Positions 1 through 64,000 of a stretch of DNA of 64,000 nt are shown one piece after another. This DNA comes from an uncultured bacterium. Lineage in GTDB: Bacteria; Bacillota_I; Bacilli_A; RFN20; CAG-826. Positions within the stretch are counted from its first letter, which is position 1; every line of letters begins with the position of its first letter. The notes under the pieces are model-generated. The model saw only the letters and a program-made list of their open reading frames with translations. It had not been told where the DNA came from and did no database searches. The stretch is from assembly GCA_949300345.1 (NCBI GenBank), contig CASGDR010000007.1, forward strand, positions 62,001-126,000, in the 5' to 3' direction. Position numbers and translations under genes: made by a program.

Positions 1-360
1 TTCGAAAACGGGGACCTCTCCGGCTGGGCCGAGCAGGGGATGTTGCTGCTGAATGCCTATTTGACCGTCAGGGCCCATAAGCCCCTCAGTCATTCTCGGA
101 GCGAATACGTCGAATTCATGAAATGTACCCTGAGGTATATCGATACCTTGCAGCAGCCGATCGTCTTTTTCCTTTGGGGCAATTTCGCCCGGCAGTTCAA
201 AAAACTCATCACCAACAAGAACCGCCTGGTGCTAGAAAGCGTCCATCCCTCTCCGCTAAGCGCCAACAGGGGCGGGTGGTTTGGAAACCACCAATTCTCC
301 AGATGCAACGACTTCCTGAGCCAAAACGGGGCCAAGCCTATTGACTGGCTGGCCCATTAG
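1..360 (+). CDS. ung: Uracil-DNA glycosylase, C-terminal part (cut by window edge)
   Basis: The reading frame is open from the first base, so only the last 119 residues are present. Family 1 uracil-DNA glycosylase excises uracil from DNA to start base-excision repair in the cytoplasm. The visible part has the family block GWAEQG followed by a leucine run, the FFLWG strand, and the HPSPLSA catalytic loop containing the essential His, followed by the GWFGNHQFS segment that ends the fold. The protein ends about 30 residues after this loop, as is normal for the family. The start lies outside the window. Identity is very secure because the motifs are specific to this enzyme. Confidence 0.95.
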   Translation, partial: FENGDLSGWAEQGMLLLNAYLTVRAHKPLSHSRSEYVEFMKCTLRYIDTLQQPIVFFLWGNFARQFKKLITNKNRLVLESVHPSPLSANRGGWFGNHQFSRCNDFLSQNGAKPIDWLAH

Positions 361-366
361 GCTAGA

Positions 367-456
367 CTTTTGCTGTCCGGAGCCCGCCGTCAAGCGAGCT
401 GAGAGGAACCCTGCTTCGGGTTCGACGGTACCTGATCCGGGTAATGCCGGCGGAGG
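367..456 (+). promoter_or_regulatory. TPP (THI-box) riboswitch aptamer
   Basis: The conserved TPP aptamer cores are present: GCTGAGAGG near 399-407 and, from 430, ACCTGATCCGGGTAATGCCGG followed by CGGAGG. Bases 367-373 (CTTTTGC) can pair with 450-456 (GCGGAGG) to close helix P1, with several G-U pairs. The element lies directly before a ThiT-type thiamine transporter, the expected target. The P1 assignment is my manual pairing; the aptamer call rests on the core sequences. Confidence 0.93.
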
Positions 457-478
457 TAAATGGCCATTATCGCTTTTT

Positions 479-494
479 CCTCCGGATTAGGAGG
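479..494 (+). promoter_or_regulatory. Shine-Dalgarno-sequestering hairpin of the TPP riboswitch
   Basis: CCTCC at 479-483 pairs perfectly with GGAGG at 490-494, which is the Shine-Dalgarno of the thiT gene starting at 502. The same CCTCC could instead pair with GGAGG at 452-456, the 3' strand of the aptamer P1. That gives a simple translational switch: ligand-bound P1 leaves CCTCC free to hide the ribosome site. This is inferred from complementarity. Confidence 0.7.
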
Positions 495-501
495 AATTTT
501 A

Positions 502-1581
502 ATGGAAGAAAACGAAATACAGGAACTTCATCAGGATAGGATCGCTAACCTTCTCGAACTATTGAAGTCCAATCTCTGGATCATCATGGGTAGCATCGGT
601 GTCATCGCCCTGCTACTGACCTTGGTCCCTCTATTTAGCGCCATCCCGGTCGGTATGTCCGATGGGACGCTAATACCTCTAGGGGAAGATGAAATCGGAT
701 TCTGCTTTTGGGATTTGCTTGGCAAGACCGTCTTCTCTTGGGGCTTCTTCTTCGCCCTGCTATTCATCTTGGCGGCCACAATATGCGGATTCTTGTTCCG
801 TTTCCATTTGAATTTCGCGGTTGCTTCAACCCTTCTTTATCTGATTGGGGCCTGCCTACTGGTCTGCACTCCCTCTTTCTATGAACTGGCTCTTTCCTTC
901 AAGCTCGGGGCCGATGTAGGGGACATCGCCTCCCTAAGCGAATGCGCGGCCGGAGCCGGGGTCATCGTTCCGGTGATTCTATGCTTCATCGCCGCGATGC
1001 TAGGGGTCTCCCAAAGCAATGTCAAAGATCCCTTCAGCCTGGTCGAGATTGCCGAGATGGGCATCCTCATCGCCCTTGCGGTCATTTGCGACCTCTATCT
1101 CTCCTTCGATATTTCCGCGGGTGCGGGTTCCATCAACCTCGCGATGGTGCCTCTGTTCCTGATTGCCCTTAGGCACGGACCGGCCAAGGGTTTCGTCGCC
1201 GGCGGCATCGTATTCGGTTTCATCACCTGCCTGACCGATGGCTATGGAATCTATACCTTCCCGTTCGATTACCTGATGGGCTTTGGTTCCATCTGCATGC
1301 TCGGATTCTTCCGCAAGTGGATTTTCACGGAAAAAGAACCCGGTTTTGCGCCGATTGGCTTCCTTTATATCCTCATCGGCGGGATTCTGGCCACCCTTGT
1401 AAGATTCATCGGTTCGACAGCTTCTTCGATGGTCATCTATGGCTATGAAATCATCCCGGCCATGGAATATAACGTCCTCTATATCTTGCCTACCGGGGCC
1501 ATTGCGACCGGGGTCATGATGGCCTTGTATGTGCCTCTGGCGAGGGTCAACTCCTACACCAGGCGCCATAACGCCCACTAG
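502..1581 (+). CDS. thiT: ThiT-like thiamine ECF transporter S component with extra N-terminal membrane domain
   Basis: Substrate-binding membrane subunit for thiamine uptake through an energy-coupling factor transporter. The last ~180 residues match ThiT: a VEIAEMGILIAL helix, LRHGPAKGFVAGG, and the DGYGIYTFPFDYL segment like the binding-site region of lactococcal ThiT. The first ~175 residues are additional, with about four hydrophobic segments (near 20-43, 70-92, 97-120 and 144-165), making 359 residues against about 180 for ordinary ThiT. I chose ATG 502 because AGGAGG at 489-494 precedes it; an in-frame ATG at 460 lies at the aptamer edge and has no proper site. The upstream TPP riboswitch supports the substrate. 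No energizing subunits are adjacent, so it probably uses shared ones. Confidence 0.85.
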   Translation: MEENEIQELHQDRIANLLELLKSNLWIIMGSIGVIALLLTLVPLFSAIPVGMSDGTLIPLGEDEIGFCFWDLLGKTVFSWGFFFALLFILAATICGFLFRFHLNFAVASTLLYLIGACLLVCTPSFYELALSFKLGADVGDIASLSECAAGAGVIVPVILCFIAAMLGVSQSNVKDPFSLVEIAEMGILIALAVICDLYLSFDISAGAGSINLAMVPLFLIALRHGPAKGFVAGGIVFGFITCLTDGYGIYTFPFDYLMGFGSICMLGFFRKWIFTEKEPGFAPIGFLYILIGGILATLVRFIGSTASSMVIYGYEIIPAMEYNVLYILPTGAIATGVMMALYVPLARVNSYTRRHNAH

Positions 1582-1646
1582 ATGAGGCGCTTCCTCAGGC
1601 TTGAATAAACTCACCCTAAACGCAAAGGCATTTTGGGCTCTTTTGG

Positions 1647-1675
1647 TTGAGATAAATCCCCTTAGGCCTTATATA
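1647..1675 (+). promoter_or_regulatory. Promoter of the acidic membrane protein gene
   Basis: TTGAGA at 1647-1652 and TATATA at 1670-1675 are separated by 17 bp. The predicted start, near 1682, leaves an 18-nt leader with a weak AGGAA site before ATG 1700. Confidence 0.5.
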
Positions 1676-1699
1676 TAAGGGAGTTTCAGGAACACCACT

Positions 1700-2959
1700 A
1701 TGCCAAAGAAAAAAGAAGATACCGAAATCATTGAAAACCCCATCGCCGAAGAAGAAAGCGACTTCGCCGACGAACTAAAGGAAGAACCCATTGAGGAAAT
1801 AATAGAAGAAGCACCCCTCGAAGAAACCAAGGAAGAACCGGCTCCGGCCGAGGAAGCCAAGGCAGAAGCCGAACCCAAGGTCGAAGAACCCAAGAGCTAT
1901 GAATACGATGACCCCAATCTCGAGGCCATCGAGTTTGCTAGGGCGGCTTGCCTGAAGTCCTACCGCGGCATGGGCAAATGGACCATCCTTCCGACCGTCG
2001 TGATGGTGGCCGGCATCGTCTTGGCCTGGATCTTGCCCAACTACGTCTGGCCGGATAATTCCACCCTTGCCCTAGGCATTACCATCGGCATCGTCGCCGT
2101 CATTCTGGTTTTGATGATCGTCCTTTCGGTCATCAAGAAAAGGAAGACCGACGCGAGGATGAAGGTCTATCTCAACGACTTCTATACCTTCACCGGACAG
2201 TATGTCTTCGATGGAACCGGAATCACCAATCTGACCGGTGACATCGATAGCAAGCTCACCAAGATCGAATTCGAAGAGGCTGGCCTCTACAAAGACCTCT
2301 TCAATGTCGGATCCAGGGCTTCGCTTACCTTCAATTACAAAGGCCATAAGTGCGGCATCGCCGATGCGGCTGGACAGATCAAGGGAGCCAAGGCCCTGCA
2401 GACCGTCTTCGTCGGCAAGTTCATGAGGGCCACCAACAACTACAAAGGCGCGACATTGACCATCTACCTGAAGGGCAACGATAGGGCCCTTCCTCCGACC
2501 GATATCGATGACATTCCCGTCATCATTGAGGACAAGACCATGGTGGTCCGCGGCGAACAAGGGGCCAAGAAAGCCTTCACCAAAAAGGTAAAAGATGCGA
2601 TCAAGTCCTTCAGGATGGACGAAACCCTGGTGGACATGACCGTCAGGATCGAAGAAGGAAAGACCTTCATCCTGTTCGGCTATGAAGACACCCTGATGAT
2701 CCTTCCGATGGAAAAGCCCTTCAACCCGGCCCCGACCCAGCATTACAAGGCCGACTTCCGCAAGGCCCTTGACCTGATCGATGCGATCGACGGCATCAAG
2801 AAAAGCCAAAAGGATGAACCCGTAGCCGAAGAAGAACCCAAGGCTGAGGAACTTAAGGCCGAAGAGACGGTCGAGGAAGCCAAAGAGGCCACTCCCGAAG
2901 CGGTGGAAGAGCCCAAGGCTGAGGAAACGCCGGCCATCGACGAAGAACATAAAGCCTAA
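1700..2959 (+). CDS. Membrane protein with acidic tails, possibly DUF3137-like
   Basis: A 419-residue protein of unknown function. Residues ~1-70 and ~370-419 are Glu/Ala/Pro/Lys-rich and probably disordered. Two hydrophobic segments lie near 96-116 and 124-146. They are followed by a basic KKRK stop-transfer and a ~220-residue globular domain (core YTFTGQYVFDGTG ... FEEAGLYKDL ... TVFVGKFMRA). The arrangement of two helices plus this domain recalls DUF3137 proteins, a weak resemblance judged by eye. Both tails would then be cytoplasmic. It is monocistronic, with its own promoter and a strong terminator just after the stop. Confidence 0.55.
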   Translation: MPKKKEDTEIIENPIAEEESDFADELKEEPIEEIIEEAPLEETKEEPAPAEEAKAEAEPKVEEPKSYEYDDPNLEAIEFARAACLKSYRGMGKWTILPTVVMVAGIVLAWILPNYVWPDNSTLALGITIGIVAVILVLMIVLSVIKKRKTDARMKVYLNDFYTFTGQYVFDGTGITNLTGDIDSKLTKIEFEEAGLYKDLFNVGSRASLTFNYKGHKCGIADAAGQIKGAKALQTVFVGKFMRATNNYKGATLTIYLKGNDRALPPTDIDDIPVIIEDKTMVVRGEQGAKKAFTKKVKDAIKSFRMDETLVDMTVRIEEGKTFILFGYEDTLMILPMEKPFNPAPTQHYKADFRKALDLIDAIDGIKKSQKDEPVAEEEPKAEELKAEETVEEAKEATPEAVEEPKAEETPAIDEEHKA

Positions 2960-2966
2960 ACCGAAG

Positions 2967-3007
2967 AGGCTGTCCGAACCAAAACGAGGCTCAGGACGGC
3001 CTTTTTT
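2967..3007 (+). terminator. Rho-independent terminator
   Basis: GGCTGTCC (2968-2975) pairs with GGACGGCC (2994-3001, one G-U) and is followed by a T-rich run, 8 nt after the preceding stop codon. Confidence 0.85.
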
Positions 3008-3151
3008 CTTGGATAGATCCGATTCACATATAGAGGGGATAATCCACCAAGAGCAGGGGTGGTCATATTTCCTCATGATGATTAGGTTTCGTTAACTTTG
3101 ATTGACAAGGTCGGGTTGTGGCAACTAACCTTTCTTGGCTATAGCCAAAAG

Positions 3152-3505
3152 ATGGAAAAAGAAAAGGAAGTCGAAGTAGTAGGGCTGATGATCTCCCTGT
3201 ACTGCCGTAAGAAGCATGGTAGCAAAAAGGGAACTCTTTGCCCTGATTGCCAAGCCCTTTTGGACTATGCCGCCTTCCGCAGAAGCGTCTGTCCCCACGG
3301 CGACAAGAAGCCTTTCTGCTCGAATTGCCCCATCCATTGCTATAAGCCGGACATGAAGGAAAAGATTAGGGCGGTCATGCGCTTTTCCGGACCTAGGATG
3401 TTACTGCACCATCCCATCATTGCCTGCTCCCACCTCATCGAGACCAAAAGAGAAAAACGCAAATTGAAGAATAAGGCCAAGAAGGAGGCTTCCAATGTTC
3501 GATAA
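3152..3505 (+). CDS. YgbA_NO family (nitrous-oxide-stimulated promoter) cysteine protein
   Basis: A 117-residue protein of the YgbA_NO family. The diagnostic pattern is intact: LYCRKKHG, CPDCQALLDYA, RRSVCPHG, KPFCSNCPIHCY and the closing RFSGPRML. The closely spaced Cys residues suggest metal or cluster binding. In enterobacteria the E. coli member is induced by nitric oxide through NsrR; a biochemical role is not established to my knowledge. ATG 3152 is chosen because TATAGC at 3140-3145 sits 6 nt before it, fitting a leaderless start; an in-frame start at 3098 would precede that hexamer. The stop overlaps the next ABC gene by 11 bp, so it is the first gene of the exporter/ECF cassette. Confidence 0.82.
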   Translation: MEKEKEVEVVGLMISLYCRKKHGSKKGTLCPDCQALLDYAAFRRSVCPHGDKKPFCSNCPIHCYKPDMKEKIRAVMRFSGPRMLLHHPIIACSHLIETKREKRKLKNKAKKEASNVR

Positions 3506-5222
3506 AGACCTCCTCAAGCTACTAGGCAAGAACAAGAAATACCTTTTCGTTGCTGTCATATTCATGATTCTCAAAGCCCTTGGCAACCTAGGTCTGACCG
3601 CTTCGGTGTGCTATGCCTTGGCCGTAGCCTTCGAAGGCCTTGAGCCTATGCATTACCTATACGCCACCTTGTCCTTCCTCGGGTGTTTGGCCCTTAGGTA
3701 CATCTTCGGAAGGCTCTCCGATGAGAGCAAGGATGCGATCGGTAGGCAAGCGAAGAAGGAACTTCGCCTTAGGGCCTATTCCAAAATCGTGGCCTTGGGC
3801 GGGGGAGAAGGAAGCGGCATGGGCCTATCCGGGCTTAGCCAGATTTCCCTTGAGGGAATCGAGCAGCTCGATCTTTATTACTCGACCTATCTGCCCCAGT
3901 TCTTCTATTCGATGATCTTCCCGTTCATCCTCTTTGCCATCTTGGCCCCGTTAGAATGGCATGCGGCCTTGGTGCTTCTATGCTGCGTGCCCTTGATTCC
4001 CATTTCCATCATCGCGGTCAGCAAGTATGCCAAAAAGGTCTTTGCCAAATATTGGGGCCAGTATATTTCCATGGGCGACGGCTTCCTGGACGCCATCCAA
4101 GGATTGAGGGATCTATTCGTTTATAAGGCGGACGCTAGGGAAGCCGAGAACATCGACCGCAAGGCCGAGGACTTTAGAAAAGTGACCATGAAGGTCTTGG
4201 TTATGCAGCTCGCCAGCGTCACCATCATGGATTTGGTGGCCTATGGGGGTGCAGCGGCCGGGATTTCATTGTCGCTGATTTCCCTTTCGGATCATGTAAT
4301 CAGCCCCGCAGTTGCTTTGTTCGTGGTCCTTGTGGCCGTTGAATTCTTCCTGCCTTTAAGGGCACTTGGCAGCGCCTTCCATGTGGCCATGAACGGCGTT
4401 TCAGCCGGCAGGAAAATCATGGCCTTGTTAGAAACCCCGGAAGTGCCTTGGGGTGCAGAAATCGCAAAAGCGGGCCCGATTTGCGCGAATCATGTTGATT
4501 TTGCCTATGAGGAAGACCGCCCCATCCTCAAGGATGTGACCCTTTCTTTCAAAGAAAAGGGCCTTACCGCGATAGTTGGCGAATCCGGCTCGGGCAAATC
4601 CACGATTGCCTCCTTGATCCTCGGGATGATCGACCCCAATAAAGGGGAGATTTCTTTGGGGAACGAGCCCATCAAGTCCTATAGCCGGGAATCCTATTTT
4701 GGTAACATCGGCTGGGTCGGGACCTCAACCCATCTGTTCAACCTTTCCATCAGGGACAATTTCCATTTGGCTAATCCCAGTTTGAGCGATGCTCAAATCA
4801 AGGAAGCCCTCCTGAAGGTCAACCTTGGCTCCTTGCTTGAAGAACATGGCTTGGACTATGTCATCTCCGAGGATTCGAAGAACATCTCCGGCGGGGAACG
4901 CCAGAGGATGGCACTAGCCATTTCATTGAGCATGGATAAGCCCATCTACATCTTCGATGAAGCCACCAGCAACATCGACATCGATTCGGAAGCCACCATC
5001 ATTGATAGCATCTATTCTCTAGCGAAGGATAAGACTCTGATCATGATTTCGCATCGTTTGGAAAACGTAGTCAGGGCCGACAAAATCTATTTCCTTGAAG
5101 ACGGGAAGATCATCGAGGAGGGCACCCATAAAGAACTATTGGAAAAGAAGGGCTCCTACGCTTCTTTGTATCTGACCCAGAAGTCCCTTGAGCAAGGTTA
5201 TAAGGAGGCCGTCCATGGATAG
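3495..5222 (+). CDS. CydD-like ABC exporter half-transporter
   Basis: A 575-residue fused permease-ATPase. The first ~320 residues form the six-helix ABC exporter domain. It contains the segment IEQLDLYYSTYLPQF, typical of CydD-type thiol/heme-related exporters. The nucleotide-binding domain has Walker A GESGSGKST (~362-370), signature ISGGERQR (~465) and Walker B IFDEATS (~484). It should pair with the next gene as a heterodimer in the membrane. CydDC exports cysteine and glutathione and binds heme. In streptococcal heme operons a comparable pair precedes an ECF transporter, as happens here. The start overlaps the YgbA_NO gene, with GGAGG upstream at 3484-3488. The substrate is not established. 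Confidence 0.85.
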   Translation: MFDKDLLKLLGKNKKYLFVAVIFMILKALGNLGLTASVCYALAVAFEGLEPMHYLYATLSFLGCLALRYIFGRLSDESKDAIGRQAKKELRLRAYSKIVALGGGEGSGMGLSGLSQISLEGIEQLDLYYSTYLPQFFYSMIFPFILFAILAPLEWHAALVLLCCVPLIPISIIAVSKYAKKVFAKYWGQYISMGDGFLDAIQGLRDLFVYKADAREAENIDRKAEDFRKVTMKVLVMQLASVTIMDLVAYGGAAAGISLSLISLSDHVISPAVALFVVLVAVEFFLPLRALGSAFHVAMNGVSAGRKIMALLETPEVPWGAEIAKAGPICANHVDFAYEEDRPILKDVTLSFKEKGLTAIVGESGSGKSTIASLILGMIDPNKGEISLGNEPIKSYSRESYFGNIGWVGTSTHLFNLSIRDNFHLANPSLSDAQIKEALLKVNLGSLLEEHGLDYVISEDSKNISGGERQRMALAISLSMDKPIYIFDEATSNIDIDSEATIIDSIYSLAKDKTLIMISHRLENVVRADKIYFLEDGKIIEEGTHKELLEKKGSYASLYLTQKSLEQGYKEAVHG

Positions 5223-6906
5223 AAGGCGGTCAGGAATCATCATCATGCTCAAGCTGATGTCGTCCCTTGGCAGCTTGGCTTTTGTCATCATCGTGGCCCT
5301 CATCAACGGGACCCTTGGCTTCTTAAGCGCATCCGGCGTCACCGTATTCGGGGCCGTGGCCATTGCCAAACTGCTCGGCGAACTTGGACTATGTGCGACC
5401 GTCTCCATCCCCTGGTGGGGCATTGCCCTTGGTGCGGTCGGCTGCGGGCTGATCAGAGGGGTGCTCCGCTACTTCGAGCAATATTCCAATCACTTCATCG
5501 CCTTCAAATTGTTGGCCATACTCCGCCACAAGGCCTTCGCCTCCCTGCGCCGCCTTGGGCCTAGCAAGGTCGAGCAGATGAAGAAGGGGAACCTGCTTAG
5601 TCTACTTACCGCGGACATCGAGACCCTAGAGGTCTTCTATGCCCACACCATGTCGCCGGTACTGATTGCCGTCCTCTCATCTTTGGCCTATTTCCTATTC
5701 ATCTATTTCCTCGGCGGGCTTTATCTCTCCCTAGTGGCCATATTTGCCTATGTTCTACTTGGTGTCATCGTGCCCACGGTTTCCAGCAAGGTCTTAAAGA
5801 GTTCCGGCGTTAGATACCGCAACCAGCTGGCTGGGTTCAATTCCTACTACCTCGATAGCCTCAAAGGCGTGAAGGAAACCATCGTCGAGGGCAATGTGGA
5901 ATCCCGCAAAGCCGAAATCGAAAGGCAAAGCACTTCCTTGCTATCCACCATCAAGGCCACGAAGAGGAAGAATTCCCGGGCGGCAGCCATCACCGAAGTA
6001 TGCGTGGCCCTTACCATGGCCCTAGCCACTGCGGTCGCCTTGATAGGATATATCTACCTTGGGCAAGACCTAGGCTTATTGATCATTGCCTTAGTCTGTT
6101 TCTTCTCTTCCTTCGGCCCGGTCCTGGCCCTAAGCGCATTGCCGGGAAACCTCACCCAGACCTTTGCCTCCGGGGAAAGGCTCTTGAACCTACTTGAGGA
6201 GAAGCCCTCCATCGAAGAGGTCAAAGGCAAAAACGACATCGACTTCAGGAAACTTGAGGTCAAAGATCTATCCTTTGCCTACGAGGGGGAAGAGGACGTA
6301 ATCAAAAACGCCAATCTGACCGCAGAACTTGGGCAAATCATCGGAATCGTCGGTCCTTCCGGTTGCGGGAAGTCCACCTTGCTCAAGCTCTTGCTCCGCT
6401 TCAACAAAAAGGAGGCCGGGCAAATCCTTTATGACGGGATCGATGTCGATGAAGTCAATACCTCAAGCCTCTATGAGAACGTGGCCGTGGTCTTCCAGGA
6501 TACCTATCTCTTCGATGGGACCATCGCCGAGAATATTGCTCTAGGTAATCCATCCGCATCAAAAGAGGAAATCCTGAAGGCCGTGGACGAAGCCTCTTTG
6601 AAGGACTTCATCGATGCTTTGCCCCAGGGACTCGACACCAAGGTCGGACAGACCGGGGAGGGTATCTCCTCGGGCGAAAAGCAGAGGATCGGCTTGGCTA
6701 GGGCCTTCCTAAGCAAGGCCAAGCTTATTCTGCTCGATGAGCCGACTTCCAATGTCGATAGCCTCAACGAAGGCATGATCCTTGCCTCTCTTGTTAAAGC
6801 CAAAAAGGACAGGGCCATCATCCTGGTCAGCCATCGGGAATCCACCATGGCCATCAGCGACATCAGATACATTGCCCATGACGGGATGATCCAAAAAGGA
6901 GAATGA
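5215..6906 (+). CDS. CydC-like ABC exporter half-transporter
   Basis: A 563-residue fused permease-ATPase, partner of the previous gene. It has six predicted membrane helices, then Walker A GPSGCGKST (~379-387), signature ISSGEKQR (~483) and Walker B LLDEPTS (~505). The signature has SSG in place of SGG, so the two ATP sites of the heterodimer may be unequal. ATG 5215 is chosen over an in-frame ATG at 5188 because AAGGAGG at 5202-5208 fits it; it overlaps the upstream stop by 8 bp. The next gene begins within the stop region, so the cassette is translationally coupled. Confidence 0.85.
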   Translation: MDRRRSGIIIMLKLMSSLGSLAFVIIVALINGTLGFLSASGVTVFGAVAIAKLLGELGLCATVSIPWWGIALGAVGCGLIRGVLRYFEQYSNHFIAFKLLAILRHKAFASLRRLGPSKVEQMKKGNLLSLLTADIETLEVFYAHTMSPVLIAVLSSLAYFLFIYFLGGLYLSLVAIFAYVLLGVIVPTVSSKVLKSSGVRYRNQLAGFNSYYLDSLKGVKETIVEGNVESRKAEIERQSTSLLSTIKATKRKNSRAAAITEVCVALTMALATAVALIGYIYLGQDLGLLIIALVCFFSSFGPVLALSALPGNLTQTFASGERLLNLLEEKPSIEEVKGKNDIDFRKLEVKDLSFAYEGEEDVIKNANLTAELGQIIGIVGPSGCGKSTLLKLLLRFNKKEAGQILYDGIDVDEVNTSSLYENVAVVFQDTYLFDGTIAENIALGNPSASKEEILKAVDEASLKDFIDALPQGLDTKVGQTGEGISSGEKQRIGLARAFLSKAKLILLDEPTSNVDSLNEGMILASLVKAKKDRAIILVSHRESTMAISDIRYIAHDGMIQKGE

Positions 6907-6908
6907 TT

Positions 6909-7694
6909 ATGGACGAGAAAGAAAAGAAGACCGAAGAGTTAACTGCCGAACTCATTGCCAATTCGGGCGAAGGGGATGCTTCAAGGGAAGTGGCCGAAGC
7001 CAAAAATGAGGTAGTCATCCCCGAAGACGATGTGGTCGATGCCAAGGAAGAAGAACAATTGGCCCTAGATCTTGCCAGCAATAGCGGCGAGGCCATCGAC
7101 GTCGAGGTAGAGGAAAAGAAGAGGTGGAAGTGGCTACCCCATTACACCATCAAAGACATCGTCTATTTGGCCATCATGGCGGCCTGCATGCTGTTGACCG
7201 GGGCCATCATGCCTCTTGTTACCCAAGTGCCGGTATTCGGCATCATCCAAGTCTGCCTCGGCTTGCAGTTTTCGATTTTCCCGGCCCTTGGGCTTATGAA
7301 GGTCCGCAAGCCCGGCGCCCTGCTTTTCATGGCTCTTTGCAGCGGCATCGTCTTGGTCTTCATGTTCCCGCCGATGTTCGTGTGTTTATTGATTTGCGCC
7401 CTTATTTCCGAAGTGTTGGTCCTTGCCGTGTTCAGGGGCTACAAAAATGATTTCGCCTGCTGGTTGTCCGCCATGCTGTACATGCCGATGTCCTTGCCGT
7501 TTCTCTATGTTTGGTATGCCTATATCTACACTTGGACCGGCGATGAAGGTGAGGCCGTCAGTGCCTTCATCGGGGCCGACTGGTGGGTGGCTCTATTGAT
7601 GTCGCTTGCCGTAGTTGCCATCTGCTCGATCGGCGCCTTGCTTGGGATCATCATCAACCGCGAGCTAACCAAGGCCGGAGCCAACAGGAAATGA
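6909..7694 (+). CDS. ECF transporter S component (MptD/Trep_Strep-like) with acidic N-terminal tail
   Basis: A 261-residue membrane protein. Residues ~1-65 are acidic and low in complexity. A membrane domain of five to six helices begins at HYTIKDIVYLAIMAA, the usual opening of MptD/Trep_Strep-like S components. Such proteins bind the substrate and are energized by EcfT and EcfA, which follow immediately. AAGGAG at 6895-6900 favours ATG 6909 over the in-frame ATG 6903, which overlaps the upstream stop. The stop overlaps the next start (ATGA). The substrate cannot be read from sequence; the neighbours suggest heme or a related cofactor. Confidence 0.8.
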   Translation: MDEKEKKTEELTAELIANSGEGDASREVAEAKNEVVIPEDDVVDAKEEEQLALDLASNSGEAIDVEVEEKKRWKWLPHYTIKDIVYLAIMAACMLLTGAIMPLVTQVPVFGIIQVCLGLQFSIFPALGLMKVRKPGALLFMALCSGIVLVFMFPPMFVCLLICALISEVLVLAVFRGYKNDFACWLSAMLYMPMSLPFLYVWYAYIYTWTGDEGEAVSAFIGADWWVALLMSLAVVAICSIGALLGIIINRELTKAGANRK

Positions 7695-8365
7695 GAGCTG
7701 GCTTCTCACTAAAACTCAATCCCTTGATGGCCCTGTTCATCGCGCTTTTCGTTTTGATCAGCGGCCTGGTTCTTGCCACCTCCATCAGAGGTACCTATTT
7801 CTTGGCCGGATGCCTGGTTTTGCTTTGTGTCTTCGGCTGCTGGAGAAGTGCCCTGCGCGTCATTCCCGTGATGGGCATCGTGGGGGCTATTTTCATCCTT
7901 ATTGCCTATTACTCTTCCGGGCAGGATACCGACGCTGCCCTAAGGATGGGCAACCGCTTCTTGGCCATTGCCGTCGGCATCATCCCGACCTTCGGCATCG
8001 ATTCGGCTGCCTTTATAAGAAGCCTCAACCAGATCAAGTGCCCAAGGGCCATAACCCTAGGCATGCTGATTGCCATGTCCTTTGTGCCTTTGCTGAAAAA
8101 GGAAGTCAGCACCGTAAGGGCGGCCATGAAGACTAGGGGAGCCGGAGGACTGGCCCGCCCCAAGGTTTTCTATCGGGCTTTTCTCATACCCTTTGTGATG
8201 AGGCTAGGCTCCATCAGCGATACCTTGGCCCTATCGGTGGAGACCAGAGCCTATACCCTCTCTGGGTATCCTTATTCGGTCTATAAGAAGCAATATCTGC
8301 TCATTTCCGACCTCTTTGCGGGGGTTTTGGTAATAGTGGGCCTCGTTTTGGCGGTAGTGTTATGA
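7691..8365 (+). CDS. ECF transporter T component (EcfT-like transmembrane coupler)
   Basis: A 224-residue membrane protein that couples the S component to the ATPases. It has N-terminal helices, a cytoplasmic coupling region, and Ala-Arg-type coupling motifs seen as AMKTRGAG (~139) and VETRAY (~184), then a C-terminal helix pair. ATG 7691 overlaps the S-component stop as ATGA; longer open frame upstream is out-of-frame shadow of the S gene. The stop in turn overlaps the ATPase start. Because S, T and A are encoded together, this looks like a dedicated (group I) ECF system rather than the shared group II module. Confidence 0.85.
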   Translation: MRAGFSLKLNPLMALFIALFVLISGLVLATSIRGTYFLAGCLVLLCVFGCWRSALRVIPVMGIVGAIFILIAYYSSGQDTDAALRMGNRFLAIAVGIIPTFGIDSAAFIRSLNQIKCPRAITLGMLIAMSFVPLLKKEVSTVRAAMKTRGAGGLARPKVFYRAFLIPFVMRLGSISDTLALSVETRAYTLSGYPYSVYKKQYLLISDLFAGVLVIVGLVLAVVL

Positions 8366-9774
8366 TTGCGATCCAAGGAAAAGGCGTAAGTTTCTCCTAT
8401 GACGGGGAAAGGAAGATCCTCGACCATGTCGATTTCCGTTTCGACTATGGCAAGGTCAATCTGCTTTCCGGGCATTCAGGCGAAGGCAAATCGACCCTGA
8501 TGTATCTCTTCTCCGGCATCATCCCCAACATCAAGGAAGGCAATTACGAAGGGAAGGTCCTCATCAACGGGGAAGACATCAAAGGCAAGAAGGTCGCCTC
8601 GTTGTCCAGGTTCGTCGGCACCGTCTTGCAGAATGCCGATGAGCAGATCGTCCATAAGATCGTGGAAGACGAACTGGCCTTCGGCTGCGAGAACCTAAAC
8701 TTCGCTCCCGAGAAGACCAAGAAGCAGATTGAAATCGTCTCCAAGCTGATGAAACTGGATCTCAATAGAAAGACCAGGACCCTTTCGGGCGGGGAAAAAC
8801 AGAGGCTGGTTACCGCTTCCACCTTGGCCATGGGGCAAAGGATATTGGTCCTTGATGAGCCTTTGGCCAACCTCGATAGGGAAGGGGCCCATAAGCTCAT
8901 GGGTACCCTTACATCCTTGGCTAAGGCCGGCTACTGCGTGATTCTCATCGAGCATCGCCTCGACGTGGTCTTGTCCTATGCCGAGATGGTCTATCACCTC
9001 GAAAAGGGAAAACTCAGCCTCATCGAGGACAAGGAGAGCTATCTCAAATCACAGACCAGCCTGCTAAGTTCCCAAGCCCGCCCCATATCCGATGAAAACA
9101 TCCTGCGCCTCGATAACATTTCCCATAGCTTCAAGAAAAGCCAGATCCTCAAGAATCTGAATCTCGACATCAAGAAGGGCGAAAGGCTGCTTCTGGTTGG
9201 CGAAAACGGCTCGGGCAAGACCACGATGCTTAGGATCTTGTCGGGGATCCTAAAGCCCAAGTCAGGAAAAATCATCCAGAATCCGGAACATCCTCTAGGG
9301 AAGGTCGGCTCCAGGGCTTGGTTTAGGAAAGTCGGCTATGTATTTCAGAATCCCGACTACCAAATCTTCATGGATAGCGTCGAAAAGGAAATCCGCTTTG
9401 CCAATCCCGATGAGGAAACCTTTAGGAAGTTGGTGGAGGCCTTTGCCTTGGAAGATTTGCTTGGCCGCCATCCCCAATCCCTTTCGGAAGGGGAGAAAAG
9501 AAGGCTTTCCATTGCCTCGGTCTTGGCTTCTTCTCCCGAAGTGTTGCTATTAGATGAGCCGACCGTGGGCATGGATTATGAGGGTTTGGTCCGTCTGGTG
9601 GACATTCTCAATGAAATGCATCTGAAGCTAGGCAACACCATGGTGTCCATCACCCATGACCTCAGGGTCGCCAAGGCCCTGACGGATGAGGCCTATTTGC
9701 TCAAAGACGGCTCTTTGGCCAAACTTGGTGGCCCTACGGAAGCCCTTGGGTATTTCCTTGGGGAAGGAAAATAG
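8362..9774 (+). CDS. Fused double ATPase of the ECF transporter (EcfA1-EcfA2 type)
   Basis: A 470-residue protein with two complete ABC ATPase domains in one chain. Domain 1 has Walker A GHSGEGKST (~36-44), signature LSGGEKQR (~140) and Walker B VLDEPLANLD. Domain 2 has Walker A GENGSGKTT (~279-287), signature LSEGEKRR (~373) and Walker B LLDEPTVGMD. It provides both ATP sites that drive the S/T pair. The start overlaps the EcfT stop by 4 bp. Streptococcal SiaH, from memory, is a similar duplicated ATPase at the end of the heme operon. This is the last gene of the cassette. Confidence 0.88.
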   Translation: MIAIQGKGVSFSYDGERKILDHVDFRFDYGKVNLLSGHSGEGKSTLMYLFSGIIPNIKEGNYEGKVLINGEDIKGKKVASLSRFVGTVLQNADEQIVHKIVEDELAFGCENLNFAPEKTKKQIEIVSKLMKLDLNRKTRTLSGGEKQRLVTASTLAMGQRILVLDEPLANLDREGAHKLMGTLTSLAKAGYCVILIEHRLDVVLSYAEMVYHLEKGKLSLIEDKESYLKSQTSLLSSQARPISDENILRLDNISHSFKKSQILKNLNLDIKKGERLLLVGENGSGKTTMLRILSGILKPKSGKIIQNPEHPLGKVGSRAWFRKVGYVFQNPDYQIFMDSVEKEIRFANPDEETFRKLVEAFALEDLLGRHPQSLSEGEKRRLSIASVLASSPEVLLLDEPTVGMDYEGLVRLVDILNEMHLKLGNTMVSITHDLRVAKALTDEAYLLKDGSLAKLGGPTEALGYFLGEGK

Positions 9775-9788
9775 GCAAAATTTACGGG

Positions 9789-10361
9789 ATGGCATCCGTT
9801 AATCGACTCAAAGAAAAATGGATTCCGGTTCAAGCCTATAAGCACGATGGTTCCCTCCACCGCCTATGGTCGGCTGGATATCTCGTCGAGGAAACCGACG
9901 AATATTGGGCTTTGGCGACCCGGTCTTCTTTGGTCATCGAAGACGATGGTCGGGAATGGATTACCAAGGAACATGCGATCTTCTATCTTTTCAAAAACAA
10001 GTGGATGAATGTTATCGCCATGCTCAAGGAAAGCGGGGGCATTTGCTTCTACGCCAACATTGCCTCGCCTTCCATCTATGACAAAGGGTTTATCAAATAC
10101 ATCGACTATGACCTTGATGTGAAGCTATACCCCGACGGCAAGGAAAAGATCCTCGACATTGAGGAATTCAATAAGAACGCCCACCACTACGGCTATAGCC
10201 AGGAACTGATCAGGAAAATCAAGGACTCGGAAAAGGAAGTCGAAGCCATGGCCGATAGGAGGGAATTTCCCTTCGATGGTGCCCACATGAAAGAACTCTT
10301 CAAAAAGTTCGAAGAGGAAAACGCTCCGGTCAAGGAATACCGTAAGCCTAAAGTAGAGTAG
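9789..10361 (+). CDS. DUF402 / Ntdp-like nucleoside tri- and diphosphatase
   Basis: A 190-residue soluble protein resembling B. subtilis YgaC/Ntdp of the DUF402 family, enzymes that hydrolyse nucleoside tri- and diphosphates. Family features visible are the N-terminal strand region ending in KNKWMNVIAM, the CFYANIASP segment, and the acidic metal-binding stretch YIDYDLDVKLYPDG followed by LDIEEF. It starts 14 bp after the ECF ATPase stop with no Shine-Dalgarno; CAAAAT 7 nt before the ATG is a possible -10. Its last 14 bp overlap the end of the convergent flavoprotein gene. Confidence 0.75.
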   Translation: MASVNRLKEKWIPVQAYKHDGSLHRLWSAGYLVEETDEYWALATRSSLVIEDDGREWITKEHAIFYLFKNKWMNVIAMLKESGGICFYANIASPSIYDKGFIKYIDYDLDVKLYPDGKEKILDIEEFNKNAHHYGYSQELIRKIKDSEKEVEAMADRREFPFDGAHMKELFKKFEEENAPVKEYRKPKVE

Positions 10362-11238
10362 CCAATAGTTCGTCTATTTCCTTAAAGGCCGGGGCCATCC
10401 TTTTGGCAAAGCCTTCCTTCAACACGCAGTCGCCGACCGCATAGACGTTCGGGGCGATTTCATAACCGTTTCCCACATCCCAGCCAAAGCCTTTTTCGGA
10501 CCGCTTGATGCCGAAATCATTGCTTTCGGGCGAGGAACCGTAGTTGACCAATATGCAATCGACTTCGATGGAGGTCTTTTCCCCGGATTCGACGTGCTTG
10601 ATGGAAATGCTGGAAGCTTTATCGCCATCTAGGGTGATTTCGTCAGGAATGTAGGGGAGATGCAGGGATATTTGTTTTCCTTCTATGGTTTTCGGGTTGC
10701 CGCGGAATTCCTTTCTGCGGTGTATGAGGTGGACCTCGGCCTCATCGCTAAGCTGGGCAGCCCAATCAAGGGCCGAATCCCCGCCCCCGAAGACGGCTAC
10801 CCTAAGGCCCTTGAGCTTATTGGGATCATCGAGGGAGTAGAAGATGTTCTTGGCCTTTGCCTCATTTTCTACACCTAGAGGGCGCGGCTTATAAAAACCC
10901 AGTCCGGTGGCGAGGACCACCTTCTTGGCTAGGTATGAATCCTTGTCCGTAGTGACTTTGACCAAGCCGTCTATTTCTTCCAATGAAGTCACGGATTCCC
11001 CGAGTATGGCTTTCGAAAGATCTATCTTTTGAATCAGGCGCTTTATGATTCCTTCGGCGGCCATGGGCTCGAACAAAGGCACATCGACCACCATTTTCTT
11101 GGGATAAAGGTTGGTAATCTGGCCACCTAGGGCCTTGGCCTCTATGAGCAGATAGTCCCTTTTCCCTTCTTCTAATTTTCCAGCGAGATATAAACCGGCC
11201 GGACCGCCTCCGACAATGATTATCTCTTTGCTTTCCAT
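10348..11238 (-). CDS. Ferredoxin/flavodoxin--NADP+ reductase, thioredoxin-reductase-like (YumC type)
   Basis: A 296-residue FAD/NAD(P)-binding flavoprotein. It has an N-terminal FAD motif (IVGGGPAGLYLAG, ~7-19), a middle NADP motif VFGGGDSALDWA (~155) and a C-terminal FAD-closing VYAVGDC. The CxxC of thioredoxin reductase is absent from the central domain, pointing to the type 2 ferredoxin-NADP reductase group that supplies electrons to ferredoxin or flavodoxin. ATG 11238 is used because the FAD motif starts at once and TATAGT on this strand (11250-11245) lies 6 nt upstream, a leaderless arrangement. Longer open frame would run into the divergent tsaE. Confidence 0.85.
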   Translation of the reverse strand: MESKEIIIVGGGPAGLYLAGKLEEGKRDYLLIEAKALGGQITNLYPKKMVVDVPLFEPMAAEGIIKRLIQKIDLSKAILGESVTSLEEIDGLVKVTTDKDSYLAKKVVLATGLGFYKPRPLGVENEAKAKNIFYSLDDPNKLKGLRVAVFGGGDSALDWAAQLSDEAEVHLIHRRKEFRGNPKTIEGKQISLHLPYIPDEITLDGDKASSISIKHVESGEKTSIEVDCILVNYGSSPESNDFGIKRSEKGFGWDVGNGYEIAPNVYAVGDCVLKEGFAKRMAPAFKEIDELLATLL

Positions 11239-11244
11239 ACGGAA

Positions 11245-11265
11245 ACTATACCCTAGTGGTATACT
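11245..11265. promoter_or_regulatory. Back-to-back leaderless promoters with inverted repeat
   Basis: Only 34 bp separate the start codons of the divergent flavoprotein and tsaE. TATAGT on the minus strand (11250-11245) and TGGTATACT, an extended -10, on the plus strand (hexamer 11260-11265) each lie 6-7 nt from a start codon. TATACC (11247-11252) and GGTATA (11258-11263) form an inverted repeat with a 5-bp spacer across both. Simultaneous polymerase binding seems impossible. Confidence 0.6.
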
Positions 11266-11272
11266 CCTAGCG

Positions 11273-11740
11273 ATGGACAAAATCACTTTCGTTTCCAAGA
11301 GCATACAAGACACTTCAAAACTCGCCTTGGCGTTAGCCAAGACCGCCTTCTCTGGCGAGTGCGTGCTGCTTGAAGGGCAGCTAGGGGCCGGCAAGACCGC
11401 CTTGTCTAAAGCCTTTGGCAAAGCCGTAGGGGTAATAGAGGATATCACCAGCCCGACTTTCAACATTCTCAAGGTCTATGAAAGCGGAAAGATCCCCTTT
11501 TACCACATCGATGCCTACCGCCTTGAAAACGGGAATGAGGACATCGGGCTTGAGGAATACATCCATGGCGATGGCGTCACTTTCATCGAATGGCCGCTTT
11601 ACATCAAAGACCTGCTCCCTAAGGAACACCTGCTCATCCAAATCGGCCTATTGGGGGATAACGAAAGGGAATTCGTCCTCTCGGCCATAGGAGAGCCCTA
11701 TGAAAAGGTCTTATCGGAGATAGAGGAGCTACTCAAATGA
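11273..11740 (+). CDS. tsaE: tRNA threonylcarbamoyladenosine biosynthesis ATPase TsaE
   Basis: A 155-residue P-loop protein that works with TsaB and TsaD to make t6A at position 37 of ANN-decoding tRNAs. Walker A GQLGAGKTA (~38-46), the switch-like segment ITSPTFNI and the HIDAYRLE motif are all family hallmarks, and length is typical. ATG 11273 follows an extended -10 by 7 nt with no Shine-Dalgarno. The stop overlaps the tsaB start by 4 bp. It opens the operon tsaE-tsaB-rimI-tsaD. Confidence 0.95.
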   Translation: MDKITFVSKSIQDTSKLALALAKTAFSGECVLLEGQLGAGKTALSKAFGKAVGVIEDITSPTFNILKVYESGKIPFYHIDAYRLENGNEDIGLEEYIHGDGVTFIEWPLYIKDLLPKEHLLIQIGLLGDNEREFVLSAIGEPYEKVLSEIEELLK

Positions 11741-12354
11741 AGGGATTGTTGATGGATACCTCGTCCGCGACGCTCTACGCGGCCGTGGCAATAGATGGAA
11801 AGACCATCGCCAAAAGGGAAACCAAAGATGCCCAAAGAAAGCAAAGCGAACTCCTTTTGCCTACCATCAAGGAATTGCTCCGGGAAGTCGGTGTTTCTGC
11901 TAAGGAAATCGACTACGTGGTCGCCGGCAAGGGCCCGGGTTCATATACTGGACTCAGGATTTCCCTTACGGCCTCCAAGGTCTTTGCCTTGAGTTTGAAC
12001 ATACCCCTATATCTTTGTTCCACATTGTCCCTACTGAGGTCTATAGATGATAGGCCGACCATCTGTTTGCTCGATGCTAAGGCCAATAGAAGCTATATCG
12101 GCATCTATGAAGGGGACAAATGTCTTCTTGCCGACCAGGCCATGTCCAATGGCGATGTCATCTCACTATTCAAGGAGCACCCAGACTACCTGGTATCTGG
12201 CCAAGTCGCCCAACTGGGCCTAGATGGAATTGCCGTCATAGATGACCCAACGATCGAAAACCTCGCTAGGGGGAACAAGGAAGAAAACCTAAGCGATGCC
12301 TTATCGGCCAAACCGGTCTATCTCAAGGAGACCTATGCCACTCCGAATCTATAA
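11737..12354 (+). CDS. tsaB: t6A biosynthesis scaffold protein TsaB
   Basis: A 205-residue ASKHA-fold protein that dimerizes with TsaD in threonylcarbamoyl transfer. It has the N-terminal LLMDTSSATLYAAV strand, the KQSELLLPTI segment and the diagnostic GKGPGSYTGLRI loop (~67-78). The C-terminal half is shorter and more divergent than in E. coli, as usual for Bacillota. It is coupled to tsaE by ATGA overlap and overlaps rimI by 20 bp. Confidence 0.94.
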   Translation: MKGLLMDTSSATLYAAVAIDGKTIAKRETKDAQRKQSELLLPTIKELLREVGVSAKEIDYVVAGKGPGSYTGLRISLTASKVFALSLNIPLYLCSTLSLLRSIDDRPTICLLDAKANRSYIGIYEGDKCLLADQAMSNGDVISLFKEHPDYLVSGQVAQLGLDGIAVIDDPTIENLARGNKEENLSDALSAKPVYLKETYATPNL

Positions 12355-12781
12355 GGCCAGCATCTCCAATTCGAAGGATATCGCCTATATCGAAACAAAA
12401 TCCTTCAAGGACCCTTGGAGCCAAAAAGACATCGAAAACGAATTCGAAAATAACCCTTTTGCGGTGTTTTTCCTTCTTGAGGACGAAAATGGGGCGGCTG
12501 GCTATATCGAGGCGATGGTTACCTTTGATTCTTCGACCATCTGCCGTCTGGCCGTTTTGCCTTCTAGTAGGAGGATGGGCTACGGTAGGCGCCTTTTGGA
12601 GGAACTGATGTCTTATCTAGCCACCTTGAAGGAAAAGCCATCCTTCTTGACCCTGGAGGTCAGGGAGGACAACGAAGCGGCCAAGGGACTATATGAAAAG
12701 GAGGGCTTCGTGCAAGCAAATAGGAAAGCCGGCTACTATAATGACGGCACCGACGCCCTGTATCTGATTAAAGCCTTATGA
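12335..12781 (+). CDS. rimI: Ribosomal protein S18-alanine N-acetyltransferase-like GNAT
   Basis: A 148-residue GNAT acetyltransferase. RimI acetylates the N terminus of ribosomal protein S18 and is commonly encoded between tsaB and tsaD. The acetyl-CoA loop SSRRMGYGRRLLEEL (~78-92) and the motif LEVREDNEAAKGLYEKEGF are typical. ATG 12335 is preceded by CAAGGAG; an in-frame start at 12296 inside tsaB lacks a site. The substrate is assumed from family and context. Confidence 0.88.
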   Translation: MPLRIYKASISNSKDIAYIETKSFKDPWSQKDIENEFENNPFAVFFLLEDENGAAGYIEAMVTFDSSTICRLAVLPSSRRMGYGRRLLEELMSYLATLKEKPSFLTLEVREDNEAAKGLYEKEGFVQANRKAGYYNDGTDALYLIKAL

Positions 12782-13776
12782 TCATATTAGCCATCGAATC
12801 CAGCTGCGACGAAACCGCCGTCGCCATAACCAAGGACGGGGAATTGCTCGCCAACGTCATTTCCTCGCAGGTCGACGTCCATAAGAAATACGGCGGAGTC
12901 ATGCCCGAGGTTGCCTCAAGGCTTCATGCCGAAAACATCGGGGTGTGCCTAAAGGAAGCCTTAGAGAGGGCGAATTTGTCCTTTGAGGACGTCGATTATT
13001 TCGCCGTGACCGAAGGACCGGGCCTAGTCGGCTGCCTCCATGTCGGGGTTACGGCGGCCAAGACGCTTTCGCTCATCTATGATAAGCCCCTCATCCCGGT
13101 CCACCATCTGGCGGGACATATCTATGCCTGCGAATATGTCGGGGAGCTCAAATTCCCCCTGTTGGCCGTGGTTGTTTCCGGCGGGAATACCGAGCTGGTC
13201 TATATGAAAAAGCATCTCTCCTACAAAATCGTCGGGGAAACCAAGGACGATGCGGTCGGGGAATGCTATGACAAGGTCGCTAGGGTCTTGGGCCTTCCTT
13301 ACCCTGGGGGCCTACCCATCGACCAAAGGGCTAGAGTTGGAAAACCCACCTACAAACTCCCGATTCCCCATCGGGAAAAGGGTACCTATGACTTTTCCTA
13401 TTCCGGTCTAAAGACCGCGGTCATCAATCTAGTCCATAACCTCGAGCAAAAAGACGAGGAAGTGAACGTGAACGACATGTGTGCTTCCTTTCAGGAAGTC
13501 GCCATCAAGATGGTGGTCGACCGCACCCTCGCGGCCGCCCGCGACCTTGGGGTGAAGCAGATCGTTTTGGCCGGAGGCGTCTCCGCGAATTCCTACCTTA
13601 GGGAAAGGGTGGTAGAAGAGCTGAAGAACTTCTCCATCGAGGTCCTCATCCCACCCCTTTGGTGCACGACCGATAACGCAGCCATGATTGCCAAGGTGGC
13701 CGAACATCTCATCAAGGAAGGGGTAAGGGGAGAACTTTCTTTATCTCCCGACCCCAATCTCCGCCTAGCTGAATAG
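12778..13776 (+). CDS. tsaD: tRNA N6-adenosine threonylcarbamoyltransferase TsaD
   Basis: A 332-residue catalytic subunit of t6A synthesis, transferring threonylcarbamoyl from its adenylate to A37. It has the opening LAIESSCDETAVA, the metal-binding HLAGH (~109-113), the nucleotide-binding VVSGGNTELV and YDKVARVLGLPYPGG segments, and the C-terminal GGVSANSYLRE and TDNAAMIA motifs. Length is normal. It overlaps the rimI stop by 4 bp and closes the t6A operon; asnS follows after 36 bp with its own promoter. Confidence 0.97.
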   Translation: MIILAIESSCDETAVAITKDGELLANVISSQVDVHKKYGGVMPEVASRLHAENIGVCLKEALERANLSFEDVDYFAVTEGPGLVGCLHVGVTAAKTLSLIYDKPLIPVHHLAGHIYACEYVGELKFPLLAVVVSGGNTELVYMKKHLSYKIVGETKDDAVGECYDKVARVLGLPYPGGLPIDQRARVGKPTYKLPIPHREKGTYDFSYSGLKTAVINLVHNLEQKDEEVNVNDMCASFQEVAIKMVVDRTLAAARDLGVKQIVLAGGVSANSYLRERVVEELKNFSIEVLIPPLWCTTDNAAMIAKVAEHLIKEGVRGELSLSPDPNLRLAE

Positions 13777-13812
13777 TCCAAGCAGAGCAGCTTTGTGATA
13801 TTATCCTTGCGT

Positions 13813-15198
13813 ATGCAAGACTACCCTCTCGTTTTAGTAAGAAACCTCTATAAGGAACATTCCGATGCTTCTTTGAAAGACGGCACCAAGGTGCTGGTCG
13901 AAGGCTGGGTCAGATCCAACCGAGATTCGGGCCACATTGGCTTTGTTTCATTGAATGACGGAACCTGTTTCAAATGCCTCCAGCTCGTCTATGACGAGAC
14001 CATCGCTTCCTATGAGGTGGCCAGGCATCTTTCCACCGGCGAGGCCATCAGGGCCACCGGCGTTTTGAAGCTCACTCCCGAAGCGGCCCAGCCCTTTGAA
14101 CTGAGAATCGAGGAAATAGAGTCCATCGGCAAGGTGGAAGGGGATTATCCATTGCAGAAGAAGTTCCATTCCTTGGAATTTTTGAGGGAACTTCCCTACC
14201 TTAGGCCCAGGACCAATACCTTCTCCGCGCTTTATCGGCTTAGAAGCGAACTGGCCTACGCCATCCATAGCTTCTTCCATGAAAGGGGCTTCGTCTATGT
14301 GCATACCCCTGAGATAACTACCAACGACGCCGAAGGGGCAGGACAGACCTTCAAAGTCGCGACCTCTGGCAAGGATGCCTTCAAGGAATTCTATGGCCGG
14401 GAGGTTACCTTGACCGTATCGGGCCAGCTTCATGTTGAGCCCTTTGCCTTGGCCTATCGCAACGTCTATACCTTCGGCCCGACCTTCAGGGCCGAGAAGT
14501 CCAATACCCCCAGGCACGCTTCCGAGTTCTGGATGATCGAGCCCGAGATGGCATTCTGCGACCTAAAGGGCGACATGAAGATCATCGAATCGCTCATCAA
14601 ATACTGCATTGCCTATGTCTTCGAGCACTGCCCCGAAGAGATGGAATTCTTCTCCACCCGCATCGATAAGGGACTTAAGGAAAAACTCGAAAAGGTCCTC
14701 CAAAGCGAGTTCAAGGTATTGACCTATACCCAGGCCATCGACTTGCTCAAGGAGGCCGTAAAGAGTGGGGTCAAGTTCGATGAACCGCACATCGAGTGGG
14801 GCATGGACCTAGCCTCCGAGCACGAACGCTACATCACCGAAAAGGTAGTGGGAGGGCCGACCTTCCTCATCGATTACCCCAAGGAAATCAAGGCCTTCTA
14901 CATGAAGGAAAACCCCGACGGCAAGACCGTGGCTGCCTGTGACCTACTGGTCCCGGGAGAGGGCGAGATCGTCGGCGGTTCCCAAAGGGAAGACGACTAT
15001 GAAGTACTGGCGAAGAAGATGGAAGCCCAAGGCAACAAGGAAGGCCTTGAGTGGTATCTGAACCTCCGCAAGTGGGGCGGTTGCCCGCACTCCGGCTTCG
15101 GATTGGGCTTCGACCGCTTCCTTGGCTATATTTCCGGAGTCACCAACATCAGGGATACCGAACCCTATCCTAGAACCTATGGGAGCATCAAATACTAA
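13813..15198 (+). CDS. asnS: Asparaginyl-tRNA synthetase
   Basis: A 461-residue class IIb synthetase charging tRNA-Asn. The N-terminal OB-fold anticodon-binding domain contains VEGWVRSNRDSG. Motif 2 is FRAEKSNTPRHASEFWMIE and motif 3 ends in GFGLGFDRFLGY. The AsnS/AspS split is judged on the first domain and the EFWMIEPE block. ATG 13813 is preceded by the extended -10 TGATATTAT (hexamer 13799-13804), leaving 8 nt and no Shine-Dalgarno. A GTG at 13795 would overlap this promoter. The stop overlaps a small membrane-protein start (TAATG). Confidence 0.95.
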   Translation: MQDYPLVLVRNLYKEHSDASLKDGTKVLVEGWVRSNRDSGHIGFVSLNDGTCFKCLQLVYDETIASYEVARHLSTGEAIRATGVLKLTPEAAQPFELRIEEIESIGKVEGDYPLQKKFHSLEFLRELPYLRPRTNTFSALYRLRSELAYAIHSFFHERGFVYVHTPEITTNDAEGAGQTFKVATSGKDAFKEFYGREVTLTVSGQLHVEPFALAYRNVYTFGPTFRAEKSNTPRHASEFWMIEPEMAFCDLKGDMKIIESLIKYCIAYVFEHCPEEMEFFSTRIDKGLKEKLEKVLQSEFKVLTYTQAIDLLKEAVKSGVKFDEPHIEWGMDLASEHERYITEKVVGGPTFLIDYPKEIKAFYMKENPDGKTVAACDLLVPGEGEIVGGSQREDDYEVLAKKMEAQGNKEGLEWYLNLRKWGGCPHSGFGLGFDRFLGYISGVTNIRDTEPYPRTYGSIKY

Positions 15199-15365
15199 TG
15201 GACGAGAATAGACGCATCGGGGAAGCCGAGGCCCAGGAGGCCAAGTCAGCCAAAAAGATCGAAGAAGAAAAAACCGCCCGCAGGCGTTTCTTCTATCTGC
15301 TCATCGGGGTGGCTTGCGTCTTTGCGGCCCTGATTGCTTGGGAAATAGTCGGACTATTCCTATAA
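15198..15365 (+). CDS. Small single-pass membrane protein coupled to asnS
   Basis: A 55-residue reading frame whose ATG overlaps the asnS stop as TAATG, suggesting re-initiation. The first ~30 residues are charged (MDENRRIGEAEAQ, then Lys/Glu/Arg-rich). The rest is one hydrophobic segment (FFYLLIGVACVFAALIAWEI) ending at the C terminus, a tail-anchor arrangement. Codon use resembles its neighbours. No function is recognised. It ends 4 bp before the convergent gene stop. Confidence 0.6.
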   Translation: MDENRRIGEAEAQEAKSAKKIEEEKTARRRFFYLLIGVACVFAALIAWEIVGLFL

Positions 15366-15368
15366 ACC

Positions 15369-16055
15369 CTACTTAGTGGCTTCATCGGGGGAGGAAACGT
15401 CCTCTCCTTTTTTGTAGCGGTTGGGATTTCCGTTCATGGCGAAGGTGTCGTAGTAGTTGAAGTCCTCGAGATGGTGGTCATAGATGGTCGAAGCCCTCTT
15501 GTTCATCCTCAGGGTCCTTGAAACGAAGGCCAAGGTGACCACCGCATAATAGACTACCGAGATGAGCCATAGGGGGATGACCGTATAGGCCAGCCAGAAA
15601 TCCGGTTCGAAATAGGGGAGTCCTCCATGGGCATCATCGCATAGGGGCGGGAAGCGGCAGGGCAAGGTGATGCCGAAGAAATTGGCGAAGTTGTCGGGAT
15701 TGGACCAGTCATAGCGGTAGAAGAGGCTATTGAACTGGCCCCAAAGGTCATCGCCCCACCTGCCGGTCGCAATGTTGGAGAAGATGAATAATAGAAGGGC
15801 CGCAAGGCAAAGCAAGAAGGGCACCAAGCTCTGCTTGAAATAGATGCGGCGGTTCTTTTCCTTGGCCAAGGCCTTGAAGGTCTTCGGATCATAGACCACC
15901 CCGGTCCTAGCGGCATTGCCCATTTCATGGTCGAGGCGGTTGCCTTGGATTTCCATCAGCTTCCGGACGGCCATCCCGATAAGGCCAAGCACCACGAAAA
16001 GGATGATGAAGATGATAAGCATGGCAATCAGCAGCTTCTTATCAGAACCGTCCAT
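15369..16055 (-). CDS. Membrane protein of unknown function
   Basis: A 228-residue protein with hydrophobic segments near 8-28, 75-95 and 155-180. Between the second and third is a probable external loop rich in aromatic residues, with a Cys pair (LPCRFPPLCDD). AGGAGG upstream favours ATG 16055 over the in-frame ATG 16061. The upstream gene on this strand overlaps it by about 14 bp, so the two are cotranscribed. I recognise no family. Confidence 0.6.
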   Translation of the reverse strand: MDGSDKKLLIAMLIIFIILFVVLGLIGMAVRKLMEIQGNRLDHEMGNAARTGVVYDPKTFKALAKEKNRRIYFKQSLVPFLLCLAALLLFIFSNIATGRWGDDLWGQFNSLFYRYDWSNPDNFANFFGITLPCRFPPLCDDAHGGLPYFEPDFWLAYTVIPLWLISVVYYAVVTLAFVSRTLRMNKRASTIYDHHLEDFNYYDTFAMNGNPNRYKKGEDVSSPDEATK

Positions 16056-16599
16056 TCTCATCGTCCTCCTCTAAGGGGTCGACCTCGATGGCCTCTTCTT
16101 CCTTCAAGGTGGTGACCACCGGAATCTGGGGCAAGGGTTCTTGGTTAGACGCGCTCGGGGCATTGAGGGCTTGGGTATGTTGGTTGGCCAAATCGATGGC
16201 GTTTGGATCCACGCCGGGGATGTTGGGTATCGGAGTAGGATTGGGCAAAGGCGCCGCATTGTTCGGGGCACTCACCCCGGGGAAGCCCTGCTGGGGTGGG
16301 GTACCCTGATAGATGTTTTGTTGGACGTAGACGTTGGTGGTCCCTCCGCTTGGGGCTATCGGAGCGCTGGTTTCGCTCTGGGGATTGAGTCCGCGGTTTA
16401 GGATATTCTCCGCCTTGATGTCCTCATCGAATGGAGGGAAGAAGGGCTTGCCTTGGAAGAAGCGGATCAGCCCTTTGACTAGTTCGACGAAGAAATTGTA
16501 GATGCCATAGAGCCCATACATGGCCAAAATCACCAGCAAGACCGGGGAGAGGATCATGTAGAGGAGTCCCAATCCGAAGGACTTTAGAAAATTAAGCAT
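16042..16599 (-). CDS. Membrane-anchored protein with Pro/Asn/Gln-rich tail
   Basis: A 185-residue protein. An N-terminal hydrophobic hairpin (residues ~5-45) is followed by a basic segment and a ~100-residue region rich in Pro, Asn, Gln and Ala. It ends in a strongly acidic tail (EEEAIEVDPLEEDDE). It resembles a membrane anchor with a flexible arm; no family is recognised. TATAAT on this strand lies about 17 nt upstream, inside the end of the preceding gene, with GGAGA as a modest ribosome site. It overlaps genes on both sides and is part of a three-gene membrane cluster. Confidence 0.6.
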   Translation of the reverse strand: MLNFLKSFGLGLLYMILSPVLLVILAMYGLYGIYNFFVELVKGLIRFFQGKPFFPPFDEDIKAENILNRGLNPQSETSAPIAPSGGTTNVYVQQNIYQGTPPQQGFPGVSAPNNAAPLPNPTPIPNIPGVDPNAIDLANQHTQALNAPSASNQEPLPQIPVVTTLKEEEAIEVDPLEEDDENGRF

Positions 16600-17494
16600 C
16601 TTGTCTCCGAGCCCAAATTATAGCCCCAACCAAGCTTGTTATGTCCAACGATAGTCCGATTAGGGAGTATAAGCATACTCCCGTGGGGTCGGGGTAGTGG
16701 CTATAGCAGGCCGCCGAGACGTATATCGAAGCAAATAGCAATATGGCAATGGGAATCAGAAGATATATGTTCTTGGCCTTGATGAGCGATTGCAGCCCCA
16801 TCAGGGCGAAATAGAAGGAAATGACCACCGAGATATAGGCTAAAGAAACCAGGTAGAAGGGCGCGGACAAGGCTAGGGCCACGAAAACGATGCCAAGCAC
16901 CGGATATAGGGGCAAAACCTTGTTTTCCTTTGCAAAATCAACCCCGAATTTCTCAAATTCCCCTTGGATGATGAAGGAGGGCAAGGCCGAGGACAAAGCC
17001 CCGTATACGAAGATGCCGGCCGGGACCATGGCCCTTGCGTCGCCGCTATCTTGTTTCCCTATCAAGGCAAGCAGGAATTCCACCGGATCGGTTCCATATA
17101 GGGCATTGATGATAGGAAGCATCATATAGACCACACCTATGTAGAGGAGGGCTAGGGCAAATAGGACGATCCCTAGGGGTACCTTGGTCCTTACCAGATA
17201 GCCATAGACCAGTCCGACGATGATGGAGGGGATGACATAGAAGAGGGTGTTTTGGAAATTCCAGGCCGATAGGGCAATCGATAAGCCGATGGCCGCGAAG
17301 AAATAGACAAGCGAATAACGGGGCAGGCACAGAAGGGCCACAAAGGCACTGGCTAGGGGCAAGAATATCATTACGAAAAGCCCGCCGAGGGGGACGAGGG
17401 CCCCAAAGAGGGCAAATATGGCGTTGATCCCGGCCATGAGGGAGACAAAGGCCAGGTTCTCGAGCGGCCTATATAACTTTCTGAAATGAAGCAC
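16592..17494 (-). CDS. Polytopic membrane protein, possibly DUF2232/YybS-like
   Basis: A 300-residue, very hydrophobic protein with about eight membrane segments, opening PLENLAFVSLMAGINAIFALFG. The look and length resemble DUF2232 (YybS) proteins, but this is a weak call. Start chosen: GTG 17494, because GATAAT on this strand (17506-17501) lies 6 nt upstream and the longer open frame enters pcrA. First gene of the three-gene minus-strand cluster. It is divergent from pcrA, with 130 bp between. Confidence 0.55.
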   Translation of the reverse strand: MLHFRKLYRPLENLAFVSLMAGINAIFALFGALVPLGGLFVMIFLPLASAFVALLCLPRYSLVYFFAAIGLSIALSAWNFQNTLFYVIPSIIVGLVYGYLVRTKVPLGIVLFALALLYIGVVYMMLPIINALYGTDPVEFLLALIGKQDSGDARAMVPAGIFVYGALSSALPSFIIQGEFEKFGVDFAKENKVLPLYPVLGIVFVALALSAPFYLVSLAYISVVISFYFALMGLQSLIKAKNIYLLIPIAILLFASIYVSAACYSHYPDPTGVCLYSLIGLSLDITSLVGAIIWARRQDA

Positions 17495-17624
17495 GTCTGA
17501 ATTATCCCTTAGAAGAAGCCGGATTAAAAATACGGAATAGGCCCCATCGGGCTTTTGCCCAGTTTCATGGTTCCACGTCCATTTTCCTTCGCCCTTCTTA
17601 TAAAGAAGAAGATAAGATATTGGA

Positions 17625-21898
<4,274 letters not shown>

Positions 21899-21899
21899 G

Positions 21900-21940
21900 A
21901 AAAAAAGGACGGGGGATTTGCGGTCCTTCCGTCCTTTTTG
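21900..21940. terminator. Bidirectional terminator between ligA and the HdeD-like gene
   Basis: AAAAAGGACGG (21902-21912) pairs with CCGTCCTTTTT (21929-21939). A-run and T-run flank both sides, so it can stop transcription from either direction. Confidence 0.88.
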
Positions 21941-21954
21941 TTTGATTGTTTTGC

Positions 21955-22830
21955 CTATTCGGCGTCCTTGGTTTCTTCCTCGTCCTTAGGCTCTTCTTCG
22001 TCCTTCTTTTCCTCAGTGGAATTTTCTTTACCGGTGATTAGGGCGGGCTGATCGCCTTCGATGGCAATGGGCTCTTCCTCGTCCTTCTTTTCTTCGACGG
22101 GGTTTTCCTCATTGGGGACTATGACCGGCTTATCGCCCTCCAAGGGTTCTTCTTCCTTGGTGGCGTCTACTTCGCCCTTGAAGACGGCTTCTTCGGTTTC
22201 ATCAACGAATTTAGCGGCCTTCACGGCGTATCTATAAGCCTTGATGGAAGTGATGCCGGCTCCCAATAGGACAATCGAGGCGATGATGAACAAGAGGCCG
22301 AGGATGATGATGCAGACCATCAGGAAGCTGGCCTCGTTGCCGGTCAGATAGATCAAAATCAAGGTGCCTAGGGTGATCAGTACGGCACCGAAGATGATTT
22401 CGGAGATGGAAACGTAGATCCTGATCAGATGCTTGATGATGAACATGACGGCAAATATCACCAAGAAGGCACCGCAGACGATGAGGGCGATGCCCAGGAA
22501 GTTGCTGATGATATCGATGAGGGCCATGACGTCCGAGCAGAGGATGGCAATGCCGATGGCGAGTTCGAAAGCCCCGACAATGGCGTTCTGATAGCGGATT
22601 TCGGTGCGGTCCTTGGCTTCGAAGACACTGACGAAGTCATATATGACCCTGAGCGACCCGTCGGCGATGAGCAAGGAGGCCGCGACGACTAGGAAGATTT
22701 CCTGCATGGTTTCATTGGTGCAGAAGGCAAAGAACAAAATCGCGGCGGCCAATAAGAGGACGGCCTCGACGATGTTCCAGATGCCGAAATAGAGAAGGGG
22801 TTTGGTTTTCTTGGATGCTGTTTCTTTCAT
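21955..22830 (-). CDS. HdeD/DUF308-like membrane protein with acidic repeat tail
   Basis: A 291-residue protein. About six hydrophobic segments fill residues ~15-205, with the spacing of HdeD/DUF308 membrane proteins (repeated helix pairs such as FGIWNIVEAVLLLAAAILF). The C-terminal ~85 residues are Glu/Lys-rich with an imperfect ~27-residue repeat: GDKPVIVPNEENPVEEKKDE, then GDQPALITGKENSTEEKKDE. ATG 22830 is chosen because an upstream in-frame start would overlap the divergent promoter region. HdeD affects acid resistance in E. coli; the role here is unknown. Confidence 0.65.
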   Translation of the reverse strand: MKETASKKTKPLLYFGIWNIVEAVLLLAAAILFFAFCTNETMQEIFLVVAASLLIADGSLRVIYDFVSVFEAKDRTEIRYQNAIVGAFELAIGIAILCSDVMALIDIISNFLGIALIVCGAFLVIFAVMFIIKHLIRIYVSISEIIFGAVLITLGTLILIYLTGNEASFLMVCIIILGLLFIIASIVLLGAGITSIKAYRYAVKAAKFVDETEEAVFKGEVDATKEEEPLEGDKPVIVPNEENPVEEKKDEEEPIAIEGDQPALITGKENSTEEKKDEEEPKDEEETKDAE

Positions 22831-22916
22831 ATGCGTTTTTCCTTTTCGTCCAACACATTCTAAAGAAATTCGAGCGATTAGGGTATGATTCAATTCCGGA
22901 GGTTTACAAAAATTTC

Positions 22917-24146
22917 ATGGATGCAAAGAAAATAGAAAACTATGCCCATCTGATCGCCAAGATCGGCGGGGCGGTCAAAAAAAGACAGGAAGTGGTGATA
23001 CTAAGCGAGGTAGAAACTGTCTCCTTTGCCAACAAAGTGGCCAAATACTGTTATGAATGCGGGGCCAGCAGGGTCAGCATCGAATACTCCAACCCCGAGC
23101 TGGGAAAACTCTCCTATGAATATGCGGATGAGGAAAAACTATCGACCCTGAACCAAAAAGACATCGGCAACCAGGAGTACCTCAACGCGGTGCTCCCGGT
23201 CATGATCTATTTGATTTCCGAAGATCCCGATGGACTAAGCGGCATCGATCAGAAGAAACTGGCTAGGATCCTAAAGGCCAAGAAGGCCGCGATCGGAAAG
23301 TACCGCGAGAAGCGCGAAAACCGCTACCAGTGGTGCATTGCCGGGGTACCGGGCAAGGCTTGGGCCGAAAAGGTCTTCCCCGACCTTAAGGGCGAAGAAG
23401 CCATCGAGGCATTATGGAAGGCCATCCTCATTACCGCGAGGGCCTATGAGGGCGATCCCATCAAAAATTGGGAAGAGCATGAGAAAAACCTCAAGGGCAG
23501 GTGCGCTGCGCTGAATGCCATGAATCTGAGGAAACTCATCTACAAATCCTCCAACGGGACCGACTTCCAGGTCGGGCTTATCCCGGGCGTGGTCTTCATG
23601 GCTACCGGGGAATCCGCGAGGGGTTCGGATGTCGTCTTTCAGCCAAACATCCCTTCCGAGGAGTGCTTTACCTCTCCGATGAAGGGTGAAGCCGAAGGCA
23701 TTGTCTATTCGGCTAAGCCCCTATCTTACAATGGGGTCCTCATCGAAGACTTCTCGGTCCGTTTCGAAAAGGGCAAGGCCGTCGAGGTCAAGGCCAAACG
23801 GGGACAAGAAGCCCTAGAGTCCATTCTCCATATCGATGAGGGTTCCGCTTATCTAGGGGAGGTGGCCTTGGTGCCTTTTGATTCCCCCATAAACAACACC
23901 GGGCTGCTTTTCTTCAACACGCTTTATGATGAAAACGCCTCCTGTCACTTGGCCCTGGGGCGCGGCTTCAACACCCTTTATCCCGGCTATGACGAGCTAG
24001 GGGATGAGGAAGTCCATAAGCGCGGCATCAACAAGTCGGTCAGCCATGTCGACTTCATGATCGGTAGCAAGGACCTTTCCATCACCGGCATCGATAAGGA
24101 CGGCAAGGAAATTCCCATTTTCCGCGACGGGAACTGGGCTTTCTAG
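22917..24146 (+). CDS. Leucyl aminopeptidase, M29 family (AmpS-like)
   Basis: A 409-residue cytoplasmic metalloaminopeptidase. The M29 metal-ligand blocks are visible in order: PSEECFTSP, YLGEVALVP, ASCHLALG and SHVDFMIG, with RGSDVVF before them. Length is typical. TATGAT at 22884-22889 is a likely -10; GGAGG at 22898-22902 is 14 nt from ATG 22917, an unusually long spacing with no better start between. A terminator follows the stop. It is divergent from the HdeD-like gene. Confidence 0.9.
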   Translation: MDAKKIENYAHLIAKIGGAVKKRQEVVILSEVETVSFANKVAKYCYECGASRVSIEYSNPELGKLSYEYADEEKLSTLNQKDIGNQEYLNAVLPVMIYLISEDPDGLSGIDQKKLARILKAKKAAIGKYREKRENRYQWCIAGVPGKAWAEKVFPDLKGEEAIEALWKAILITARAYEGDPIKNWEEHEKNLKGRCAALNAMNLRKLIYKSSNGTDFQVGLIPGVVFMATGESARGSDVVFQPNIPSEECFTSPMKGEAEGIVYSAKPLSYNGVLIEDFSVRFEKGKAVEVKAKRGQEALESILHIDEGSAYLGEVALVPFDSPINNTGLLFFNTLYDENASCHLALGRGFNTLYPGYDELGDEEVHKRGINKSVSHVDFMIGSKDLSITGIDKDGKEIPIFRDGNWAF

Positions 24147-24148
24147 TT

Positions 24149-24199
24149 AGTAAGAAAATCCCATGGAAGCCTCCCTGTTCGGGGAGGTTTTCCTTACTA
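24149..24199 (+). terminator. Terminator after the aminopeptidase gene
   Basis: An inner stem CCTCCC/GGGGAGG (24170-24187) with TTTTCC after it sits inside an outer pairing AGTAAGAAAA (from 24149) with TTTTCCTTACT (to 24199). Confidence 0.75.
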
Positions 24200-24268
24200 G
24201 AGAGGAAAAAAGGGGAAATTTATTCAAAACCAAGTAAACAGGAGGGCCTAGACCTCTATAATTTCCAT

Positions 24269-26500
24269 ATGGCCAAGAAAAAAAGCAAAATCGATAAGGC
24301 CGTTCACCTCAGCTGTCTGAACGGCACCTCATTCTGGGAATTCGTCTCTCCCTTCAACGAAACCTGCATTTGCCATGATGGTCCCAGCGGGCTAAGGATC
24401 GAGGAAGAGGGCAAGCCGATGTCCTCCCTTCCTTCCAGTTCCTATCCCAGCGCTTCGGCTTTGGCCTGTTCATTTGATCCGGAAGTCGCTAGGGGAGCGG
24501 CCTTATCCATGGCCCAAAGCTTTGCCGATAGCAGGACCGATTTGGCCCTAGCCCCCGCGATAAACATCAAGCGTTCCTGCCTATGCGGCCGCAACTGGGA
24601 ATATTTCTCCGAAGATCCTCTGGTCTCGGGCACCTTCGGGGCGGCCATGGTCAATGGGCTGCAATCCGGCGGAGTCGGAGCCTGTTTGAAGCATTATCTA
24701 TGCAATAACCAGGAATATTATCGCTTTATCAATGAATCGGTTGTCTCCGATAGGGCTCTTAGGACCATCTATTCGAAGGCTTTCGAAGTGGCTCTTTCCT
24801 TATCCAATCCCGCCGCGGTCATGACCTCCTATAACCGGGTCAACGGGGAATACGTCCATGAATCCGAATACCTGCTCGGATTGCTTAGGAACGACTTCGG
24901 ATTCGATTCCTTGATCATCTCCGATTGGGGGGCGGCCACCGCTAACGAAGGCAAAGCCTTCAAGGCTGGGCTCAACATCGAGATGCCGTACCGCGCTTCG
25001 GCAGCCCAGGATTACCGCAAGGGCTACGGGAGCCAGTTCAATGAGGAAGACCTCGATAAGAGATTGACCGAAATCGGCCGTTTCTTCTCTTTCATCAAAA
25101 GAAACAAGAAGGCCCTAAAGGCCCACGATGCCAAAAAGGATTACAAGGATGCCCTAAAGGCCTATGAGAAATGCGTGGTCTTGGCCAAAAACGAAGGTTT
25201 CTTCCCCCTCAAGAAGAACGATGACGTCCTTGTGGTCGGCTATTTGGCCGAGGCACCCCATTATGTGGGCGGAGGCTCGGGACGCACCGAAGCCAGCATC
25301 AAGAAGAACTACCTCGATGTCCTTAAGGACCAGGGGCATACCTTTGTCTACATCAATGGCTATTTGCCTGGCAAGACACTGGTGCAGGATGCCTTAGCTA
25401 GCGAAGCCAAGAAACATAAGAAGGTTCTCTTCTTCATGGGCCAATATCCCGAATCGGAAACCGAAGGCAAAGACCGCGAAAGCTTTGCCTTGCCCCATGA
25501 GCAGATCGTGGCTCTAGCCACCGTGCTCAACAACAACGCGAATGTCGGGGTCATCTTGGAAACCGGCTCCCCGGTTGATGTCTCCATCATGAAGAAATAC
25601 GCCAAAGGGCTATTCATTGCCTATCCGGGCGGCATGGGAATGTCGGAAGCCATCTATAACCTAGCCTATGGCAAGGCCAATCCCTCCGGACACTTGGCCG
25701 AAACCTGGCCTTTGTCTTTAAAGGACAACCCAGTTTATGAGAAGTGGCACGAAGATGCTTACCACACCTACTATGACGAGGACATCTATGTTGGCTACCG
25801 CTACTACGATAGCTTCAACAAGGAGGTGGCCTATCCCTTCGGACATGGCCTTAGCTATTCGGAATACCGCTATAGCGACCTAAGCGTCTCCCAGGTCAGG
25901 GGTGCCATCGAGGCTACCGTCTTTGTGGAGAACATCTCCGATAACGATGGGGAAGCCTTGGTCATGGTCTTCGCCCACAGCGATTCCAGCGTCCTATATA
26001 GGGAAGAAAAATCCCTCATCGGGTTCAAGAAGGTGTTTTTGCTCTCGCACGAGAAGAAACCTCTGACCATAAGGATCCCGTATTCGAACCTCTATGTTTA
26101 TCCGGCTAAGGGCGAATCCCCCTTCATCGAAGAGGGGAACTATGTGTTGCTTGCCGGCGGTTCGATCGTCGATCTGCCTTTGAGCAAGACCATCTGGATC
26201 AAGGGCAAGAAAGCCAAGGCCAGCAAGAGTCCCGAGGTCCTTAGGCGCCACCACTACGACTATGAATACCGTTTCGACTGGAATTCCCCGGCCGCGGCTT
26301 TCAACTATATAAGCGACTACTTCAAGTCCCGGAAGCAACTCTTCAAAAGCGAAGCCGACTTCCAATATTTCCTGAATGCAGAAGAGCCTATCAGGATCAT
26401 CCTCAACAATCCTCGTTTCGATAAGGAATCCGTCCAGAAGGCCATCGATGAGGCCAATCAAAAGATCGGCGGCAAGTCCTTCATCCAACTTACCAAATAA
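24269..26500 (+). CDS. Glycoside hydrolase family 3 (beta-glucosidase-like), cytoplasmic
   Basis: A 743-residue GH3 enzyme. The N-terminal barrel has CHDGPSGLR, LAPAINIKR, LKHYLCNNQEYYR and the nucleophile Asp in IISDWGA (~216). The second sandwich domain follows, with GGGSGRTEAS and YPGGMGMSEAIYNLAYGKANP, then an FnIII-like domain (ATVFVENISDNDGEALVMVF). The last ~110 residues extend past it. There is no signal peptide, so it probably cleaves imported oligosaccharides. Sugar specificity is not evident. TATAAT at 24257-24262 leaves 6 nt to ATG 24269, which fits a leaderless mRNA. Confidence 0.92.
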   Translation: MAKKKSKIDKAVHLSCLNGTSFWEFVSPFNETCICHDGPSGLRIEEEGKPMSSLPSSSYPSASALACSFDPEVARGAALSMAQSFADSRTDLALAPAINIKRSCLCGRNWEYFSEDPLVSGTFGAAMVNGLQSGGVGACLKHYLCNNQEYYRFINESVVSDRALRTIYSKAFEVALSLSNPAAVMTSYNRVNGEYVHESEYLLGLLRNDFGFDSLIISDWGAATANEGKAFKAGLNIEMPYRASAAQDYRKGYGSQFNEEDLDKRLTEIGRFFSFIKRNKKALKAHDAKKDYKDALKAYEKCVVLAKNEGFFPLKKNDDVLVVGYLAEAPHYVGGGSGRTEASIKKNYLDVLKDQGHTFVYINGYLPGKTLVQDALASEAKKHKKVLFFMGQYPESETEGKDRESFALPHEQIVALATVLNNNANVGVILETGSPVDVSIMKKYAKGLFIAYPGGMGMSEAIYNLAYGKANPSGHLAETWPLSLKDNPVYEKWHEDAYHTYYDEDIYVGYRYYDSFNKEVAYPFGHGLSYSEYRYSDLSVSQVRGAIEATVFVENISDNDGEALVMVFAHSDSSVLYREEKSLIGFKKVFLLSHEKKPLTIRIPYSNLYVYPAKGESPFIEEGNYVLLAGGSIVDLPLSKTIWIKGKKAKASKSPEVLRRHHYDYEYRFDWNSPAAAFNYISDYFKSRKQLFKSEADFQYFLNAEEPIRIILNNPRFDKESVQKAIDEANQKIGGKSFIQLTK

Positions 26501-26815
26501 TCAGATATCCCTGATATCGAGAAGGTCCTTGAACGGGACCTTTTTGTTATCTTCGGTGATCAATCGTTTTTCAAAAGCGTCTATTCTTATCAATCTGGTT
26601 TCTTCCTTATAGATGAAGCCGTCATCGTAATGGACGATAAGACAAAGCCCGCCTTCATAGTTTTGTAGGAAGCGGTCGATTTCCTCGGCTTTGTCGCTGC
26701 TGAGCAAGGGCTTATCCACCCTCTGCCTTTTTCTAAGCATCAAAGCCATGAAATCCTCGGCCTCGTTGAGGGAGCGGTAGGCCAGCCATTTCTTCATGCC
26801 GCGGTCATTGCTCAT
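26501..26815 (-). CDS. YolD-like protein, partner of Y-family polymerase
   Basis: A 104-residue protein with the YolD pattern: DRGMKKWLAYRSLNEAEDFM at the N terminus, then a small beta-rich domain with YKEETRLIRIDAFEKRLIT and VPFKDLLDI. YolD-like proteins are usually encoded next to UvrX/YqjW-type polymerases, exactly as here. Its ATG overlaps the polymerase stop by 4 bp, so both come from one mRNA. Its stop touches the convergent GH3 stop. Molecular function is poorly known; translesion repair is implied by context. Confidence 0.85.
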   Translation of the reverse strand: MSNDRGMKKWLAYRSLNEAEDFMALMLRKRQRVDKPLLSSDKAEEIDRFLQNYEGGLCLIVHYDDGFIYKEETRLIRIDAFEKRLITEDNKKVPFKDLLDIRDI

Positions 26816-28050
26816 CGCTTATGGCCTCCGATCATGTCGTGGCGTTCCTTGACCATGGAGTGGCTTAGTAGGGATGTGGCCCTCAATACCGTGGAATTGC
26901 CAAAGGTATCGTTGATGAGGTCCATGGCCATGTATAGCCTTTCGTTCTTGGCTTCCTTTTCGGGATTGCTTAGAAAGGAAAACTCCGCAAAAGCGGTGGC
27001 ATTTCTTAGTTTTCCATAGGCAATCGAGATATTGAAAATCCCGCCGGATGGGGCATTTTCATATAGCGATAGCAGCTGCTCGTATAGATAATCGGGGTCC
27101 TGGGTATGGATGCTAAGCGACCTCGATGCCGAGTAAGGCGGGCAATCGGCGGCTGCTACGAAAAGGGACACCAACGCGGCTTCTAAGCCCTTTCTTCTTA
27201 GGCGGTGGCACTGCTCATCGACGATTTCCCTGAGGATGAGTTTGCCTTCTTCGTGGCCATAGGGGCGATATAGTGTCTGGCCATAGGAAAGGGAAGGGGC
27301 TTTGGGCACATACTTTTCGGATATGATGGAGCCGTCTATCCCGTTGGCGAGGTCTTTTAGCTGATAGCCCATGATGCCGAACTCATTAACCAAAAGCTTC
27401 TCTTCGGCGTGGGCCAGTTCATAGAGGCTTTTGATTCCGATTCTTTCTAGATGGGATTTGATCCCGTGGCTGATGCCCCAGATCTTGTCGATGGGTTTGA
27501 CCTTCCAAAGTTTCCTTTGAACATCTTCCATGGTCCAGCTGGCTAGATAGGGCGGGCGCTTCTTGCCTTCCAAATCCAAGGCTACCTTGGCCAAGAAGGG
27601 GTTGGGGGCAATGCCTGCGCTCGCGATTAGGGAAAGCTTGTCCTTAATTTCCTTCTGGATCTTTTTCACTAGGCCCTCCGGGGAGCCATAAAGGCTAAGA
27701 TAGGGGGATAAGTCGAGAAAGGATTCGTCCACCGAATAGACATGGAGGTCTTCTTCGCTGACATAGTCTAGGAAGATGGATACCACCTTGGAGGAAACCC
27801 TCAGATATAGTTCCATCCTCGGAACGGCCATGATGAGGCCTTTGGCCTTGGGAAGATCCTTCTTCCTACAGACATTGGGAACCTTGTACTTTTCCTTGAG
27901 ATAGGGTGTGGCCGACATGACCACGGTGTTCTCGCCCCGGTAGGGATCGACGACCGCCAAAGGGGTTTTGAAAGGATCGAGGTGCCTCACGGCGCACTCT
28001 ACCGAAGCGTAGAAGCTCTTCAGGTCTATGACGGCTACTATCCTTTCCAT
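26812..28050 (-). CDS. Y-family translesion DNA polymerase (UvrX/YqjW-like)
   Basis: A 412-residue error-prone polymerase. Catalytic acidic residues are in VAVIDLKSFYASVE (~3-16) and YSVDESFLDL, with palm, finger and little-finger regions in order. The opening IDLKSFYASVEC and the adjacent yolD favour the UvrX/YqjW branch over classical DinB. ATG 28050 begins the conserved domain; TAATAT on this strand (28064-28059) is 8 nt upstream with no Shine-Dalgarno. I see no LexA-type box in the short upstream region, so damage control cannot be claimed. Confidence 0.9.
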   Translation of the reverse strand: MERIVAVIDLKSFYASVECAVRHLDPFKTPLAVVDPYRGENTVVMSATPYLKEKYKVPNVCRKKDLPKAKGLIMAVPRMELYLRVSSKVVSIFLDYVSEEDLHVYSVDESFLDLSPYLSLYGSPEGLVKKIQKEIKDKLSLIASAGIAPNPFLAKVALDLEGKKRPPYLASWTMEDVQRKLWKVKPIDKIWGISHGIKSHLERIGIKSLYELAHAEEKLLVNEFGIMGYQLKDLANGIDGSIISEKYVPKAPSLSYGQTLYRPYGHEEGKLILREIVDEQCHRLRRKGLEAALVSLFVAAADCPPYSASRSLSIHTQDPDYLYEQLLSLYENAPSGGIFNISIAYGKLRNATAFAEFSFLSNPEKEAKNERLYMAMDLINDTFGNSTVLRATSLLSHSMVKERHDMIGGHKR

Positions 28051-28433
28051 GGAGCCCCATATTAACGAAAAGAAAAATCCAAAAAAGTCTTGCATTGCCA
28101 TAGGGGCGCATCTAGGCCGTATTTGGTTTGTAAAATCTATGATGCCGCGGATTTGCCTATAGTCGATCGTCTCTAGGGCTTTGGATGGCAAATAGGTGGA
28201 TTAATACCATCACAAAATGATGGTTTGTATTTCAAAGTGCCCATAATCCCCAATCTTTTTCAGATTCTGATTTCAGCATTTTGGTCGAAACCCCACCTAA
28301 ATAGGCCGCAATGTCGGACACGGTTAGGTCTTGGATGCCGGTTTGCTTTCCGTATTGCCCCATGGAGGTTAAAGACAAAGTACAAAATACGATACCAATG
28401 GATTGGCTAACCGCTATAATAGCGAAGCCGGTT
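28051..28433. other. Gap between polymerase gene and tRNA-Ala
   Basis: No convincing gene. A short minus-strand frame (near 28232-28363) reads like a helix-turn-helix scrap (DLTVSDIAAYLGGVSTKML) but lacks a start signal. TATAAT at 28415-28420 is a likely -10 for the tRNA, 13 bp before it; no good -35 was found. Confidence 0.45.
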
Positions 28434-28509
28434 GGGGCCGTAGCACAGCTGGGAGTGCGCCTCGTTCGCAACGAGGAGGTCGCGGGTTCGATCCCCGTCG
28501 GCTCCACCA
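28434..28509 (+). tRNA. tRNA-Ala, anticodon CGC
   Basis: A 76-nt cloverleaf with acceptor stem GGGGCCG/CGGCTCC, a D arm around AGCACAGCTGGGAGTGC, and anticodon stem CCTCG/CGAGG enclosing loop TTCGCAA (anticodon CGC). The T arm has GGTTCGATCC, and the 3' CCA is encoded. It reads GCG codons. It stands alone, with no other tRNA in the window. Confidence 0.97.
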
Positions 28510-28817
28510 AACCAACAATCGGCGAACCACTGGTCATAATAGACCATGGTCGCTTCCTAAAGAGGTCCTCTACTAATCGGAACGGATCTCAAACTGCAAT
28601 GGACCAGGAGGAATGCCCCCTTTTTTATATGTTTCTCGTTACTTCCGATAGAAGTGTGGAATTCTGTGGGTTGAAAAGGCCCGGGAGACGGCAAAGCTCC
28701 CGAACCCTCTGCGGGATCGGCAAACGCAATCGGCCATATCTTCGGCCCTTTGATTCGAAAATCCACTGAAGGGGCATTATAAAAGGGCCACCTTATGATG
28801 GCCCCTTATCACCTTTG
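28510..28817. other. Gap between tRNA-Ala and the large lipoprotein gene
   Basis: No gene supported. A hairpin CGGGAG/CTCCCG spans 28682-28702, and a T-run after GCCCCC near 28615-28627 might end the tRNA transcript weakly. The lipoprotein terminator occupies the right end. Confidence 0.4.
28779..28804 (-). terminator. Terminator of the large lipoprotein gene
   Basis: On the minus strand GGGCCA (28804-28799) pairs with TGGCCC (28790-28785) around an 8-nt loop, followed by TTTTAT. It lies just after the stop at 28818. Confidence 0.85.
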
Positions 28818-31800
28818 TTAGGCTGTTTCGGTTTCGATGGTGATGTTTTTAATGTAGGCGGTGTCGTTTCCATTATCGACGCTGCTATCTTTGCTATAAG
28901 TGATGGTGATGTAATCGCCGTATACCAAGCCGGTGATGGTGGCGGTGCTATAGCTGGTCATTGAGGTACCGCTATAGGACGCCAAGGGTGTACTGGAATA
29001 GTTTTTGTACCAGCACAGTTCGTCATAATTATTCTCGGAAGACACCATGTAGTCGAAGGAAAGGGTAACCGTCGACAAGGAATTATCTCCTATGATATTG
29101 ATGACCATCGAGGAACTGCTGTTATCTACTCCTTGGTTGCTAGAGGTGTATACCCCGGTTTCCGAATCGTAGGACCATGGATATGTTCCTGAAGTGGTAA
29201 TGCTGAAATCAAACAGCCCTTCAGTAATTACAATCTTGAAGGAAACCTCCCTCACAAGCGGAGCCACCGAGGCGTTTTCAATCTCGAAGGAAAGGCTGCT
29301 TTGAGAAGATAGTGCGCCCAAATCCGACAGGTTGATGGGGTGGTTTTCCAGGCTGGCGCTTTGGTTATTGACCTTCACCATGGTATGGGTAGGAACATCC
29401 ACCGGGAAAAGGTAGACATCCTTGGTAGCGTATTCGGTGTTTTCCAGCTCAAAGGCCTGTTTGGTCACGTCGGCGCTTAGGGTAATGGTATTGGTGACAT
29501 CCTGGCCAAAGGAAGTCAGGGTCGTGGTAGTGGAGGGGTCTACCGCCAGCGGGGTCAGGGTGATGTTTTGGCTGAAGCTGGCGTAGTTATTGCGGTAGAT
29601 GACATAAGCCGTGCTGCCGGAGGGCAAAGTGAGGGGATAGGAAGATGTTCTAGCGGATTCGCTTACGGCTTCCACCGTGGCGGTGTCACTAGCTTTATAG
29701 GCCACGTGGCTGGTTAGGGAGGTAGTGGATTCCCAGGTGTAGTTGGCCACTTCCTCGGTATCGTTGGTAAGGCTGATGTAGACGTTTAGGGATACATCTA
29801 CTTCCATGCTGGCCTCTACTGGGCCGGTATATTCGGAGAGTTTGATCTCCAAAGGCTTGAGATGGGAAGCGCCCGCGGGGGTGGATTCCACGTCATAGGT
29901 CACGGTGACGTCCATGGTGGAAGCGCTGCTGCTTCTTACATAGAACCTCAATACCTCTTCCGCCTTCAACTGGACGATGTCGATAAGGGTTCCATTAGAG
30001 GTCAGATAGGCATTCCCGGCCGCGCTTAGGGTGATGGTGTAGTTACCATCATAGGGAACTACCATTTCGAAGTAGTGGTTCTTAGTGGCTTCGCTTACGG
30101 ATACCGTGGTGTCGTATTCGATATCAATGGGCGCTTCTTCGTTGAGGCCGGTTTCCTTGATGATGGTGATGGGCGAGGAGTACATCGCATCCGGTGAGAG
30201 GCGGATGATATAGATGTAGTCGGCTTCGGCCTTGAAGAAGGTGCTGACCAGATCGTCGAAGTTGGCGCCCAAGACGGTATCAAGGTTGTTCAAGGTCCCT
30301 ACTTGGACATCCGGGTCACCATAATCATCGACGCTATAGTAGCTGATGCCCCTGATGGAGAAGTCGGTATTGATGGAATGCCATCCGTCGACCTCGGGAG
30401 AGAAAGAGATGTAAGTGGTGTTATCGAAGGTCCAATTCTTGGTTTCGTTTAGGCCGACGGGAATCGCATCCAGGGCGCTTTCGCCTTCGGGTAGTTCATT
30501 GTCCGGATAGGTCCCGATGGTGCCTTTGAAGGGCATGTCGCCATTGATATAGGTGGTAAATCTGATGGTGGTATCGTCAGTCTGCTCGGTGGCAATGACG
30601 AAGTCGACAGGCCCCACCAACAAGGAATCGTAGGTAAAGGTGACGCTGCTATCGAAATATTCGAAGTCTTGCTGTTCGTTGAAGACGTAGGTGGTTCCGT
30701 CTACGGTCGAGCTCAGGAAGTGGTCGGCTACCTTATCGATGGAAGTATAGGGGGTTTCCTCTAGCCAGCCGGTTTCGGCTTCGAAACGGTGATAGACCCC
30801 GTCTTTCTTAAGAAGGGCGTAACCATTGAGGCCGCTTTCATAGACATCGGTGTATTCAAAGGGAAGGATTACCACACCGTTATAGTCGACGGCGCCGTAA
30901 TAGCCGTTGTACCTGCCGAAGATAGCAGCGACCCCATCGATGAAGAAGGGGTTCATGTCCTTGAGGGAGGTGATGTAGTTGAGTTCCCCGTCATAGAGGA
31001 TGCTCGTTGCGGTATCGAGGATGTTACCACCGATCCTGACAAGGCTAGAAAGGTTATAGGCTCCCGAATCTCCTTTGACATTCAAGACGGCATCGGCGAA
31101 TAGCTTCTGGGTATCGCCGAGGGTCTTGTCCGCCTTGATGGTCTTTACGGTGAGCAGGAGGTAGTTGTAGACCAAGGAGGTATCGAACAGAGCTATTTTG
31201 GAAGATACCAGGAACCTGGCATCCAGTTCGTAGCGTTCTCCGGTCATGTAGTTGATGAGGATGTCCTTCAGGCTGTATTTGGTGCCCGAGGAATCCGAAT
31301 AGGTATAGGAAGCGGCATCATCAGGCAGCCTGGCGCTTTGCTGGTAATAGATATAGTCGCCCGCCATTACGAAATTGCTGACGGGGATGTAGATATTGCG
31401 GAGATATTCGCCATTGTTGTCGAAGAAATAGTAGTTGTTTCCGCTTTGGGCATAGGAATAGCCGTAATGGCCGTATAAGGAAAGGTCGGTCCGTTCCGAG
31501 TCGAAGAGGTCTCCGATGTCATAGTCGTCATCGAAGATCGATTCGGGGATGCTGCCGACTTGGGTGACATCGCCGGTAATCGAATATTGGAAGATGATCT
31601 CTTCATTACTATCAAACGGCGATCTTGCCGTCAGATATATGTAGTAGTCGCCGATGGTCACTTCGAAGTCATCGTCATCATAGAGGTATTGGCTTGAATA
31701 ATAAGACCCGACGTAGCTTTCATGGATCAGGGTATTCCCATAGCTATCGACCAAATAGTATTCCCCATCGATGGTATAGGAGATGAGGCCGCCGATATAG

Positions 31801-32210
31801 TTGACGTCGATGATGTTGTATCTTAGCCCGTTTTCCCTGTAGCTTGGGGCTACGACATAGTCGCCGCTGGCCAAGGAATAGAAGCCGAGGTTCCCATTGC
31901 TGTGAAGCTCAAAGGCCATGCTGTATGGTGCCGAGGACATGGTAGTGTTGTAGACGGTGATGGCATCGTGCTCATAATAACTCGGGAGGGAGATGTCCAA
32001 CCGCAGGTCAGCGTTGGCAATGAGCAGGTCCTTGACTAGATCTTCGTCATATGAAGAAGAGGAAGAGCTGTTATCGCCGGTGTTGCTGCTGGTAGTGGGT
32101 CTCAGCGAGTCACTAGAAGACGAGGAGTCACCGGGTATCGTGGTGTTGCAGCCTACCAAAAGCAGGGCGCTGGCTAATAAAGCAGCTGGTGCAAGAAATT
32201 TCTTTGGCAT
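28818..32210 (-). CDS. Large secreted lipoprotein with WG-repeat-like region
   Basis: A 1130-residue surface lipoprotein. The signal peptide ends in lipobox LLLVGC, so Cys ~21 would be lipidated. A Ser/Asn/Thr-rich linker (~25-60) follows. Residues ~60-500 are rich in Tyr and Asp and include WG-repeat-like units (GRYNGYYGAVDYNGVVILPF, then GYALLKKDGVYHRFE). The rest is a series of beta-sandwich-like segments, ending in a jelly-roll-like domain with LCWYKNYSSTPLASYSG. Start: ATG 32210 with GGGAGG upstream; an in-frame ATG at 32258 lacks a signal. It has its own terminator. Binding or adhesion is plausible but not shown. Confidence 0.7.
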   Translation of the reverse strand: MPKKFLAPAALLASALLLVGCNTTIPGDSSSSSDSLRPTTSSNTGDNSSSSSSYDEDLVKDLLIANADLRLDISLPSYYEHDAITVYNTTMSSAPYSMAFELHSNGNLGFYSLASGDYVVAPSYRENGLRYNIIDVNYIGGLISYTIDGEYYLVDSYGNTLIHESYVGSYYSSQYLYDDDDFEVTIGDYYIYLTARSPFDSNEEIIFQYSITGDVTQVGSIPESIFDDDYDIGDLFDSERTDLSLYGHYGYSYAQSGNNYYFFDNNGEYLRNIYIPVSNFVMAGDYIYYQQSARLPDDAASYTYSDSSGTKYSLKDILINYMTGERYELDARFLVSSKIALFDTSLVYNYLLLTVKTIKADKTLGDTQKLFADAVLNVKGDSGAYNLSSLVRIGGNILDTATSILYDGELNYITSLKDMNPFFIDGVAAIFGRYNGYYGAVDYNGVVILPFEYTDVYESGLNGYALLKKDGVYHRFEAETGWLEETPYTSIDKVADHFLSSTVDGTTYVFNEQQDFEYFDSSVTFTYDSLLVGPVDFVIATEQTDDTTIRFTTYINGDMPFKGTIGTYPDNELPEGESALDAIPVGLNETKNWTFDNTTYISFSPEVDGWHSINTDFSIRGISYYSVDDYGDPDVQVGTLNNLDTVLGANFDDLVSTFFKAEADYIYIIRLSPDAMYSSPITIIKETGLNEEAPIDIEYDTTVSVSEATKNHYFEMVVPYDGNYTITLSAAGNAYLTSNGTLIDIVQLKAEEVLRFYVRSSSASTMDVTVTYDVESTPAGASHLKPLEIKLSEYTGPVEASMEVDVSLNVYISLTNDTEEVANYTWESTTSLTSHVAYKASDTATVEAVSESARTSSYPLTLPSGSTAYVIYRNNYASFSQNITLTPLAVDPSTTTTLTSFGQDVTNTITLSADVTKQAFELENTEYATKDVYLFPVDVPTHTMVKVNNQSASLENHPINLSDLGALSSQSSLSFEIENASVAPLVREVSFKIVITEGLFDFSITTSGTYPWSYDSETGVYTSSNQGVDNSSSSMVINIIGDNSLSTVTLSFDYMVSSENNYDELCWYKNYSSTPLASYSGTSMTSYSTATITGLVYGDYITITYSKDSSVDNGNDTAYIKNITIETETA

Positions 32211-32396
32211 ATGTTCCTCCCTTTGAAGAAATTCAATACGCGTTAATGATAAGGTCAAATTTAAATATCCGCAATGGGCGGGCGCCCATGCCTAGTTATC
32301 GTGCGCGAACACGGGCATTATGCACGCGTAATTTAACAAATGAACCGCTTGTTCTTTGTGCTTGTTGAACATCGGGATGCTATTATTTCTGCCATA

Positions 32397-32666
32397 ATGC
32401 AACAAGCCGAAGAGACTTATGAAGAATATGTCCAAGAGGTCTTCCTTTGGATGGTGGATTTGCTTAGCAAGAACGGCTTCAACGTCAATCGCCTCCGTTA
32501 TAGCGGAAAGACCCCGAAGTCCTATTTGGATGCTGCCTTCAAGAAGTTATTGAAGATCCCAGCCCATGAAAAGAAGATGCGGGAACACTTCCACCGGAAG
32601 GACGATGCTGAGGAAGTTGCCAGCGAATTCCTGTTCCTGATCGCCTTTTCCGACTTGATCGGTTAG
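32397..32666 (+). CDS. Small protein of unknown function
   Basis: An 89-residue, mostly helical, soluble protein (MQQAEETYEEYVQEVFLWMV at the start; ends FLFLIAFSDLIG). I recognise no family. ATG 32397 is preferred over the in-frame ATG 32340 because TATTAT at 32381-32386 leaves 10 nt before it, matching the leaderless pattern; the upstream extension would cross the promoter. A terminator follows directly. It is divergent from the large lipoprotein gene. Confidence 0.6.
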   Translation: MQQAEETYEEYVQEVFLWMVDLLSKNGFNVNRLRYSGKTPKSYLDAAFKKLLKIPAHEKKMREHFHRKDDAEEVASEFLFLIAFSDLIG

Positions 32667-32668
32667 AA

Positions 32669-32697
32669 AAAACCGGCTTTGCAGCCGGCTTCTTCGT
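32669..32697. terminator. Bidirectional terminator
   Basis: CCGGCT (32673-32678) pairs with AGCCGG (32683-32688), with an A-run before and CTTCTT after. It separates the small gene from the convergent PKD lipoprotein gene. Confidence 0.85.
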
Positions 32698-32713
32698 TTC
32701 TATTTATCCCTAT

Positions 32714-33772
32714 TTATTCAAGGATCATGTTCATCATGATTTCGAGGGACCAATAGCCATCGCCGCTATCGTAGTAGCTGAGCATGGAGAAATTGCCTTC
32801 CTCATCCATGAACATGCCGTATTCGTCCCAGCCGATTTCGGTCAGCTTGACCTGATAGCTAGCTAGGTCGGCCTCACTGGCGCCGAAGAGGCGGCACTGC
32901 ATCGCATAGGCGACCATGGAACTCATGACGTTGGTGTAGTCGGTCAGGTAGACGAACTTGCCATCGGCGGGTTCAATGAATTCGAAAGAGGGGATGTACT
33001 GGGAGGTTTCCTTTAGGACAAAGGAAGCGAAGTCGCTATTCCAGGTGGCCCCGGAAACATAGTTTTCGAACCTCTCTTCGATGCACAATGTCCCTTCATA
33101 GACATACATCTGGAGTCTGATATAGGAATAGTCGGTGTCCTCGGTCTTCAGTTCATAGACGCCGGTATAGGTGGCCGTGGTGTACATCGAAGCCAGATAG
33201 GCGGTTTCGGTTTCGTTTAGTAGATAGCCTTCTAGGCCAAGCAGGGCCAGGTAGTTATCCAGAAGTTCCTGCTCAAAGGCCACATCGACTTCGACGCCGA
33301 GGACGGTTCCAGCCAAGTTGACGAGGGTTTCACAGGTGAACTCTTCTATCTCGCGGGAGCGGGGCATGATGTAGCCGACGTTCTCTAGCATCAGGGCTTC
33401 GGCTTCCTCTCCCCAGTCATATTGGTCATAGACATCGATGGAGACGGGACTAGAAGTGACGGAATTGCCGTAGGTATCGGAGACGGTCAGGGTTACGTCA
33501 AAGACGCCGCCTTCAACAAATGAAATGACATCGCCTTCGATCAGGCCGCTCCCATCGGGGATGTTATAGGTGTAGGTGAGCTCGCCGGTCGCGCCTTCTA
33601 TGGTGGCATCGAAAGTGACGCCCTCCCCGGTATAGACAGAGGTCTTATCCGCCGTGAAGCTGACAATCGTTGGGGGAGTGACGCTACTGCTGATTGAGCT
33701 GGAAGTAGCAGGGCCGCAGGCTACCAGGCCGAGGGCCGGTATGGTTAGAAGGGGGATGATTTTCTTGTTCAT
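32714..33772 (-). CDS. Secreted lipoprotein with PKD-like domain
   Basis: A 352-residue lipoprotein. The signal peptide ends in lipobox GLVAC (Cys ~19), then a short Ser-rich linker. Residues ~34-112 form a PKD/Ig-like domain (SVYTGEGVTFDATIEGATGE ... GGVFDVTLTVSDTYGN). The C-terminal ~230 residues are acidic and aromatic and unrecognised. AAGGAT precedes the ATG. PKD domains usually support protein or glycan contacts at the surface. The layout of lipobox, Ser linker and unknown domains parallels the large lipoprotein next door. Confidence 0.75.
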   Translation of the reverse strand: MNKKIIPLLTIPALGLVACGPATSSSISSSVTPPTIVSFTADKTSVYTGEGVTFDATIEGATGELTYTYNIPDGSGLIEGDVISFVEGGVFDVTLTVSDTYGNSVTSSPVSIDVYDQYDWGEEAEALMLENVGYIMPRSREIEEFTCETLVNLAGTVLGVEVDVAFEQELLDNYLALLGLEGYLLNETETAYLASMYTTATYTGVYELKTEDTDYSYIRLQMYVYEGTLCIEERFENYVSGATWNSDFASFVLKETSQYIPSFEFIEPADGKFVYLTDYTNVMSSMVAYAMQCRLFGASEADLASYQVKLTEIGWDEYGMFMDEEGNFSMLSYYDSGDGYWSLEIMMNMILE

Positions 33773-33849
33773 TGGATTGATCCTTTCTTGAAAAGCGAAA
33801 TGTTTATAAGCCTATATGGATTAATTTCAATGAATATTTGATTGGGTGT

Positions 33850-33877
33850 TTGGCAAATAGAGAAGATGCATTAGGAT
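33850..33877 (+). promoter_or_regulatory. Leaderless promoter of the phosphatase gene
   Basis: TTGGCA at 33850-33855 and TAGGAT at 33872-33877 are 16 bp apart. The predicted start falls at the ATG (33885). Confidence 0.6.
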
Positions 33878-33884
33878 TTCGGGT

Positions 33885-34349
33885 ATGGTGAAAATCCTAT
33901 TCGTCTGCCATGGAAACATCTGCCGCAGCCCGATGGCGGAGTTCGTTTTCAAGGACCTGGTCCATAAGGAAGGACTGGACGAACAGTTTTATATCGAATC
34001 CGCGGCGACAAACACCGAGGAGTTGGGCAACCCCGTCTATCCTCCAGCCCGAAGAAAGCTGGAAGAGCACGGCATCGATTGTTCGTACAAAAGGGCCAGG
34101 CAGATAAAGAAATCGGACTATGATGACTTCGATTTGATCATCGCCATGGACGAAGAAAACCTCTACTACATGGGTTGGGTGTTCAGGGAAGACTACCTCA
34201 ACAAAATTCACCTGCTAATGGAATATACCGATAGGCCGGGGGAAGTGGCCGACCCTTGGTATACAAGGGACTTTGATAGGACATACGAGGATGTCCTTGA
34301 GGGATGTAGGGGACTACTTGACCATCTTAGCAAAATCAAAGGTCTTTGA
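33885..34349 (+). CDS. Low-molecular-weight protein tyrosine phosphatase
   Basis: A 154-residue phosphatase. The P-loop VCHGNICRSPMAEF (~7-20) carries the catalytic Cys and Arg of the CX5R signature, and the general-acid Asp lies in ADPWY (~126). Size and order match the family. Such enzymes act on phosphotyrosine proteins or low-molecular substrates. There are no capsule genes or tyrosine kinase nearby to name a partner. It is monocistronic, with a leaderless promoter and a strong terminator. Confidence 0.93.
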   Translation: MVKILFVCHGNICRSPMAEFVFKDLVHKEGLDEQFYIESAATNTEELGNPVYPPARRKLEEHGIDCSYKRARQIKKSDYDDFDLIIAMDEENLYYMGWVFREDYLNKIHLLMEYTDRPGEVADPWYTRDFDRTYEDVLEGCRGLLDHLSKIKGL

Positions 34350-34356
34350 TTGATAT

Positions 34357-34380
34357 GCCCCTTTTGCGGGGCTTTTTTCT
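34357..34380 (+). terminator. Rho-independent terminator
   Basis: GCCCC (34357-34361) pairs with GGGGC (34368-34372), followed by six T. Confidence 0.88.
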
Positions 34381-34472
34381 TGGAAAACTCAAGGAATCGG
34401 AAAGTCGCCTCTTTTATATTGAGAAACAATAGCAAGAGAATTGAAGGCTGCTTTGCCTTATAATTTCCAAGC

Positions 34473-35261
34473 ATGAAAACCCGCCTGAAGATATTGCTCA
34501 CCAACGATGACGGCTACCAGGCCGAAGGGCTTTCCTTGATTCTAGACCTGCTCAAGGACGACTATGAGGTAAGGGTCGTGGCCCCTAGGAAGCACCAGTC
34601 GGGGAAATCGGCCTCCATCAACATCGATACCGAGATGCTTTTCATTAGGGAAAACGAATGGATCGAATCATTAAACGGCTCTCCGGCCGACTGCGTCAGG
34701 TATGGCCTCATCAGGCATCCTGATACCGACATCGTGGTGTCTGGTTGCAACCATGGCTTCAACATTTCCTGCTACACCATCTACTCGGGAACCTTGGGCG
34801 CGGCCATGCAGGCCACGATGCTAGGCTATCCTTCCATCGCCATTTCCGGATCGAGCCGCCTTAGCAATGTGAAGGAGCATTTTCGAAAGGTCTTCGATGA
34901 ACTGATCGATAGGAAACTATATTCATCAAAGTATTGCCTCAACCTCAATTTCCCTCCCACCGAGAAGGTAGAGGGGCTAAAGATGGCTAGGCTTGCCCCT
35001 TATCCGGAGCTTTTGGCCTTCTTCTATCACCATGTGAAGAAGATTCCGGCCCACGAAGTGGAAAAAAGCGAACTGGAACGCTGGTACGGGCTGGCCGTCA
35101 AAGACGAGATCTACCATAGCCTGGAAGAAGCCTTCAATTCCCCTAGTCCCGAAAGCGACGTGGCCTTGCTTAGCCAAGGATTCATTACGATGACCCCGCT
35201 GAAGGCCGATGCCTTTTCCGAGGAAGATTTCCGCAAATTGAAGGCGGTTTTGAAGGAATAA
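34473..35261 (+). CDS. surE: 5'/3'-nucleotidase SurE
   Basis: A 262-residue metal-dependent nucleoside monophosphatase. Family motifs are LLTNDDGYQAEGL (~9-21), PRKHQSGKSASI with the conserved Ser (~38-49), and DIVVSGCNHGFNISCYTIYSGTLGAA, written here in parts, with the Asn metal ligand. Length is normal. TATAAT at 34459-34464 leaves 8 nt to the ATG and there is no Shine-Dalgarno, so it should be leaderless. nrdG begins 1 bp after its stop, so the two are cotranscribed. Confidence 0.93.
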   Translation: MKTRLKILLTNDDGYQAEGLSLILDLLKDDYEVRVVAPRKHQSGKSASINIDTEMLFIRENEWIESLNGSPADCVRYGLIRHPDTDIVVSGCNHGFNISCYTIYSGTLGAAMQATMLGYPSIAISGSSRLSNVKEHFRKVFDELIDRKLYSSKYCLNLNFPPTEKVEGLKMARLAPYPELLAFFYHHVKKIPAHEVEKSELERWYGLAVKDEIYHSLEEAFNSPSPESDVALLSQGFITMTPLKADAFSEEDFRKLKAVLKE

Positions 35262-35262
35262 C

Positions 35263-35961
35263 ATGGATTTCTCGGGTTTTGAGAAAATGTCCCTCGTGGA
35301 CTTCGACAATCGGGTTTCCACGACCTTATTTACCGCGGGCTGCGACCTTAGGTGTCCTTTCTGCCATAACGGGGAATTGGTTCTAAACCCCTCTCGGGCC
35401 CCCAGGATCCCTTGGGCGGAGATTATGGATTACCTATCAAAAAGAAGAGGCATCCTCGATGCCGTGGTCATCACCGGCGGGGAACCGACCCTTATGAATG
35501 ATCTCATCGATAAGCTTAGGGATATCAAGTCCTTGGGCTATCTGGTCAAACTGGACACCAACGGAAACCGTCCTGAGAAGATCAAGGGATTCTATAAGGA
35601 AGGCCTTATCGACTATGTGGCGGTAGATATCAAAAATAGCGAGGCCAAATATGCCCTTACCTGCGGACTGAAGTCCATGGACCTAGGTAGGATCAAAGAC
35701 ACCATCGCCTTTTTGGTAAACGAATTCTCGGACTATGAATTCAGGACCACGGCCATGGAAGAATTCCATCAGGAAGAGGATTTCGAGGATATCGCCCGCT
35801 TGATCAAAGGGGCCAAACGCTATTTCATCCAGCACTATAAGGATAGGGAAGGTTGTATCGAACACGGCTTTCATCCCCTAAGCACCGAGAAGGCCGAAAG
35901 GTGCAAGACGATAATGGAAAAGGCCGGAATTCCTACCGGCCTAAGAGGCTTCGAACTTTAG
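35263..35961 (+). CDS. nrdG: Anaerobic ribonucleotide reductase activating protein (radical SAM)
   Basis: A 232-residue radical SAM activase. The [4Fe-4S] motif CDLRCPFC (~27-34) has CX3CX2C spacing, followed by the ITGGEPTL segment for SAM binding. It is in the longer NrdG2/PflA-like class that generates the glycyl radical in NrdD. The N-terminal FSGFEKMSLVDFDNR is the usual opening of this class. It is encoded head-to-tail with surE and convergent with trxB-nrdD, overlapping the trxB end by 4 bp. The partner nrdD lies 0.9 kb away on the other strand. Confidence 0.88.
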   Translation: MDFSGFEKMSLVDFDNRVSTTLFTAGCDLRCPFCHNGELVLNPSRAPRIPWAEIMDYLSKRRGILDAVVITGGEPTLMNDLIDKLRDIKSLGYLVKLDTNGNRPEKIKGFYKEGLIDYVAVDIKNSEAKYALTCGLKSMDLGRIKDTIAFLVNEFSDYEFRTTAMEEFHQEEDFEDIARLIKGAKRYFIQHYKDREGCIEHGFHPLSTEKAERCKTIMEKAGIPTGLRGFEL

Positions 35962-36869
35962 TTCTTGGTGGACAAATCAGAGAGGATATCCAAGGCGGCG
36001 ATGGCCCCGTCATTTACGGCGGTGACCACCTGGCGGATGTCCTTGGTCCTGCAGTCTCCGACGGCGTATAGGCCTTCGGTCTTGGTGGCCATATGGCCAT
36101 CGACCTTGATGTAGCCGTTCTCTAAATCGACCAAAGAGGCAAACCTTTCGTTATCGGGCACCATGCCGATGGCGACGAAGGCTCCCTTGACCGGGAGTCT
36201 TTTGCTTTCGGCGCTTTTAAGATCGCGATACTCGATTGCCTCAAGGCTCTCTTTCCCGATGAAGGCCTTGGTATCGGCTTCATGGATGACCTTGATGTTA
36301 GGGGTGGCCAGTACGGCTTCCTGGAGGGATTTTTCCCCAAAGAAGCGGTCGAACAAGGTAATAAGGGTGACGCTTTTGGAGGTCTTCGAGAGAAGTAAGG
36401 CATATTGCATGGCCGTGTTGGCATCCCCGATGACGGCAACGTCCTCATCTTTATAGAAGGCTCCGTCGCATAGGGCGCAATAGGAGACCCCTTTGCCCGA
36501 GAGTTCCTTTTCCCCCGGACAATTCAGGTGCCTGTGTTTGGCCCCTGTCGCGATGATCGCGGCCTCTCCTTCATAGGTGCCATAGTTGCCTAAGGCAATG
36601 AACTTATTCCCTTCTTTTTTGAGCGAGAGGACTTCGTCCATTTCGAATTCCGCCCCGAGTTCCATGGCCTGGTTGGCCATCTTGTCGGCCAAATCCGAGC
36701 CAAGCCCGCCTTCAAAGCCGGGGAAGTTTTCGATCTTGGGGCAATCGGCAAGCTGGCCTCCTAGGGTTTCCCTTTCTAGCAAAAGGGGGTTTGTACCCCC
36801 TCTTGAAAGATAGATTGAGGCCGTTAGGGCGGCCGGGCCGGCACCGATGATCAGTACCTTAGGCTTCAT
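35958..36869 (-). CDS. trxB: Thioredoxin reductase
   Basis: A 303-residue FAD/NADPH disulfide reductase. It has the FAD motif IIGAGPAALTASIYL (~6-20), the redox pair CALC within VSYCALCDGAFY (~133-136), the NADP-site VIGDANTAM and the C-terminal VGDCRTKDIRQV. CALC replaces the more common CATC. It overlaps the nrdD stop by 11 bp and is translated from the same mRNA. Its likely customer is the glutaredoxin-like domain fused to NrdD. Confidence 0.93.
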   Translation of the reverse strand: MKPKVLIIGAGPAALTASIYLSRGGTNPLLLERETLGGQLADCPKIENFPGFEGGLGSDLADKMANQAMELGAEFEMDEVLSLKKEGNKFIALGNYGTYEGEAAIIATGAKHRHLNCPGEKELSGKGVSYCALCDGAFYKDEDVAVIGDANTAMQYALLLSKTSKSVTLITLFDRFFGEKSLQEAVLATPNIKVIHEADTKAFIGKESLEAIEYRDLKSAESKRLPVKGAFVAIGMVPDNERFASLVDLENGYIKVDGHMATKTEGLYAVGDCRTKDIRQVVTAVNDGAIAALDILSDLSTKN

Positions 36870-39246
36870 GGTGCTTGTTGTGCTCGATGAAGCCCTTGAT
36901 GAGCGAGGCGTTCTCGTAGACGGCATATCCCTTTTCGGTCGGGACGATGAGGGTCGGGGCCTTCTGGATATGGAATTGGTTGGCGAGTTCGCGGTTGGAC
37001 ATGGCATCCACGTTGCGATAGGCGATGCCTTCCTTATCAAGCATCATCTTGGCCATCTTGCAGTTGGGGCAAGTGGGGGAAGTGAAGAGGATGAGCTCTT
37101 CGACGCTTTGGGGCTTGGCAGACACCTCTTCGTGGACATGGTCCTCGCAGGTGCAGACGTGGTTTTCCTCGTGCTCGTGATCGATGACGTAGGTCTGACG
37201 GTCGGAGAACTCCTGCCTCTTGCCGTCGTTCCAGTTCTTCACGGGGCGGTAGTAGCCGGTGATCCTGGAGTAGACTTCGGTTTCCTTATGGCAGACCGGG
37301 CAGGTATAGGATTCACCCGAGATGTAGCCATGGTCGGAGCAGACCGAATAGGTCGGCGACATGGTGTAGTAGGGAAGCTTGTAGTTCTCGGCGATCTTGC
37401 GGACGAGGTTCATGCAGGATTCCCAGGAAGGCAGCCTCTGGCCAAGGAAGGCATGGAAGACGGTGCCGGAGGTATATAGGGTCTGGAACCTGTCTTCGAT
37501 GTCGAGGGCCGAGAAGATGTCTTCGGTATAGCCGACTGGGAGGTGGCTGGAGTTGGTGTAGTAGGGGATGGCACCCTTGCCGCCAGCAGTGATGATGTCG
37601 GGGTACTTGGACCTATCGTGCTTGGCAAGGCGGTAGGCGGTCGATTCGGCCGGGGTAGCCTCGAGGTTATAGAGGTCGCCGAACCTTTCCTGGTAGTCGG
37701 AGAGGCGGGTCCTCATGTGGTTGAGCACCTCGACGGTGAAGTCCTGGGCTTCCTTGTTGGAGAGGTCCTTTGCAATCCAACGGGCATTGAGGCAGGCTTC
37801 GTTCATGCCCACGAGTCCAATGGTGGAGAAGTGGTTGTTGAAGCTGCCCAGGTAATGCTTGGTGTAGGGATATAGACCGGCCTCGAGGAAGGAAGTGACG
37901 GCCTTGCGCTTGATGTCCAACGACCTAGCGGCGATATCCATCAGGTGGTCAAGGCGCTTGTAGAAGTCTTCCTTGTCGGTGGATAGATAGGCTAGGCGGG
38001 GCATGTTCAGGGTAACTACGCCGATCGAACCGGTGGATTCGCCAGAACCGAAGAAACCGCCGGACTTCTTGCGTAGCTCGCGGAGGTCAAGCCTCAGCCT
38101 GCAGCACATCGAACGGACATCGGAAGGTTCCATGTCGGAGTTGATGTAGTTGGAGAAGTAGGGGGTGCCGTACTTGGCAGTCATGGTGAACAGAAGCTTG
38201 TTGTTCTCGGTTTCCGACCAGTCGAAGTTCCTGGTGATGGAGTAGGTCGGGATCGGGTATTGGAAGCCGCGTCCGTTGGCGTCGCCTTCGATCATGACCT
38301 CGATGAAGGCCTTGTTGACCATCGCCATTTCCTTTTCGCAATCCTTGTAGGTGAAAGCCTGCGGGACTCCGCCGACGATGGCGGGAAGGTTGGCCAAGTC
38401 ATTGGGAACGGTCCAGTCGAGGGTGATGTTGGTGAAAGGCGCTTGGGTGCCCCACCTGGAGGGGGTGTTGACCCCATAGATGAAGCTCTGGATGCACTGT
38501 TTGACCTCTTTATAGGAGAGGTTATCGACCTTGACGAAGGGAGCCAGATAGGTGTCAAAGCTGGAGAAAGCCTGAGCACCGGCCCATTCGTTCTGCATGA
38601 TGCCGAGGAAGTTGACCATCTGGTTGCACAGGGTCATCAGGTGGCGGGCAGGGGACGAGGTGATCTTGCCGGGGACGCCTCCGAGGCCTTCCTGAATCAA
38701 TTGCTTCAAGGACCAGCCGGCACAATAGCCGGTCAACATGGAAAGGTCATGGATATGGATGTCCGCGTTGCGGTGGGCATCGGCGATTTCCTTGTCGTAG
38801 ATTTCGCTGAGCCAGTAGTTGGCGGTGACCGCGCCGGAGTTGGAGAGGATTAGGCCTCCGACGGAGTAGGTGACGGTCGAGTTTTCCTTGACCCGCCAGT
38901 CATTGATTTTCAGGTAGTTGTCCACGACGGACTTGTAATCGAGGTTGGTAGCCTTGATTTCCCTGAGGGTCTGGTGCTTTTTGCGGTAGTCCATGTAGCT
39001 CTTGGCCACATCGGAATAACCGGATTCGATGAGGACGAATTCCACGCAGTCCTGGATGTCCTCCACTTCAAGGATGTCGTCCTTGATCTTGTCATTGGCC
39101 TTGGCAAACACCCTCAGCGCCAGAAGCTGGAGGATGTCGTCGTTAACGTTCTTGTGTTCCGCGAGGAAGGCCTTCCTCATGGCGTTTTCGATCTTGCGGA
39201 TGTCGAAGCTGACAACCACGCCGTCTCTTTTTCTTACTTGTACCAT
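36859..39246 (-). CDS. nrdD: Anaerobic ribonucleoside-triphosphate reductase fused to glutaredoxin-like domain
   Basis: A 795-residue class III reductase that makes dNTPs without oxygen. An N-terminal ATP-cone (~1-95) is followed by the catalytic barrel. A zinc-type site (VCSDHG ... CPVC) precedes the glycyl radical loop RITGYYRPV (Gly ~664). After a His/Cys-rich linker (DHEHEENHVCTCEDHVHEE) comes an extra ~85-residue thioredoxin-fold domain with CPNC (~726-729) and the cis-Pro motif KAPTLIV. The fusion suggests thiol-based re-reduction rather than formate, supported by trxB in the same operon. ATG 39246 starts the cone motif VRKRDGVVV. Confidence 0.93.
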   Translation of the reverse strand: MVQVRKRDGVVVSFDIRKIENAMRKAFLAEHKNVNDDILQLLALRVFAKANDKIKDDILEVEDIQDCVEFVLIESGYSDVAKSYMDYRKKHQTLREIKATNLDYKSVVDNYLKINDWRVKENSTVTYSVGGLILSNSGAVTANYWLSEIYDKEIADAHRNADIHIHDLSMLTGYCAGWSLKQLIQEGLGGVPGKITSSPARHLMTLCNQMVNFLGIMQNEWAGAQAFSSFDTYLAPFVKVDNLSYKEVKQCIQSFIYGVNTPSRWGTQAPFTNITLDWTVPNDLANLPAIVGGVPQAFTYKDCEKEMAMVNKAFIEVMIEGDANGRGFQYPIPTYSITRNFDWSETENNKLLFTMTAKYGTPYFSNYINSDMEPSDVRSMCCRLRLDLRELRKKSGGFFGSGESTGSIGVVTLNMPRLAYLSTDKEDFYKRLDHLMDIAARSLDIKRKAVTSFLEAGLYPYTKHYLGSFNNHFSTIGLVGMNEACLNARWIAKDLSNKEAQDFTVEVLNHMRTRLSDYQERFGDLYNLEATPAESTAYRLAKHDRSKYPDIITAGGKGAIPYYTNSSHLPVGYTEDIFSALDIEDRFQTLYTSGTVFHAFLGQRLPSWESCMNLVRKIAENYKLPYYTMSPTYSVCSDHGYISGESYTCPVCHKETEVYSRITGYYRPVKNWNDGKRQEFSDRQTYVIDHEHEENHVCTCEDHVHEEVSAKPQSVEELILFTSPTCPNCKMAKMMLDKEGIAYRNVDAMSNRELANQFHIQKAPTLIVPTEKGYAVYENASLIKGFIEHNKHHEA

Positions 39247-39923
39247 TGTTGTCGTTTGTCCTCTATTTCACAGGGGCTTCAAAAGCGGTAGGCCAATAGC
39301 CTTACGGCAATACCGCTTCTAAGTCTGTGCGAGGGTAAGTTTAAATAAGCGAGGGTCATATTCAAGAAGAATGCACACGATTTTCCGACAAATTTTCCCC
39401 ATCTTCTTTGCCGGGGTTTGTTTCGGCTTCCAACCAATTCCGAAAAGTTTCGAAAAAGAGGGAGATTACTTTGGAAAATTGAATTTCAACTGACATTTTT
39501 TGAAATTTGGACAGTGTATAGGAAAAACATTTTGCAAGGGTTGGCTGTCCCTTCTTTGCGTTTGTCAAAACATATACGCATATCAAACCGGAGACACTCG
39601 TGCACGAGGGCCTATATACGCCTTCATTTCCTTAGATAAACATGGCAAAACAAGGGTTCTAACAAATGGTAGGCAAAATTTTGGAAACATAGCAAAAACA
39701 TCAGCAATGGCCGAATGTTTTCAAGTTGATGCAACCAAAAAACCGATAGGCATGGAAACACGGGTTATAAGAGATGGGAGGGCTTAGGAAAATCAAGCCC
39801 CTAAAAGATGAGTGAACACTGGGTTTTGCTTTTTTCGTTTTTCCTTAGTTTCCTAGCTACCTTGGCTTGTTCCAAAAAGGGTCCAAAGGTATCATTACCT
39901 TCGGTCTCTCCAAGGTGAAAAAC
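39247..39923. other. AT-rich gap between nrdD and mscL
   Basis: No gene supported; short frames lack start signals and protein character. The nrdD side holds a hairpin AAGCGGTA/TACCGCTT (39283-39318) and two direct copies of GCGAGGGT (39329-39336 and 39349-39356), 20 bp apart. Further right are a perfect palindrome CTCGTGCACGAG (39597-39608) flanked by two copies of ATATACGC, and a hairpin AGGGCTT/AAGCCCCT near 39778-39800. Confidence 0.5.
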
Positions 39924-40634
39924 ATGAACAAAGAAGAAAACAAGGCCCTCAAGGCCCAAAAGAAAAAAGAACGCAGGGAAAAAAGGAAAGGCGTGATTGC
40001 CGAATTCAAGACATTCATCTCCAGAGGCAATGTCGTTGATCTGGCTGTCGGCGTCATCATCGGCTCGGCCTTCAGCGCTATCGTGACCGCCGTCACCAAC
40101 ATCTTCCTCTCCATCTGCACCTGGGGGCTCCCCGGCGGCCTCAAGGGTTTGATTACCATCCTTCCCGCCGCCAATTCCACCCAGGCTGGCATCGAAGGCA
40201 TCGGACAGAGCTTCAACAGCGATTCGCTAAACGACATGGTCCACGCCTACGGCGAAGTCATCGGCGTGACCGTCGACGACAGCAATTTCATCGCCGTCCA
40301 GAGCCAATTGCTTAGCAAGTACACCCTCTACGGAGGAACCTATGTCTACAATTCCGCGGCCATTATCGACTGGGGCACCTTGCTCAACGCCATCATCAGC
40401 TTCTTCCTGATTGCCGTTGTCCTTTTCCTCATCGTCAAGACCATCAACTTCGTCCACCAGAAGAACGAAAAGTTCAAGGCCGATCAGCTCGAGCTTTACT
40501 ACCAAAGGCACCCCGAAGAGAGGCCCGCACCGGTCGAACCCGGTGTCCCAGCCCCGACCGAAGCCGAACTTCTTACCCAAATCAGGGACGAACTCAAAAA
40601 GCTCAACGCTCCCAAAGACGAGAAAAAGAAATAA
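39924..40634 (+). CDS. mscL: Large-conductance mechanosensitive channel MscL, enlarged
   Basis: A 236-residue channel releasing osmolytes under membrane tension. A charged Lys/Glu/Arg N terminus precedes the conserved [17 protein letters not shown] (~33-49) of helix 1; helix 2 is near 150-178. Ordinary MscL is about 130-150 residues. The extra length lies in the external loop (about 75 residues between helices) and in the C-terminal tail with a final helix ([16 protein letters not shown]). AAGGTG lies just before ATG 39924. An in-frame ATG at 39867 has no site. Confidence 0.9.
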
Positions 40635-40667
40635 CCAAGAGGAAGGCCGTTTCTCCTTTTGTTTCCT

Positions 40668-41504
40668 ATGAATATCGTTGGTATTGAAACCCGTTATGGA
40701 AAAGTAGAGGAAGCGGTTATCGACCTCTGCTTTTCCGACATCGACCCCGTTGTTTATTCCGACAAAAAGGAAATTGTCTTCCTTTTGCCCAAATCAGATG
40801 ACCTCCTTGAAAGATTGATCGGTTATCTCGAACAGAATGCGGCCAGGGTATTCTTCTTCTCATTATTTGCCCCGGCCCACCTTAGGAAACTCCAAGGAGG
40901 GGAGGCTTTGAAGGCTTTGTCCGTCATTCTTCTTGCCTCCAATGGGGTAAAGGACGCGGACATCGCTAGCCTGAGCGGCCTAAAAGAAGAAGAGGTTTCC
41001 TCTTTGGTCCACGCCATAAAAGAGAGGCACGACGATTTGGAGACCTACTTCGAACACATTGGGATTGAAGAGACCGACTACCGCTATATCGCCAATATGC
41101 TAGGCAAGCAGGAAATAAGCGCCGGAGCCGTCCTTTTCTCGCCCCGGGGCAAGGTTCTTGTAGAACACATGGGCTTTGGCCATTACTCGATTCCCAAAGG
41201 CCATGTGGAAGCCATCGATTCCGACTTGGTGGAAACTGCCAAAAGGGAAATCAAGGAAGAACTGGGACTCGATGCCGAGATACTTTCCTCCCATCGTACT
41301 TCCATCTTCTATAGCCCCAAGGACGGGGCGGTGAAGGAAGTGGTCTTCTTCCTAGGCCAAGCCAAGGAAGGGGAGCTGACCCTTCAGAAGGAAGAAGTGC
41401 AGGATGCCTATTGGCTGGATCCCCAGGATGCCTATAGGACCCTATCCTTCAATTCCGATAGGAAAGTCCTCGAAACCCTGTATAGGGAATACAAAAAACT
41501 CTGA
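40668..41504 (+). CDS. Nudix hydrolase with N-terminal extension
   Basis: A 278-residue protein. The C-terminal half is a Nudix domain (AGAVLFSPRGKVLVEH, then PKGHVEAIDSDLVETAK and REIKEELGL). The Nudix box has one residue more than GX5EX7REUXEEXGU, with Asp where the first Glu is expected, so metal binding could be altered. The first ~125 residues are unrecognised, perhaps a small regulatory or helical domain. The phosphorylated substrate is unknown. The stop is 7 bp from the convergent ATP-grasp gene. Confidence 0.8.
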   Translation: MNIVGIETRYGKVEEAVIDLCFSDIDPVVYSDKKEIVFLLPKSDDLLERLIGYLEQNAARVFFFSLFAPAHLRKLQGGEALKALSVILLASNGVKDADIASLSGLKEEEVSSLVHAIKERHDDLETYFEHIGIEETDYRYIANMLGKQEISAGAVLFSPRGKVLVEHMGFGHYSIPKGHVEAIDSDLVETAKREIKEELGLDAEILSSHRTSIFYSPKDGAVKEVVFFLGQAKEGELTLQKEEVQDAYWLDPQDAYRTLSFNSDRKVLETLYREYKKL

Positions 41505-41511
41505 TTGTCCC

Positions 41512-42393
41512 TTAGGACAAAGACTTGATGATGTGCTTGGCGTAGGCCCCCGCCACATTGATGCCGGTCACTTTTTCCACGCCGGTGATGAAGGCATTGG
41601 AATTGACCTCGCATAGGACGGGTTCCCCATCCTTGCCTTCAAGCAGATCGATCCCGCAGTAATCCAAACCCAAAATATCGGCAGCCTTTTGGGCCGTTTC
41701 GATATAGCTGATGGGCAGTTCGACCTTCTCGCCGATTCCGCCTTGGGCTAGGTTGGAGCGGAAGTCCCCGGTGAGGTTGCGCCGTTTCATGCAGGCCACG
41801 ACCTTGCCGCCGATGAGGATCAGGCGGTTGTCCACCCCAAAGGAGGAGGCGATGAATTCCTGGTATAGGCGCGGGGAGAAAAGCAATCTCTTCTCATTTT
41901 CCGCAAGTTCGGCGCGGTTATTGATGAGACGGACCTCTTTGCCAAGGCTCCCGTAGTTGGATTTCATGATGAAGGGATAGGCTAGTTCTTTTTCGACCCT
42001 ATCGAGGAATTCGTCGGTCTTGGCCCCGGTGTAGTTGAGGGGTCCGGAAATGGTTTTGGGCATCTTGATCCCATATCCGGACAAAGCGATATGGGTCAGC
42101 ATCTTGTCATCGCATAGTTCGATGGACCTAGCGGTATCGAAGAGGCGGTATCCCGCCTTTTCCAGCATTATGGATAGATAGAGGTCCTTATCTAGGTAAA
42201 GGATGAAATCGTAATGGCCTAGCCTATTTTCCAGATTGCCCTCGGAGGTGAGGACTGCCATGACCTCGTCGGATTTGGCTAGGTCAAGGGTAAGGGAAAG
42301 CTTATTGAATTCCTCCGCCATCCTTTCATAGAAGTGGATGGGTCCACTTGAGACCCCATAGGCATTAAGTATCGCTAGGCCCTTGATTGACAT
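41512..42393 (-). CDS. RimK-type ATP-grasp ligase
   Basis: A 293-residue ATP-grasp protein. It has ATP-binding strands FIMKSNYGSLGKEVRL (~140-155) and LYQEFI, and metal-ligand residues in LDYCGIDLLEG and PVLCEVNSNAFITGVEKVTG. These match the RimK/LysX branch, which forms peptide-like bonds using ATP. N-terminal ~95 residues are the usual pre-ATP-grasp domain. The substrate is unknown and no lysW-like or peptide-substrate gene is adjacent. GATAAT on this strand (42406-42401) lies 7 nt before ATG 42393, so it is probably leaderless. Confidence 0.85.
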   Translation of the reverse strand: MSIKGLAILNAYGVSSGPIHFYERMAEEFNKLSLTLDLAKSDEVMAVLTSEGNLENRLGHYDFILYLDKDLYLSIMLEKAGYRLFDTARSIELCDDKMLTHIALSGYGIKMPKTISGPLNYTGAKTDEFLDRVEKELAYPFIMKSNYGSLGKEVRLINNRAELAENEKRLLFSPRLYQEFIASSFGVDNRLILIGGKVVACMKRRNLTGDFRSNLAQGGIGEKVELPISYIETAQKAADILGLDYCGIDLLEGKDGEPVLCEVNSNAFITGVEKVTGINVAGAYAKHIIKSLS

Positions 42394-42482
42394 GCCCCAT
42401 ATTATCCATTAAACGCAGCGCTTAAGGAATCATTGGCCAAAAATACGGAATAAGCGGAATACAATTTAAAAAATATAGACCG

Positions 42483-42529
42483 TATGTTTCCTTTTACATA
42501 TAAAGACATAAAAAAGATATAATTATGTC
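42483..42529. promoter_or_regulatory. nadE promoter with TATGT/ACATA inverted repeats
   Basis: GACATAA (42505-42511) and TTATGTC (42523-42529) are a perfect 7-bp inverted repeat with an 11-bp spacer. They enclose most of the -10 hexamer TATAAT (42518-42523). A second pair, TATGT (42483-42487) and ACATA (42496-42500), lies just upstream. A protein bound here would block the promoter. The encoded protein carries a Phd-like domain, so autoregulation is a natural guess. Confidence 0.55.
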
Positions 42530-42532
42530 AAT

Positions 42533-44632
42533 ATGAAAGCAAAGCCCATTACCATCCTCCGCGATCCCAAAGCCCTGATCGAGGAAACAGTCGACGACGA
42601 ACCGATTCTGATAACCAAAAACGGAGAAGAATCCCTTGTGGTCCTCTCACCGGACAAATACGAATCCCTTCTAGGGAATAAAACCCAAGCGAGGGTTTAT
42701 GGCAATCATGAGGCCGAACCTAGCGACCCCCTTGGCTTTGTGAGGGTGCGTTCCGCCCCCGTTGAGGTAAGGGTGGCCAATATCAAGCACAATGTCGGGG
42801 AAATCAAAAAGAAGATGGAAGAGGCCCATAGGGACGGGGTCAAGGTCCTCGTCTTGCCCGAGCTATGCCTTTCTTCTTATACCTGCGGTGACTTATTCGG
42901 CGACAAAAGCCTTTTGGATAGATGCCTTGAGGGATTGAAGGATCTTAAGGAATACTCCAAAGAACTGAAGGGCTTGCTCACCTTCGTCGGGCTTCCCTAT
43001 ATGCAGGGGAACTGCCTTTATAACGTGGCCGCTCCCATCTATGAGGGCCATGTCTTGGCTTTGGTTCCCAAAAAACATATTCCCAACTACAAGGAATTCT
43101 ATGAAGCCAGGTACTTTTCTAGGGCCCCTGAGAAGAATATCCCGATCATCCTATTCAAAGAGAAGATTCCCTTTGGAAATAAGACCGTGCTTGTGAATTC
43201 TTCCTATCCCGATTTGAAGATAGGGGTGGAAATCTGCGAGGACCTCTGGGTATCCAATCCTCATAGCAACGATCTTTCGATGAACGGGGCTACCCTCATC
43301 TGCAACCTATCGGCTTCCAACGAAACCGTCGGCAAAAGGCAGTATCGGGAATCATTGGTCTCCATGACCTCGGCAAGGCAGATATCCGCCTACGCCTATT
43401 CCTCCGCCGGTAGGGGGGAATCATCCACCGACCTCATCTTCGGAGGGCAGTGCCTCATTTATGAAAACGGAAACTGCCTTTCGAATTCCGGGCTCTTCGA
43501 CATGAAGGAGGCCACCGCGGACATCGATATTGAAAAGCTATTGGCCGAAAGGCGGAAGATGACCACCTATAACGAGCAGGTAGAGCCCTTTGACCAGGTA
43601 TATTTCTCGATGCCTTTGGAAAAGCCCGCAAAAATCATGCGGAATTATGAAAAGAATCCCTTTATCCCAAAAGGGGATATTGATTTAGGTAGAGTCAGCC
43701 TCATCATCAGGATGCAGGCCGAAGGCTTGGCTAAGAGACTGAAGGCCACATATAGCAAAAAAGCAGTCGTTGGGCTATCCGGGGGATTGGATTCTACCCT
43801 TGCCCTTCTCGTGGGTGTGGAAGCCTTTACCTTATTGGGCCTATCCAAGGAAAACCTCATAGCCATAACCCTACCGGCTTTTGGTACCAGCACGAGGACT
43901 AGGACCAATGCCGAAAAGCTGGCCCAGGATCTTGGGGTGACCTTCAAAGAGATAAACATCAAAGCCTCGGTCCTCTCCCATCTTAGGGACATCGGGCATG
44001 ACCCCAATGATCTCAACGTCACCTACGAGAATGCCCAGGCTAGGGAAAGGACCCAGGTCCTACTGGATTATTCCAACGACATCGGGGGACTGATGATCGG
44101 CACCGGGGATCTCTCGGAACTCTGCCTAGGCTGGACTACCTATAATGGGGATCACATGTCTTCCTATGGGGTCAACGCCTCGATTCCCAAGACTCTGGTC
44201 CGCTATTTGGTCGTGGGCTATAGCCGGCTGCATCCCGAATGTGCCGAAGCCCTTCTTGATATCGTCGATACCCCGATCAGCCCTGAACTTTTGCCCACCG
44301 ATGAGAAGGGGAACATCGCCCAGAAGACCGAAGACAAGATCGGCCCTTATGAGCTGCATGATTTCTTTATCTACCATTACCTGAGGTTCCTGTACCGTCC
44401 CCGCAAGCTATACGAAATCGCCAAGGTGGCCTATGAGGGCTCGCTAGGCGATGACGAGATAAAGAAATGGCTAAGGGAATTCTTCCGCCGCTTCTTTTCC
44501 AACCAATTCAAGAGAAGCTGTTTGCCCGATGGGGCCAAGGTCGGCTCGGTTGCCATCTCCCCAAGGGGGGACTGGAGAATGCCTAGCGATGCCGATTCGG
44601 AAGAATATCTAAGGGAAATAGATTCCCTATAG
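42533..44632 (+). CDS. nadE: Glutamine-dependent NAD+ synthetase with N-terminal Phd/YefM antitoxin-like domain
   Basis: A 699-residue cytoplasmic enzyme making NAD+ from nicotinate adenine dinucleotide with glutamine as ammonia source. Residues ~1-50 (ITILRDPKALIEETVDDEPI, then LITKNGEESLVVLSPDKYESL) match the Phd/YefM antitoxin fold, a dimeric DNA-binding domain not normal for NadE. The nitrilase-type glutaminase domain starts near residue 66 (GFVRVRSAPVEVRVA) with LVLPELCLSSYTCGDLF and VEICEDLWV, whose Cys is catalytic. The synthetase domain has the PP-loop VGLSGGLDSTLAL (~406). No stop or frameshift separates the domains. TATAAT lies 9 nt before the ATG. Confidence 0.9.
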   Translation: MKAKPITILRDPKALIEETVDDEPILITKNGEESLVVLSPDKYESLLGNKTQARVYGNHEAEPSDPLGFVRVRSAPVEVRVANIKHNVGEIKKKMEEAHRDGVKVLVLPELCLSSYTCGDLFGDKSLLDRCLEGLKDLKEYSKELKGLLTFVGLPYMQGNCLYNVAAPIYEGHVLALVPKKHIPNYKEFYEARYFSRAPEKNIPIILFKEKIPFGNKTVLVNSSYPDLKIGVEICEDLWVSNPHSNDLSMNGATLICNLSASNETVGKRQYRESLVSMTSARQISAYAYSSAGRGESSTDLIFGGQCLIYENGNCLSNSGLFDMKEATADIDIEKLLAERRKMTTYNEQVEPFDQVYFSMPLEKPAKIMRNYEKNPFIPKGDIDLGRVSLIIRMQAEGLAKRLKATYSKKAVVGLSGGLDSTLALLVGVEAFTLLGLSKENLIAITLPAFGTSTRTRTNAEKLAQDLGVTFKEINIKASVLSHLRDIGHDPNDLNVTYENAQARERTQVLLDYSNDIGGLMIGTGDLSELCLGWTTYNGDHMSSYGVNASIPKTLVRYLVVGYSRLHPECAEALLDIVDTPISPELLPTDEKGNIAQKTEDKIGPYELHDFFIYHYLRFLYRPRKLYEIAKVAYEGSLGDDEIKKWLREFFRRFFSNQFKRSCLPDGAKVGSVAISPRGDWRMPSDADSEEYLREIDSL

Positions 44633-44678
44633 ATAACAAAACCTATCAATTTGAAATTTCCTAGATAAGATAAACCCC

Positions 44679-45407
44679 GTGAAGAAGATAACCATCCAAA
44701 AGAAGGTCGAAGAGGCCAAGAAAGAAGAGGCCAAGGCCCCAAAGAGCATCCAGATCCAGAAAAGCAAGGTGATCGATGCCAAAACCCAGGAAAGCCCCGA
44801 AGGGGTTACCAAGGTCGAGATTCCTGCTGAAAAGACGCAAAACGAGGCCAAAATTGACGAAAAGGCCGAGAGGAAGAAGAAATCCATCTGGTGGGAACTC
44901 TTCCGTTTCGTGGTGGTTGGGATCGTCGCCACCCTAGTCGACTTTGTCGTGGAACTAGGGGTAGTGCAGGCCTTTGGCTTTACCGATTGGAATACCTATA
45001 GCTGGGGTTCCTATGCCATTTGGGCGATCGCCGTGACGGTCGGCTTTTTGGTATCCACCTTGGTCAACTACCTGCTTTCGTTCATCTGGGTCTTCCAGAA
45101 CGTCGATAAGAAAAAGACCAAGCGCAGCGGCAAGAATCTGGCCCTATTCACCTTCCTATCCTTCATCGGATTGCTGCTTGGCATCGGACTGCAGCTATTG
45201 GGCAACTGGACCGTTGATGTCCTCTGGGGCATCGATTTGGGCGATCTGACCACCGGCTTCATCGATAATCTGACCACCGATACCGTGACGGCTTTGGCCT
45301 TCTGCGCGGTCTTTGTAATAAAAACCGCGGTGACGATGGTTTACAACTTCGTCAGCCGCAAGCTTGTTATCTTCAAGAAACCGAAAGAAGAGTCTCAGTC
45401 ATTGTAG
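44679..45407 (+). CDS. GtrA-like membrane protein with charged N-terminal extension
   Basis: A 242-residue protein. Residues ~1-65 are Lys/Glu-rich and probably disordered. A GtrA-type domain of four helices follows (FRFVVVGIVATLVDFVVE, then VNYLLSFIWVF, a GtrA hallmark). GtrA proteins are thought to help move lipid-linked sugars across the membrane. Start is GTG 44679 with TAAGAT (44666-44671) 7 nt upstream. It overlaps the convergent kinase gene by 13 bp. Confidence 0.8.
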   Translation: MKKITIQKKVEEAKKEEAKAPKSIQIQKSKVIDAKTQESPEGVTKVEIPAEKTQNEAKIDEKAERKKKSIWWELFRFVVVGIVATLVDFVVELGVVQAFGFTDWNTYSWGSYAIWAIAVTVGFLVSTLVNYLLSFIWVFQNVDKKKTKRSGKNLALFTFLSFIGLLLGIGLQLLGNWTVDVLWGIDLGDLTTGFIDNLTTDTVTALAFCAVFVIKTAVTMVYNFVSRKLVIFKKPKEESQSL

Positions 45408-45883
45408 ACCACGACGATGTGGTCGATCTTCGACTTCACCTCATCATTGGGGTCTTCGTAGTGGCTCGCCATCGAGGCGATGACCTCCTCGGGGACCCAT
45501 TTTTCTTCGTCCCTGAGCTTGTTTCTCTTTAGGCACAGCTCATAGTCGTGGACCTTGATGAGATAGAGTTCCCTGATATCGAAGCCAGGTAGGCTATCGA
45601 TCCAGAAAAGCCTCAGGCGGTTATAGAGCATCGTGGTGTCGATGATGAGGGTGAGCGACTCGTTTTCCTCAATGTATTTTTTGCCTAGCCTCACCATCTC
45701 GTCATAGACGGGGTGCATGTCATGGTTGGGTGGGAAGTCCTTGTAGGAACCGCACATGGACTTGCGGACCTCATCGGCCGAAATCACAAAGCAGTTTTCC
45801 TGGGGATGGCTATGGACGTAGTTGCGGGCGAAGGTGGATTTGCCAATACCGGCCGGCCCGGCTACGAGCACTAGTTTTTTCAC
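45395..45883 (-). CDS. P-loop AAA_33-type small kinase
   Basis: A 162-residue protein with Walker A GPAGIGKST (~9-17), a helix with the Asp of ISADEVRKSMCG, and Walker B-like LIIDTTML. It belongs to the broad AAA_33/zeta-like small kinases that phosphorylate metabolites or RNA ends; the substrate is unknown. A relative (50551-51066) lies 5 kb away. Start is GTG 45883, with TATCAT on this strand (45895-45890) 6 nt upstream. No antitoxin partner is adjacent. Confidence 0.75.
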   Translation of the reverse strand: MKKLVLVAGPAGIGKSTFARNYVHSHPQENCFVISADEVRKSMCGSYKDFPPNHDMHPVYDEMVRLGKKYIEENESLTLIIDTTMLYNRLRLFWIDSLPGFDIRELYLIKVHDYELCLKRNKLRDEEKWVPEEVIASMASHYEDPNDEVKSKIDHIVVVYND

Positions 45884-45943
45884 GAGGAAATGATAGGGAT
45901 TCCCATCCTTTTTGTTAAGTGCGGATGTTCACTGGGATGCGGT

Positions 45944-46583
45944 TTATATCCCATCTTGGATTTTCTTTTCCTTATAGATGAGCTTGGCGAATCGCTCAGG
46001 GCGGAATTTGAAGAGGTAGTAGGAGGCGATGCTGCCTGCCAAGGCCCCGCCCACATCGGTGAGAATATCGACCATGGTATCCATCAATGCATAACGGTAT
46101 CCCTCTGGGGTGCTATAGAAGGAGGCGATTTTCTCCACGGTCAAACCGATCGTCCCGTTTTTGAGCAAGGCATCATAGAAATCCAAAGAGATGTATATCT
46201 GCATGTTGGTGCTGAACAAGGAATCGACGTCGAATTCATAGATTTCCCACATTGCTTCCGCCCCGACGGCGAAAAAGAACGCGAAGAAGCAAAGGAAGAG
46301 GGGCATGGACTTATGTTTGGATAGAGTCCCTTCAATAAGAAAGCCGGCAGGCTTCCCCTAGAACGATGCCAAATAAGCAGTTAGCCGCGATGAGGATGCC
46401 CACAAGCAGATGGATTTTGACCTTGAAGATTTTTTCCAAGATGTAGGGGAGCCCTCCGGCAAGCATCCCAAAGAAGCTGGCCACGGCGATGGTCTACGAT
46501 TGCATGGGATCCCAGATGTTGCCTTGGAAATAGGAAATAGATCCAGCGATGACTAGCCCTAAATAAACAAAGGGCCTGCATTA
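45944..46583 (-). pseudogene. Decayed membrane protein gene (DUF2238-like)
   Basis: Two fragments of one membrane protein are readable on the minus strand. The upstream part (46583 to 46332) reads PFVYLGLVIAGSISYFQGN, then an in-frame TAG at 46496-46494, then FFGMLAGGLPYILEKIFKVK and ends at TGA 46334-46332. The downstream part (46306-45944) is in another frame and reads AMWEIYEFDVDSLF and LMDTMVDILTDVGGALAGS, the usual C-terminal half of DUF2238-like proteins. The middle segment expected between them is missing. A stop, a frame change and a deletion together indicate decay; the downstream fragment alone could still be translated (120 residues). Confidence 0.7.
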
Positions 46584-46916
46584 AGAACAGTCAGAACCTG
46601 ACGCTTTTGGTTTTCATAAATCCTTCCGCAAGTTGGGATGGAAAAATCCAGCCCGAGTAGGGGAAGTCCAAAAAAGGGAATCAACTCAAGGTAAATGGAA
46701 GAACAACTTAGGAAAAACGAGCGAATTTGCAAACTCTGTAATCAAAATAAACTGGAATTATTAATTATTAAAGAAATACACTAATTAGAGAATTTTGAGA
46801 TAGAAAAATCCCAAATTCTGACATCTGAATGGCGGATTTTCCAAATTTTGCCTTGCTATAAAGCATAAATAGGACATAATCAACCCGTTGACCCCCTGTA
46901 ATCAAAGGAGAAAAAC
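46584..46916. other. AT-rich gap upstream of glnA
   Basis: No gene supported. A small hairpin GTCAG/CTGAC lies near 46589-46601. CTGTAATCAAA occurs at 46736-46746 and again at 46896-46906, the second copy running into the glnA Shine-Dalgarno. Repeated AAATTC/AAATTTT blocks lie at 46790-46850. The glnA promoter is at the right end. Confidence 0.45.
46853..46880 (+). promoter_or_regulatory. Probable glnA promoter
   Basis: TTGCTA (46853-46858) and CATAAT (46875-46880) are 16 bp apart. The leader would be about 30 nt, with AAAGGAG before the ATG, unlike the leaderless genes nearby. Confidence 0.5.
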
Positions 46917-48260
46917 ATGGGAAAATTCACCAAAAAGGAAATTCTCGACCTCGCTTCCAAAGAAAACGTTAGGTATGTGCGCCTGCAGTTTACCGATATC
47001 CTTGGCACCATCAAGGCCGTCGAAATTTCCGTATCGCAGCTCAAGGACGCCCTCGACAACAAGATTATGTTCGACGGCTCCTCCATCGAAGGTTTCGTCC
47101 GTATCAAGGAAGCGGACATGTTCCTGCGCCCGGATATCGATTCCTGGCTGATTTTGCCCTTCGAAGACGAAAAGTATGGCAAAGTGGCCCGTTTGGTTTG
47201 TGATGTTTATACCTCTGCCGGCAAACCCTTCCAGGGCGACCCCCGCTTCATTCTCAAGAGCGTCGTCGAAAGGATGAAGGCCGCAGGCATCGGCTCGCTC
47301 AACGTCGGCTTCGAACCCGAATTCTTCCTCTTCAAACTCGATAGCGAAGGCCGTCCCATCCTCGATCCCATCGACCAGGCCGGCTACTTCGACCTCACTC
47401 CGCTTGACGGCGGGGAATATGTCAGGCGCGACATTGCCATCGAACTCGAAAAACTCGGCTTTGTCGTCCAGACCGCCCACCACGAGGTGGCCCCGGGGCA
47501 AAACGAAATCAACTTCCGCTTTGCCGATGTCGTCGCCGCTTGCGACAACGTCCAGACCTTCAAGCAGGTCGTCAAATTCGTCGCTAGGAAGAATGGCTAT
47601 CTGGCCACCTTCATGCCCAAGCCCATCCCGAGGATCAATGGTTCGGGCATGCACACCAACTGCTCCTTGGCCGATAACGAGGGCAACAACCTCTTCTATG
47701 ACGAACACGATCCGATGAAGCTTTCGCTTTTGGCCCGCAAGTGGATCAGCGGCATCATCAAGCACGCTAGGGGATTCACCGCCCTTACCAATCCGACCGT
47801 CAACTCCTACAAGAGGCTGATTCCGGGCTATGAGGCTCCCTGCTATGTCTGTTGGAGCGATGCCAACCGCTCGGCCATGATCCGCATCCCGTCCAGCCGC
47901 GGTGCCGGCACCCGTACCGAAATCCGTTCGGTTGACCCGACCGCCAATCCCTATCTCGCCCTGGCCGCCATTTTGGCCTCTGGCCTCGATGGTATCCTCA
48001 ACACCAAGGAAGAGGATCTGGTCCCGCCGGTGTATGACAACATCTTTGCCCTTACCCGCAAGCAGAGGGAATCCATGGGCATCCCCAACCTCCCCGAAAA
48101 CCTCAAGGACGCCCTGAAGTCCTTGGAAGCCGACCCCCTGATGAAGGAAGTCCTCGGCGAGCACTGCTACACCAAGTACATGGAAGCCAAGTCCATCGAA
48201 TGGGACGCCTACCGTACCTTGGTTACTCCTTGGGAAATCGAGACTTATCTGGCCAAATAG
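46917..48260 (+). CDS. glnA: Glutamine synthetase type I
   Basis: A 447-residue enzyme forming glutamine from glutamate, ammonia and ATP as a dodecamer. It has the opening beta-grasp domain with FDGSSIEGF, the metal-binding FEPEFFLF, the NGSGMHTNCSL loop and the C-terminal RIPSSRGAGTRTEIRSVDPTANPYL, written here in parts. The length matches the GSI-alpha form of Bacillota, which is feedback-inhibited rather than adenylylated. I see no clear GlnR box in the repeat-rich upstream region. Downstream a flavoprotein gene follows after 17 bp. Confidence 0.97.
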   Translation: MGKFTKKEILDLASKENVRYVRLQFTDILGTIKAVEISVSQLKDALDNKIMFDGSSIEGFVRIKEADMFLRPDIDSWLILPFEDEKYGKVARLVCDVYTSAGKPFQGDPRFILKSVVERMKAAGIGSLNVGFEPEFFLFKLDSEGRPILDPIDQAGYFDLTPLDGGEYVRRDIAIELEKLGFVVQTAHHEVAPGQNEINFRFADVVAACDNVQTFKQVVKFVARKNGYLATFMPKPIPRINGSGMHTNCSLADNEGNNLFYDEHDPMKLSLLARKWISGIIKHARGFTALTNPTVNSYKRLIPGYEAPCYVCWSDANRSAMIRIPSSRGAGTRTEIRSVDPTANPYLALAAILASGLDGILNTKEEDLVPPVYDNIFALTRKQRESMGIPNLPENLKDALKSLEADPLMKEVLGEHCYTKYMEAKSIEWDAYRTLVTPWEIETYLAK

Positions 48261-48277
48261 GGTAATCTTTACCCGAT

Positions 48278-49453
48278 ATGGCAGTGACTGTAATCGGCGG
48301 AAGCGCTTCGGGCATCTATTACGCCCTTCTTATAAAGAAAGCCCACCCTGCCTTTGAGGTCACCATCATCGAGAAGGAAAAGAAGCTGGCCCGCAAGGTC
48401 TATGCGACCGGAAACGGGCACTGCAACATCCTCTCGAAAGACATAAAGCCCACTGATTTCAACCATCCCGAAATCCTACAGCCCCTTCTTGAAGAATTCC
48501 CTTTCGGGGAACTGAAGAAGACGCTGGAAGGTTTCGGGATTTTGGTTGGGGAGATGAAAAACGGCATCTACCCCCTTACCTATTCGGCCTCTTCTACCGT
48601 CGCTACCCTGGAATCCGCCCTGAAGAAGGCCGGGGTCAAGGTCCGTCTATTGGAGAAATTCCTCGATTATGAACTTAAGGGCGACGGGTTCGACATAAAA
48701 ACCGATAGGGGAAGATACCATACCGATATATTGGTGTTCGCTACCGGGGGAGCCTCCTCGCCAAAACTTGGCTCGGATGGCAATCTGTTCCCTATTTTCA
48801 AGGCCCATGGCTATAGAATTGAGGAACTTCGCCCCGGACTATGCCCGATGAAGGTCAAAGAGCCCTATCCCAAGCTTGATGGGCTCCGCCATGAAGCCAA
48901 GTTGAAGGTCCTTGATGGCAAGGAAAACATCTATGAGGAAGTAGGGGAGGTTCTCTTCCGCAAGTTCGGGCTAAGCGGCATTGCCATTTTCAATGCCGTC
49001 AGCGCCATAGAAAGGAAAAACCTCAAAGAGGCAACCATCTCTTTGGATTTCTTCCCTGACTACGACAATTCCGACATGCAGGACAAGCTCTTCGAGGGTC
49101 GCAAGATCATCGGAAAGCGGTTTTTGTATTCCTTCTTCGAAGAGCCCTTGGCCAACCTGCTTATCAAGGAATCGGGCTTTGATTACGACCGTCCCGATGC
49201 CCCGGACTTCATCAATCTGGCCCGCCTCATCAAGAACTTCCGCCTCCAATACCTGGCCCCTGAGGGCTTTGGCTCTTCCCAGGTTAGCCTAGGGGGAGTA
49301 TCCTTGCAAAACCTCGACGGGAATTTCGAATCGCTCATCGAAAAAGGCGTCTTCTTCATCGGCGAATGCGTCGACATAGATGGCTTTTGCGGAGGTTATA
49401 ACCTTACTTGGGCCTTGCTAAGTGCCATAAAAGCCTCTCAAAGAGCCTTCTAA
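48278..49453 (+). CDS. HI0933/BaiN-family flavoprotein
   Basis: A 391-residue FAD-binding oxidoreductase. It has the N-terminal dinucleotide motif VIGGSASGIYYALL (~5-18), KLARKVYATGNGHCNI, the VFATGGASSPKLGSDG segment, and the C-terminal GECVDIDGFCGGYNLTWALLSA block, all hallmarks of the HI0933-like family. The first motif is GGSASG instead of GGGAAG. The substrate is unknown; family members include a bile-acid-related reductase. A small hairpin GGTAA/TTACC and a possible -10 TAATCT (48263-48268) lie between it and glnA. Confidence 0.85.
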   Translation: MAVTVIGGSASGIYYALLIKKAHPAFEVTIIEKEKKLARKVYATGNGHCNILSKDIKPTDFNHPEILQPLLEEFPFGELKKTLEGFGILVGEMKNGIYPLTYSASSTVATLESALKKAGVKVRLLEKFLDYELKGDGFDIKTDRGRYHTDILVFATGGASSPKLGSDGNLFPIFKAHGYRIEELRPGLCPMKVKEPYPKLDGLRHEAKLKVLDGKENIYEEVGEVLFRKFGLSGIAIFNAVSAIERKNLKEATISLDFFPDYDNSDMQDKLFEGRKIIGKRFLYSFFEEPLANLLIKESGFDYDRPDAPDFINLARLIKNFRLQYLAPEGFGSSQVSLGGVSLQNLDGNFESLIEKGVFFIGECVDIDGFCGGYNLTWALLSAIKASQRAF

Positions 49454-49483
49454 ACCTAGTCTAAAGGGCCTTGTTATTGTGCG

Positions 49484-49512
49484 TTGACTATCTTGGAAAG
49501 ATAGCATTAAAT
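49484..49512 (+). promoter_or_regulatory. Promoter with perfect palindrome in its spacer
   Basis: TTGACT (49484-49489) and TTAAAT (49507-49512) are 17 bp apart. CTATCTT (49488-49494) and AAGATAG (49498-49504) form a perfect inverted repeat with a 3-bp centre inside the spacer, the location used by MerR-like activators and many repressors. Confidence 0.6.
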
Positions 49513-49521
49513 ATTGGCGTT

Positions 49522-49554
49522 GCACCGCAAGCACCCTTACTGTGGGCCCGGTGC
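49522..49554 (+). promoter_or_regulatory. Leader hairpin
   Basis: GCACCG (49522-49527) pairs with CGGTGC (49549-49554), with a possible inner CCC/GGG pairing. It begins just after the predicted transcription start and has no T-run, so it is not a terminator. It could be a leader RNA element of unknown type. Confidence 0.4.
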
Positions 49555-49574
49555 CTAAGGAACACTATCGAGAT

Positions 49575-50501
49575 ATGAAATACGGAAACACTTCTAGGTC
49601 ACTATCCGTCCTTTTCCACGGATTGATCGCGGCCTGCGGTCTGGCTTTGACCCTTTATTTTGGCTTCTTCCTGATCCCCAACCAGTTCCTCAATGAGTTG
49701 GCCTGGATCGATATCAGCCTCGCGGCCAACTTGAAGCTGGAACTCGCGGTCATCGGACTTACCCTGACCCTGATTTCCGGTTATGGCTTCGTCTATGGAT
49801 TAAAGTCCTTGGCCAATCTTAGCGATGACAAGCCCGTCCTCAAGGCCTTCGGTGCCTTCATTGCCGACGGCTATGTCAGCGCCCTGTTCTTCTTGCTCAA
49901 CGCCACCATCTTCTACGATCTGACCTTGGGCGAAGATGCCTCTCCGGCCTTCGTCATCATCGTGGCCATCGTCCTTTGCATCGGACTGCTTATTGCCGCC
50001 AACATCCCCATGGTCAGGGTCTTCGATGGCAAAAGGGCTCCTGGCATGTATAAGGGTTTGGCCTATGCCTTTGCCGTCAATGCATTCAGCATCACCCTCT
50101 TCAGTGCCTTGTTGCTTCTCTCCTTGCTGCTTCGTGGTTCTTCTTCCTCCTTCAACGAGAGGATCGTCATGCTGCTCATCTACATTGCCTTCTCGGCCCT
50201 TACCGGCGTCTTCTGCATCCTGTCTGCGAAGTTCCTCGGCAAGGAACCCAAGCATCTCTCCGGCCTATTCAGCGCCCTTGGCTTCCTATTTGCCGGCGGC
50301 GGATTCGTCGGTGTCGGCGCGGCCGAACTGGCCTGGAACTCCCTCCCGGTCCACCTCTCGGAAACCTCCTACACCATCGGTTCGGTCAACCCCTTTGGAA
50401 TTGCCTGCGTGGTCCTCGGCGGCGTCATCCTCGTGGTGTCCATCGTGGTCTTGGTCCTCAATTACAAGGAACCTAGTTCCAAGTCTGTCCATAAGGCCTA
50501 A
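49575..50501 (+). CDS. Polytopic membrane protein of unknown function
   Basis: A 308-residue protein with about eight hydrophobic segments from residue ~12 to ~300 and a short basic C terminus. No catalytic motif or family is recognised. ATG 49575 is preferred over the in-frame ATG 49542, which lies inside the leader hairpin; AAGG lies upstream but the site is weak. It is monocistronic with its own palindrome-bearing promoter and a clear terminator, so it is probably controlled by a dedicated regulator. Confidence 0.6.
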   Translation: MKYGNTSRSLSVLFHGLIAACGLALTLYFGFFLIPNQFLNELAWIDISLAANLKLELAVIGLTLTLISGYGFVYGLKSLANLSDDKPVLKAFGAFIADGYVSALFFLLNATIFYDLTLGEDASPAFVIIVAIVLCIGLLIAANIPMVRVFDGKRAPGMYKGLAYAFAVNAFSITLFSALLLLSLLLRGSSSSFNERIVMLLIYIAFSALTGVFCILSAKFLGKEPKHLSGLFSALGFLFAGGGFVGVGAAELAWNSLPVHLSETSYTIGSVNPFGIACVVLGGVILVVSIVVLVLNYKEPSSKSVHKA

Positions 50502-50526
50502 GAAAAAACAAAAAACATATGAAAAC

Positions 50527-50552
50527 GCTGCCATACAAGGCAGCTTTTCTTT
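50527..50552. terminator. Bidirectional terminator
   Basis: GCTGCC (50527-50532) pairs with GGCAGC (50539-50544) and is followed by TTTTCTTT; an A-run lies on the other side. It separates convergent genes. Confidence 0.88.
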
Positions 50553-51066
50553 ATTCCTTTTCCTCTTCCTTGAGGCGCTTTACGAATTGGGAGATGAAGT
50601 CGGGTCCTAACTCTATGTACTCATCATAGAGGGCCTTGATCTCCGGGGTTATTTCTTCCATTTCTTCCTTGAGGCGCTCCATGCCCTCGAAGGGAACCAC
50701 CCTTTCGGGATCCCGCATCTGGTTCTGAATCAGACAGATGTCGTAGGGGATATTGAAGTAGACAAGGATGTGCTTATCGAATTCCGGGGTCATCTCCCTG
50801 TAGTAGCGACGGTATTTGTTCTGCAGGTTGGTCGCATCGGCGATGACGGTGACCGTCTTGCCTTTGCCGGAATGGGCATTTATCTCTTCGAGATAGGTTT
50901 TCCACACCAAGGGCTCGTCATTGAAGCATTTGATCGAGCCGAAGAGCTTGCGCCTTATCTCGTCGGAAGAGACTATGACGACGTTCTCGTGGGTCTTTTG
51001 GTATTCCTTGGCCCAGGTGGATTTGCCCGATCCGGGAATTGCACTCAAAAGGATGAACGTTGACAT
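50551..51066 (-). CDS. P-loop AAA_33-type small kinase (second copy type)
   Basis: A 171-residue protein with Walker A AIPGSGKST (~8-16), VSSDEIRRKLFGS and VIADATNL, which is the arrangement of polynucleotide-kinase-like and zeta-toxin-like small kinases. It is a relative of the kinase at 45395-45883. The substrate is unknown. ATG 51066 is chosen because TATCAT (51079-51074 on this strand) is 7 nt upstream; GTG 51072 would overlap the promoter. Confidence 0.75.
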   Translation of the reverse strand: MSTFILLSAIPGSGKSTWAKEYQKTHENVVIVSSDEIRRKLFGSIKCFNDEPLVWKTYLEEINAHSGKGKTVTVIADATNLQNKYRRYYREMTPEFDKHILVYFNIPYDICLIQNQMRDPERVVPFEGMERLKEEMEEITPEIKALYDEYIELGPDFISQFVKRLKEEEKE

Positions 51067-51108
51067 CTCCACAATGATAAACTAGTAGGCGAATCCTTAC
51101 TAGAAAAC

Positions 51109-51696
51109 ATGGGCGAAATCATCTCCAAGAACAACTATAGGGCCACCTCTATCCTGCATATCGAAAAAGGGGCCGTCCTCGTCAGGGCCGTAGGCCAAGA
51201 CGGGGAAAGGGTCGTCATGGGACTATATGACGAAGAGTCCTTTCCCATTGCCAAAGCCTCATACGCAACCTTCAAAAGGAAGGCCGTGGAGACCTTGGAA
51301 CAACTAGCCGTCGTGGATAAGGAAAGGATGATCCTATTTAGGGACGAAGAAGGGGAAAGCTATCTTTCCAAGCTCTCCAGGCAAGAGATAGCAGACGAGG
51401 ACTTCTGGGAACTCTTCCGCCTCAATAAATTCGCGAAGTTTTCCAACATTGCCCTGGACATGAAGCCCGAGAATTTCATGCGGGTGAAGAAAAGGGCGGT
51501 CTATCTCTCCTATAGATATGGGGAACTAGACAAGGCCGAGGAATTCGAGAAGACGGGCATCTTCTTATATTTCCACGGAGAGGCCGGCTTGAAGCATCTC
51601 AAGGAGCAGGGGTATCTGACCATCGGCCTAAGCAAAACGGCCGAAAATGTCACCAACAAGGCCGTCGTCCTTTGCGTGGTGAAGAATTACCAATAG
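51109..51696 (+). CDS. Protein of unknown function upstream of prs
   Basis: A 195-residue, soluble, charged protein. I recognise no family. Its composition is mixed alpha/beta (opening GEIISKNNYRATSILHIEKG; internal FMRVKKRAVYLSYRYGELDK). It is divergent from the kinase gene, with 42 bp between starts, and prs begins 20 bp after its stop with no promoter visible, so it may be cotranscribed with prs. An inverted repeat CTAGTA/TACTAG (51082-51103) ends just before its ATG. Confidence 0.55.
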   Translation: MGEIISKNNYRATSILHIEKGAVLVRAVGQDGERVVMGLYDEESFPIAKASYATFKRKAVETLEQLAVVDKERMILFRDEEGESYLSKLSRQEIADEDFWELFRLNKFAKFSNIALDMKPENFMRVKKRAVYLSYRYGELDKAEEFEKTGIFLYFHGEAGLKHLKEQGYLTIGLSKTAENVTNKAVVLCVVKNYQ

Positions 51697-51716
51697 AATT
51701 TAATCAAGGCAAACAG

Positions 51717-52673
51717 ATGGATAAGGAATCAATGGTTTTATACAAATTGACAGCCAACCCCGGTCTAGCCCAGGAGGTAAGCGATATCCTCGGGATACCC
51801 CTAGGCAACGCCTCGGTTACCCATTTCGCCGACGGCGAGGTCATGGTCCGCTCCCCGGATAATGTCCGTAACAAAAGGGTCTATATCATCCAGTCGACCG
51901 CAACTCCGGTGGCTGAGAGGCTGATGGAACTATTGGTTTTCGTTGATGGGCTTAGGAAGGGCAATGCCAGGGAAATTACCTTGGTCATCCCTTACTTCGG
52001 CTTCTCCAGGCAAGATAGGATCGCTAGGAAAGGGGAACCCATTTCTGCGAAGCTGGTGGCCACCTTGCTAGAGACGGTCGGCATCGACAAAATCATCACC
52101 ATGGACCTACATACCCCGCAGATCCAAGGCTTTTTCTCCATCCCGGTCGATGACCTCTCTCCCATCCCTCTATTTGGCGAATATTACCGCAAAAAGCTTG
52201 CGGAAATGAAGATTCCGACCAATGAGGTAACCGTTATTTCCCCCGATCACGGCTCGATCCACCGCGCCCGTGACCTAGCTTCCGAAATCCCGGATTCGAC
52301 CCTAGCCATCATCGATAAGAGGCGTCCGGCTCCCAACACCGCCGAGGTCGTCAACATCGTCGGTGACATCAAGGGCCATACCTGCGTGATGATCGATGAC
52401 ATCATCGATACCGGCGGCACCATCGTGAACTCCGTCAAGGCCCTATTAGCCCACGGGGCTAGGGAAGTGCTCGTTGGAGGTACCCATGGGGTCTTCTCCT
52501 CCAACTATCAAGAACTCATCGAATCAGGGATCATCGATTTGGTCGTCACCAATTCCATCGAGCATAGGGGCGGGGAAGTAAAGACCATTTCCATCGCTCC
52601 GATGATCGCTAAGCTCATCCAGGCCAACGAAGAAGGTGGGGACATTCCCGATTCCTGGATGTCATTCTATTGA
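51717..52673 (+). CDS. prs: Ribose-phosphate pyrophosphokinase (PRPP synthetase)
   Basis: A 318-residue enzyme making PRPP from ribose 5-phosphate and ATP. Motifs are RKGEPISAKLVA (flexible loop), MDLHTPQIQGFF (metal/ATP site), ISPDHGSIHRA, IIDKRRP and the PRPP-binding loop MIDDIIDTGGTI. Length is normal. ATG 51717 starts just before the conserved domain; the ribosome site (AAGGC) is weak. PRPP is needed for nucleotides and NAD. Next comes the preQ1-riboswitch/queT unit, whose -35 overlaps the prs stop. Confidence 0.96.
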   Translation: MDKESMVLYKLTANPGLAQEVSDILGIPLGNASVTHFADGEVMVRSPDNVRNKRVYIIQSTATPVAERLMELLVFVDGLRKGNAREITLVIPYFGFSRQDRIARKGEPISAKLVATLLETVGIDKIITMDLHTPQIQGFFSIPVDDLSPIPLFGEYYRKKLAEMKIPTNEVTVISPDHGSIHRARDLASEIPDSTLAIIDKRRPAPNTAEVVNIVGDIKGHTCVMIDDIIDTGGTIVNSVKALLAHGAREVLVGGTHGVFSSNYQELIESGIIDLVVTNSIEHRGGEVKTISIAPMIAKLIQANEEGGDIPDSWMSFY

Positions 52674-52690
52674 TTGCCAAGCAGTTTATA

Positions 52691-52696
52691 TATAAT
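52691..52696 (+). promoter_or_regulatory. -10 element of the queT transcription unit
   Basis: TATAAT at 52691-52696; TTGATT at 52670-52675 lies 15 bp upstream, a short spacer. It is placed directly before the preQ1 riboswitch. Confidence 0.5.
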
Positions 52697-52702
52697 TTGC
52701 CA

Positions 52703-52756
52703 CGGCTAAATAGCCGACGTGTTCTTCCTCTGAACCACGTATAAAAAACAAGGAGG
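52703..52756 (+). promoter_or_regulatory. preQ1-I riboswitch controlling queT translation
   Basis: P1 is ACGTG (52717-52721) with CACGT (52736-52740), closing a loop that begins TTC. It is followed by the A-rich tail ATAAAAAACAAGGAGG (52741-52756), which closely follows the preQ1-I consensus. CCTC in the loop (52727-52730) can pair with GAGG of the Shine-Dalgarno, giving ligand-stabilised occlusion. An extra hairpin CGGCTA/TAGCCG (52703-52716) precedes P1. The downstream gene is a QueT transporter, as expected. Confidence 0.85.
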
Positions 52757-52765
52757 TCAGTTCTT

Positions 52766-53278
52766 ATGACCAATCAAAAACTCATCCGCAAGATCGTTGC
52801 CAACGCTTTGTTGGCAGCGGTCTATTTTGTTGTGACCCTGCTTTGTTCTCCCTTTGCCTATGGGGCCATCCAGTTTCGGATTTCCGAAGTATTGATATTG
52901 CTTTGCTTCTTCCGACCCGACTTGATTTGGGGCATTACCCTTGGCACCGTTCTGGCCAACATCGGCTCGATTTCCATGTTCGGTCCTTGGGACATGCTCT
53001 TCGGGGGACTAGCGACCCTAGTGGCCGCAATCGGAGTGGCCTATTTATCGCCCCGGCTTTATGTGGCGGTCCTTTGGCCGGTCGTGGTCAACGCTTTCGT
53101 GATTGCCGCGGAGCTATATTTTATCTCCGGCATCGACTACTGGTATTCCGTCCTAACCGTCGGGGGAGGGGAGTTGGCTGTTTTGGCAGTCGGCTATGTC
53201 CTGATGCTATATCTGATCAGGCGCAAGGCCTTCATGGATTCCATCGAGGCCACCAGGCATCTAGCCATCAGATGGTAG
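52766..53278 (+). CDS. queT: Queuosine precursor transporter QueT
   Basis: A 170-residue membrane protein, the substrate-binding S component for queuosine precursors such as preQ1. It has five to six helices, with the QueT pattern ALLAAVYFVVTLLCSPFAYG near the N terminus, GAIQFRISEVLILLCFF, and GPWDMLFGGLATLVAA. AAGGAGG at 52749-52755 is the ribosome site and part of the riboswitch. tgt, queA and queH follow, so imported precursor would be inserted into tRNA and matured here. No EcfAT is adjacent. Confidence 0.93.
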   Translation: MTNQKLIRKIVANALLAAVYFVVTLLCSPFAYGAIQFRISEVLILLCFFRPDLIWGITLGTVLANIGSISMFGPWDMLFGGLATLVAAIGVAYLSPRLYVAVLWPVVVNAFVIAAELYFISGIDYWYSVLTVGGGELAVLAVGYVLMLYLIRRKAFMDSIEATRHLAIRW

Positions 53279-53298
53279 AAACCCTCTTTAGGGTTTAG

Positions 53299-54434
<1,136 letters not shown>

Positions 54435-54435
<1 letters not shown>

Positions 54436-55475
54436 TGGATATCTCCCTTTTTGATTTCGATCTTCCCGAAGAATTGATTGCCCAATCCCCGGAAAAGCAA
54501 AGGGATGCCTGCCGTCTTTTGCTCATCGATAGGGAACATAGAACCTATCAGGACAGGGTCTTCAGCGACATCATCGATTTCCTAGGGCCCAATGACGTAC
54601 TGGTAAGAAACAACACCAGGGTCATTCCTGCGCGCCTGATTGGGAAGAAGGATTCCGGCGGGGCGGTGGAAGTGTTGCTTTTGAAAAACCTCCATGGCGA
54701 TGTCTGGGAATGTTTGGTCGGGCACGCCAGATCGGTGAGGCTAGATAGTATCTGCTACTTCGGAAACGGGGAACTAAGCTGCACTTGTATCGGGGTCTAT
54801 GAGGAAGGGATCCGCCACATGGAATTCCATTATGAAGGGATTTTCCTCGAGGTCCTTGAAGCCCTAGGCCAGATGCCTCTACCCCCTTATATCAAGAAGC
54901 AGTGCTCCAATAAGGAAGACTACCAGACCGTGTATGCGAAGGTGCCCGGATCGGCTGCCGCGCCGACGGCCGGCTTCCATTTCACCGAGGAATTGCTGGG
55001 GAAAATTCAAGCAAAAGGCGCGCAAATCGTCGATATAACGCTCGATATTGGCCTAGGAACTTTCCGTCCGGTCAAGGTCAATGACACCAAAGACCACGTC
55101 ATGCATTCGGAATGCTATGAGATGTCTGCTAGCGCGGCCGAGATCCTTAACAAAGCCAAGACGGAGGGCAAGCGCATCATCGCCGTGGGCACCACTTCGG
55201 TAAGGACCCTTGAGGCCAATATGAGCAAGTATGGGATGTTTACCCCCACTAGGGAAGATACCCGCATCTTCATCTCTCCGGGCTATAAGTACCAAGCCGT
55301 GGATGCGCTTATAACAAACTTCCACCTGCCCAAGTCCACCCTCATCATGCTCGTCAGTGCCTTCATGGGCCGGGAATTCACCCTGGAATGCTATAGGCAC
55401 GCGGTAGAAGAGCGATACCGCTTCTTCTCTTTCGGGGATTCGATGTTCATCTATGGAAAGCCGTCCGAAGATTGA
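54435..55475 (+). CDS. queA: S-adenosylmethionine:tRNA ribosyltransferase-isomerase
   Basis: A 346-residue enzyme that transfers and rearranges the ribosyl group of SAM onto preQ1-tRNA, giving epoxyqueuosine. Family motifs are FDLPEELIAQSPEKQRDACR at the N terminus, NNTRVIPARLIG, SAAAPTAGFHFT and the C-terminal LITNFHLPKSTLIMLVSAF. Length is normal. It overlaps tgt by 1 bp and queH by 23 bp, so the three form one operon. Confidence 0.97.
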
Positions 55476-56115
55476 TTATTACCAGAAGTCCCTAGAGATC
55501 ATTTCCGGATTGCCTAGGGGCAAGCGGCCCAGCCTTTTGATTCATGCTTGCTGCGGGCCCTGCGCCACCCACCCCATCATCTGGCTGGCCCCGCATTTCG
55601 ATGTCACCCTTTACTATCAGAACTCCAACATCCGCCCATACGCGGAATATCTAAAAAGGCTAGGGGAGGTTAAGAAACTGCTCGGCTACTATGAGCAGGA
55701 CTACGGCTATGAGTTCAAGCTGATCGTCCCAGAATACCATGAGGACTTCCTCGATTGCCTGATCCCCCTCAAAGATGAACCGGAAGGGGGCAAAAGATGC
55801 CTGGTCTGTTACAAGAAGAGGATGGAAGAGGGGTATTTATATGCCAAGGAACACGGCTATGAATACTTCGCCACCCTGATGACCATATCAAGGGAGAAGG
55901 ATAGCCAGGTCCTCAACGCCCTAGGCTCCGAACTCGAAGCCAAGTACCAAGGCCCCAAATACTTCTATAGCGATTTCAAGAAAGCCCAGGGCGGGGATGT
56001 GGCCCTGAGGCTTAGGAAACACTATGGTCTCTATTACCAGAACTTCTGTGGCTGCCCCTTCTCCAAAAGGGATGCCAAAGGGGAACTCCTGGACTATTAC
56101 CAAAGCGTCAAATAA
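55453..56115 (+). CDS. queH: Epoxyqueuosine reductase QueH
   Basis: A 220-residue iron-sulfur protein (DUF208) performing the last step, epoxyqueuosine to queuosine, as a non-cobalamin replacement for QueG. Cys-rich signatures are HACCGPCATH (~31-40), GGKRCLVCYKKRM (~113-125) and the late FCGCPFSK. They supply cluster and metal ligands. ATG 55453 lies inside queA. This completes a preQ1 salvage route together with queT, tgt and queA. Confidence 0.93.
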   Translation: MESRPKIDYYQKSLEIISGLPRGKRPSLLIHACCGPCATHPIIWLAPHFDVTLYYQNSNIRPYAEYLKRLGEVKKLLGYYEQDYGYEFKLIVPEYHEDFLDCLIPLKDEPEGGKRCLVCYKKRMEEGYLYAKEHGYEYFATLMTISREKDSQVLNALGSELEAKYQGPKYFYSDFKKAQGGDVALRLRKHYGLYYQNFCGCPFSKRDAKGELLDYYQSVK

Positions 56116-56254
56116 GAAAATAATCAGATCAATTTTTGTGCATCATGCACGAAGTTTTTGGAAGTTTTACAATGTGGGCCGCCAAAAAGTTCCGCAATTG
56201 TCGGGCCTAATCGGAATAGTCCGATAAAACCTATTCATCTTACTCATTTTTCGG

Positions 56255-56283
56255 TTGTTTTCGCATGGCCGCGCACGTATACT
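56255..56283 (+). promoter_or_regulatory. Promoter of the S10 ribosomal operon
   Basis: TTGTTT (56255-56260) and TATACT (56278-56283) are exactly 17 bp apart. Transcription would begin near 56290, leaving about 125 nt before rpsJ. Confidence 0.65.
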
Positions 56284-56319
56284 TTCAAACGCTGGCGCTT
56301 GCGTTGATACGCGAGGTTG

Positions 56320-56359
56320 CCGACACACCCACAGGCGTTGTCATGAAATGGGGTGTCGG
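56320..56359 (+). promoter_or_regulatory. Leader stem upstream of rpsJ
   Basis: CCGACACACCC (56320-56330) pairs with GGGGTGTCGG (56350-56359), with one bulge. The position suits a ribosomal-protein autoregulatory leader, for example one bound by L4, but the RNA family cannot be named from sequence alone. Confidence 0.5.
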
Positions 56360-56414
56360 GGAATTCGCTTAGAGCAAGGCGCCGGAAGCCTGAAATACGG
56401 AGGACACAACATTC

Positions 56415-56726
56415 ATGGCAAAGGAAAAGATCATCCGCGTCAGATTGCAAGCCTACGACCACAAGATCCTCGACGCTTCAGTCGAAAAGATCCTCGAGGC
56501 CGCCAAGAAGACCGGAGCAGGGGTCAGGGGTCCCATCCCTCTACCCACCGAAAAGCAGGTTTATACCGTGCTAAGGGCTACCTTCAAATACAAGGATAGC
56601 CGCGAACAGTTCGAAATCAGGACCCACAAGCGCCTGATCGACCTGATCAATCCCAAAAAGGAAACCGTCGAAATCCTTAGGAAGCTCGATCTTCCCAACG
56701 GAGTCGACATCGACATCAAGCTATAA
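56415..56726 (+). CDS. rpsJ: Ribosomal protein S10
   Basis: A 103-residue small-subunit protein and also NusE in antitermination. It shows [13 protein letters not shown] near the N terminus, [16 protein letters not shown] in the centre and the conserved THKRLIDLI. It has normal length without extensions. CGGAGG precedes the ATG. First gene of the S10 operon. Confidence 0.98.
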
Positions 56727-56737
56727 GGAGACCCCGC

Positions 56738-57607
56738 ATGAAACAACTACTCGGAAGAAAAATGGGCATGACCGAGGTCTTCGCCGAAGACGGGACCATG
56801 TACCCCGTCACGGTCATCGAAGTCCTGCCCAATACCGTCCTTGGCAAAAGGACCAAGGAAAAGAATGGCTATGAGGCCCTGCAGATCGGCTATGAAGACG
56901 CCAAGAGCAAGAGCCTGAGCAAGCCGCTTCAAGGGTTCTACAAGAAGTCCGGCGTCAGCGCCAAGAAACACATCGTGGAACTCAAGGGCGACGAAATCTA
57001 CTCCCATGAAGTGGGGGAGAGCTTCGGGGCCGAAATCTTCGCCTCCGGTGAAGTCGTCGACGTGATCGGCACTTCAAAGGGCCATGGTTATAGCGGCACC
57101 ATCAAGCGCTACCACCACCACATCGGACCCAAGGGACACGGTTCCGGCTATCACCGCCAGATCGGCTCGCTCGCCAATAACGGCCGCTGCAACAACCGCG
57201 TCATCCCCGGCAAGACCATGTCCGGGCACCATGGCAACGAATCGGCCACCGTGCTCAACCTGCTCGTGGTCGAATCCAACCCCGAAAAGGGATACATCCT
57301 CGTCAAGGGCGGTATCCCCGGACCCCGCAAGGGACTCGTGGTCGTCCGCTCCGCTGTCTTGACCCAGTTCAAGAAGCCGGTTCTGAAGACCCTAGTCGAC
57401 CTCAAGGCCAAAGAAGAGGCTGAACTGGCCGCCAAGAAGGCTGCCGAAGAAGCCGCAAGGGCCGAGGCCGAAGCCAAGAAGACCGCCGAAGAGGCTGCCA
57501 AGAAAGCCGCTGAAGAAGCCGCCAAGGCTGCCGAAGCCAATAAAGAAGCAAAAGAAGAACCCGCGCCCGTGGCCTCGGAAGCCAAGAGCGAGGAGAAAGG
57601 AGAATAA
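56738..57607 (+). CDS. rplC: Ribosomal protein L3 with long Ala/Glu/Lys tail
   Basis: The core (~1-210) is standard L3: [12 protein letters not shown] at the start and [10 protein letters not shown] in the central extension that reaches the peptidyl-transferase centre. The last ~75 residues are Ala/Glu/Lys-rich repeats ([20 protein letters not shown]), making 289 residues against about 209. The tail is probably helical or disordered and exposed. AAGGAG precedes the ATG. Confidence 0.97.
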
Positions 57608-57610
57608 CCC

Positions 57611-58249
57611 ATGGCCAACACCATCAGCGTCCCGGTCCTAAACCTGACCGGCGAAAAAGTGGGAACCGTCTCCCTCTCCAAGGACGTGTTCGCCCTTGAA
57701 GGCGACCACAAGCAGGCCATCGCCGATGCCGTCAACGTCTATCTGGCCAACCGCCGTCAGGCGACTGCCAAGACCAAGACCCGCCACGAAGTATCCGGCG
57801 GCGGCAAGAAGCCCTGGCGCCAGAAGGGCACCGGAAGGGCCCGCGCCGGCAGCTCCCGCTCCCCGATCTGGGTCGGCGGCGGCACCGTCTTCGGTCCCGA
57901 CGGCAGGCAGAACTACAAGCTCAGCCAGAACAAGAAGGCCCATAACCTGGCCCTCCGCTCGGTCTGGAGCGACAAGGCTGCCTCCAAAGGCATCATCGTG
58001 ATCGATAGCCTTGAACTCAAGGGCATCTCCACCAAGGAGTTCGCCAAGGACCTCACCGCCATCAAGTGCGACGGCAAGGCCCTGCTCGTCACCGATAACG
58101 ACAACAAAAACCTTATATATAGCGCGCGCAACATCCCGAGCCTATCCATCCGCACCGCGGACAATGTCTCGGTCTATGACCTGCTCAATCACCGCTATGT
58201 CATCGTCAGCAAGAAGGACATCAAGTCCATCGAGGAGGCCCTAAGCTAA
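57611..58249 (+). CDS. rplD: Ribosomal protein L4
   Basis: 212 residues, normal length. It has the [20 protein letters not shown] loop that enters the exit tunnel (~60-80). L4 is the usual autoregulator of the S10 operon in well-studied bacteria, which is relevant to the structured leader upstream of rpsJ. Its stop overlaps the rplW start by 1 bp. Confidence 0.97.
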
Positions 58250-58608
58250 TGGCAGAAGAAAAGAAGGCCAAGAAAAAGGCCAAGAAGGAAGAGTCCAAGC
58301 CTGTATTCGCGACCGCAACCGAGTCCGACTACAAGACCGTCCTCGTCCCCGTCATCACCGAAAAGTCGATGGCGCTAATCCAAAACGGCAACAAAGTGAC
58401 CGTCAAGGTCGCTAGGGACGCCAACAAGATCCAGATCAAGGAAGCCTTCCAGAGGATCTTCCAGGTCAAGGTCACCGGGGTCAACACTTCCAATGTCAAT
58501 CCCAAGAGGAAGACCCGCGGCGGGCGCTATCCCGGCACCGTCCCCGGCTTCAAGAAAGCGGTCGTCACCATCGCTAGCGGCGAGGCCATCGACCTCTTCC
58601 ACGAGTAA
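58249..58608 (+). CDS. rplW: Ribosomal protein L23 with basic N-terminal extension
   Basis: 119 residues. The core begins near residue 26 (YKTVLVPVITEKSMAL) and ends with the VPGFKKAVVTI strand. The first ~22 residues are a Lys/Ala/Glu tail not found in ordinary L23 of about 95 residues. L23 sits at the tunnel exit and binds trigger factor and SRP. A 53-bp gap with a perfect hairpin follows. Confidence 0.96.
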   Translation: MAEEKKAKKKAKKEESKPVFATATESDYKTVLVPVITEKSMALIQNGNKVTVKVARDANKIQIKEAFQRIFQVKVTGVNTSNVNPKRKTRGGRYPGTVPGFKKAVVTIASGEAIDLFHE

Positions 58609-58631
58609 GGCACCACTCTTAGGCAAATTGT

Positions 58632-58651
58632 CTATAAAGCATCCTTTATAG
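58632..58651 (+). promoter_or_regulatory. Perfect hairpin before the rplB ribosome site
   Basis: CTATAAAG (58632-58639) and CTTTATAG (58644-58651) pair over 8 bp around loop CATC. The last G is shared with the Shine-Dalgarno GGAG (58651-58654) of rplB. This is the largest gap within the operon. Confidence 0.5.
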
Positions 58652-58661
58652 GAGAAAAGAA

Positions 58662-59495
58662 ATGGCTATCAAGACCTACCGTCCTTATACCAAGAGCCGC
58701 CGCGCAATGACGACTTCCGCGTATGAGGAAATCACAACCGCCTCTCCTGAAAAGTCCCTGCTATCCCCCCTCAAGCATAAGGGCGGACGCAACAATCAGG
58801 GCGTGATTACCTGCCGCCACAAGGGCGGAGGCAACAAGAGGCGCTACCGCATCATCGACTTCAAGAGGAACAAGGACGACATCCCTGCCACCATCAAGTC
58901 GATCGAATACGATCCCAATCGCAACGCCTTCATCGCCCTGGCCGTCTATGCCGATGGCGAGAAGCGCTACGTCTTGGCCCCCTCCGGGCTCAAGGTCGGC
59001 GACAAGATCGTCTCCGGAGCGGCTACCGACATCAAGGTCGGCAACTGCTGCGAACTAAAGAACATCCCCGACGGCACCGTGGTCCATAACCTCGAGCTGC
59101 AGCCGGGCAAGGGCGGACAGCTCTGCAGGGCTGCCGGCACCAGCGCCCAGGTCCTGGGCTCCGAAGGCCGCTACGTCACCGTGCGTCTGGCCTCCAGCGA
59201 AGTCAGGAAGCTGCTCAACAACTGCCGCGCCACCATCGGCACGGTCGGAAACGAGGACCACAACCTCATCAATGTCGGCAAGGCCGGCAAAACCAGGCAC
59301 TTCGGCATCCGTCCGACGGTCCGCGGTTCGGCCATGAACCCCAATGACCACCCCCACGGCGGCGGCGAAGGCAAGTGCCCCGTCGGCAAGGACGCTCCCC
59401 GCACCCCCTGGGGCAAGCGCGCCCTCGGCGTCAAGACCCGCCACAAGAAAAAGAATTCAAGTCGCCTCATCATCAGGCGCAAGAACGATAGATAG
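58662..59495 (+). CDS. rplB: Ribosomal protein L2
   Basis: 277 residues, normal length. It has [20 protein letters not shown] near the start and the conserved C-terminal [13 protein letters not shown] region with the His near the peptidyl-transferase centre. GGAG precedes the ATG, next to a perfect hairpin. Confidence 0.98.
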
Positions 59496-59503
59496 GAGAA
59501 AGT

Positions 59504-59797
59504 ATGGCACGTTCATCAAAGAAAGGACCCTTCGTAGACAGCTACCTTCTCAAGAAGGTCGAGGCTCTCGATGCCTCGGGTCGCAAGGAAATCATCAAGA
59601 CCTGGTCGCGCCGCTCGACCATCTATCCGGCCTTCGTGGAACACACCTTCGCCGTCTATAACGGCAAGGAGCACATCACCGTCTATGTCACCGAAGACAT
59701 GGTCGGGCACAAGCTCGGGGAATTCGCCCCGACCCGCAACTTCCCGGGCCATCACGGCAACAACGCCGCCGACAAAGCCGCGGCCGGCCGCAAGTAA
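59504..59797 (+). CDS. rpsS: Ribosomal protein S19
   Basis: 97 residues with the standard [18 protein letters not shown] opening, [20 protein letters not shown] and the C-terminal [15 protein letters not shown]. Unextended. AGGAG precedes the ATG, and rplV follows after 10 bp. Confidence 0.98.
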
Positions 59798-59807
59798 GGA
59801 GTAGCTT

Positions 59808-60263
59808 ATGGCAAAGAAGAATACCGAACTCGCCGCGCGTGATACTGCGGTCGAGGAAAAGGCCGAAAAGAAGGCCAGGCGCTCCAAGAAGGAAGAGGTA
59901 AAGGAAGAGCCTATTAAGCCCGCCGTTACCCAAGCCCTCTGCATCGCCAAGGCCGTGCGCGTTACCCCCCGCAAGCTCCGCCTCGTCATCGACGTGGTCA
60001 GGGGCATGGACGTAAATGAAGCCCTCAAGCTCTTGAAGGCCATCAACAAGTCCGGGGCCGAACCCACCTACAAGGCCATCAAATCCGCGGCCTCCAATGC
60101 CGCCAACAACTTCGGTTTGGATCCCGACAAACTCTATGTCGCCGAGATCCAAGCCTCCGACGGGATCAGGATGAAGCGCTACATCCCCCGGGCCAAAGGA
60201 AGCGCCTCAAGCATCATCAAAAGGACCAGCAACCTACGCGTGGTCGTCAAGGAAAGGAGATAA
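59808..60263 (+). CDS. rplV: Ribosomal protein L22 with charged N-terminal extension
   Basis: 151 residues against about 113 in B. subtilis. The first ~40 residues are Lys/Glu/Ala-rich. The core starts near ALCIAKAVRVTPRKLRLVID and ends with the tunnel-lining loop YIPRAKGSASSIIKRTSN. GGAG precedes the ATG; rpsC begins 2 bp after the stop. Confidence 0.97.
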   Translation: MAKKNTELAARDTAVEEKAEKKARRSKKEEVKEEPIKPAVTQALCIAKAVRVTPRKLRLVIDVVRGMDVNEALKLLKAINKSGAEPTYKAIKSAASNAANNFGLDPDKLYVAEIQASDGIRMKRYIPRAKGSASSIIKRTSNLRVVVKERR

Positions 60264-60265
60264 GG

Positions 60266-60967
60266 ATGGGACACAAAGTCAACGCCGTCGGGATGCGCAT
60301 CGGCATCAACCGCGGCTGGGATAGCAACTGGTTCGCCTCCAAGAAGAACTACGCCGCCCTTCTTAACGAAGACATTGCCATCCGCTCCTACCTCGAAGAA
60401 AACCTCAAGGACGCCTTGCTTAGCCACATCAAGATCGGACGCACCAAGACCGATAAGGGCTACGGCGTCAAGATCGAGGCCTACTGCGGCCGTCCGGGCG
60501 CCGTCATCGGACAGGACGGAAGCAAGACCCTTGCCCTGACCAACGCCCTCAAGAAGATCGTGAAGTCGGGTACCGTGACCCTAGAGGTCAGGGACGTCAA
60601 GAATCCCGACCTCGACGCCACCTTGCTTGGCAAGTGGATCGCCTCGGAAATCGAAAACCGCCAGAGTTTCCGCTCCACCCAGAAGAAGGCCCTCATGAGG
60701 GCTAGAAAAGCCGGTGCCGCCGGTGTTCGCACCATCTGCGGCGGCCGTCTGGGCGGCGCCGAAATCGCCAGGGCCGAAGGATATAAGGACGGAATCATCC
60801 CGCTACATACCCTCCGCGCCGACATCGACTTCGCCAAGGTCGATGCCCACACCGCCTACGGCCGCATCGGCGTGAAGGTGTGGATCTGCCGCTCCCTGAA
60901 CAAGGGTGCCAAGAAGGAAGAAAAGCCGGAAGGAGGCAGCAACAATGCTACAACCCAAACGCGTTAA
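60266..60967 (+). CDS. rpsC: Ribosomal protein S3
   Basis: 233 residues. It has the N-terminal [19 protein letters not shown], the KH domain with [15 protein letters not shown], and the C-terminal domain with [17 protein letters not shown]. The last ~15 residues are a charged tail. It overlaps rplP by 23 bp. Confidence 0.98.
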
Positions 60968-61481
60968 GTACCGCCGTCCCCACGGACTGTCCTACGAAGG
61001 GCATTCCAAAGGCGGCAACCAGGTCGACTTCGGCGAGTTCGGCCTGCAGGCCATGGAAGGAGCCTATCTGACCGACAAGCAGATCGAATCCGCCCGTATC
61101 GTCTTGGCCCGTTATACCGACCGTGCCGGCAAGATCTGGATCAAGGTCTTCCCGCACCTAGCCAAGACCAAGAAACCGGCCGAAGTCCGTATGGGCTCGG
61201 GGAAGGGTTCCCCCGAAGGCTGGGTCGCCGTCGTCAAAGAAGGCCGCGTCATCTTCGAGATCGGCGGGGTCAACGAGGCGTCTGCCAAAGAGGCCTTGAG
61301 GCTAGCTTCCTACAAGCTGCCCATCAAGTGCCGCGTCATCAAATCCACCCATAAGATCTCGGCCGCCGAACACGCGCTGATGGCTCAGGAGCACGAAAGC
61401 TCGCTTGAAGCCATCCGCGAAGAAGACGGCATCCAGGAAGCTCCGGCTAGCCAAACCGCCGAAGCCCCCAAGGCCGAATAA
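60945..61481 (+). CDS. rplP: Ribosomal protein L16 with acidic C-terminal extension
   Basis: The core opens [18 protein letters not shown] and has the conserved [16 protein letters not shown] loop. The chain is 178 residues against about 144, with an acidic Glu/Ala-rich tail of about 35 residues. ATG 60945 is chosen because GAAGGAGG precedes it; an in-frame start at 60906 lies inside rpsC without a site. Confidence 0.97.
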
Positions 61482-61497
61482 GGAAAGGAGTTAGGCA

Positions 61498-61698
61498 ATG
61501 AACATCAAGGAAATCCGCGAACTCAGCCCCGCTGAGCTAGACGAGAACCTCGCCTCGCTCCGTCAGAAACTCTTCGATCTCCGCCGCCAGAAGGCCGTCG
61601 GCCAACTCGAGCACGGGGAAGAAGTCAGAAGCGTGCGCAAGCAAATCGCGAAGCTGGAGACCGTCAAACGCGAACGTCAGCTCCAGATCGGGAGGTAA
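61498..61698 (+). CDS. rpmC: Ribosomal protein L29
   Basis: 66 residues forming the usual helical hairpin ([20 protein letters not shown], then [15 protein letters not shown]). Normal length. GGAG precedes the ATG, and rpsQ begins 2 bp after the stop. Confidence 0.97.
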
Positions 61699-61700
61699 TT

Positions 61701-62084
61701 ATGGAAAGAAATAGAAGAAGCACCTTCCAGGGCGTGGTCACTTCCACCAAGATGGACAAGACCATCGTGGTGACCGTCTCCACCAAGAGGAACGACCCCC
61801 TCTACCAGAAGCGGGTCGGATATAGCTCCAAATTCTATGCCCATGACGAGCATAACGAAGCCAAGGTAGGGGATACCGTGACCATCATGGCCTGCCGCCC
61901 CCTATCCAAGACCAAGAGGTTCCGCCTTGTCTCCATCGACAAGAAGGCCATCAGCATCGTCTCTTCCTCGGAAGCCGAAAAGGCCCTAGAGGCCGCCGAA
62001 GGATCGGCTGAGGAAATCCTCTCCAAGGCCGAGGAACCGGCCGTTGAAGAAGCCCCCGCCGAAGAGCCCAAAAAGGAGGAATAA
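61701..62084 (+). CDS. rpsQ: Ribosomal protein S17 with acidic C-terminal extension
   Basis: 127 residues against about 87. The core has [18 protein letters not shown] and [15 protein letters not shown]. The last ~40 residues are Glu/Ala/Pro-rich and acidic ([18 protein letters not shown]). GGGAGG precedes the ATG. Confidence 0.97.
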
Positions 62085-62087
62085 GTT

Positions 62088-62456
62088 ATGATCCAGAACG
62101 AAACCAATCTGATCGTGGCCGACAACTCCGGGGCCAAGATCGTCAGGGTCTTCCGCCAGTACCATGGCGCCAGGAGGAAGTTCTCTTCCATCGGCGACGT
62201 GGTCACCTGCTCGGTCAAGGAAGCCCAGCCCTCGGGCAAGGTCAAGAAGGGCCAGGTCGTCAAAGGCGTGATCGTGCGCCAGAAGCATGCCCTCCAGAGG
62301 CATGACGGCAGCACCATCGCCTTCGATGACAACGCCATCGTCCTCATCGACAACGACGGCGAACCCCTCGGGACCCGCGTCTTCGGGCCCGTGGCCAGGG
62401 AACTGCGTGACCTGGGTTACATGAAGATCATCTCGCTAGCCAGCGAGGTGCTATAA
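62088..62456 (+). CDS. rplN: Ribosomal protein L14
   Basis: 122 residues, normal length, with [18 protein letters not shown] near the N terminus and the conserved [20 protein letters not shown] close. GGAGG precedes the ATG. Confidence 0.98.
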
Positions 62457-62470
62457 GGAAGGAGAACGTC

Positions 62471-62782
62471 ATGAATATCAAAAAAGGCGATAACGTCATC
62501 GTTCTCTCGGGCTCCGACAAGGGCAAGACCGGCATCGTCCAGAGGGTCTACCCCAAGCGCGAGCTCGTGGTCGTGGAAGGCATCAACGTCCACAAGAAGC
62601 ACAAGAAGCCGACCCAATCGACCCCCGAAGGATCGATCCTCGACATCTATGCCCCCATCCACGTGTCCAACGTCGCCCTCATCGACCCCAAGACCAAGAA
62701 GGCCACCAGGGTCCACATGGGCGTCGACAAAAACGGCAACAAAGTGAGGCTCGCCAAATCGGGCGAGAACCTCGATAAGTAA
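62471..62782 (+). CDS. rplX: Ribosomal protein L24
   Basis: 103 residues with the KOW motif [20 protein letters not shown] and [15 protein letters not shown]. Normal length. AAGGAAGGAG precedes the ATG. Confidence 0.98.
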
Positions 62783-62793
62783 GGAGGCCCATT

Positions 62794-63516
62794 ATGGCAG
62801 AAGAAAAGAAAGTAGCCGCCAAGGCCCCCGCCAAGAAGGCCCCGGCCAAGAAGGCCGCCGCCCCCAAGGCCCCCAAGGCCACCGCCAAGGTCGAAGAGGC
62901 CAAGGCCGAAGTCAAAGCCGAAGCCAAGAAGGCCCCGGCCAAGAAGGCGTCCAAGGGCAACAAGAAGCCCGTCGTGGCCTCAAGGCTCCACGAAAAATAC
63001 ACTAACGAAGTGGTCCCGACCCTCATCAAGGAATTCGGATACACCTCTTCCATGCAGGCCCCCCGCCTCGAGAAGATCGTCATCAACATCGGCGTCGGGG
63101 ATGCCACCCAAAACGAAAAGGCGCTCGAGGATTCGGTGGCCGAACTAGCCACCATCACCGGCCAGAAGCCGGTGGTCACCCGCGCCAAGAAGTCGGTCGC
63201 TTCCTTCAAACTGAGGGAAGGGCAGGCCATCGGCTGCAAGGTCACCCTGCGCGGCCTTAGGATGTACGACTTCTTCGACAAGCTGGTTTCCATCTCTCTT
63301 CCCCGCGTCCGCGACTTCCGTGGCGTGAGCAAGACCGCCTTCGACGGCCATGGCAATTACACCCTGGGCGTCAAGGAACAGCTCATTTTCCCCGAGATCG
63401 ACTACGACAAGGTCAACAAGATCAGGGGCATGGACGTGGTCATCGTTACCACCGCCCAAAGCGATAGGGAAGCCGAAGCCCTTCTAAGGGAACTCGGCAT
63501 GCCCTTCAGGAGGTAA
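62794..63516 (+). CDS. rplE: Ribosomal protein L5 with Ala/Lys/Pro-rich N-terminal extension
   Basis: 240 residues against about 179. The first ~60 residues are AKKAPAKK-type repeats resembling histone-H1-like tails. The core begins at [20 protein letters not shown] and contains [14 protein letters not shown] and [17 protein letters not shown]5 contacts 5S rRNA and the P-site tRNA. AAGGAGG precedes the ATG. Confidence 0.97.
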
Positions 63517-63520
63517 GGAC

Positions 63521-63706
63521 ATGGCCAAGACCAGCCTTAAGGTAAAAGCCGCCCGCAAGCAGAAGTTCGCGGTGCGCCAATATTCCCGCTGCAGCCGCTG
63601 CGGACGTCCCCACGGGGTCATCCGCAAGTTCGGTCTCTGCCGCATCTGCCTGAGGGAACTCGCCTACAAGGGCCAGATCCCCGGCATGAAGAAAGCCAGT
63701 TGGTAA
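63521..63706 (+). CDS. rpsZ: Ribosomal protein S14, zinc-binding (type Z)
   Basis: 61 residues with two CxxC pairs (CSRC and CRIC) that bind zinc, the ancestral short S14 form common in Bacillota. [20 protein letters not shown] is standard. AGGAGG lies at the end of rplE, with rpsZ starting 4 bp after its stop. Confidence 0.98.
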
Positions 63707-63721
63707 AGGAGGATATAGTCA

Positions 63722-64000
63722 ATGAACGCAGATCCAATCGCCGATATGCTCACCCGTATCCGCAACGCCAACGCGCTGCGCTACGAGTCCGTATCGCTGC
63801 CTTATAGCAAAATGAAGGCCTCCATCGCCGAAATCCTCAAGCGCGAAGGCTACCTCGAAGAGGTGGCTAGCGTTGGGGAAGGGGCGAAGAAGACCCTCGA
63901 ACTCACCCTCAAGTACGGCCCCAAGGGCGAACGCGTCATCTCCGGACTGAAGAGAATCTCCAAGCCCGGCCTCCGCATCACCGTCCAGGCCGACAAGATG
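63722..64000 (+). CDS. rpsH: Ribosomal protein S8, N-terminal part (cut by window edge)
   Basis: The first 93 codons of S8 are present, beginning [20 protein letters not shown] and continuing through [20 protein letters not shown] to [10 protein letters not shown]. The C-terminal half lies beyond the window. AAAGGAGG at 63707-63714 precedes the ATG. The order S14-S8 continues the normal spc part of the operon. Confidence 0.97.

Follow-up and report, generated by a model that had tools for sequence, protein, structure and literature searches.

Several described systems resemble parts of the locus reported here. In group A Streptococcus the genes siaD, siaE, siaF (the S component), siaG (T) and siaH (A) lie in that order, and the sia operon is under metal-dependent repression by MtsR (excerpts of PMC6593403). 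Heme transporters of the ECF type are known, including a heme-specific one in streptococci. LhaSTA of Staphylococcus lugdunensis is an iron-regulated heme importer for which coordination of heme by a histidine of LhaS has been suggested, and heme S components are said to have little sequence in common (excerpts of PMC7299338). For CydDC of E. coli, H85 of CydC and H312 of CydD are the axial heme ligands (PMC10374445, PMC10691846). An anaerobic heme operon with HmuW and HmuF has been described in Fusobacterium (excerpts of PMC10404700).

A cassette of six overlapping genes

We analyzed a 64,000-nucleotide stretch of DNA from an uncultured bacterium (hereafter the window), in which positions 3152-9774 of the plus strand hold ygbA, a CydD-like gene, a CydC-like gene and then the S, T and A genes of an ECF transporter. 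The sequence-only reading had described six genes that overlap or all but touch and a dedicated ECF transporter. Coordinates and family matches confirmed the first, with every neighboring pair of open reading frames overlapping (by 11, 8, 4, 4 and 4 bases from ygbA to A, the second becoming 35 from a TTG start), and the second was borne out, as the cassette encodes its own T and A beside S.

The first gene, ygbA (3152..3505, ATG start, with a TTG at 3098 also open), encodes a YgbA_NO protein of 117 aa (PF11756, 145.6 bits against a cut-off of 25). It has seven cysteines; C47, C56, C59 and C63 together with H62 and H94 are common to E. coli YgbA, and C18, H22, C30 and C33 make up a second set. 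Its structural model (pLDDT 83.4) had no fold match. The two exporter genes encode the halves of a type IV ABC heterodimer, each with ABC_membrane and ABC_tran domains in Pfam. The best NCBIfam family of the CydD-like half (3495..5222) was CydD (TIGR02857, 369.6 bits, below the cut-off of 435), and that of the CydC-like half (5215..6906, from an ATG at 5215, with a TTG at 5188 also open) was CydC (TIGR02868, 328.7 bits, just below the cut-off of 329.05). When both exporters were searched against PDB sequences, P-glycoproteins came top by summed domains with CydC and CydD lower, a ranking that was not used for classification.

The S component (6903..7694) is Trep_Strep/MptD-like, scoring 35.8 bits with PF09605 (cut-off 28.7) and 34 bits with TIGR02185, under its cut-off of 76.45. 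Its N-terminal tail, some 70 residues long, is charged. Its profile matched nothing among PDB sequences, and the best PDB match of its AlphaFold model (pLDDT 80.7) was an ECF S component, 5edl. The T component follows (7691..8365, ATG at 7691; CbiQ, PF02361, 39.4 bits), and then an A component with two ATPase domains (8362..9774; PF00005 in two stretches, 190.3 bits).

Two ABC genes followed by S, T and A stand in the same order in siaD-H, as given in the excerpts, and the likeness is one of gene order. The cassette differs in being headed by ygbA, and neither shr, shp nor siaABC was found among the ten proteins around it (460-11472) by Pfam and NCBIfam scan. LhaSTA likewise encodes its S, T and A together; it differs in its Fur control and probable histidine coordination, and the excerpts on it mention no CydDC-like or YgbA genes.

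The cassette recurs as a unit

A profile of the S component retrieved 66 loci from uncultured Clostridia, Bacilli/Mycoplasmatota and two Spirochaetes MAGs, the carriers including Borkfalkia, Gallimonas and Anaeroplasma. Nine of these 66 named loci share their genomes with unnamed loci, as identical rows showed; for the ligand analysis below we counted distinct sequences. Where the contig extended 4.4 kb or more upstream of S, all three of ygbA, cydD and cydC were present (41/41 loci), and where it extended 2.3 kb or more downstream, so were both T and A (56/56). Seven strong S matches (E < 1e-60) turned up among 395 genomes sampled from the class, and each fell in a YgbA-positive genome, about 3.4 kb from YgbA. 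Since every strong match lay near YgbA and the unit was kept wherever contigs allowed, the linkage is not due to chance. The sequence-only reading had counted a YgbA_NO linkage confined to this genome as evidence against itself; the linkage recurs in the loci of many relatives. When the search with S was extended to the phylum, strong matches were confined to the same class, and plasmid sequences gave no match.

Both heme ligands are kept in genomes that lack cytochrome bd

In alignments of the exporters, from which ABC rows outside 480-660 aa were excluded on the first pass, the equivalent of H85 (in RYFEQYSNH of the window's CydC-like protein) was kept in 55/55 distinct ECF-type and 40/40 other CydC sequences. 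The equivalent of H312 was kept in 47/47 distinct ECF-type and 40/40 other CydD sequences. Deduplicated control exporters had histidine at the H85 column in 1/17 rows and at the H312 column in 0/17, with 8 and 10 rows gapped, so that these controls are weak.

The pair thus resembles E. coli CydDC in being a heterodimer with both axial heme histidines. It differs in scoring under the NCBIfam cut-offs for CydD and CydC and in that some propionate-contacting arginines are replaced; in the cassette CydC, R81 aligns with Q and R136 with H. It differs also in its genomic setting. We searched 59 cassette genomes (50 of the 66 named loci submitted and 49 searched, plus 10 further genomes), and cytochrome bd (CydA) was found in none of them. 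HemB was present in 7 and missing from 52, the window's genome among the latter.

An operator shared with iron genes

A palindromic operator of at least 14 bits preceded ygbA, within 400 bp of it, in 23 of the 41 testable named loci. The other 18 had no such match there, and five of these (L149, L152, L168, L169 and L171) had matches elsewhere in the same locus. The EM score of the operator was 214, compared with 49-60 for shuffles, and there were 86 matches of at least 14 bits, compared with 3-10 in resamples. It was also found in 23/41 ygbA modules without ECF genes, none of which had been used to build the matrix, versus 12/456 control ORFs; this test left out 5 of 54 contexts, four without a called ygbA ORF and one that was cut.

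The same operator precedes FeoAB, FecBCD, an HmuF-HutW anaerobic heme-degradation operon, DUF3793/flavodoxin-associated genes and DtxR-like genes. DtxR-like genes also neighbor the cassette in relatives, and we infer that a DtxR-like protein binds the operator. MtsR belongs to the DtxR family of repressors, and this candidate iron operator may be the cassette's counterpart to the metal-dependent repression of sia. The window's genome has a perfect site between feoAB and a DtxR-like gene; across that genome a relaxed pattern was not enriched (11 sites versus 19 for a reversed control). Upstream of the window's ygbA there is a degenerate copy of the palindrome (3079..3098, no strand assigned), which is weak at 5.9 bits (p = 0.014 against Markov resamples).

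In one genome (L092/L149) the genes beside YgbA encode a HutW-like radical SAM protein (241 bits for HutW versus 159 for HemW), an IsdE-like protein, FecCD and an HmuF/BilS-like flavodoxin. The link to the HmuW/HmuF type of operon is twofold, a common operator in relatives and adjacency in one genome. Unlike the Fusobacterium operon, however, the cassette is seldom accompanied by a HutW-like gene, which occurred in 2/59 cassette genomes and was absent from the window's genome. These counts came from a dedicated alignment that separated HutW from HemW, by which a class-wide search with TIGR04107 had been swamped (269/395 genomes). With HutW-like degradation in so few genomes, the release of iron from heme is unexplained, which counts against a heme function.

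A probable heme unit and its alternatives

Gene order, linkage, ligand conservation, the absence of cytochrome bd, the scarcity of HemB and an operator common to iron genes were all computed here. The reading that we favor, with a probability of roughly 0.6, is that the cassette is a unit for acquiring or handling heme (iron-porphyrin), induced by iron limitation, in bacteria without cytochrome bd, most of which are unable to synthesize heme. The sequence-only reading had proposed a unit for heme, a porphyrin or a related cofactor, resembling siaD-H without shr and shp, and had suggested a tie to nitrosative stress. The sia order, the bis-histidine ligands, the iron operator and the heme-degradation operon speak indirectly for the former part, and the latter found no support: regulation and neighborhood point to iron, and the NO link is that of NsrR control in enterobacteria.

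In such a unit, S would capture heme outside the cell and, together with T and A, import it. The CydDC-like heterodimer would hold heme through the two histidines known from E. coli and shift it either inside the membrane or to its other side, so as to cap membrane and cytosolic heme or to serve as an importer with an exporter fold. YgbA, which is small and has four invariant cysteines, may be a cytosolic partner acting on incoming heme or iron, and in most lineages a DtxR-family repressor would silence the unit under iron-replete conditions. We infer both the direction of the pump and the role of YgbA, and heme export as described for E. coli CydDC sits oddly with an iron-starvation unit. A broader proposal, which we offer tentatively and with considerable doubt, is that YgbA, in E. 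coli an orphan protein induced by NO, is the heme- or iron-processing partner of a bis-histidine CydDC-type pump that has been freed from cytochrome bd and placed under iron control. The supplier of heme would be a new ECF heme importer, or else a DUF454-dependent route, and iron would be released or stored without HutW or oxygen. A literature search for YgbA together with CydDC returned no paper linking the two.

Heme is the probable substrate of S, but no histidine was invariant in 10 or in 43 aligned S components, whereas histidine coordination has been suggested for LhaS. This bears on an alternative that we consider unlikely, in which the cassette is an iron-starvation unit and S imports a compound other than heme, such as an iron chelate, another porphyrin or a cofactor that the cell requires once flavodoxin takes over from ferredoxin. 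Flavodoxin/DUF3793 genes do carry the operator, and S falls weakly in Trep_Strep, a family with no known substrate in the Pfam and NCBIfam libraries used. Against it stand the invariant heme ligands of the adjoining pump, the gene order shared with sia in its excerpted description, and the heme operon adjoining in L092/L149.

It is more doubtful still that the CydDC-like pair exports thiols (cysteine or glutathione) and protects from nitrosative stress together with an NO-linked YgbA, the ECF transporter importing a thiol or other precursor. NCBIfam labels CydD and CydC "thiol reductant ABC exporter", ygbA of enterobacteria is NsrR-controlled and induced by NO, and an older paper has CydDC pump sulfur compounds (excerpts of PMC4132815). 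The operator that the cassette has in common with FeoAB, FecBCD and HmuF-HutW and the invariance of both heme ligands argue otherwise, and no NO-related gene was noticed among the recurrent neighbors listed. A nitrosative stress unit was set aside, as neither an NO-related neighbor nor such an operator was noticed.

That an ordinary vitamin ECF transporter lies by chance beside an unrelated cydDC operon is highly improbable given the conservation of the joint ygbA-cydDC-ECF unit across three phyla and a branch that sets the cassette CydC sequences apart (SH-aLRT 83, or 97 with one further row, L077), even though 45/54 ygbA contexts in relatives lack ECF genes.

If the heme reading holds, the cassette would be a case of a CydDC-type heme pump occurring where cytochrome bd is absent, and a candidate heme route for uncultured lineages such as Borkfalkia, Gallimonas and Anaeroplasma, which mostly cannot make heme. 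YgbA gains a strong and consistent genomic context, adjoining cydD or cydC in 51 of the 54 contexts in relatives. ECF genes occurred in 9 of these contexts and DUF454 in 39, never both together, and this alternation beside ygbA-cydDC provides a handle on DUF454/YbaN.

Gene content and linkage

The sequence-only reading had placed six genes at 3152-9774 of the window, and profile matches bore out both the position and the families it had named (YgbA_NO, CydDC-like exporter pair, ECF transporter). The genes lie on a single strand, each overlapping its successor. The product of ygbA matched PF11756 with 145.6 bits, the two ABC genes encode full-length type IV ABC proteins nearest to CydD and CydC, and of the ECF components, S belongs to Trep_Strep and T to CbiQ, and A is a double ATPase. 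Upstream lie a gene for a thiamine-transporter-like S component (460-1581) and another that fell into no class (1700-2959), and downstream a DUF402/NtdP-like gene; these flanking genes were absent from the recurrent neighbour clusters, among those listed. The gene at 460-1581, just 5' of the cassette, encodes a ThiT/riboflavin-type S component whose N terminus is extended by a membrane-rich region of some 190 residues.

Of the genomes sampled, 19 of 196 from the order and 47 of 395 from the class carried PF11756, and we examined all 54 ygbA contexts besides that of the window. CydD or CydC lay within 6 kb in 51 contexts, with both present in 49 (two contigs end there); neither was found within 6 kb in the other three, L037, L038 and L108. 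S was present in 9 of the 54 and DUF454 in 39, and the two occurred together in none. The common core is thus ygbA-cydDC, beside which ECF genes and DUF454 alternate. DUF454 (YbaN family; for example L034, 8409-8873) is a regular partner of ygbA-cydDC lacking ECF genes in those 39 contexts. In L038, from the window's genus, ygbA (2050-2366) is seemingly broken, the family matching it in two overlapping parts that lie in separate reading frames, cydDC is not nearby and an operator-like site still stands upstream, a state that suggests loss within the genus.

The S profile gave 7 strong matches in the 395 class genomes, every one adjoining YgbA, and 66 loci in the named collection, nearly all from MAGs: uncultured Clostridia (Borkfalkia, Gallimonas, Stercoripulliclostridium, Coproplasma, a Christensenella), Bacilli or Mycoplasmatota (Anaeroplasma), and two Spirochaetes MAGs. 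The complete six-gene set was visible in 43 of these 66, and ygbA, cydD and cydC were present in all 41 whose sequence extends 4.4 kb or more upstream of S. Most of the loci with a shorter upstream stretch were cut; the exceptions were L174, where cydDC was not found in 3.2 kb, and L175, where ygbA was not found in the 750 bases remaining before cydD. The ygbA gene lies between cydC and S in L123 and L171 and is divergent in L021/L172, and DUF454 occurred in none of the 66. In a CydC tree built by a quick method, with long branches, the ECF type formed one side of a branch with support of 83 (97 with one further row), and Anaeroplasma rows were nested within Clostridia, which suggests transfer. 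In L082/L130, cydD is split over two frames, through frameshift or assembly error, with ygbA, cydC and the ECF genes apparently undamaged.

Heme ligands, YgbA and heme metabolism

In E. coli CydDC the heme iron is coordinated by CydC H85 and CydD H312, and the H85A mutant is reported to be non-functional (PMC10374445, PMC10691846). We aligned E. coli CydDC (NC_000913) with 105 CydC-like and 95 CydD-like proteins. The H85 column was His in every CydC row (55 distinct ECF-type, 40 other), as was the H312 column in every CydD row (47 and 40). R77 was retained in 97 of the 105 CydC-like proteins, all of which had Gln for R81 and His for R136; relative to E. coli CydDC, Y311 was Phe in all aligned rows, and F195 was Trp in 92 of the 95 CydD-like proteins. 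The pair therefore retains the heme clamp within an altered periphery, as if suited to heme or a close relative. Control exporters aligned poorly at the ligand columns and show little.

All 97 aligned YgbA sequences, that of E. coli among them, have C47, C56, C59 and C63. A further set, C18, H22, C30 and C33, occurs in all 55 ECF-type and 21 of 41 other sequences and is absent in E. coli. The pattern suggests a putative metal or Fe-S site common to all and an additional one that only some of the proteins carry. The predicted model of YgbA gave no match to a known fold. Enterobacterial ygbA is reported as an NsrR target with no known function (PMC2884951, PMC5320621); among the recurrent neighbours listed we noticed no NO-related gene near ygbA.

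CydA was found in 0 of 59 cassette genomes, the same search being positive in 10 of 14 control genomes, and HemB was absent from 52 of the 59, including the window's genome (93.3% complete); most are MAGs and possibly incomplete, and the pattern is nonetheless uniform. The lack of CydA makes it unlikely that the CydDC-like pump serves cytochrome bd, and the lack of HemB means that most cassette genomes would have to obtain heme from outside. A HutW-like radical SAM protein, of the anaerobic heme-degradation family, occurred in 2 of the 59, scoring 872 and 876 bits against 141 for the next match. In one genome its gene is directly beside ygbA, with IsdE-like, FecCD and HmuF/BilS-like genes (L092/L149), and in the other it is on a separate small contig; the window's genome has a HemW-level match only and no HutW-like gene. 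Groups of HutW-like, IsdE-like, ABC and FecCD genes were seen in L092/L149, L177 and L179, with a HmuF-like gene also in L092 and L177; they belong to Anaeroplasma-type genomes and one further class genome and are a counterpart of the fusobacterial hmu operon.

A proposed heme ECF unit

Our best reading is that the cassette is a heme ECF unit of the sia/Lha kind in a new variant, with YgbA as an added partner. Its gene order equals that of siaD-H, which is under MtsR (PMC6593403), and heme ECF systems exist in S. lugdunensis, streptococci and L. sakei (PMC7299338). Their S components are said in the latter source to have remarkably little sequence in common, so a dissimilar S sequence would not exclude heme. 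Titles and abstract starts in the open library searched yielded no description of a ygbA-cydDC-ECF unit. Iron shortage would derepress the operon, S would capture heme, and T and A would power its import; the CydDC-like pair may control the location of heme in the membrane, and YgbA may act on heme or iron inside the cell. IrtAB and YbtPQ are siderophore importers of exporter fold, a parallel suggesting that an exporter-fold pump could import.

Operator and probable iron control

Palindrome-constrained EM on 42 ygbA-upstream sequences gave the operator motif AAGTTnGCnnnnGCnAACTT, with a log-likelihood, inflated by related sequences, of 214 versus 49-60 in five shuffled sets. Scanning 975,079 bases with the matrix returned 86 matches of at least 14 bits versus 7, 3 and 10 in Markov resamples. 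Sites precede HmuF, the gene with which the HutW operon begins (two each in L149 and L177), and, in L178, both FeoA-FeoB and a lipoprotein-FecBCD group; none of these had been used for building the matrix. Others precede DtxR-like genes (L113, L168, L169), short regulators resembling them (L152, L171), and genes, some beside flavodoxin, that we take to be DUF3793-like. Among ygbA-cydDC modules without ECF genes, likewise unused for the matrix, 23 of 41 had a match within 350 bases, compared with 12 of the 456 other ORFs there. Against iron control, the 400 bases before ygbA contain no match of at least 14 bits in 18 of the 41 named loci; some of these have the site instead before a DtxR-like gene further upstream.

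The operator copy before ygbA in the window itself is degenerate, at 5.9 bits (p = 0.014). In the window's genome, feoAB and a DtxR-like gene have a perfect site between them (contig position C6:60770), and two one-mismatch sites 32 bases apart (L211; C7:49619 and C7:49651) precede a Fur-family regulator gene and a rubrerythrin-like gene; overall operator-pattern counts in this genome were not above control. The best operator-like match in the window (52693-52712, 13.2 bits) precedes the gene for a 170-aa membrane protein resembling a QueT-type S component, followed by a tgt-like gene. In the two Spirochaetes MAGs (L128 and L170), five tandem operator-like sites at 12757-13076 stand after the ECF A gene and before a gene of unknown function.

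Follow-up and report, generated by a model that had tools for sequence, protein, structure and literature searches.

The window, the whole stretch of 64,000 nucleotides of DNA that was analysed, carries a nadE gene whose open reading frame (42533-44632, plus strand) encodes an NadE protein of 699 amino acids without any frameshift. The features recognized in this gene and in its promoter are collected in Table 1. The NAD(+) synthase model NF002730 matched residues 67-698 with 769.6 bits (cut-off 473), and the SGGLDS motif is invariant across the alignment of the NadE family. Both catalytic domains, the glutaminase and the synthetase, are present with their motifs, thus the protein fulfils what is demanded of a glutamine-dependent NAD synthetase. 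The N-terminal end of the same protein matched PF02604 PhdYeFM_antitox (residues 11-58, 33.9 bits, cut-off 29.8; 38.8 bits when residues 1-76 were searched alone) and TIGR01552 phd_fam (residues 11-46, 30.1 bits, cut-off 20.8); in several relatives the Pfam Phd/YefM match was obtained only under the cut-off. The sequence-only reading made before this analysis had claimed that the first ~50 residues form a Phd/YefM domain with no stop or frameshift before the glutaminase domain. Both parts of this claim held, and in the fused NadE proteins the domain covers about 47 residues, followed by a variable linker. The linker, which is unconserved, stands where an antitoxin has its toxin-binding C-terminal part, and the protein lacks the toxin-neutralising segment of an antitoxin.

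Table 1. Features of the nadE gene and its promoter in the window.
Feature	Position	Strand	Remarks
Inverted repeat GACATAA (42505-42511) / TTATGTC (42523-42529)	42505..42529	+	Outer half-sites of the operator
Operator ACATAAAAAAGATATAATTATGT	42506..42528	+	Two tandem 12-bp palindromic boxes; ends 4 nt before the start codon
Probable -10 box TATAAT	42518..42523	+	Lies in the second palindrome, with the start codon about 9 nt further on
Phd/YefM DNA-binding/dimerisation domain	42533..42673	+	Residues 1-47; Pfam, NCBIfam, alignment, AlphaFold and Foldseek
Variable linker	42674..42733	+	Residues 48-67; unconserved in alignments, dN/dS above that of its neighbours
Glutaminase (nitrilase-like) domain of NadE	42734..43537	+	PF00795 at residues 80-335; M. 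tuberculosis NadE aligns from residue 68
NAD synthetase domain of NadE, to the stop codon	43712..44632	+	PF02540 at residues 394-559; SGGLDS P-loop at residues 416-421

The fold of the N-terminal domain was predicted as well. In the AF2 model of the isolated domain the elements follow each other as E2-5, H6-10, H12-19, E25-29, E32-37 and H40-60, and its best matches in the PDB were Phd on operator DNA (4zm2, 4zm0) and YefM (2a6q), with a Foldseek probability of 1.00 and E values of 4e-3 to 6e-3. Since the top PDB matches were all Phd/YefM-type antitoxins, the fold can be regarded as that of Phd/YefM. Sequence searches, whether run with the domain alone or with its profile, did not return a significant match to any solved structure; it was the structure comparison that succeeded. 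The model of the isolated domain is more confident (pLDDT 87-90 over residues 1-40) than the full-length model, in which the confidence of the Phd domain is moderate (pLDDT about 60-68). Pro5, Ile6, Leu9, Arg10 and Gly31 (P5, I6, L9, R10, G31) are invariant in the alignment of fused and freestanding relatives, and K29 and N30 are nearly so (K29 at 90% or more). It has been demonstrated that R10 and R31 of E. coli YefM are essential for DNA binding (PMC4803016). The former corresponds by position to R10 of the fused protein and the latter aligns with K29, the YefM chain in the alignment being offset, by inference, by three tag residues. The basic DNA-contact residues equivalent to those of YefM are thus present. 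On the grounds of the curated cut-offs and the predicted fold, residues 1-47 of the 699-residue NadE are a genuine Phd/YefM DNA-binding domain, while its binding to DNA is itself inferred.

In the promoter of the window's nadE two palindromic boxes could be distinguished, a degenerate one at 42506-42517 (ACATAAAAAAGA) and a strong one at 42517-42528, with their centres 11 bp apart. Upstream of the fused nadE genes in general a conserved block, (A/G)CATAATTATG(C/T)-TATAATTATGT, lies near the start codon, and it consists of two palindromic boxes with 11 or 12 bp between the centres. The sequence-only reading had pointed to a perfect 7-bp GACATAA/TTATGTC repeat, which held: its arms are the outer half-sites of the tandem-palindrome operator and are kept in the relatives as ACAT..ATGT. 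Since the promoter is AT-rich, a single perfect 7-bp inverted repeat would by itself be weak evidence. The further pair TATGT/ACATA (42483-42487 and 42496-42500) noted in the same reading was not seen as conserved in the relatives, and the proposal that the operator consists of one inverted repeat plus this upstream pair was not supported, the anatomy being that of tandem palindromes. At the window's nadE no complete sigma-70 consensus pair turned up in the promoter scan, which indicates that the -35 element is weak or absent. The position of the probable -10 box suggests that the nadE mRNA is likely to be leaderless or nearly so, as far as can be inferred. A RimK-like ATP-grasp gene (window 41512-42393, minus strand) is transcribed divergently from nadE across a shared intergenic region of 139 bp. 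This neighbour is apparently kept in the same-genus loci L005, L006 and L011, and the two genes may possibly share the operator region.

Freestanding antitoxins that share this N-terminal sequence (consensus MPQIKPITDLRNTTEISELCH..EPIFITKNGYGDLVVMS) were found in Lachnospiraceae, Clostridia, Treponema, Halanaerobium, Anaeroplasmataceae and others. In most cases a small RelE/ParE-type ORF follows and the same tandem palindromes precede the antitoxin gene; the toxin ORF was checked at one locus (L173), where PF05016 matched above its cut-off. An operator matrix was trained on 30 toxin-antitoxin promoters of this antitoxin subfamily and on no nadE promoter at all. With the spacing fixed at 11 bp the matrix missed the genera with 12-bp spacing, and a gapped version regained them. 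Using the gapped matrix, a score above 10 bits was obtained in 48 of the 60 fused nadE promoters (median 20.1 bits; 50 of the 60 at p<0.01 against their own shuffles) as compared with one of the 21 unfused ones (median 0.8 bits; Mann-Whitney p=4e-9, phylogeny not corrected for). The upstream comparison in relatives thus shows that the tandem-palindrome operator tracks the fusion. The window's nadE promoter is the top site of its genome with 19.7 bits, a value reached by none of 200 shuffles, and it is the only site above 12 bits; in 10 Mb of random Markov sequence of equal dinucleotide composition the scores never came up to 17 bits. The runner-up (C1:311894) scored 11.8 bits and precedes the gene of a protein without evident link to NAD. 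Since the same operator occurs with the same domain subfamily in two unrelated gene settings, it can be inferred that the Phd domain of NadE reads this site. This is the strongest computational evidence available, in the absence of binding data.

Ten of the 60 fused promoters scored poorly, and in nine of these, all belonging to the window's own genus, the site has diverged. The diverged operators of this genus are found in a subclade (L006, L011, L058-L060, L063-L065), where the site of L006 has moved towards TGTCATTATAATGACA and those of L006, L011 and their relatives towards TGACAnTATAATGACA. The residues of the domain have changed in this subclade too, so it represents a natural example in which operator and domain have changed jointly.

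When exact and degenerate tandem patterns were searched in up to 32 genomes, close matches appeared almost only at nadE. A match in G045:C3 lies between convergent genes and another in G023:C13 is inside a gene; both look like chance occurrences. No second convincing site was found in these searches, and nadE alone is taken as the target of the fused protein.

The first 120 residues served as a profile to search 222 genomes of the order, and the Phd-linker-NadE architecture was detected in 58 of them, in about 12 genera and 3 families. Two more fused cases (L303 and L304) come from lower-completeness genomes of a fourth family (f2), which raises the distribution to at least four families. When 395 genomes were sampled class-wide, the fusion did not turn up beyond the order. 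An unfused nadE occurs in some lineages within the order. On the NadE tree the fusion label has to change three times, and the tree does not resolve whether the fusion arose by a single event or by several independent ones. In four genomes of the window's genus (G047, G210, G216, G218) the fusion is absent and the NadE-bearing frame is shorter (559-577 amino acids), with a match to the synthetase part only; a replacement of nadE within the genus is a possibility.

In closer pairs of fused genes the dN/dS of residues 1-47 was 0.02-0.11, similar to that of the NadE part, and one such pair had zero nonsynonymous changes in this region. The values for the linker ranged from 0.15 to 1.1. For the window's own protein only distant relatives could be used, and the values obtained (0.26-0.33) are near saturation. 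The Phd domain is thus under strong purifying selection wherever dN/dS can be measured, and the linker is under looser constraint.

The genome of the window is small (1.05 Mb, 52% GC). The fused domain was its sole Phd/YefM match, and a search for the ParE family, which did not extend to other toxin families, found no such toxin in it. The next ORF downstream of nadE matched GtrA_DPMS_TM, so there is no cognate toxin in that place of the operon. NiaR, searched by its 3H domain, was found in none of the 96 genomes of the family. Several unfused nadE genes lie directly 3' of a coding stretch resembling the end of nadD, which by inspection we take to be nadD, with no room for a promoter of their own; the fused nadE genes do have one. 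At one locus of a single species (L232, G110:C9) an N-terminal nucleotidyltransferase (NadD-like, PF01467) and NadE make up a single ORF, possibly a bifunctional NadD-NadE.

We propose that Phd-NadE is, very probably, a glutamine-dependent NAD synthetase that acts as the repressor of its own gene, although DNA binding and repression are inferred and have no experiment behind them. The two domains are joined in one polypeptide and an operator of the cognate type is present at its own promoter, the enzyme and the DNA-binding activities being inferred. In the simplest history a toxin-antitoxin operon would have lost its toxin and joined nadE, so that the promoter, the tandem-palindrome operator and the antitoxin DNA-binding domain of a Phd/YefM - RelE/ParE operon were grafted before nadE as one piece, and neither the toxin nor the tail by which the antitoxin bound it would have remained. 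The Phd domains of adjacent NadE subunits are inferred to pair. Since NadE of this class is an octamer (PMC6946656), four Phd dimers would be possible in each particle, and two of these could fill the tandem palindromes. Bound over the -10 box to the two palindromes, which are spaced 11-12 bp apart, the paired domains would block RNA polymerase once the amount of NadE is sufficient. As the site spans both the -10 box and the point where a near-leaderless transcript probably starts, its occupation should exclude RNA polymerase. In the lack of a second convincing site the circuit looks like a pure self-limitation of nadE. The claim of the sequence-only reading, a toxin-free enzyme acting as repressor of its own gene, is strongly supported by the comparative evidence, with binding and repression still inferred; its suggestion that the protein senses NAD(H) precursors is not supported.

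Among the alternatives, the one closest to our model is a ligand-gated trigger enzyme, in which nadE would be repressed only in one ligand state of the protein (e.g. NAD-bound or NaAD-free), so that NAD status is reported. Several facts are in favour of it: PutA, NadR and BirA all join enzyme and repressor activity, PutA being switched by its substrate (PMC8249747), the failure to find NiaR in the 96 genomes of the family leaves a regulatory niche open, and NadE octamers shift their conformation with substrates (PMC6946656). However, there is no sequence evidence for a coupling of the domains, the linker being variable and unconserved, and plain enzyme-level feedback accounts for all the data, hence we lean, without firmness, against gating. 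That the fused domain is still an antitoxin, neutralising a toxin elsewhere and thereby coupled to NAD synthesis, would be in line with its descent from antitoxins having RelE/ParE-type partners. Nevertheless, the C-terminal toxin-binding segment has been swapped for the variable linker and no toxin was found in the genome by the ParE-family search, other toxin families having been outside its scope, which makes this role very improbable.

The sequence-only reading had itself offered a neutral fusion of a stray antitoxin, functionless today, as an alternative. The unfused nadE of some lineages of the order implies that the domain is dispensable for catalysis, but the fusion has been kept in about 58 of the 222 genomes and in several families, the DNA-contact residues are invariant, the domain is under purifying selection and the operator has been retained together with it. 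The neutral reading is thus contradicted by the conservation and the dN/dS values and remains very unlikely. It is hardly more tenable that the palindromes serve another regulator, either a free antitoxin or an unrelated factor, with the fused domain present by coincidence. Freestanding antitoxins elsewhere do share the operator, and cross-regulation is conceivable in genomes having both, yet no Phd/YefM other than the fused domain was found in the window's genome, and the operator follows the fusion and is missing from nearly all unfused nadE genes, including the genus-26 relatives. Finally, the conserved stretch might be merely the -10 region of a strong promoter and no operator, since TATAAT does sit inside it. 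This explanation, too, has very little to recommend it: the conserved block extends over about 23 bp, with palindromic sequence to either side of the -10 box, it resembles toxin-antitoxin operators and not generic promoters, and genome-wide only nadE exceeds 12 bits.

A second, convergent fusion family was sought, and an HTH-NadE was found in one MAG only. At this locus (L026, G023:C52, 1492-3567, minus strand), which belongs to the same family, an N-terminal HTH_3 domain of the Cro/CI type, matching above the cut-off, replaces Phd, and an ACCCA-T-TGGGT inverted repeat lies immediately 5' of TATAAT. In Oscillospiraceae (L148, 2995-3402; also L157) a Phd-containing ORF of 135 amino acids with the same tandem-palindrome operator stands before a hisB-like gene, the order of L148 reading hisG-hisD-[Phd]-hisB-hisH-hisA; the genes around it are taken to be his genes, their names having been given by inspection. 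The C-terminal half of this ORF is not antitoxin-like, and it may be another domesticated Phd regulator. The HTH_3-NadE and the his-operon ORF together raise the possibility that repressor domains were grafted onto biosynthetic genes more than once. A bolder reading would see in the toxin-antitoxin promoter, operator and domain a portable autoregulation cassette grafted onto essential biosynthetic genes (NadE in the order, perhaps also the his operon of Oscillospiraceae), with NadE as a switch of NAD status whose octamer bridges the two palindromes cooperatively. The balance of the evidence falls a little short of favouring this view.

Toxin-antitoxin genes are usually viewed as selfish or defensive. 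Returning to the self-repressing NadE, the comparative evidence suggests that host lineages have kept the regulatory half of such a system and turned it to the feedback control of a pathway for an essential cofactor, in gut bacteria with small genomes in which no NiaR was found. This offers an instance of antitoxin domestication that can be cleanly tested, and a self-limiting enzyme circuit of compact design. In full-text searches of the open-licence PMC literature we found no paper on the fusion of an antitoxin domain to NAD synthetase or to another central enzyme.

The closest solved relative of the enzyme part is the octameric, glutamine-dependent NadE of M. tuberculosis (PMC6946656). Residues 68-697 align with it end to end (423 bits; Foldseek TM 0.76) and the glutaminase-synthetase organisation is the same, but the M. 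tuberculosis enzyme begins with the glutaminase domain and has no DNA-binding domain. In the regulatory part the nearest likeness is to YefM-YoeB and Axe-Txe. The operators of E. coli yefM-yoeB and enterococcal axe-txe have two palindromes with centres 12 bp apart which overlap the promoter (PMC7730913; PMC4803016). Phd-NadE shares with these systems the Phd/YefM N-terminal domain, the palindrome pair about 12 bp centre to centre over the promoter (PMC7730913) and the basic residues, R10 and R31 there being R10 and K29 here (PMC4803016). It differs from them in having neither a toxin nor a toxin-binding tail, its C-terminal part being a whole biosynthetic enzyme, and in the palindrome core of nadE, ATAATTAT, which is flanked by AC/GT and lacks the reported TGTACA core pair. 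E. coli NadR resembles it in that a DNA-binding domain is joined to an enzyme of NAD metabolism (NMN adenylyltransferase) and represses NAD genes; however, NadR has multiple targets (PMC8249747) and carries a different enzyme of the pathway. The DNA-binding domain of NadR is an HTH and not a Phd/YefM domain. E. coli PutA is likewise a trigger enzyme, a single-target one, with an N-terminal DNA-binding domain on a metabolic enzyme which represses its own gene (PMC8249747). The DNA-binding domain of PutA is a ribbon-helix-helix. PutA is a catabolic enzyme that controls putA/putP, with proline and membrane binding as its switch, whereas Phd-NadE is anabolic and uses the Phd/YefM fold; thus, with DNA binding inferred, Phd-NadE would extend the autoregulating "trigger" enzymes to a Phd/YefM domain carried on an NAD synthetase.
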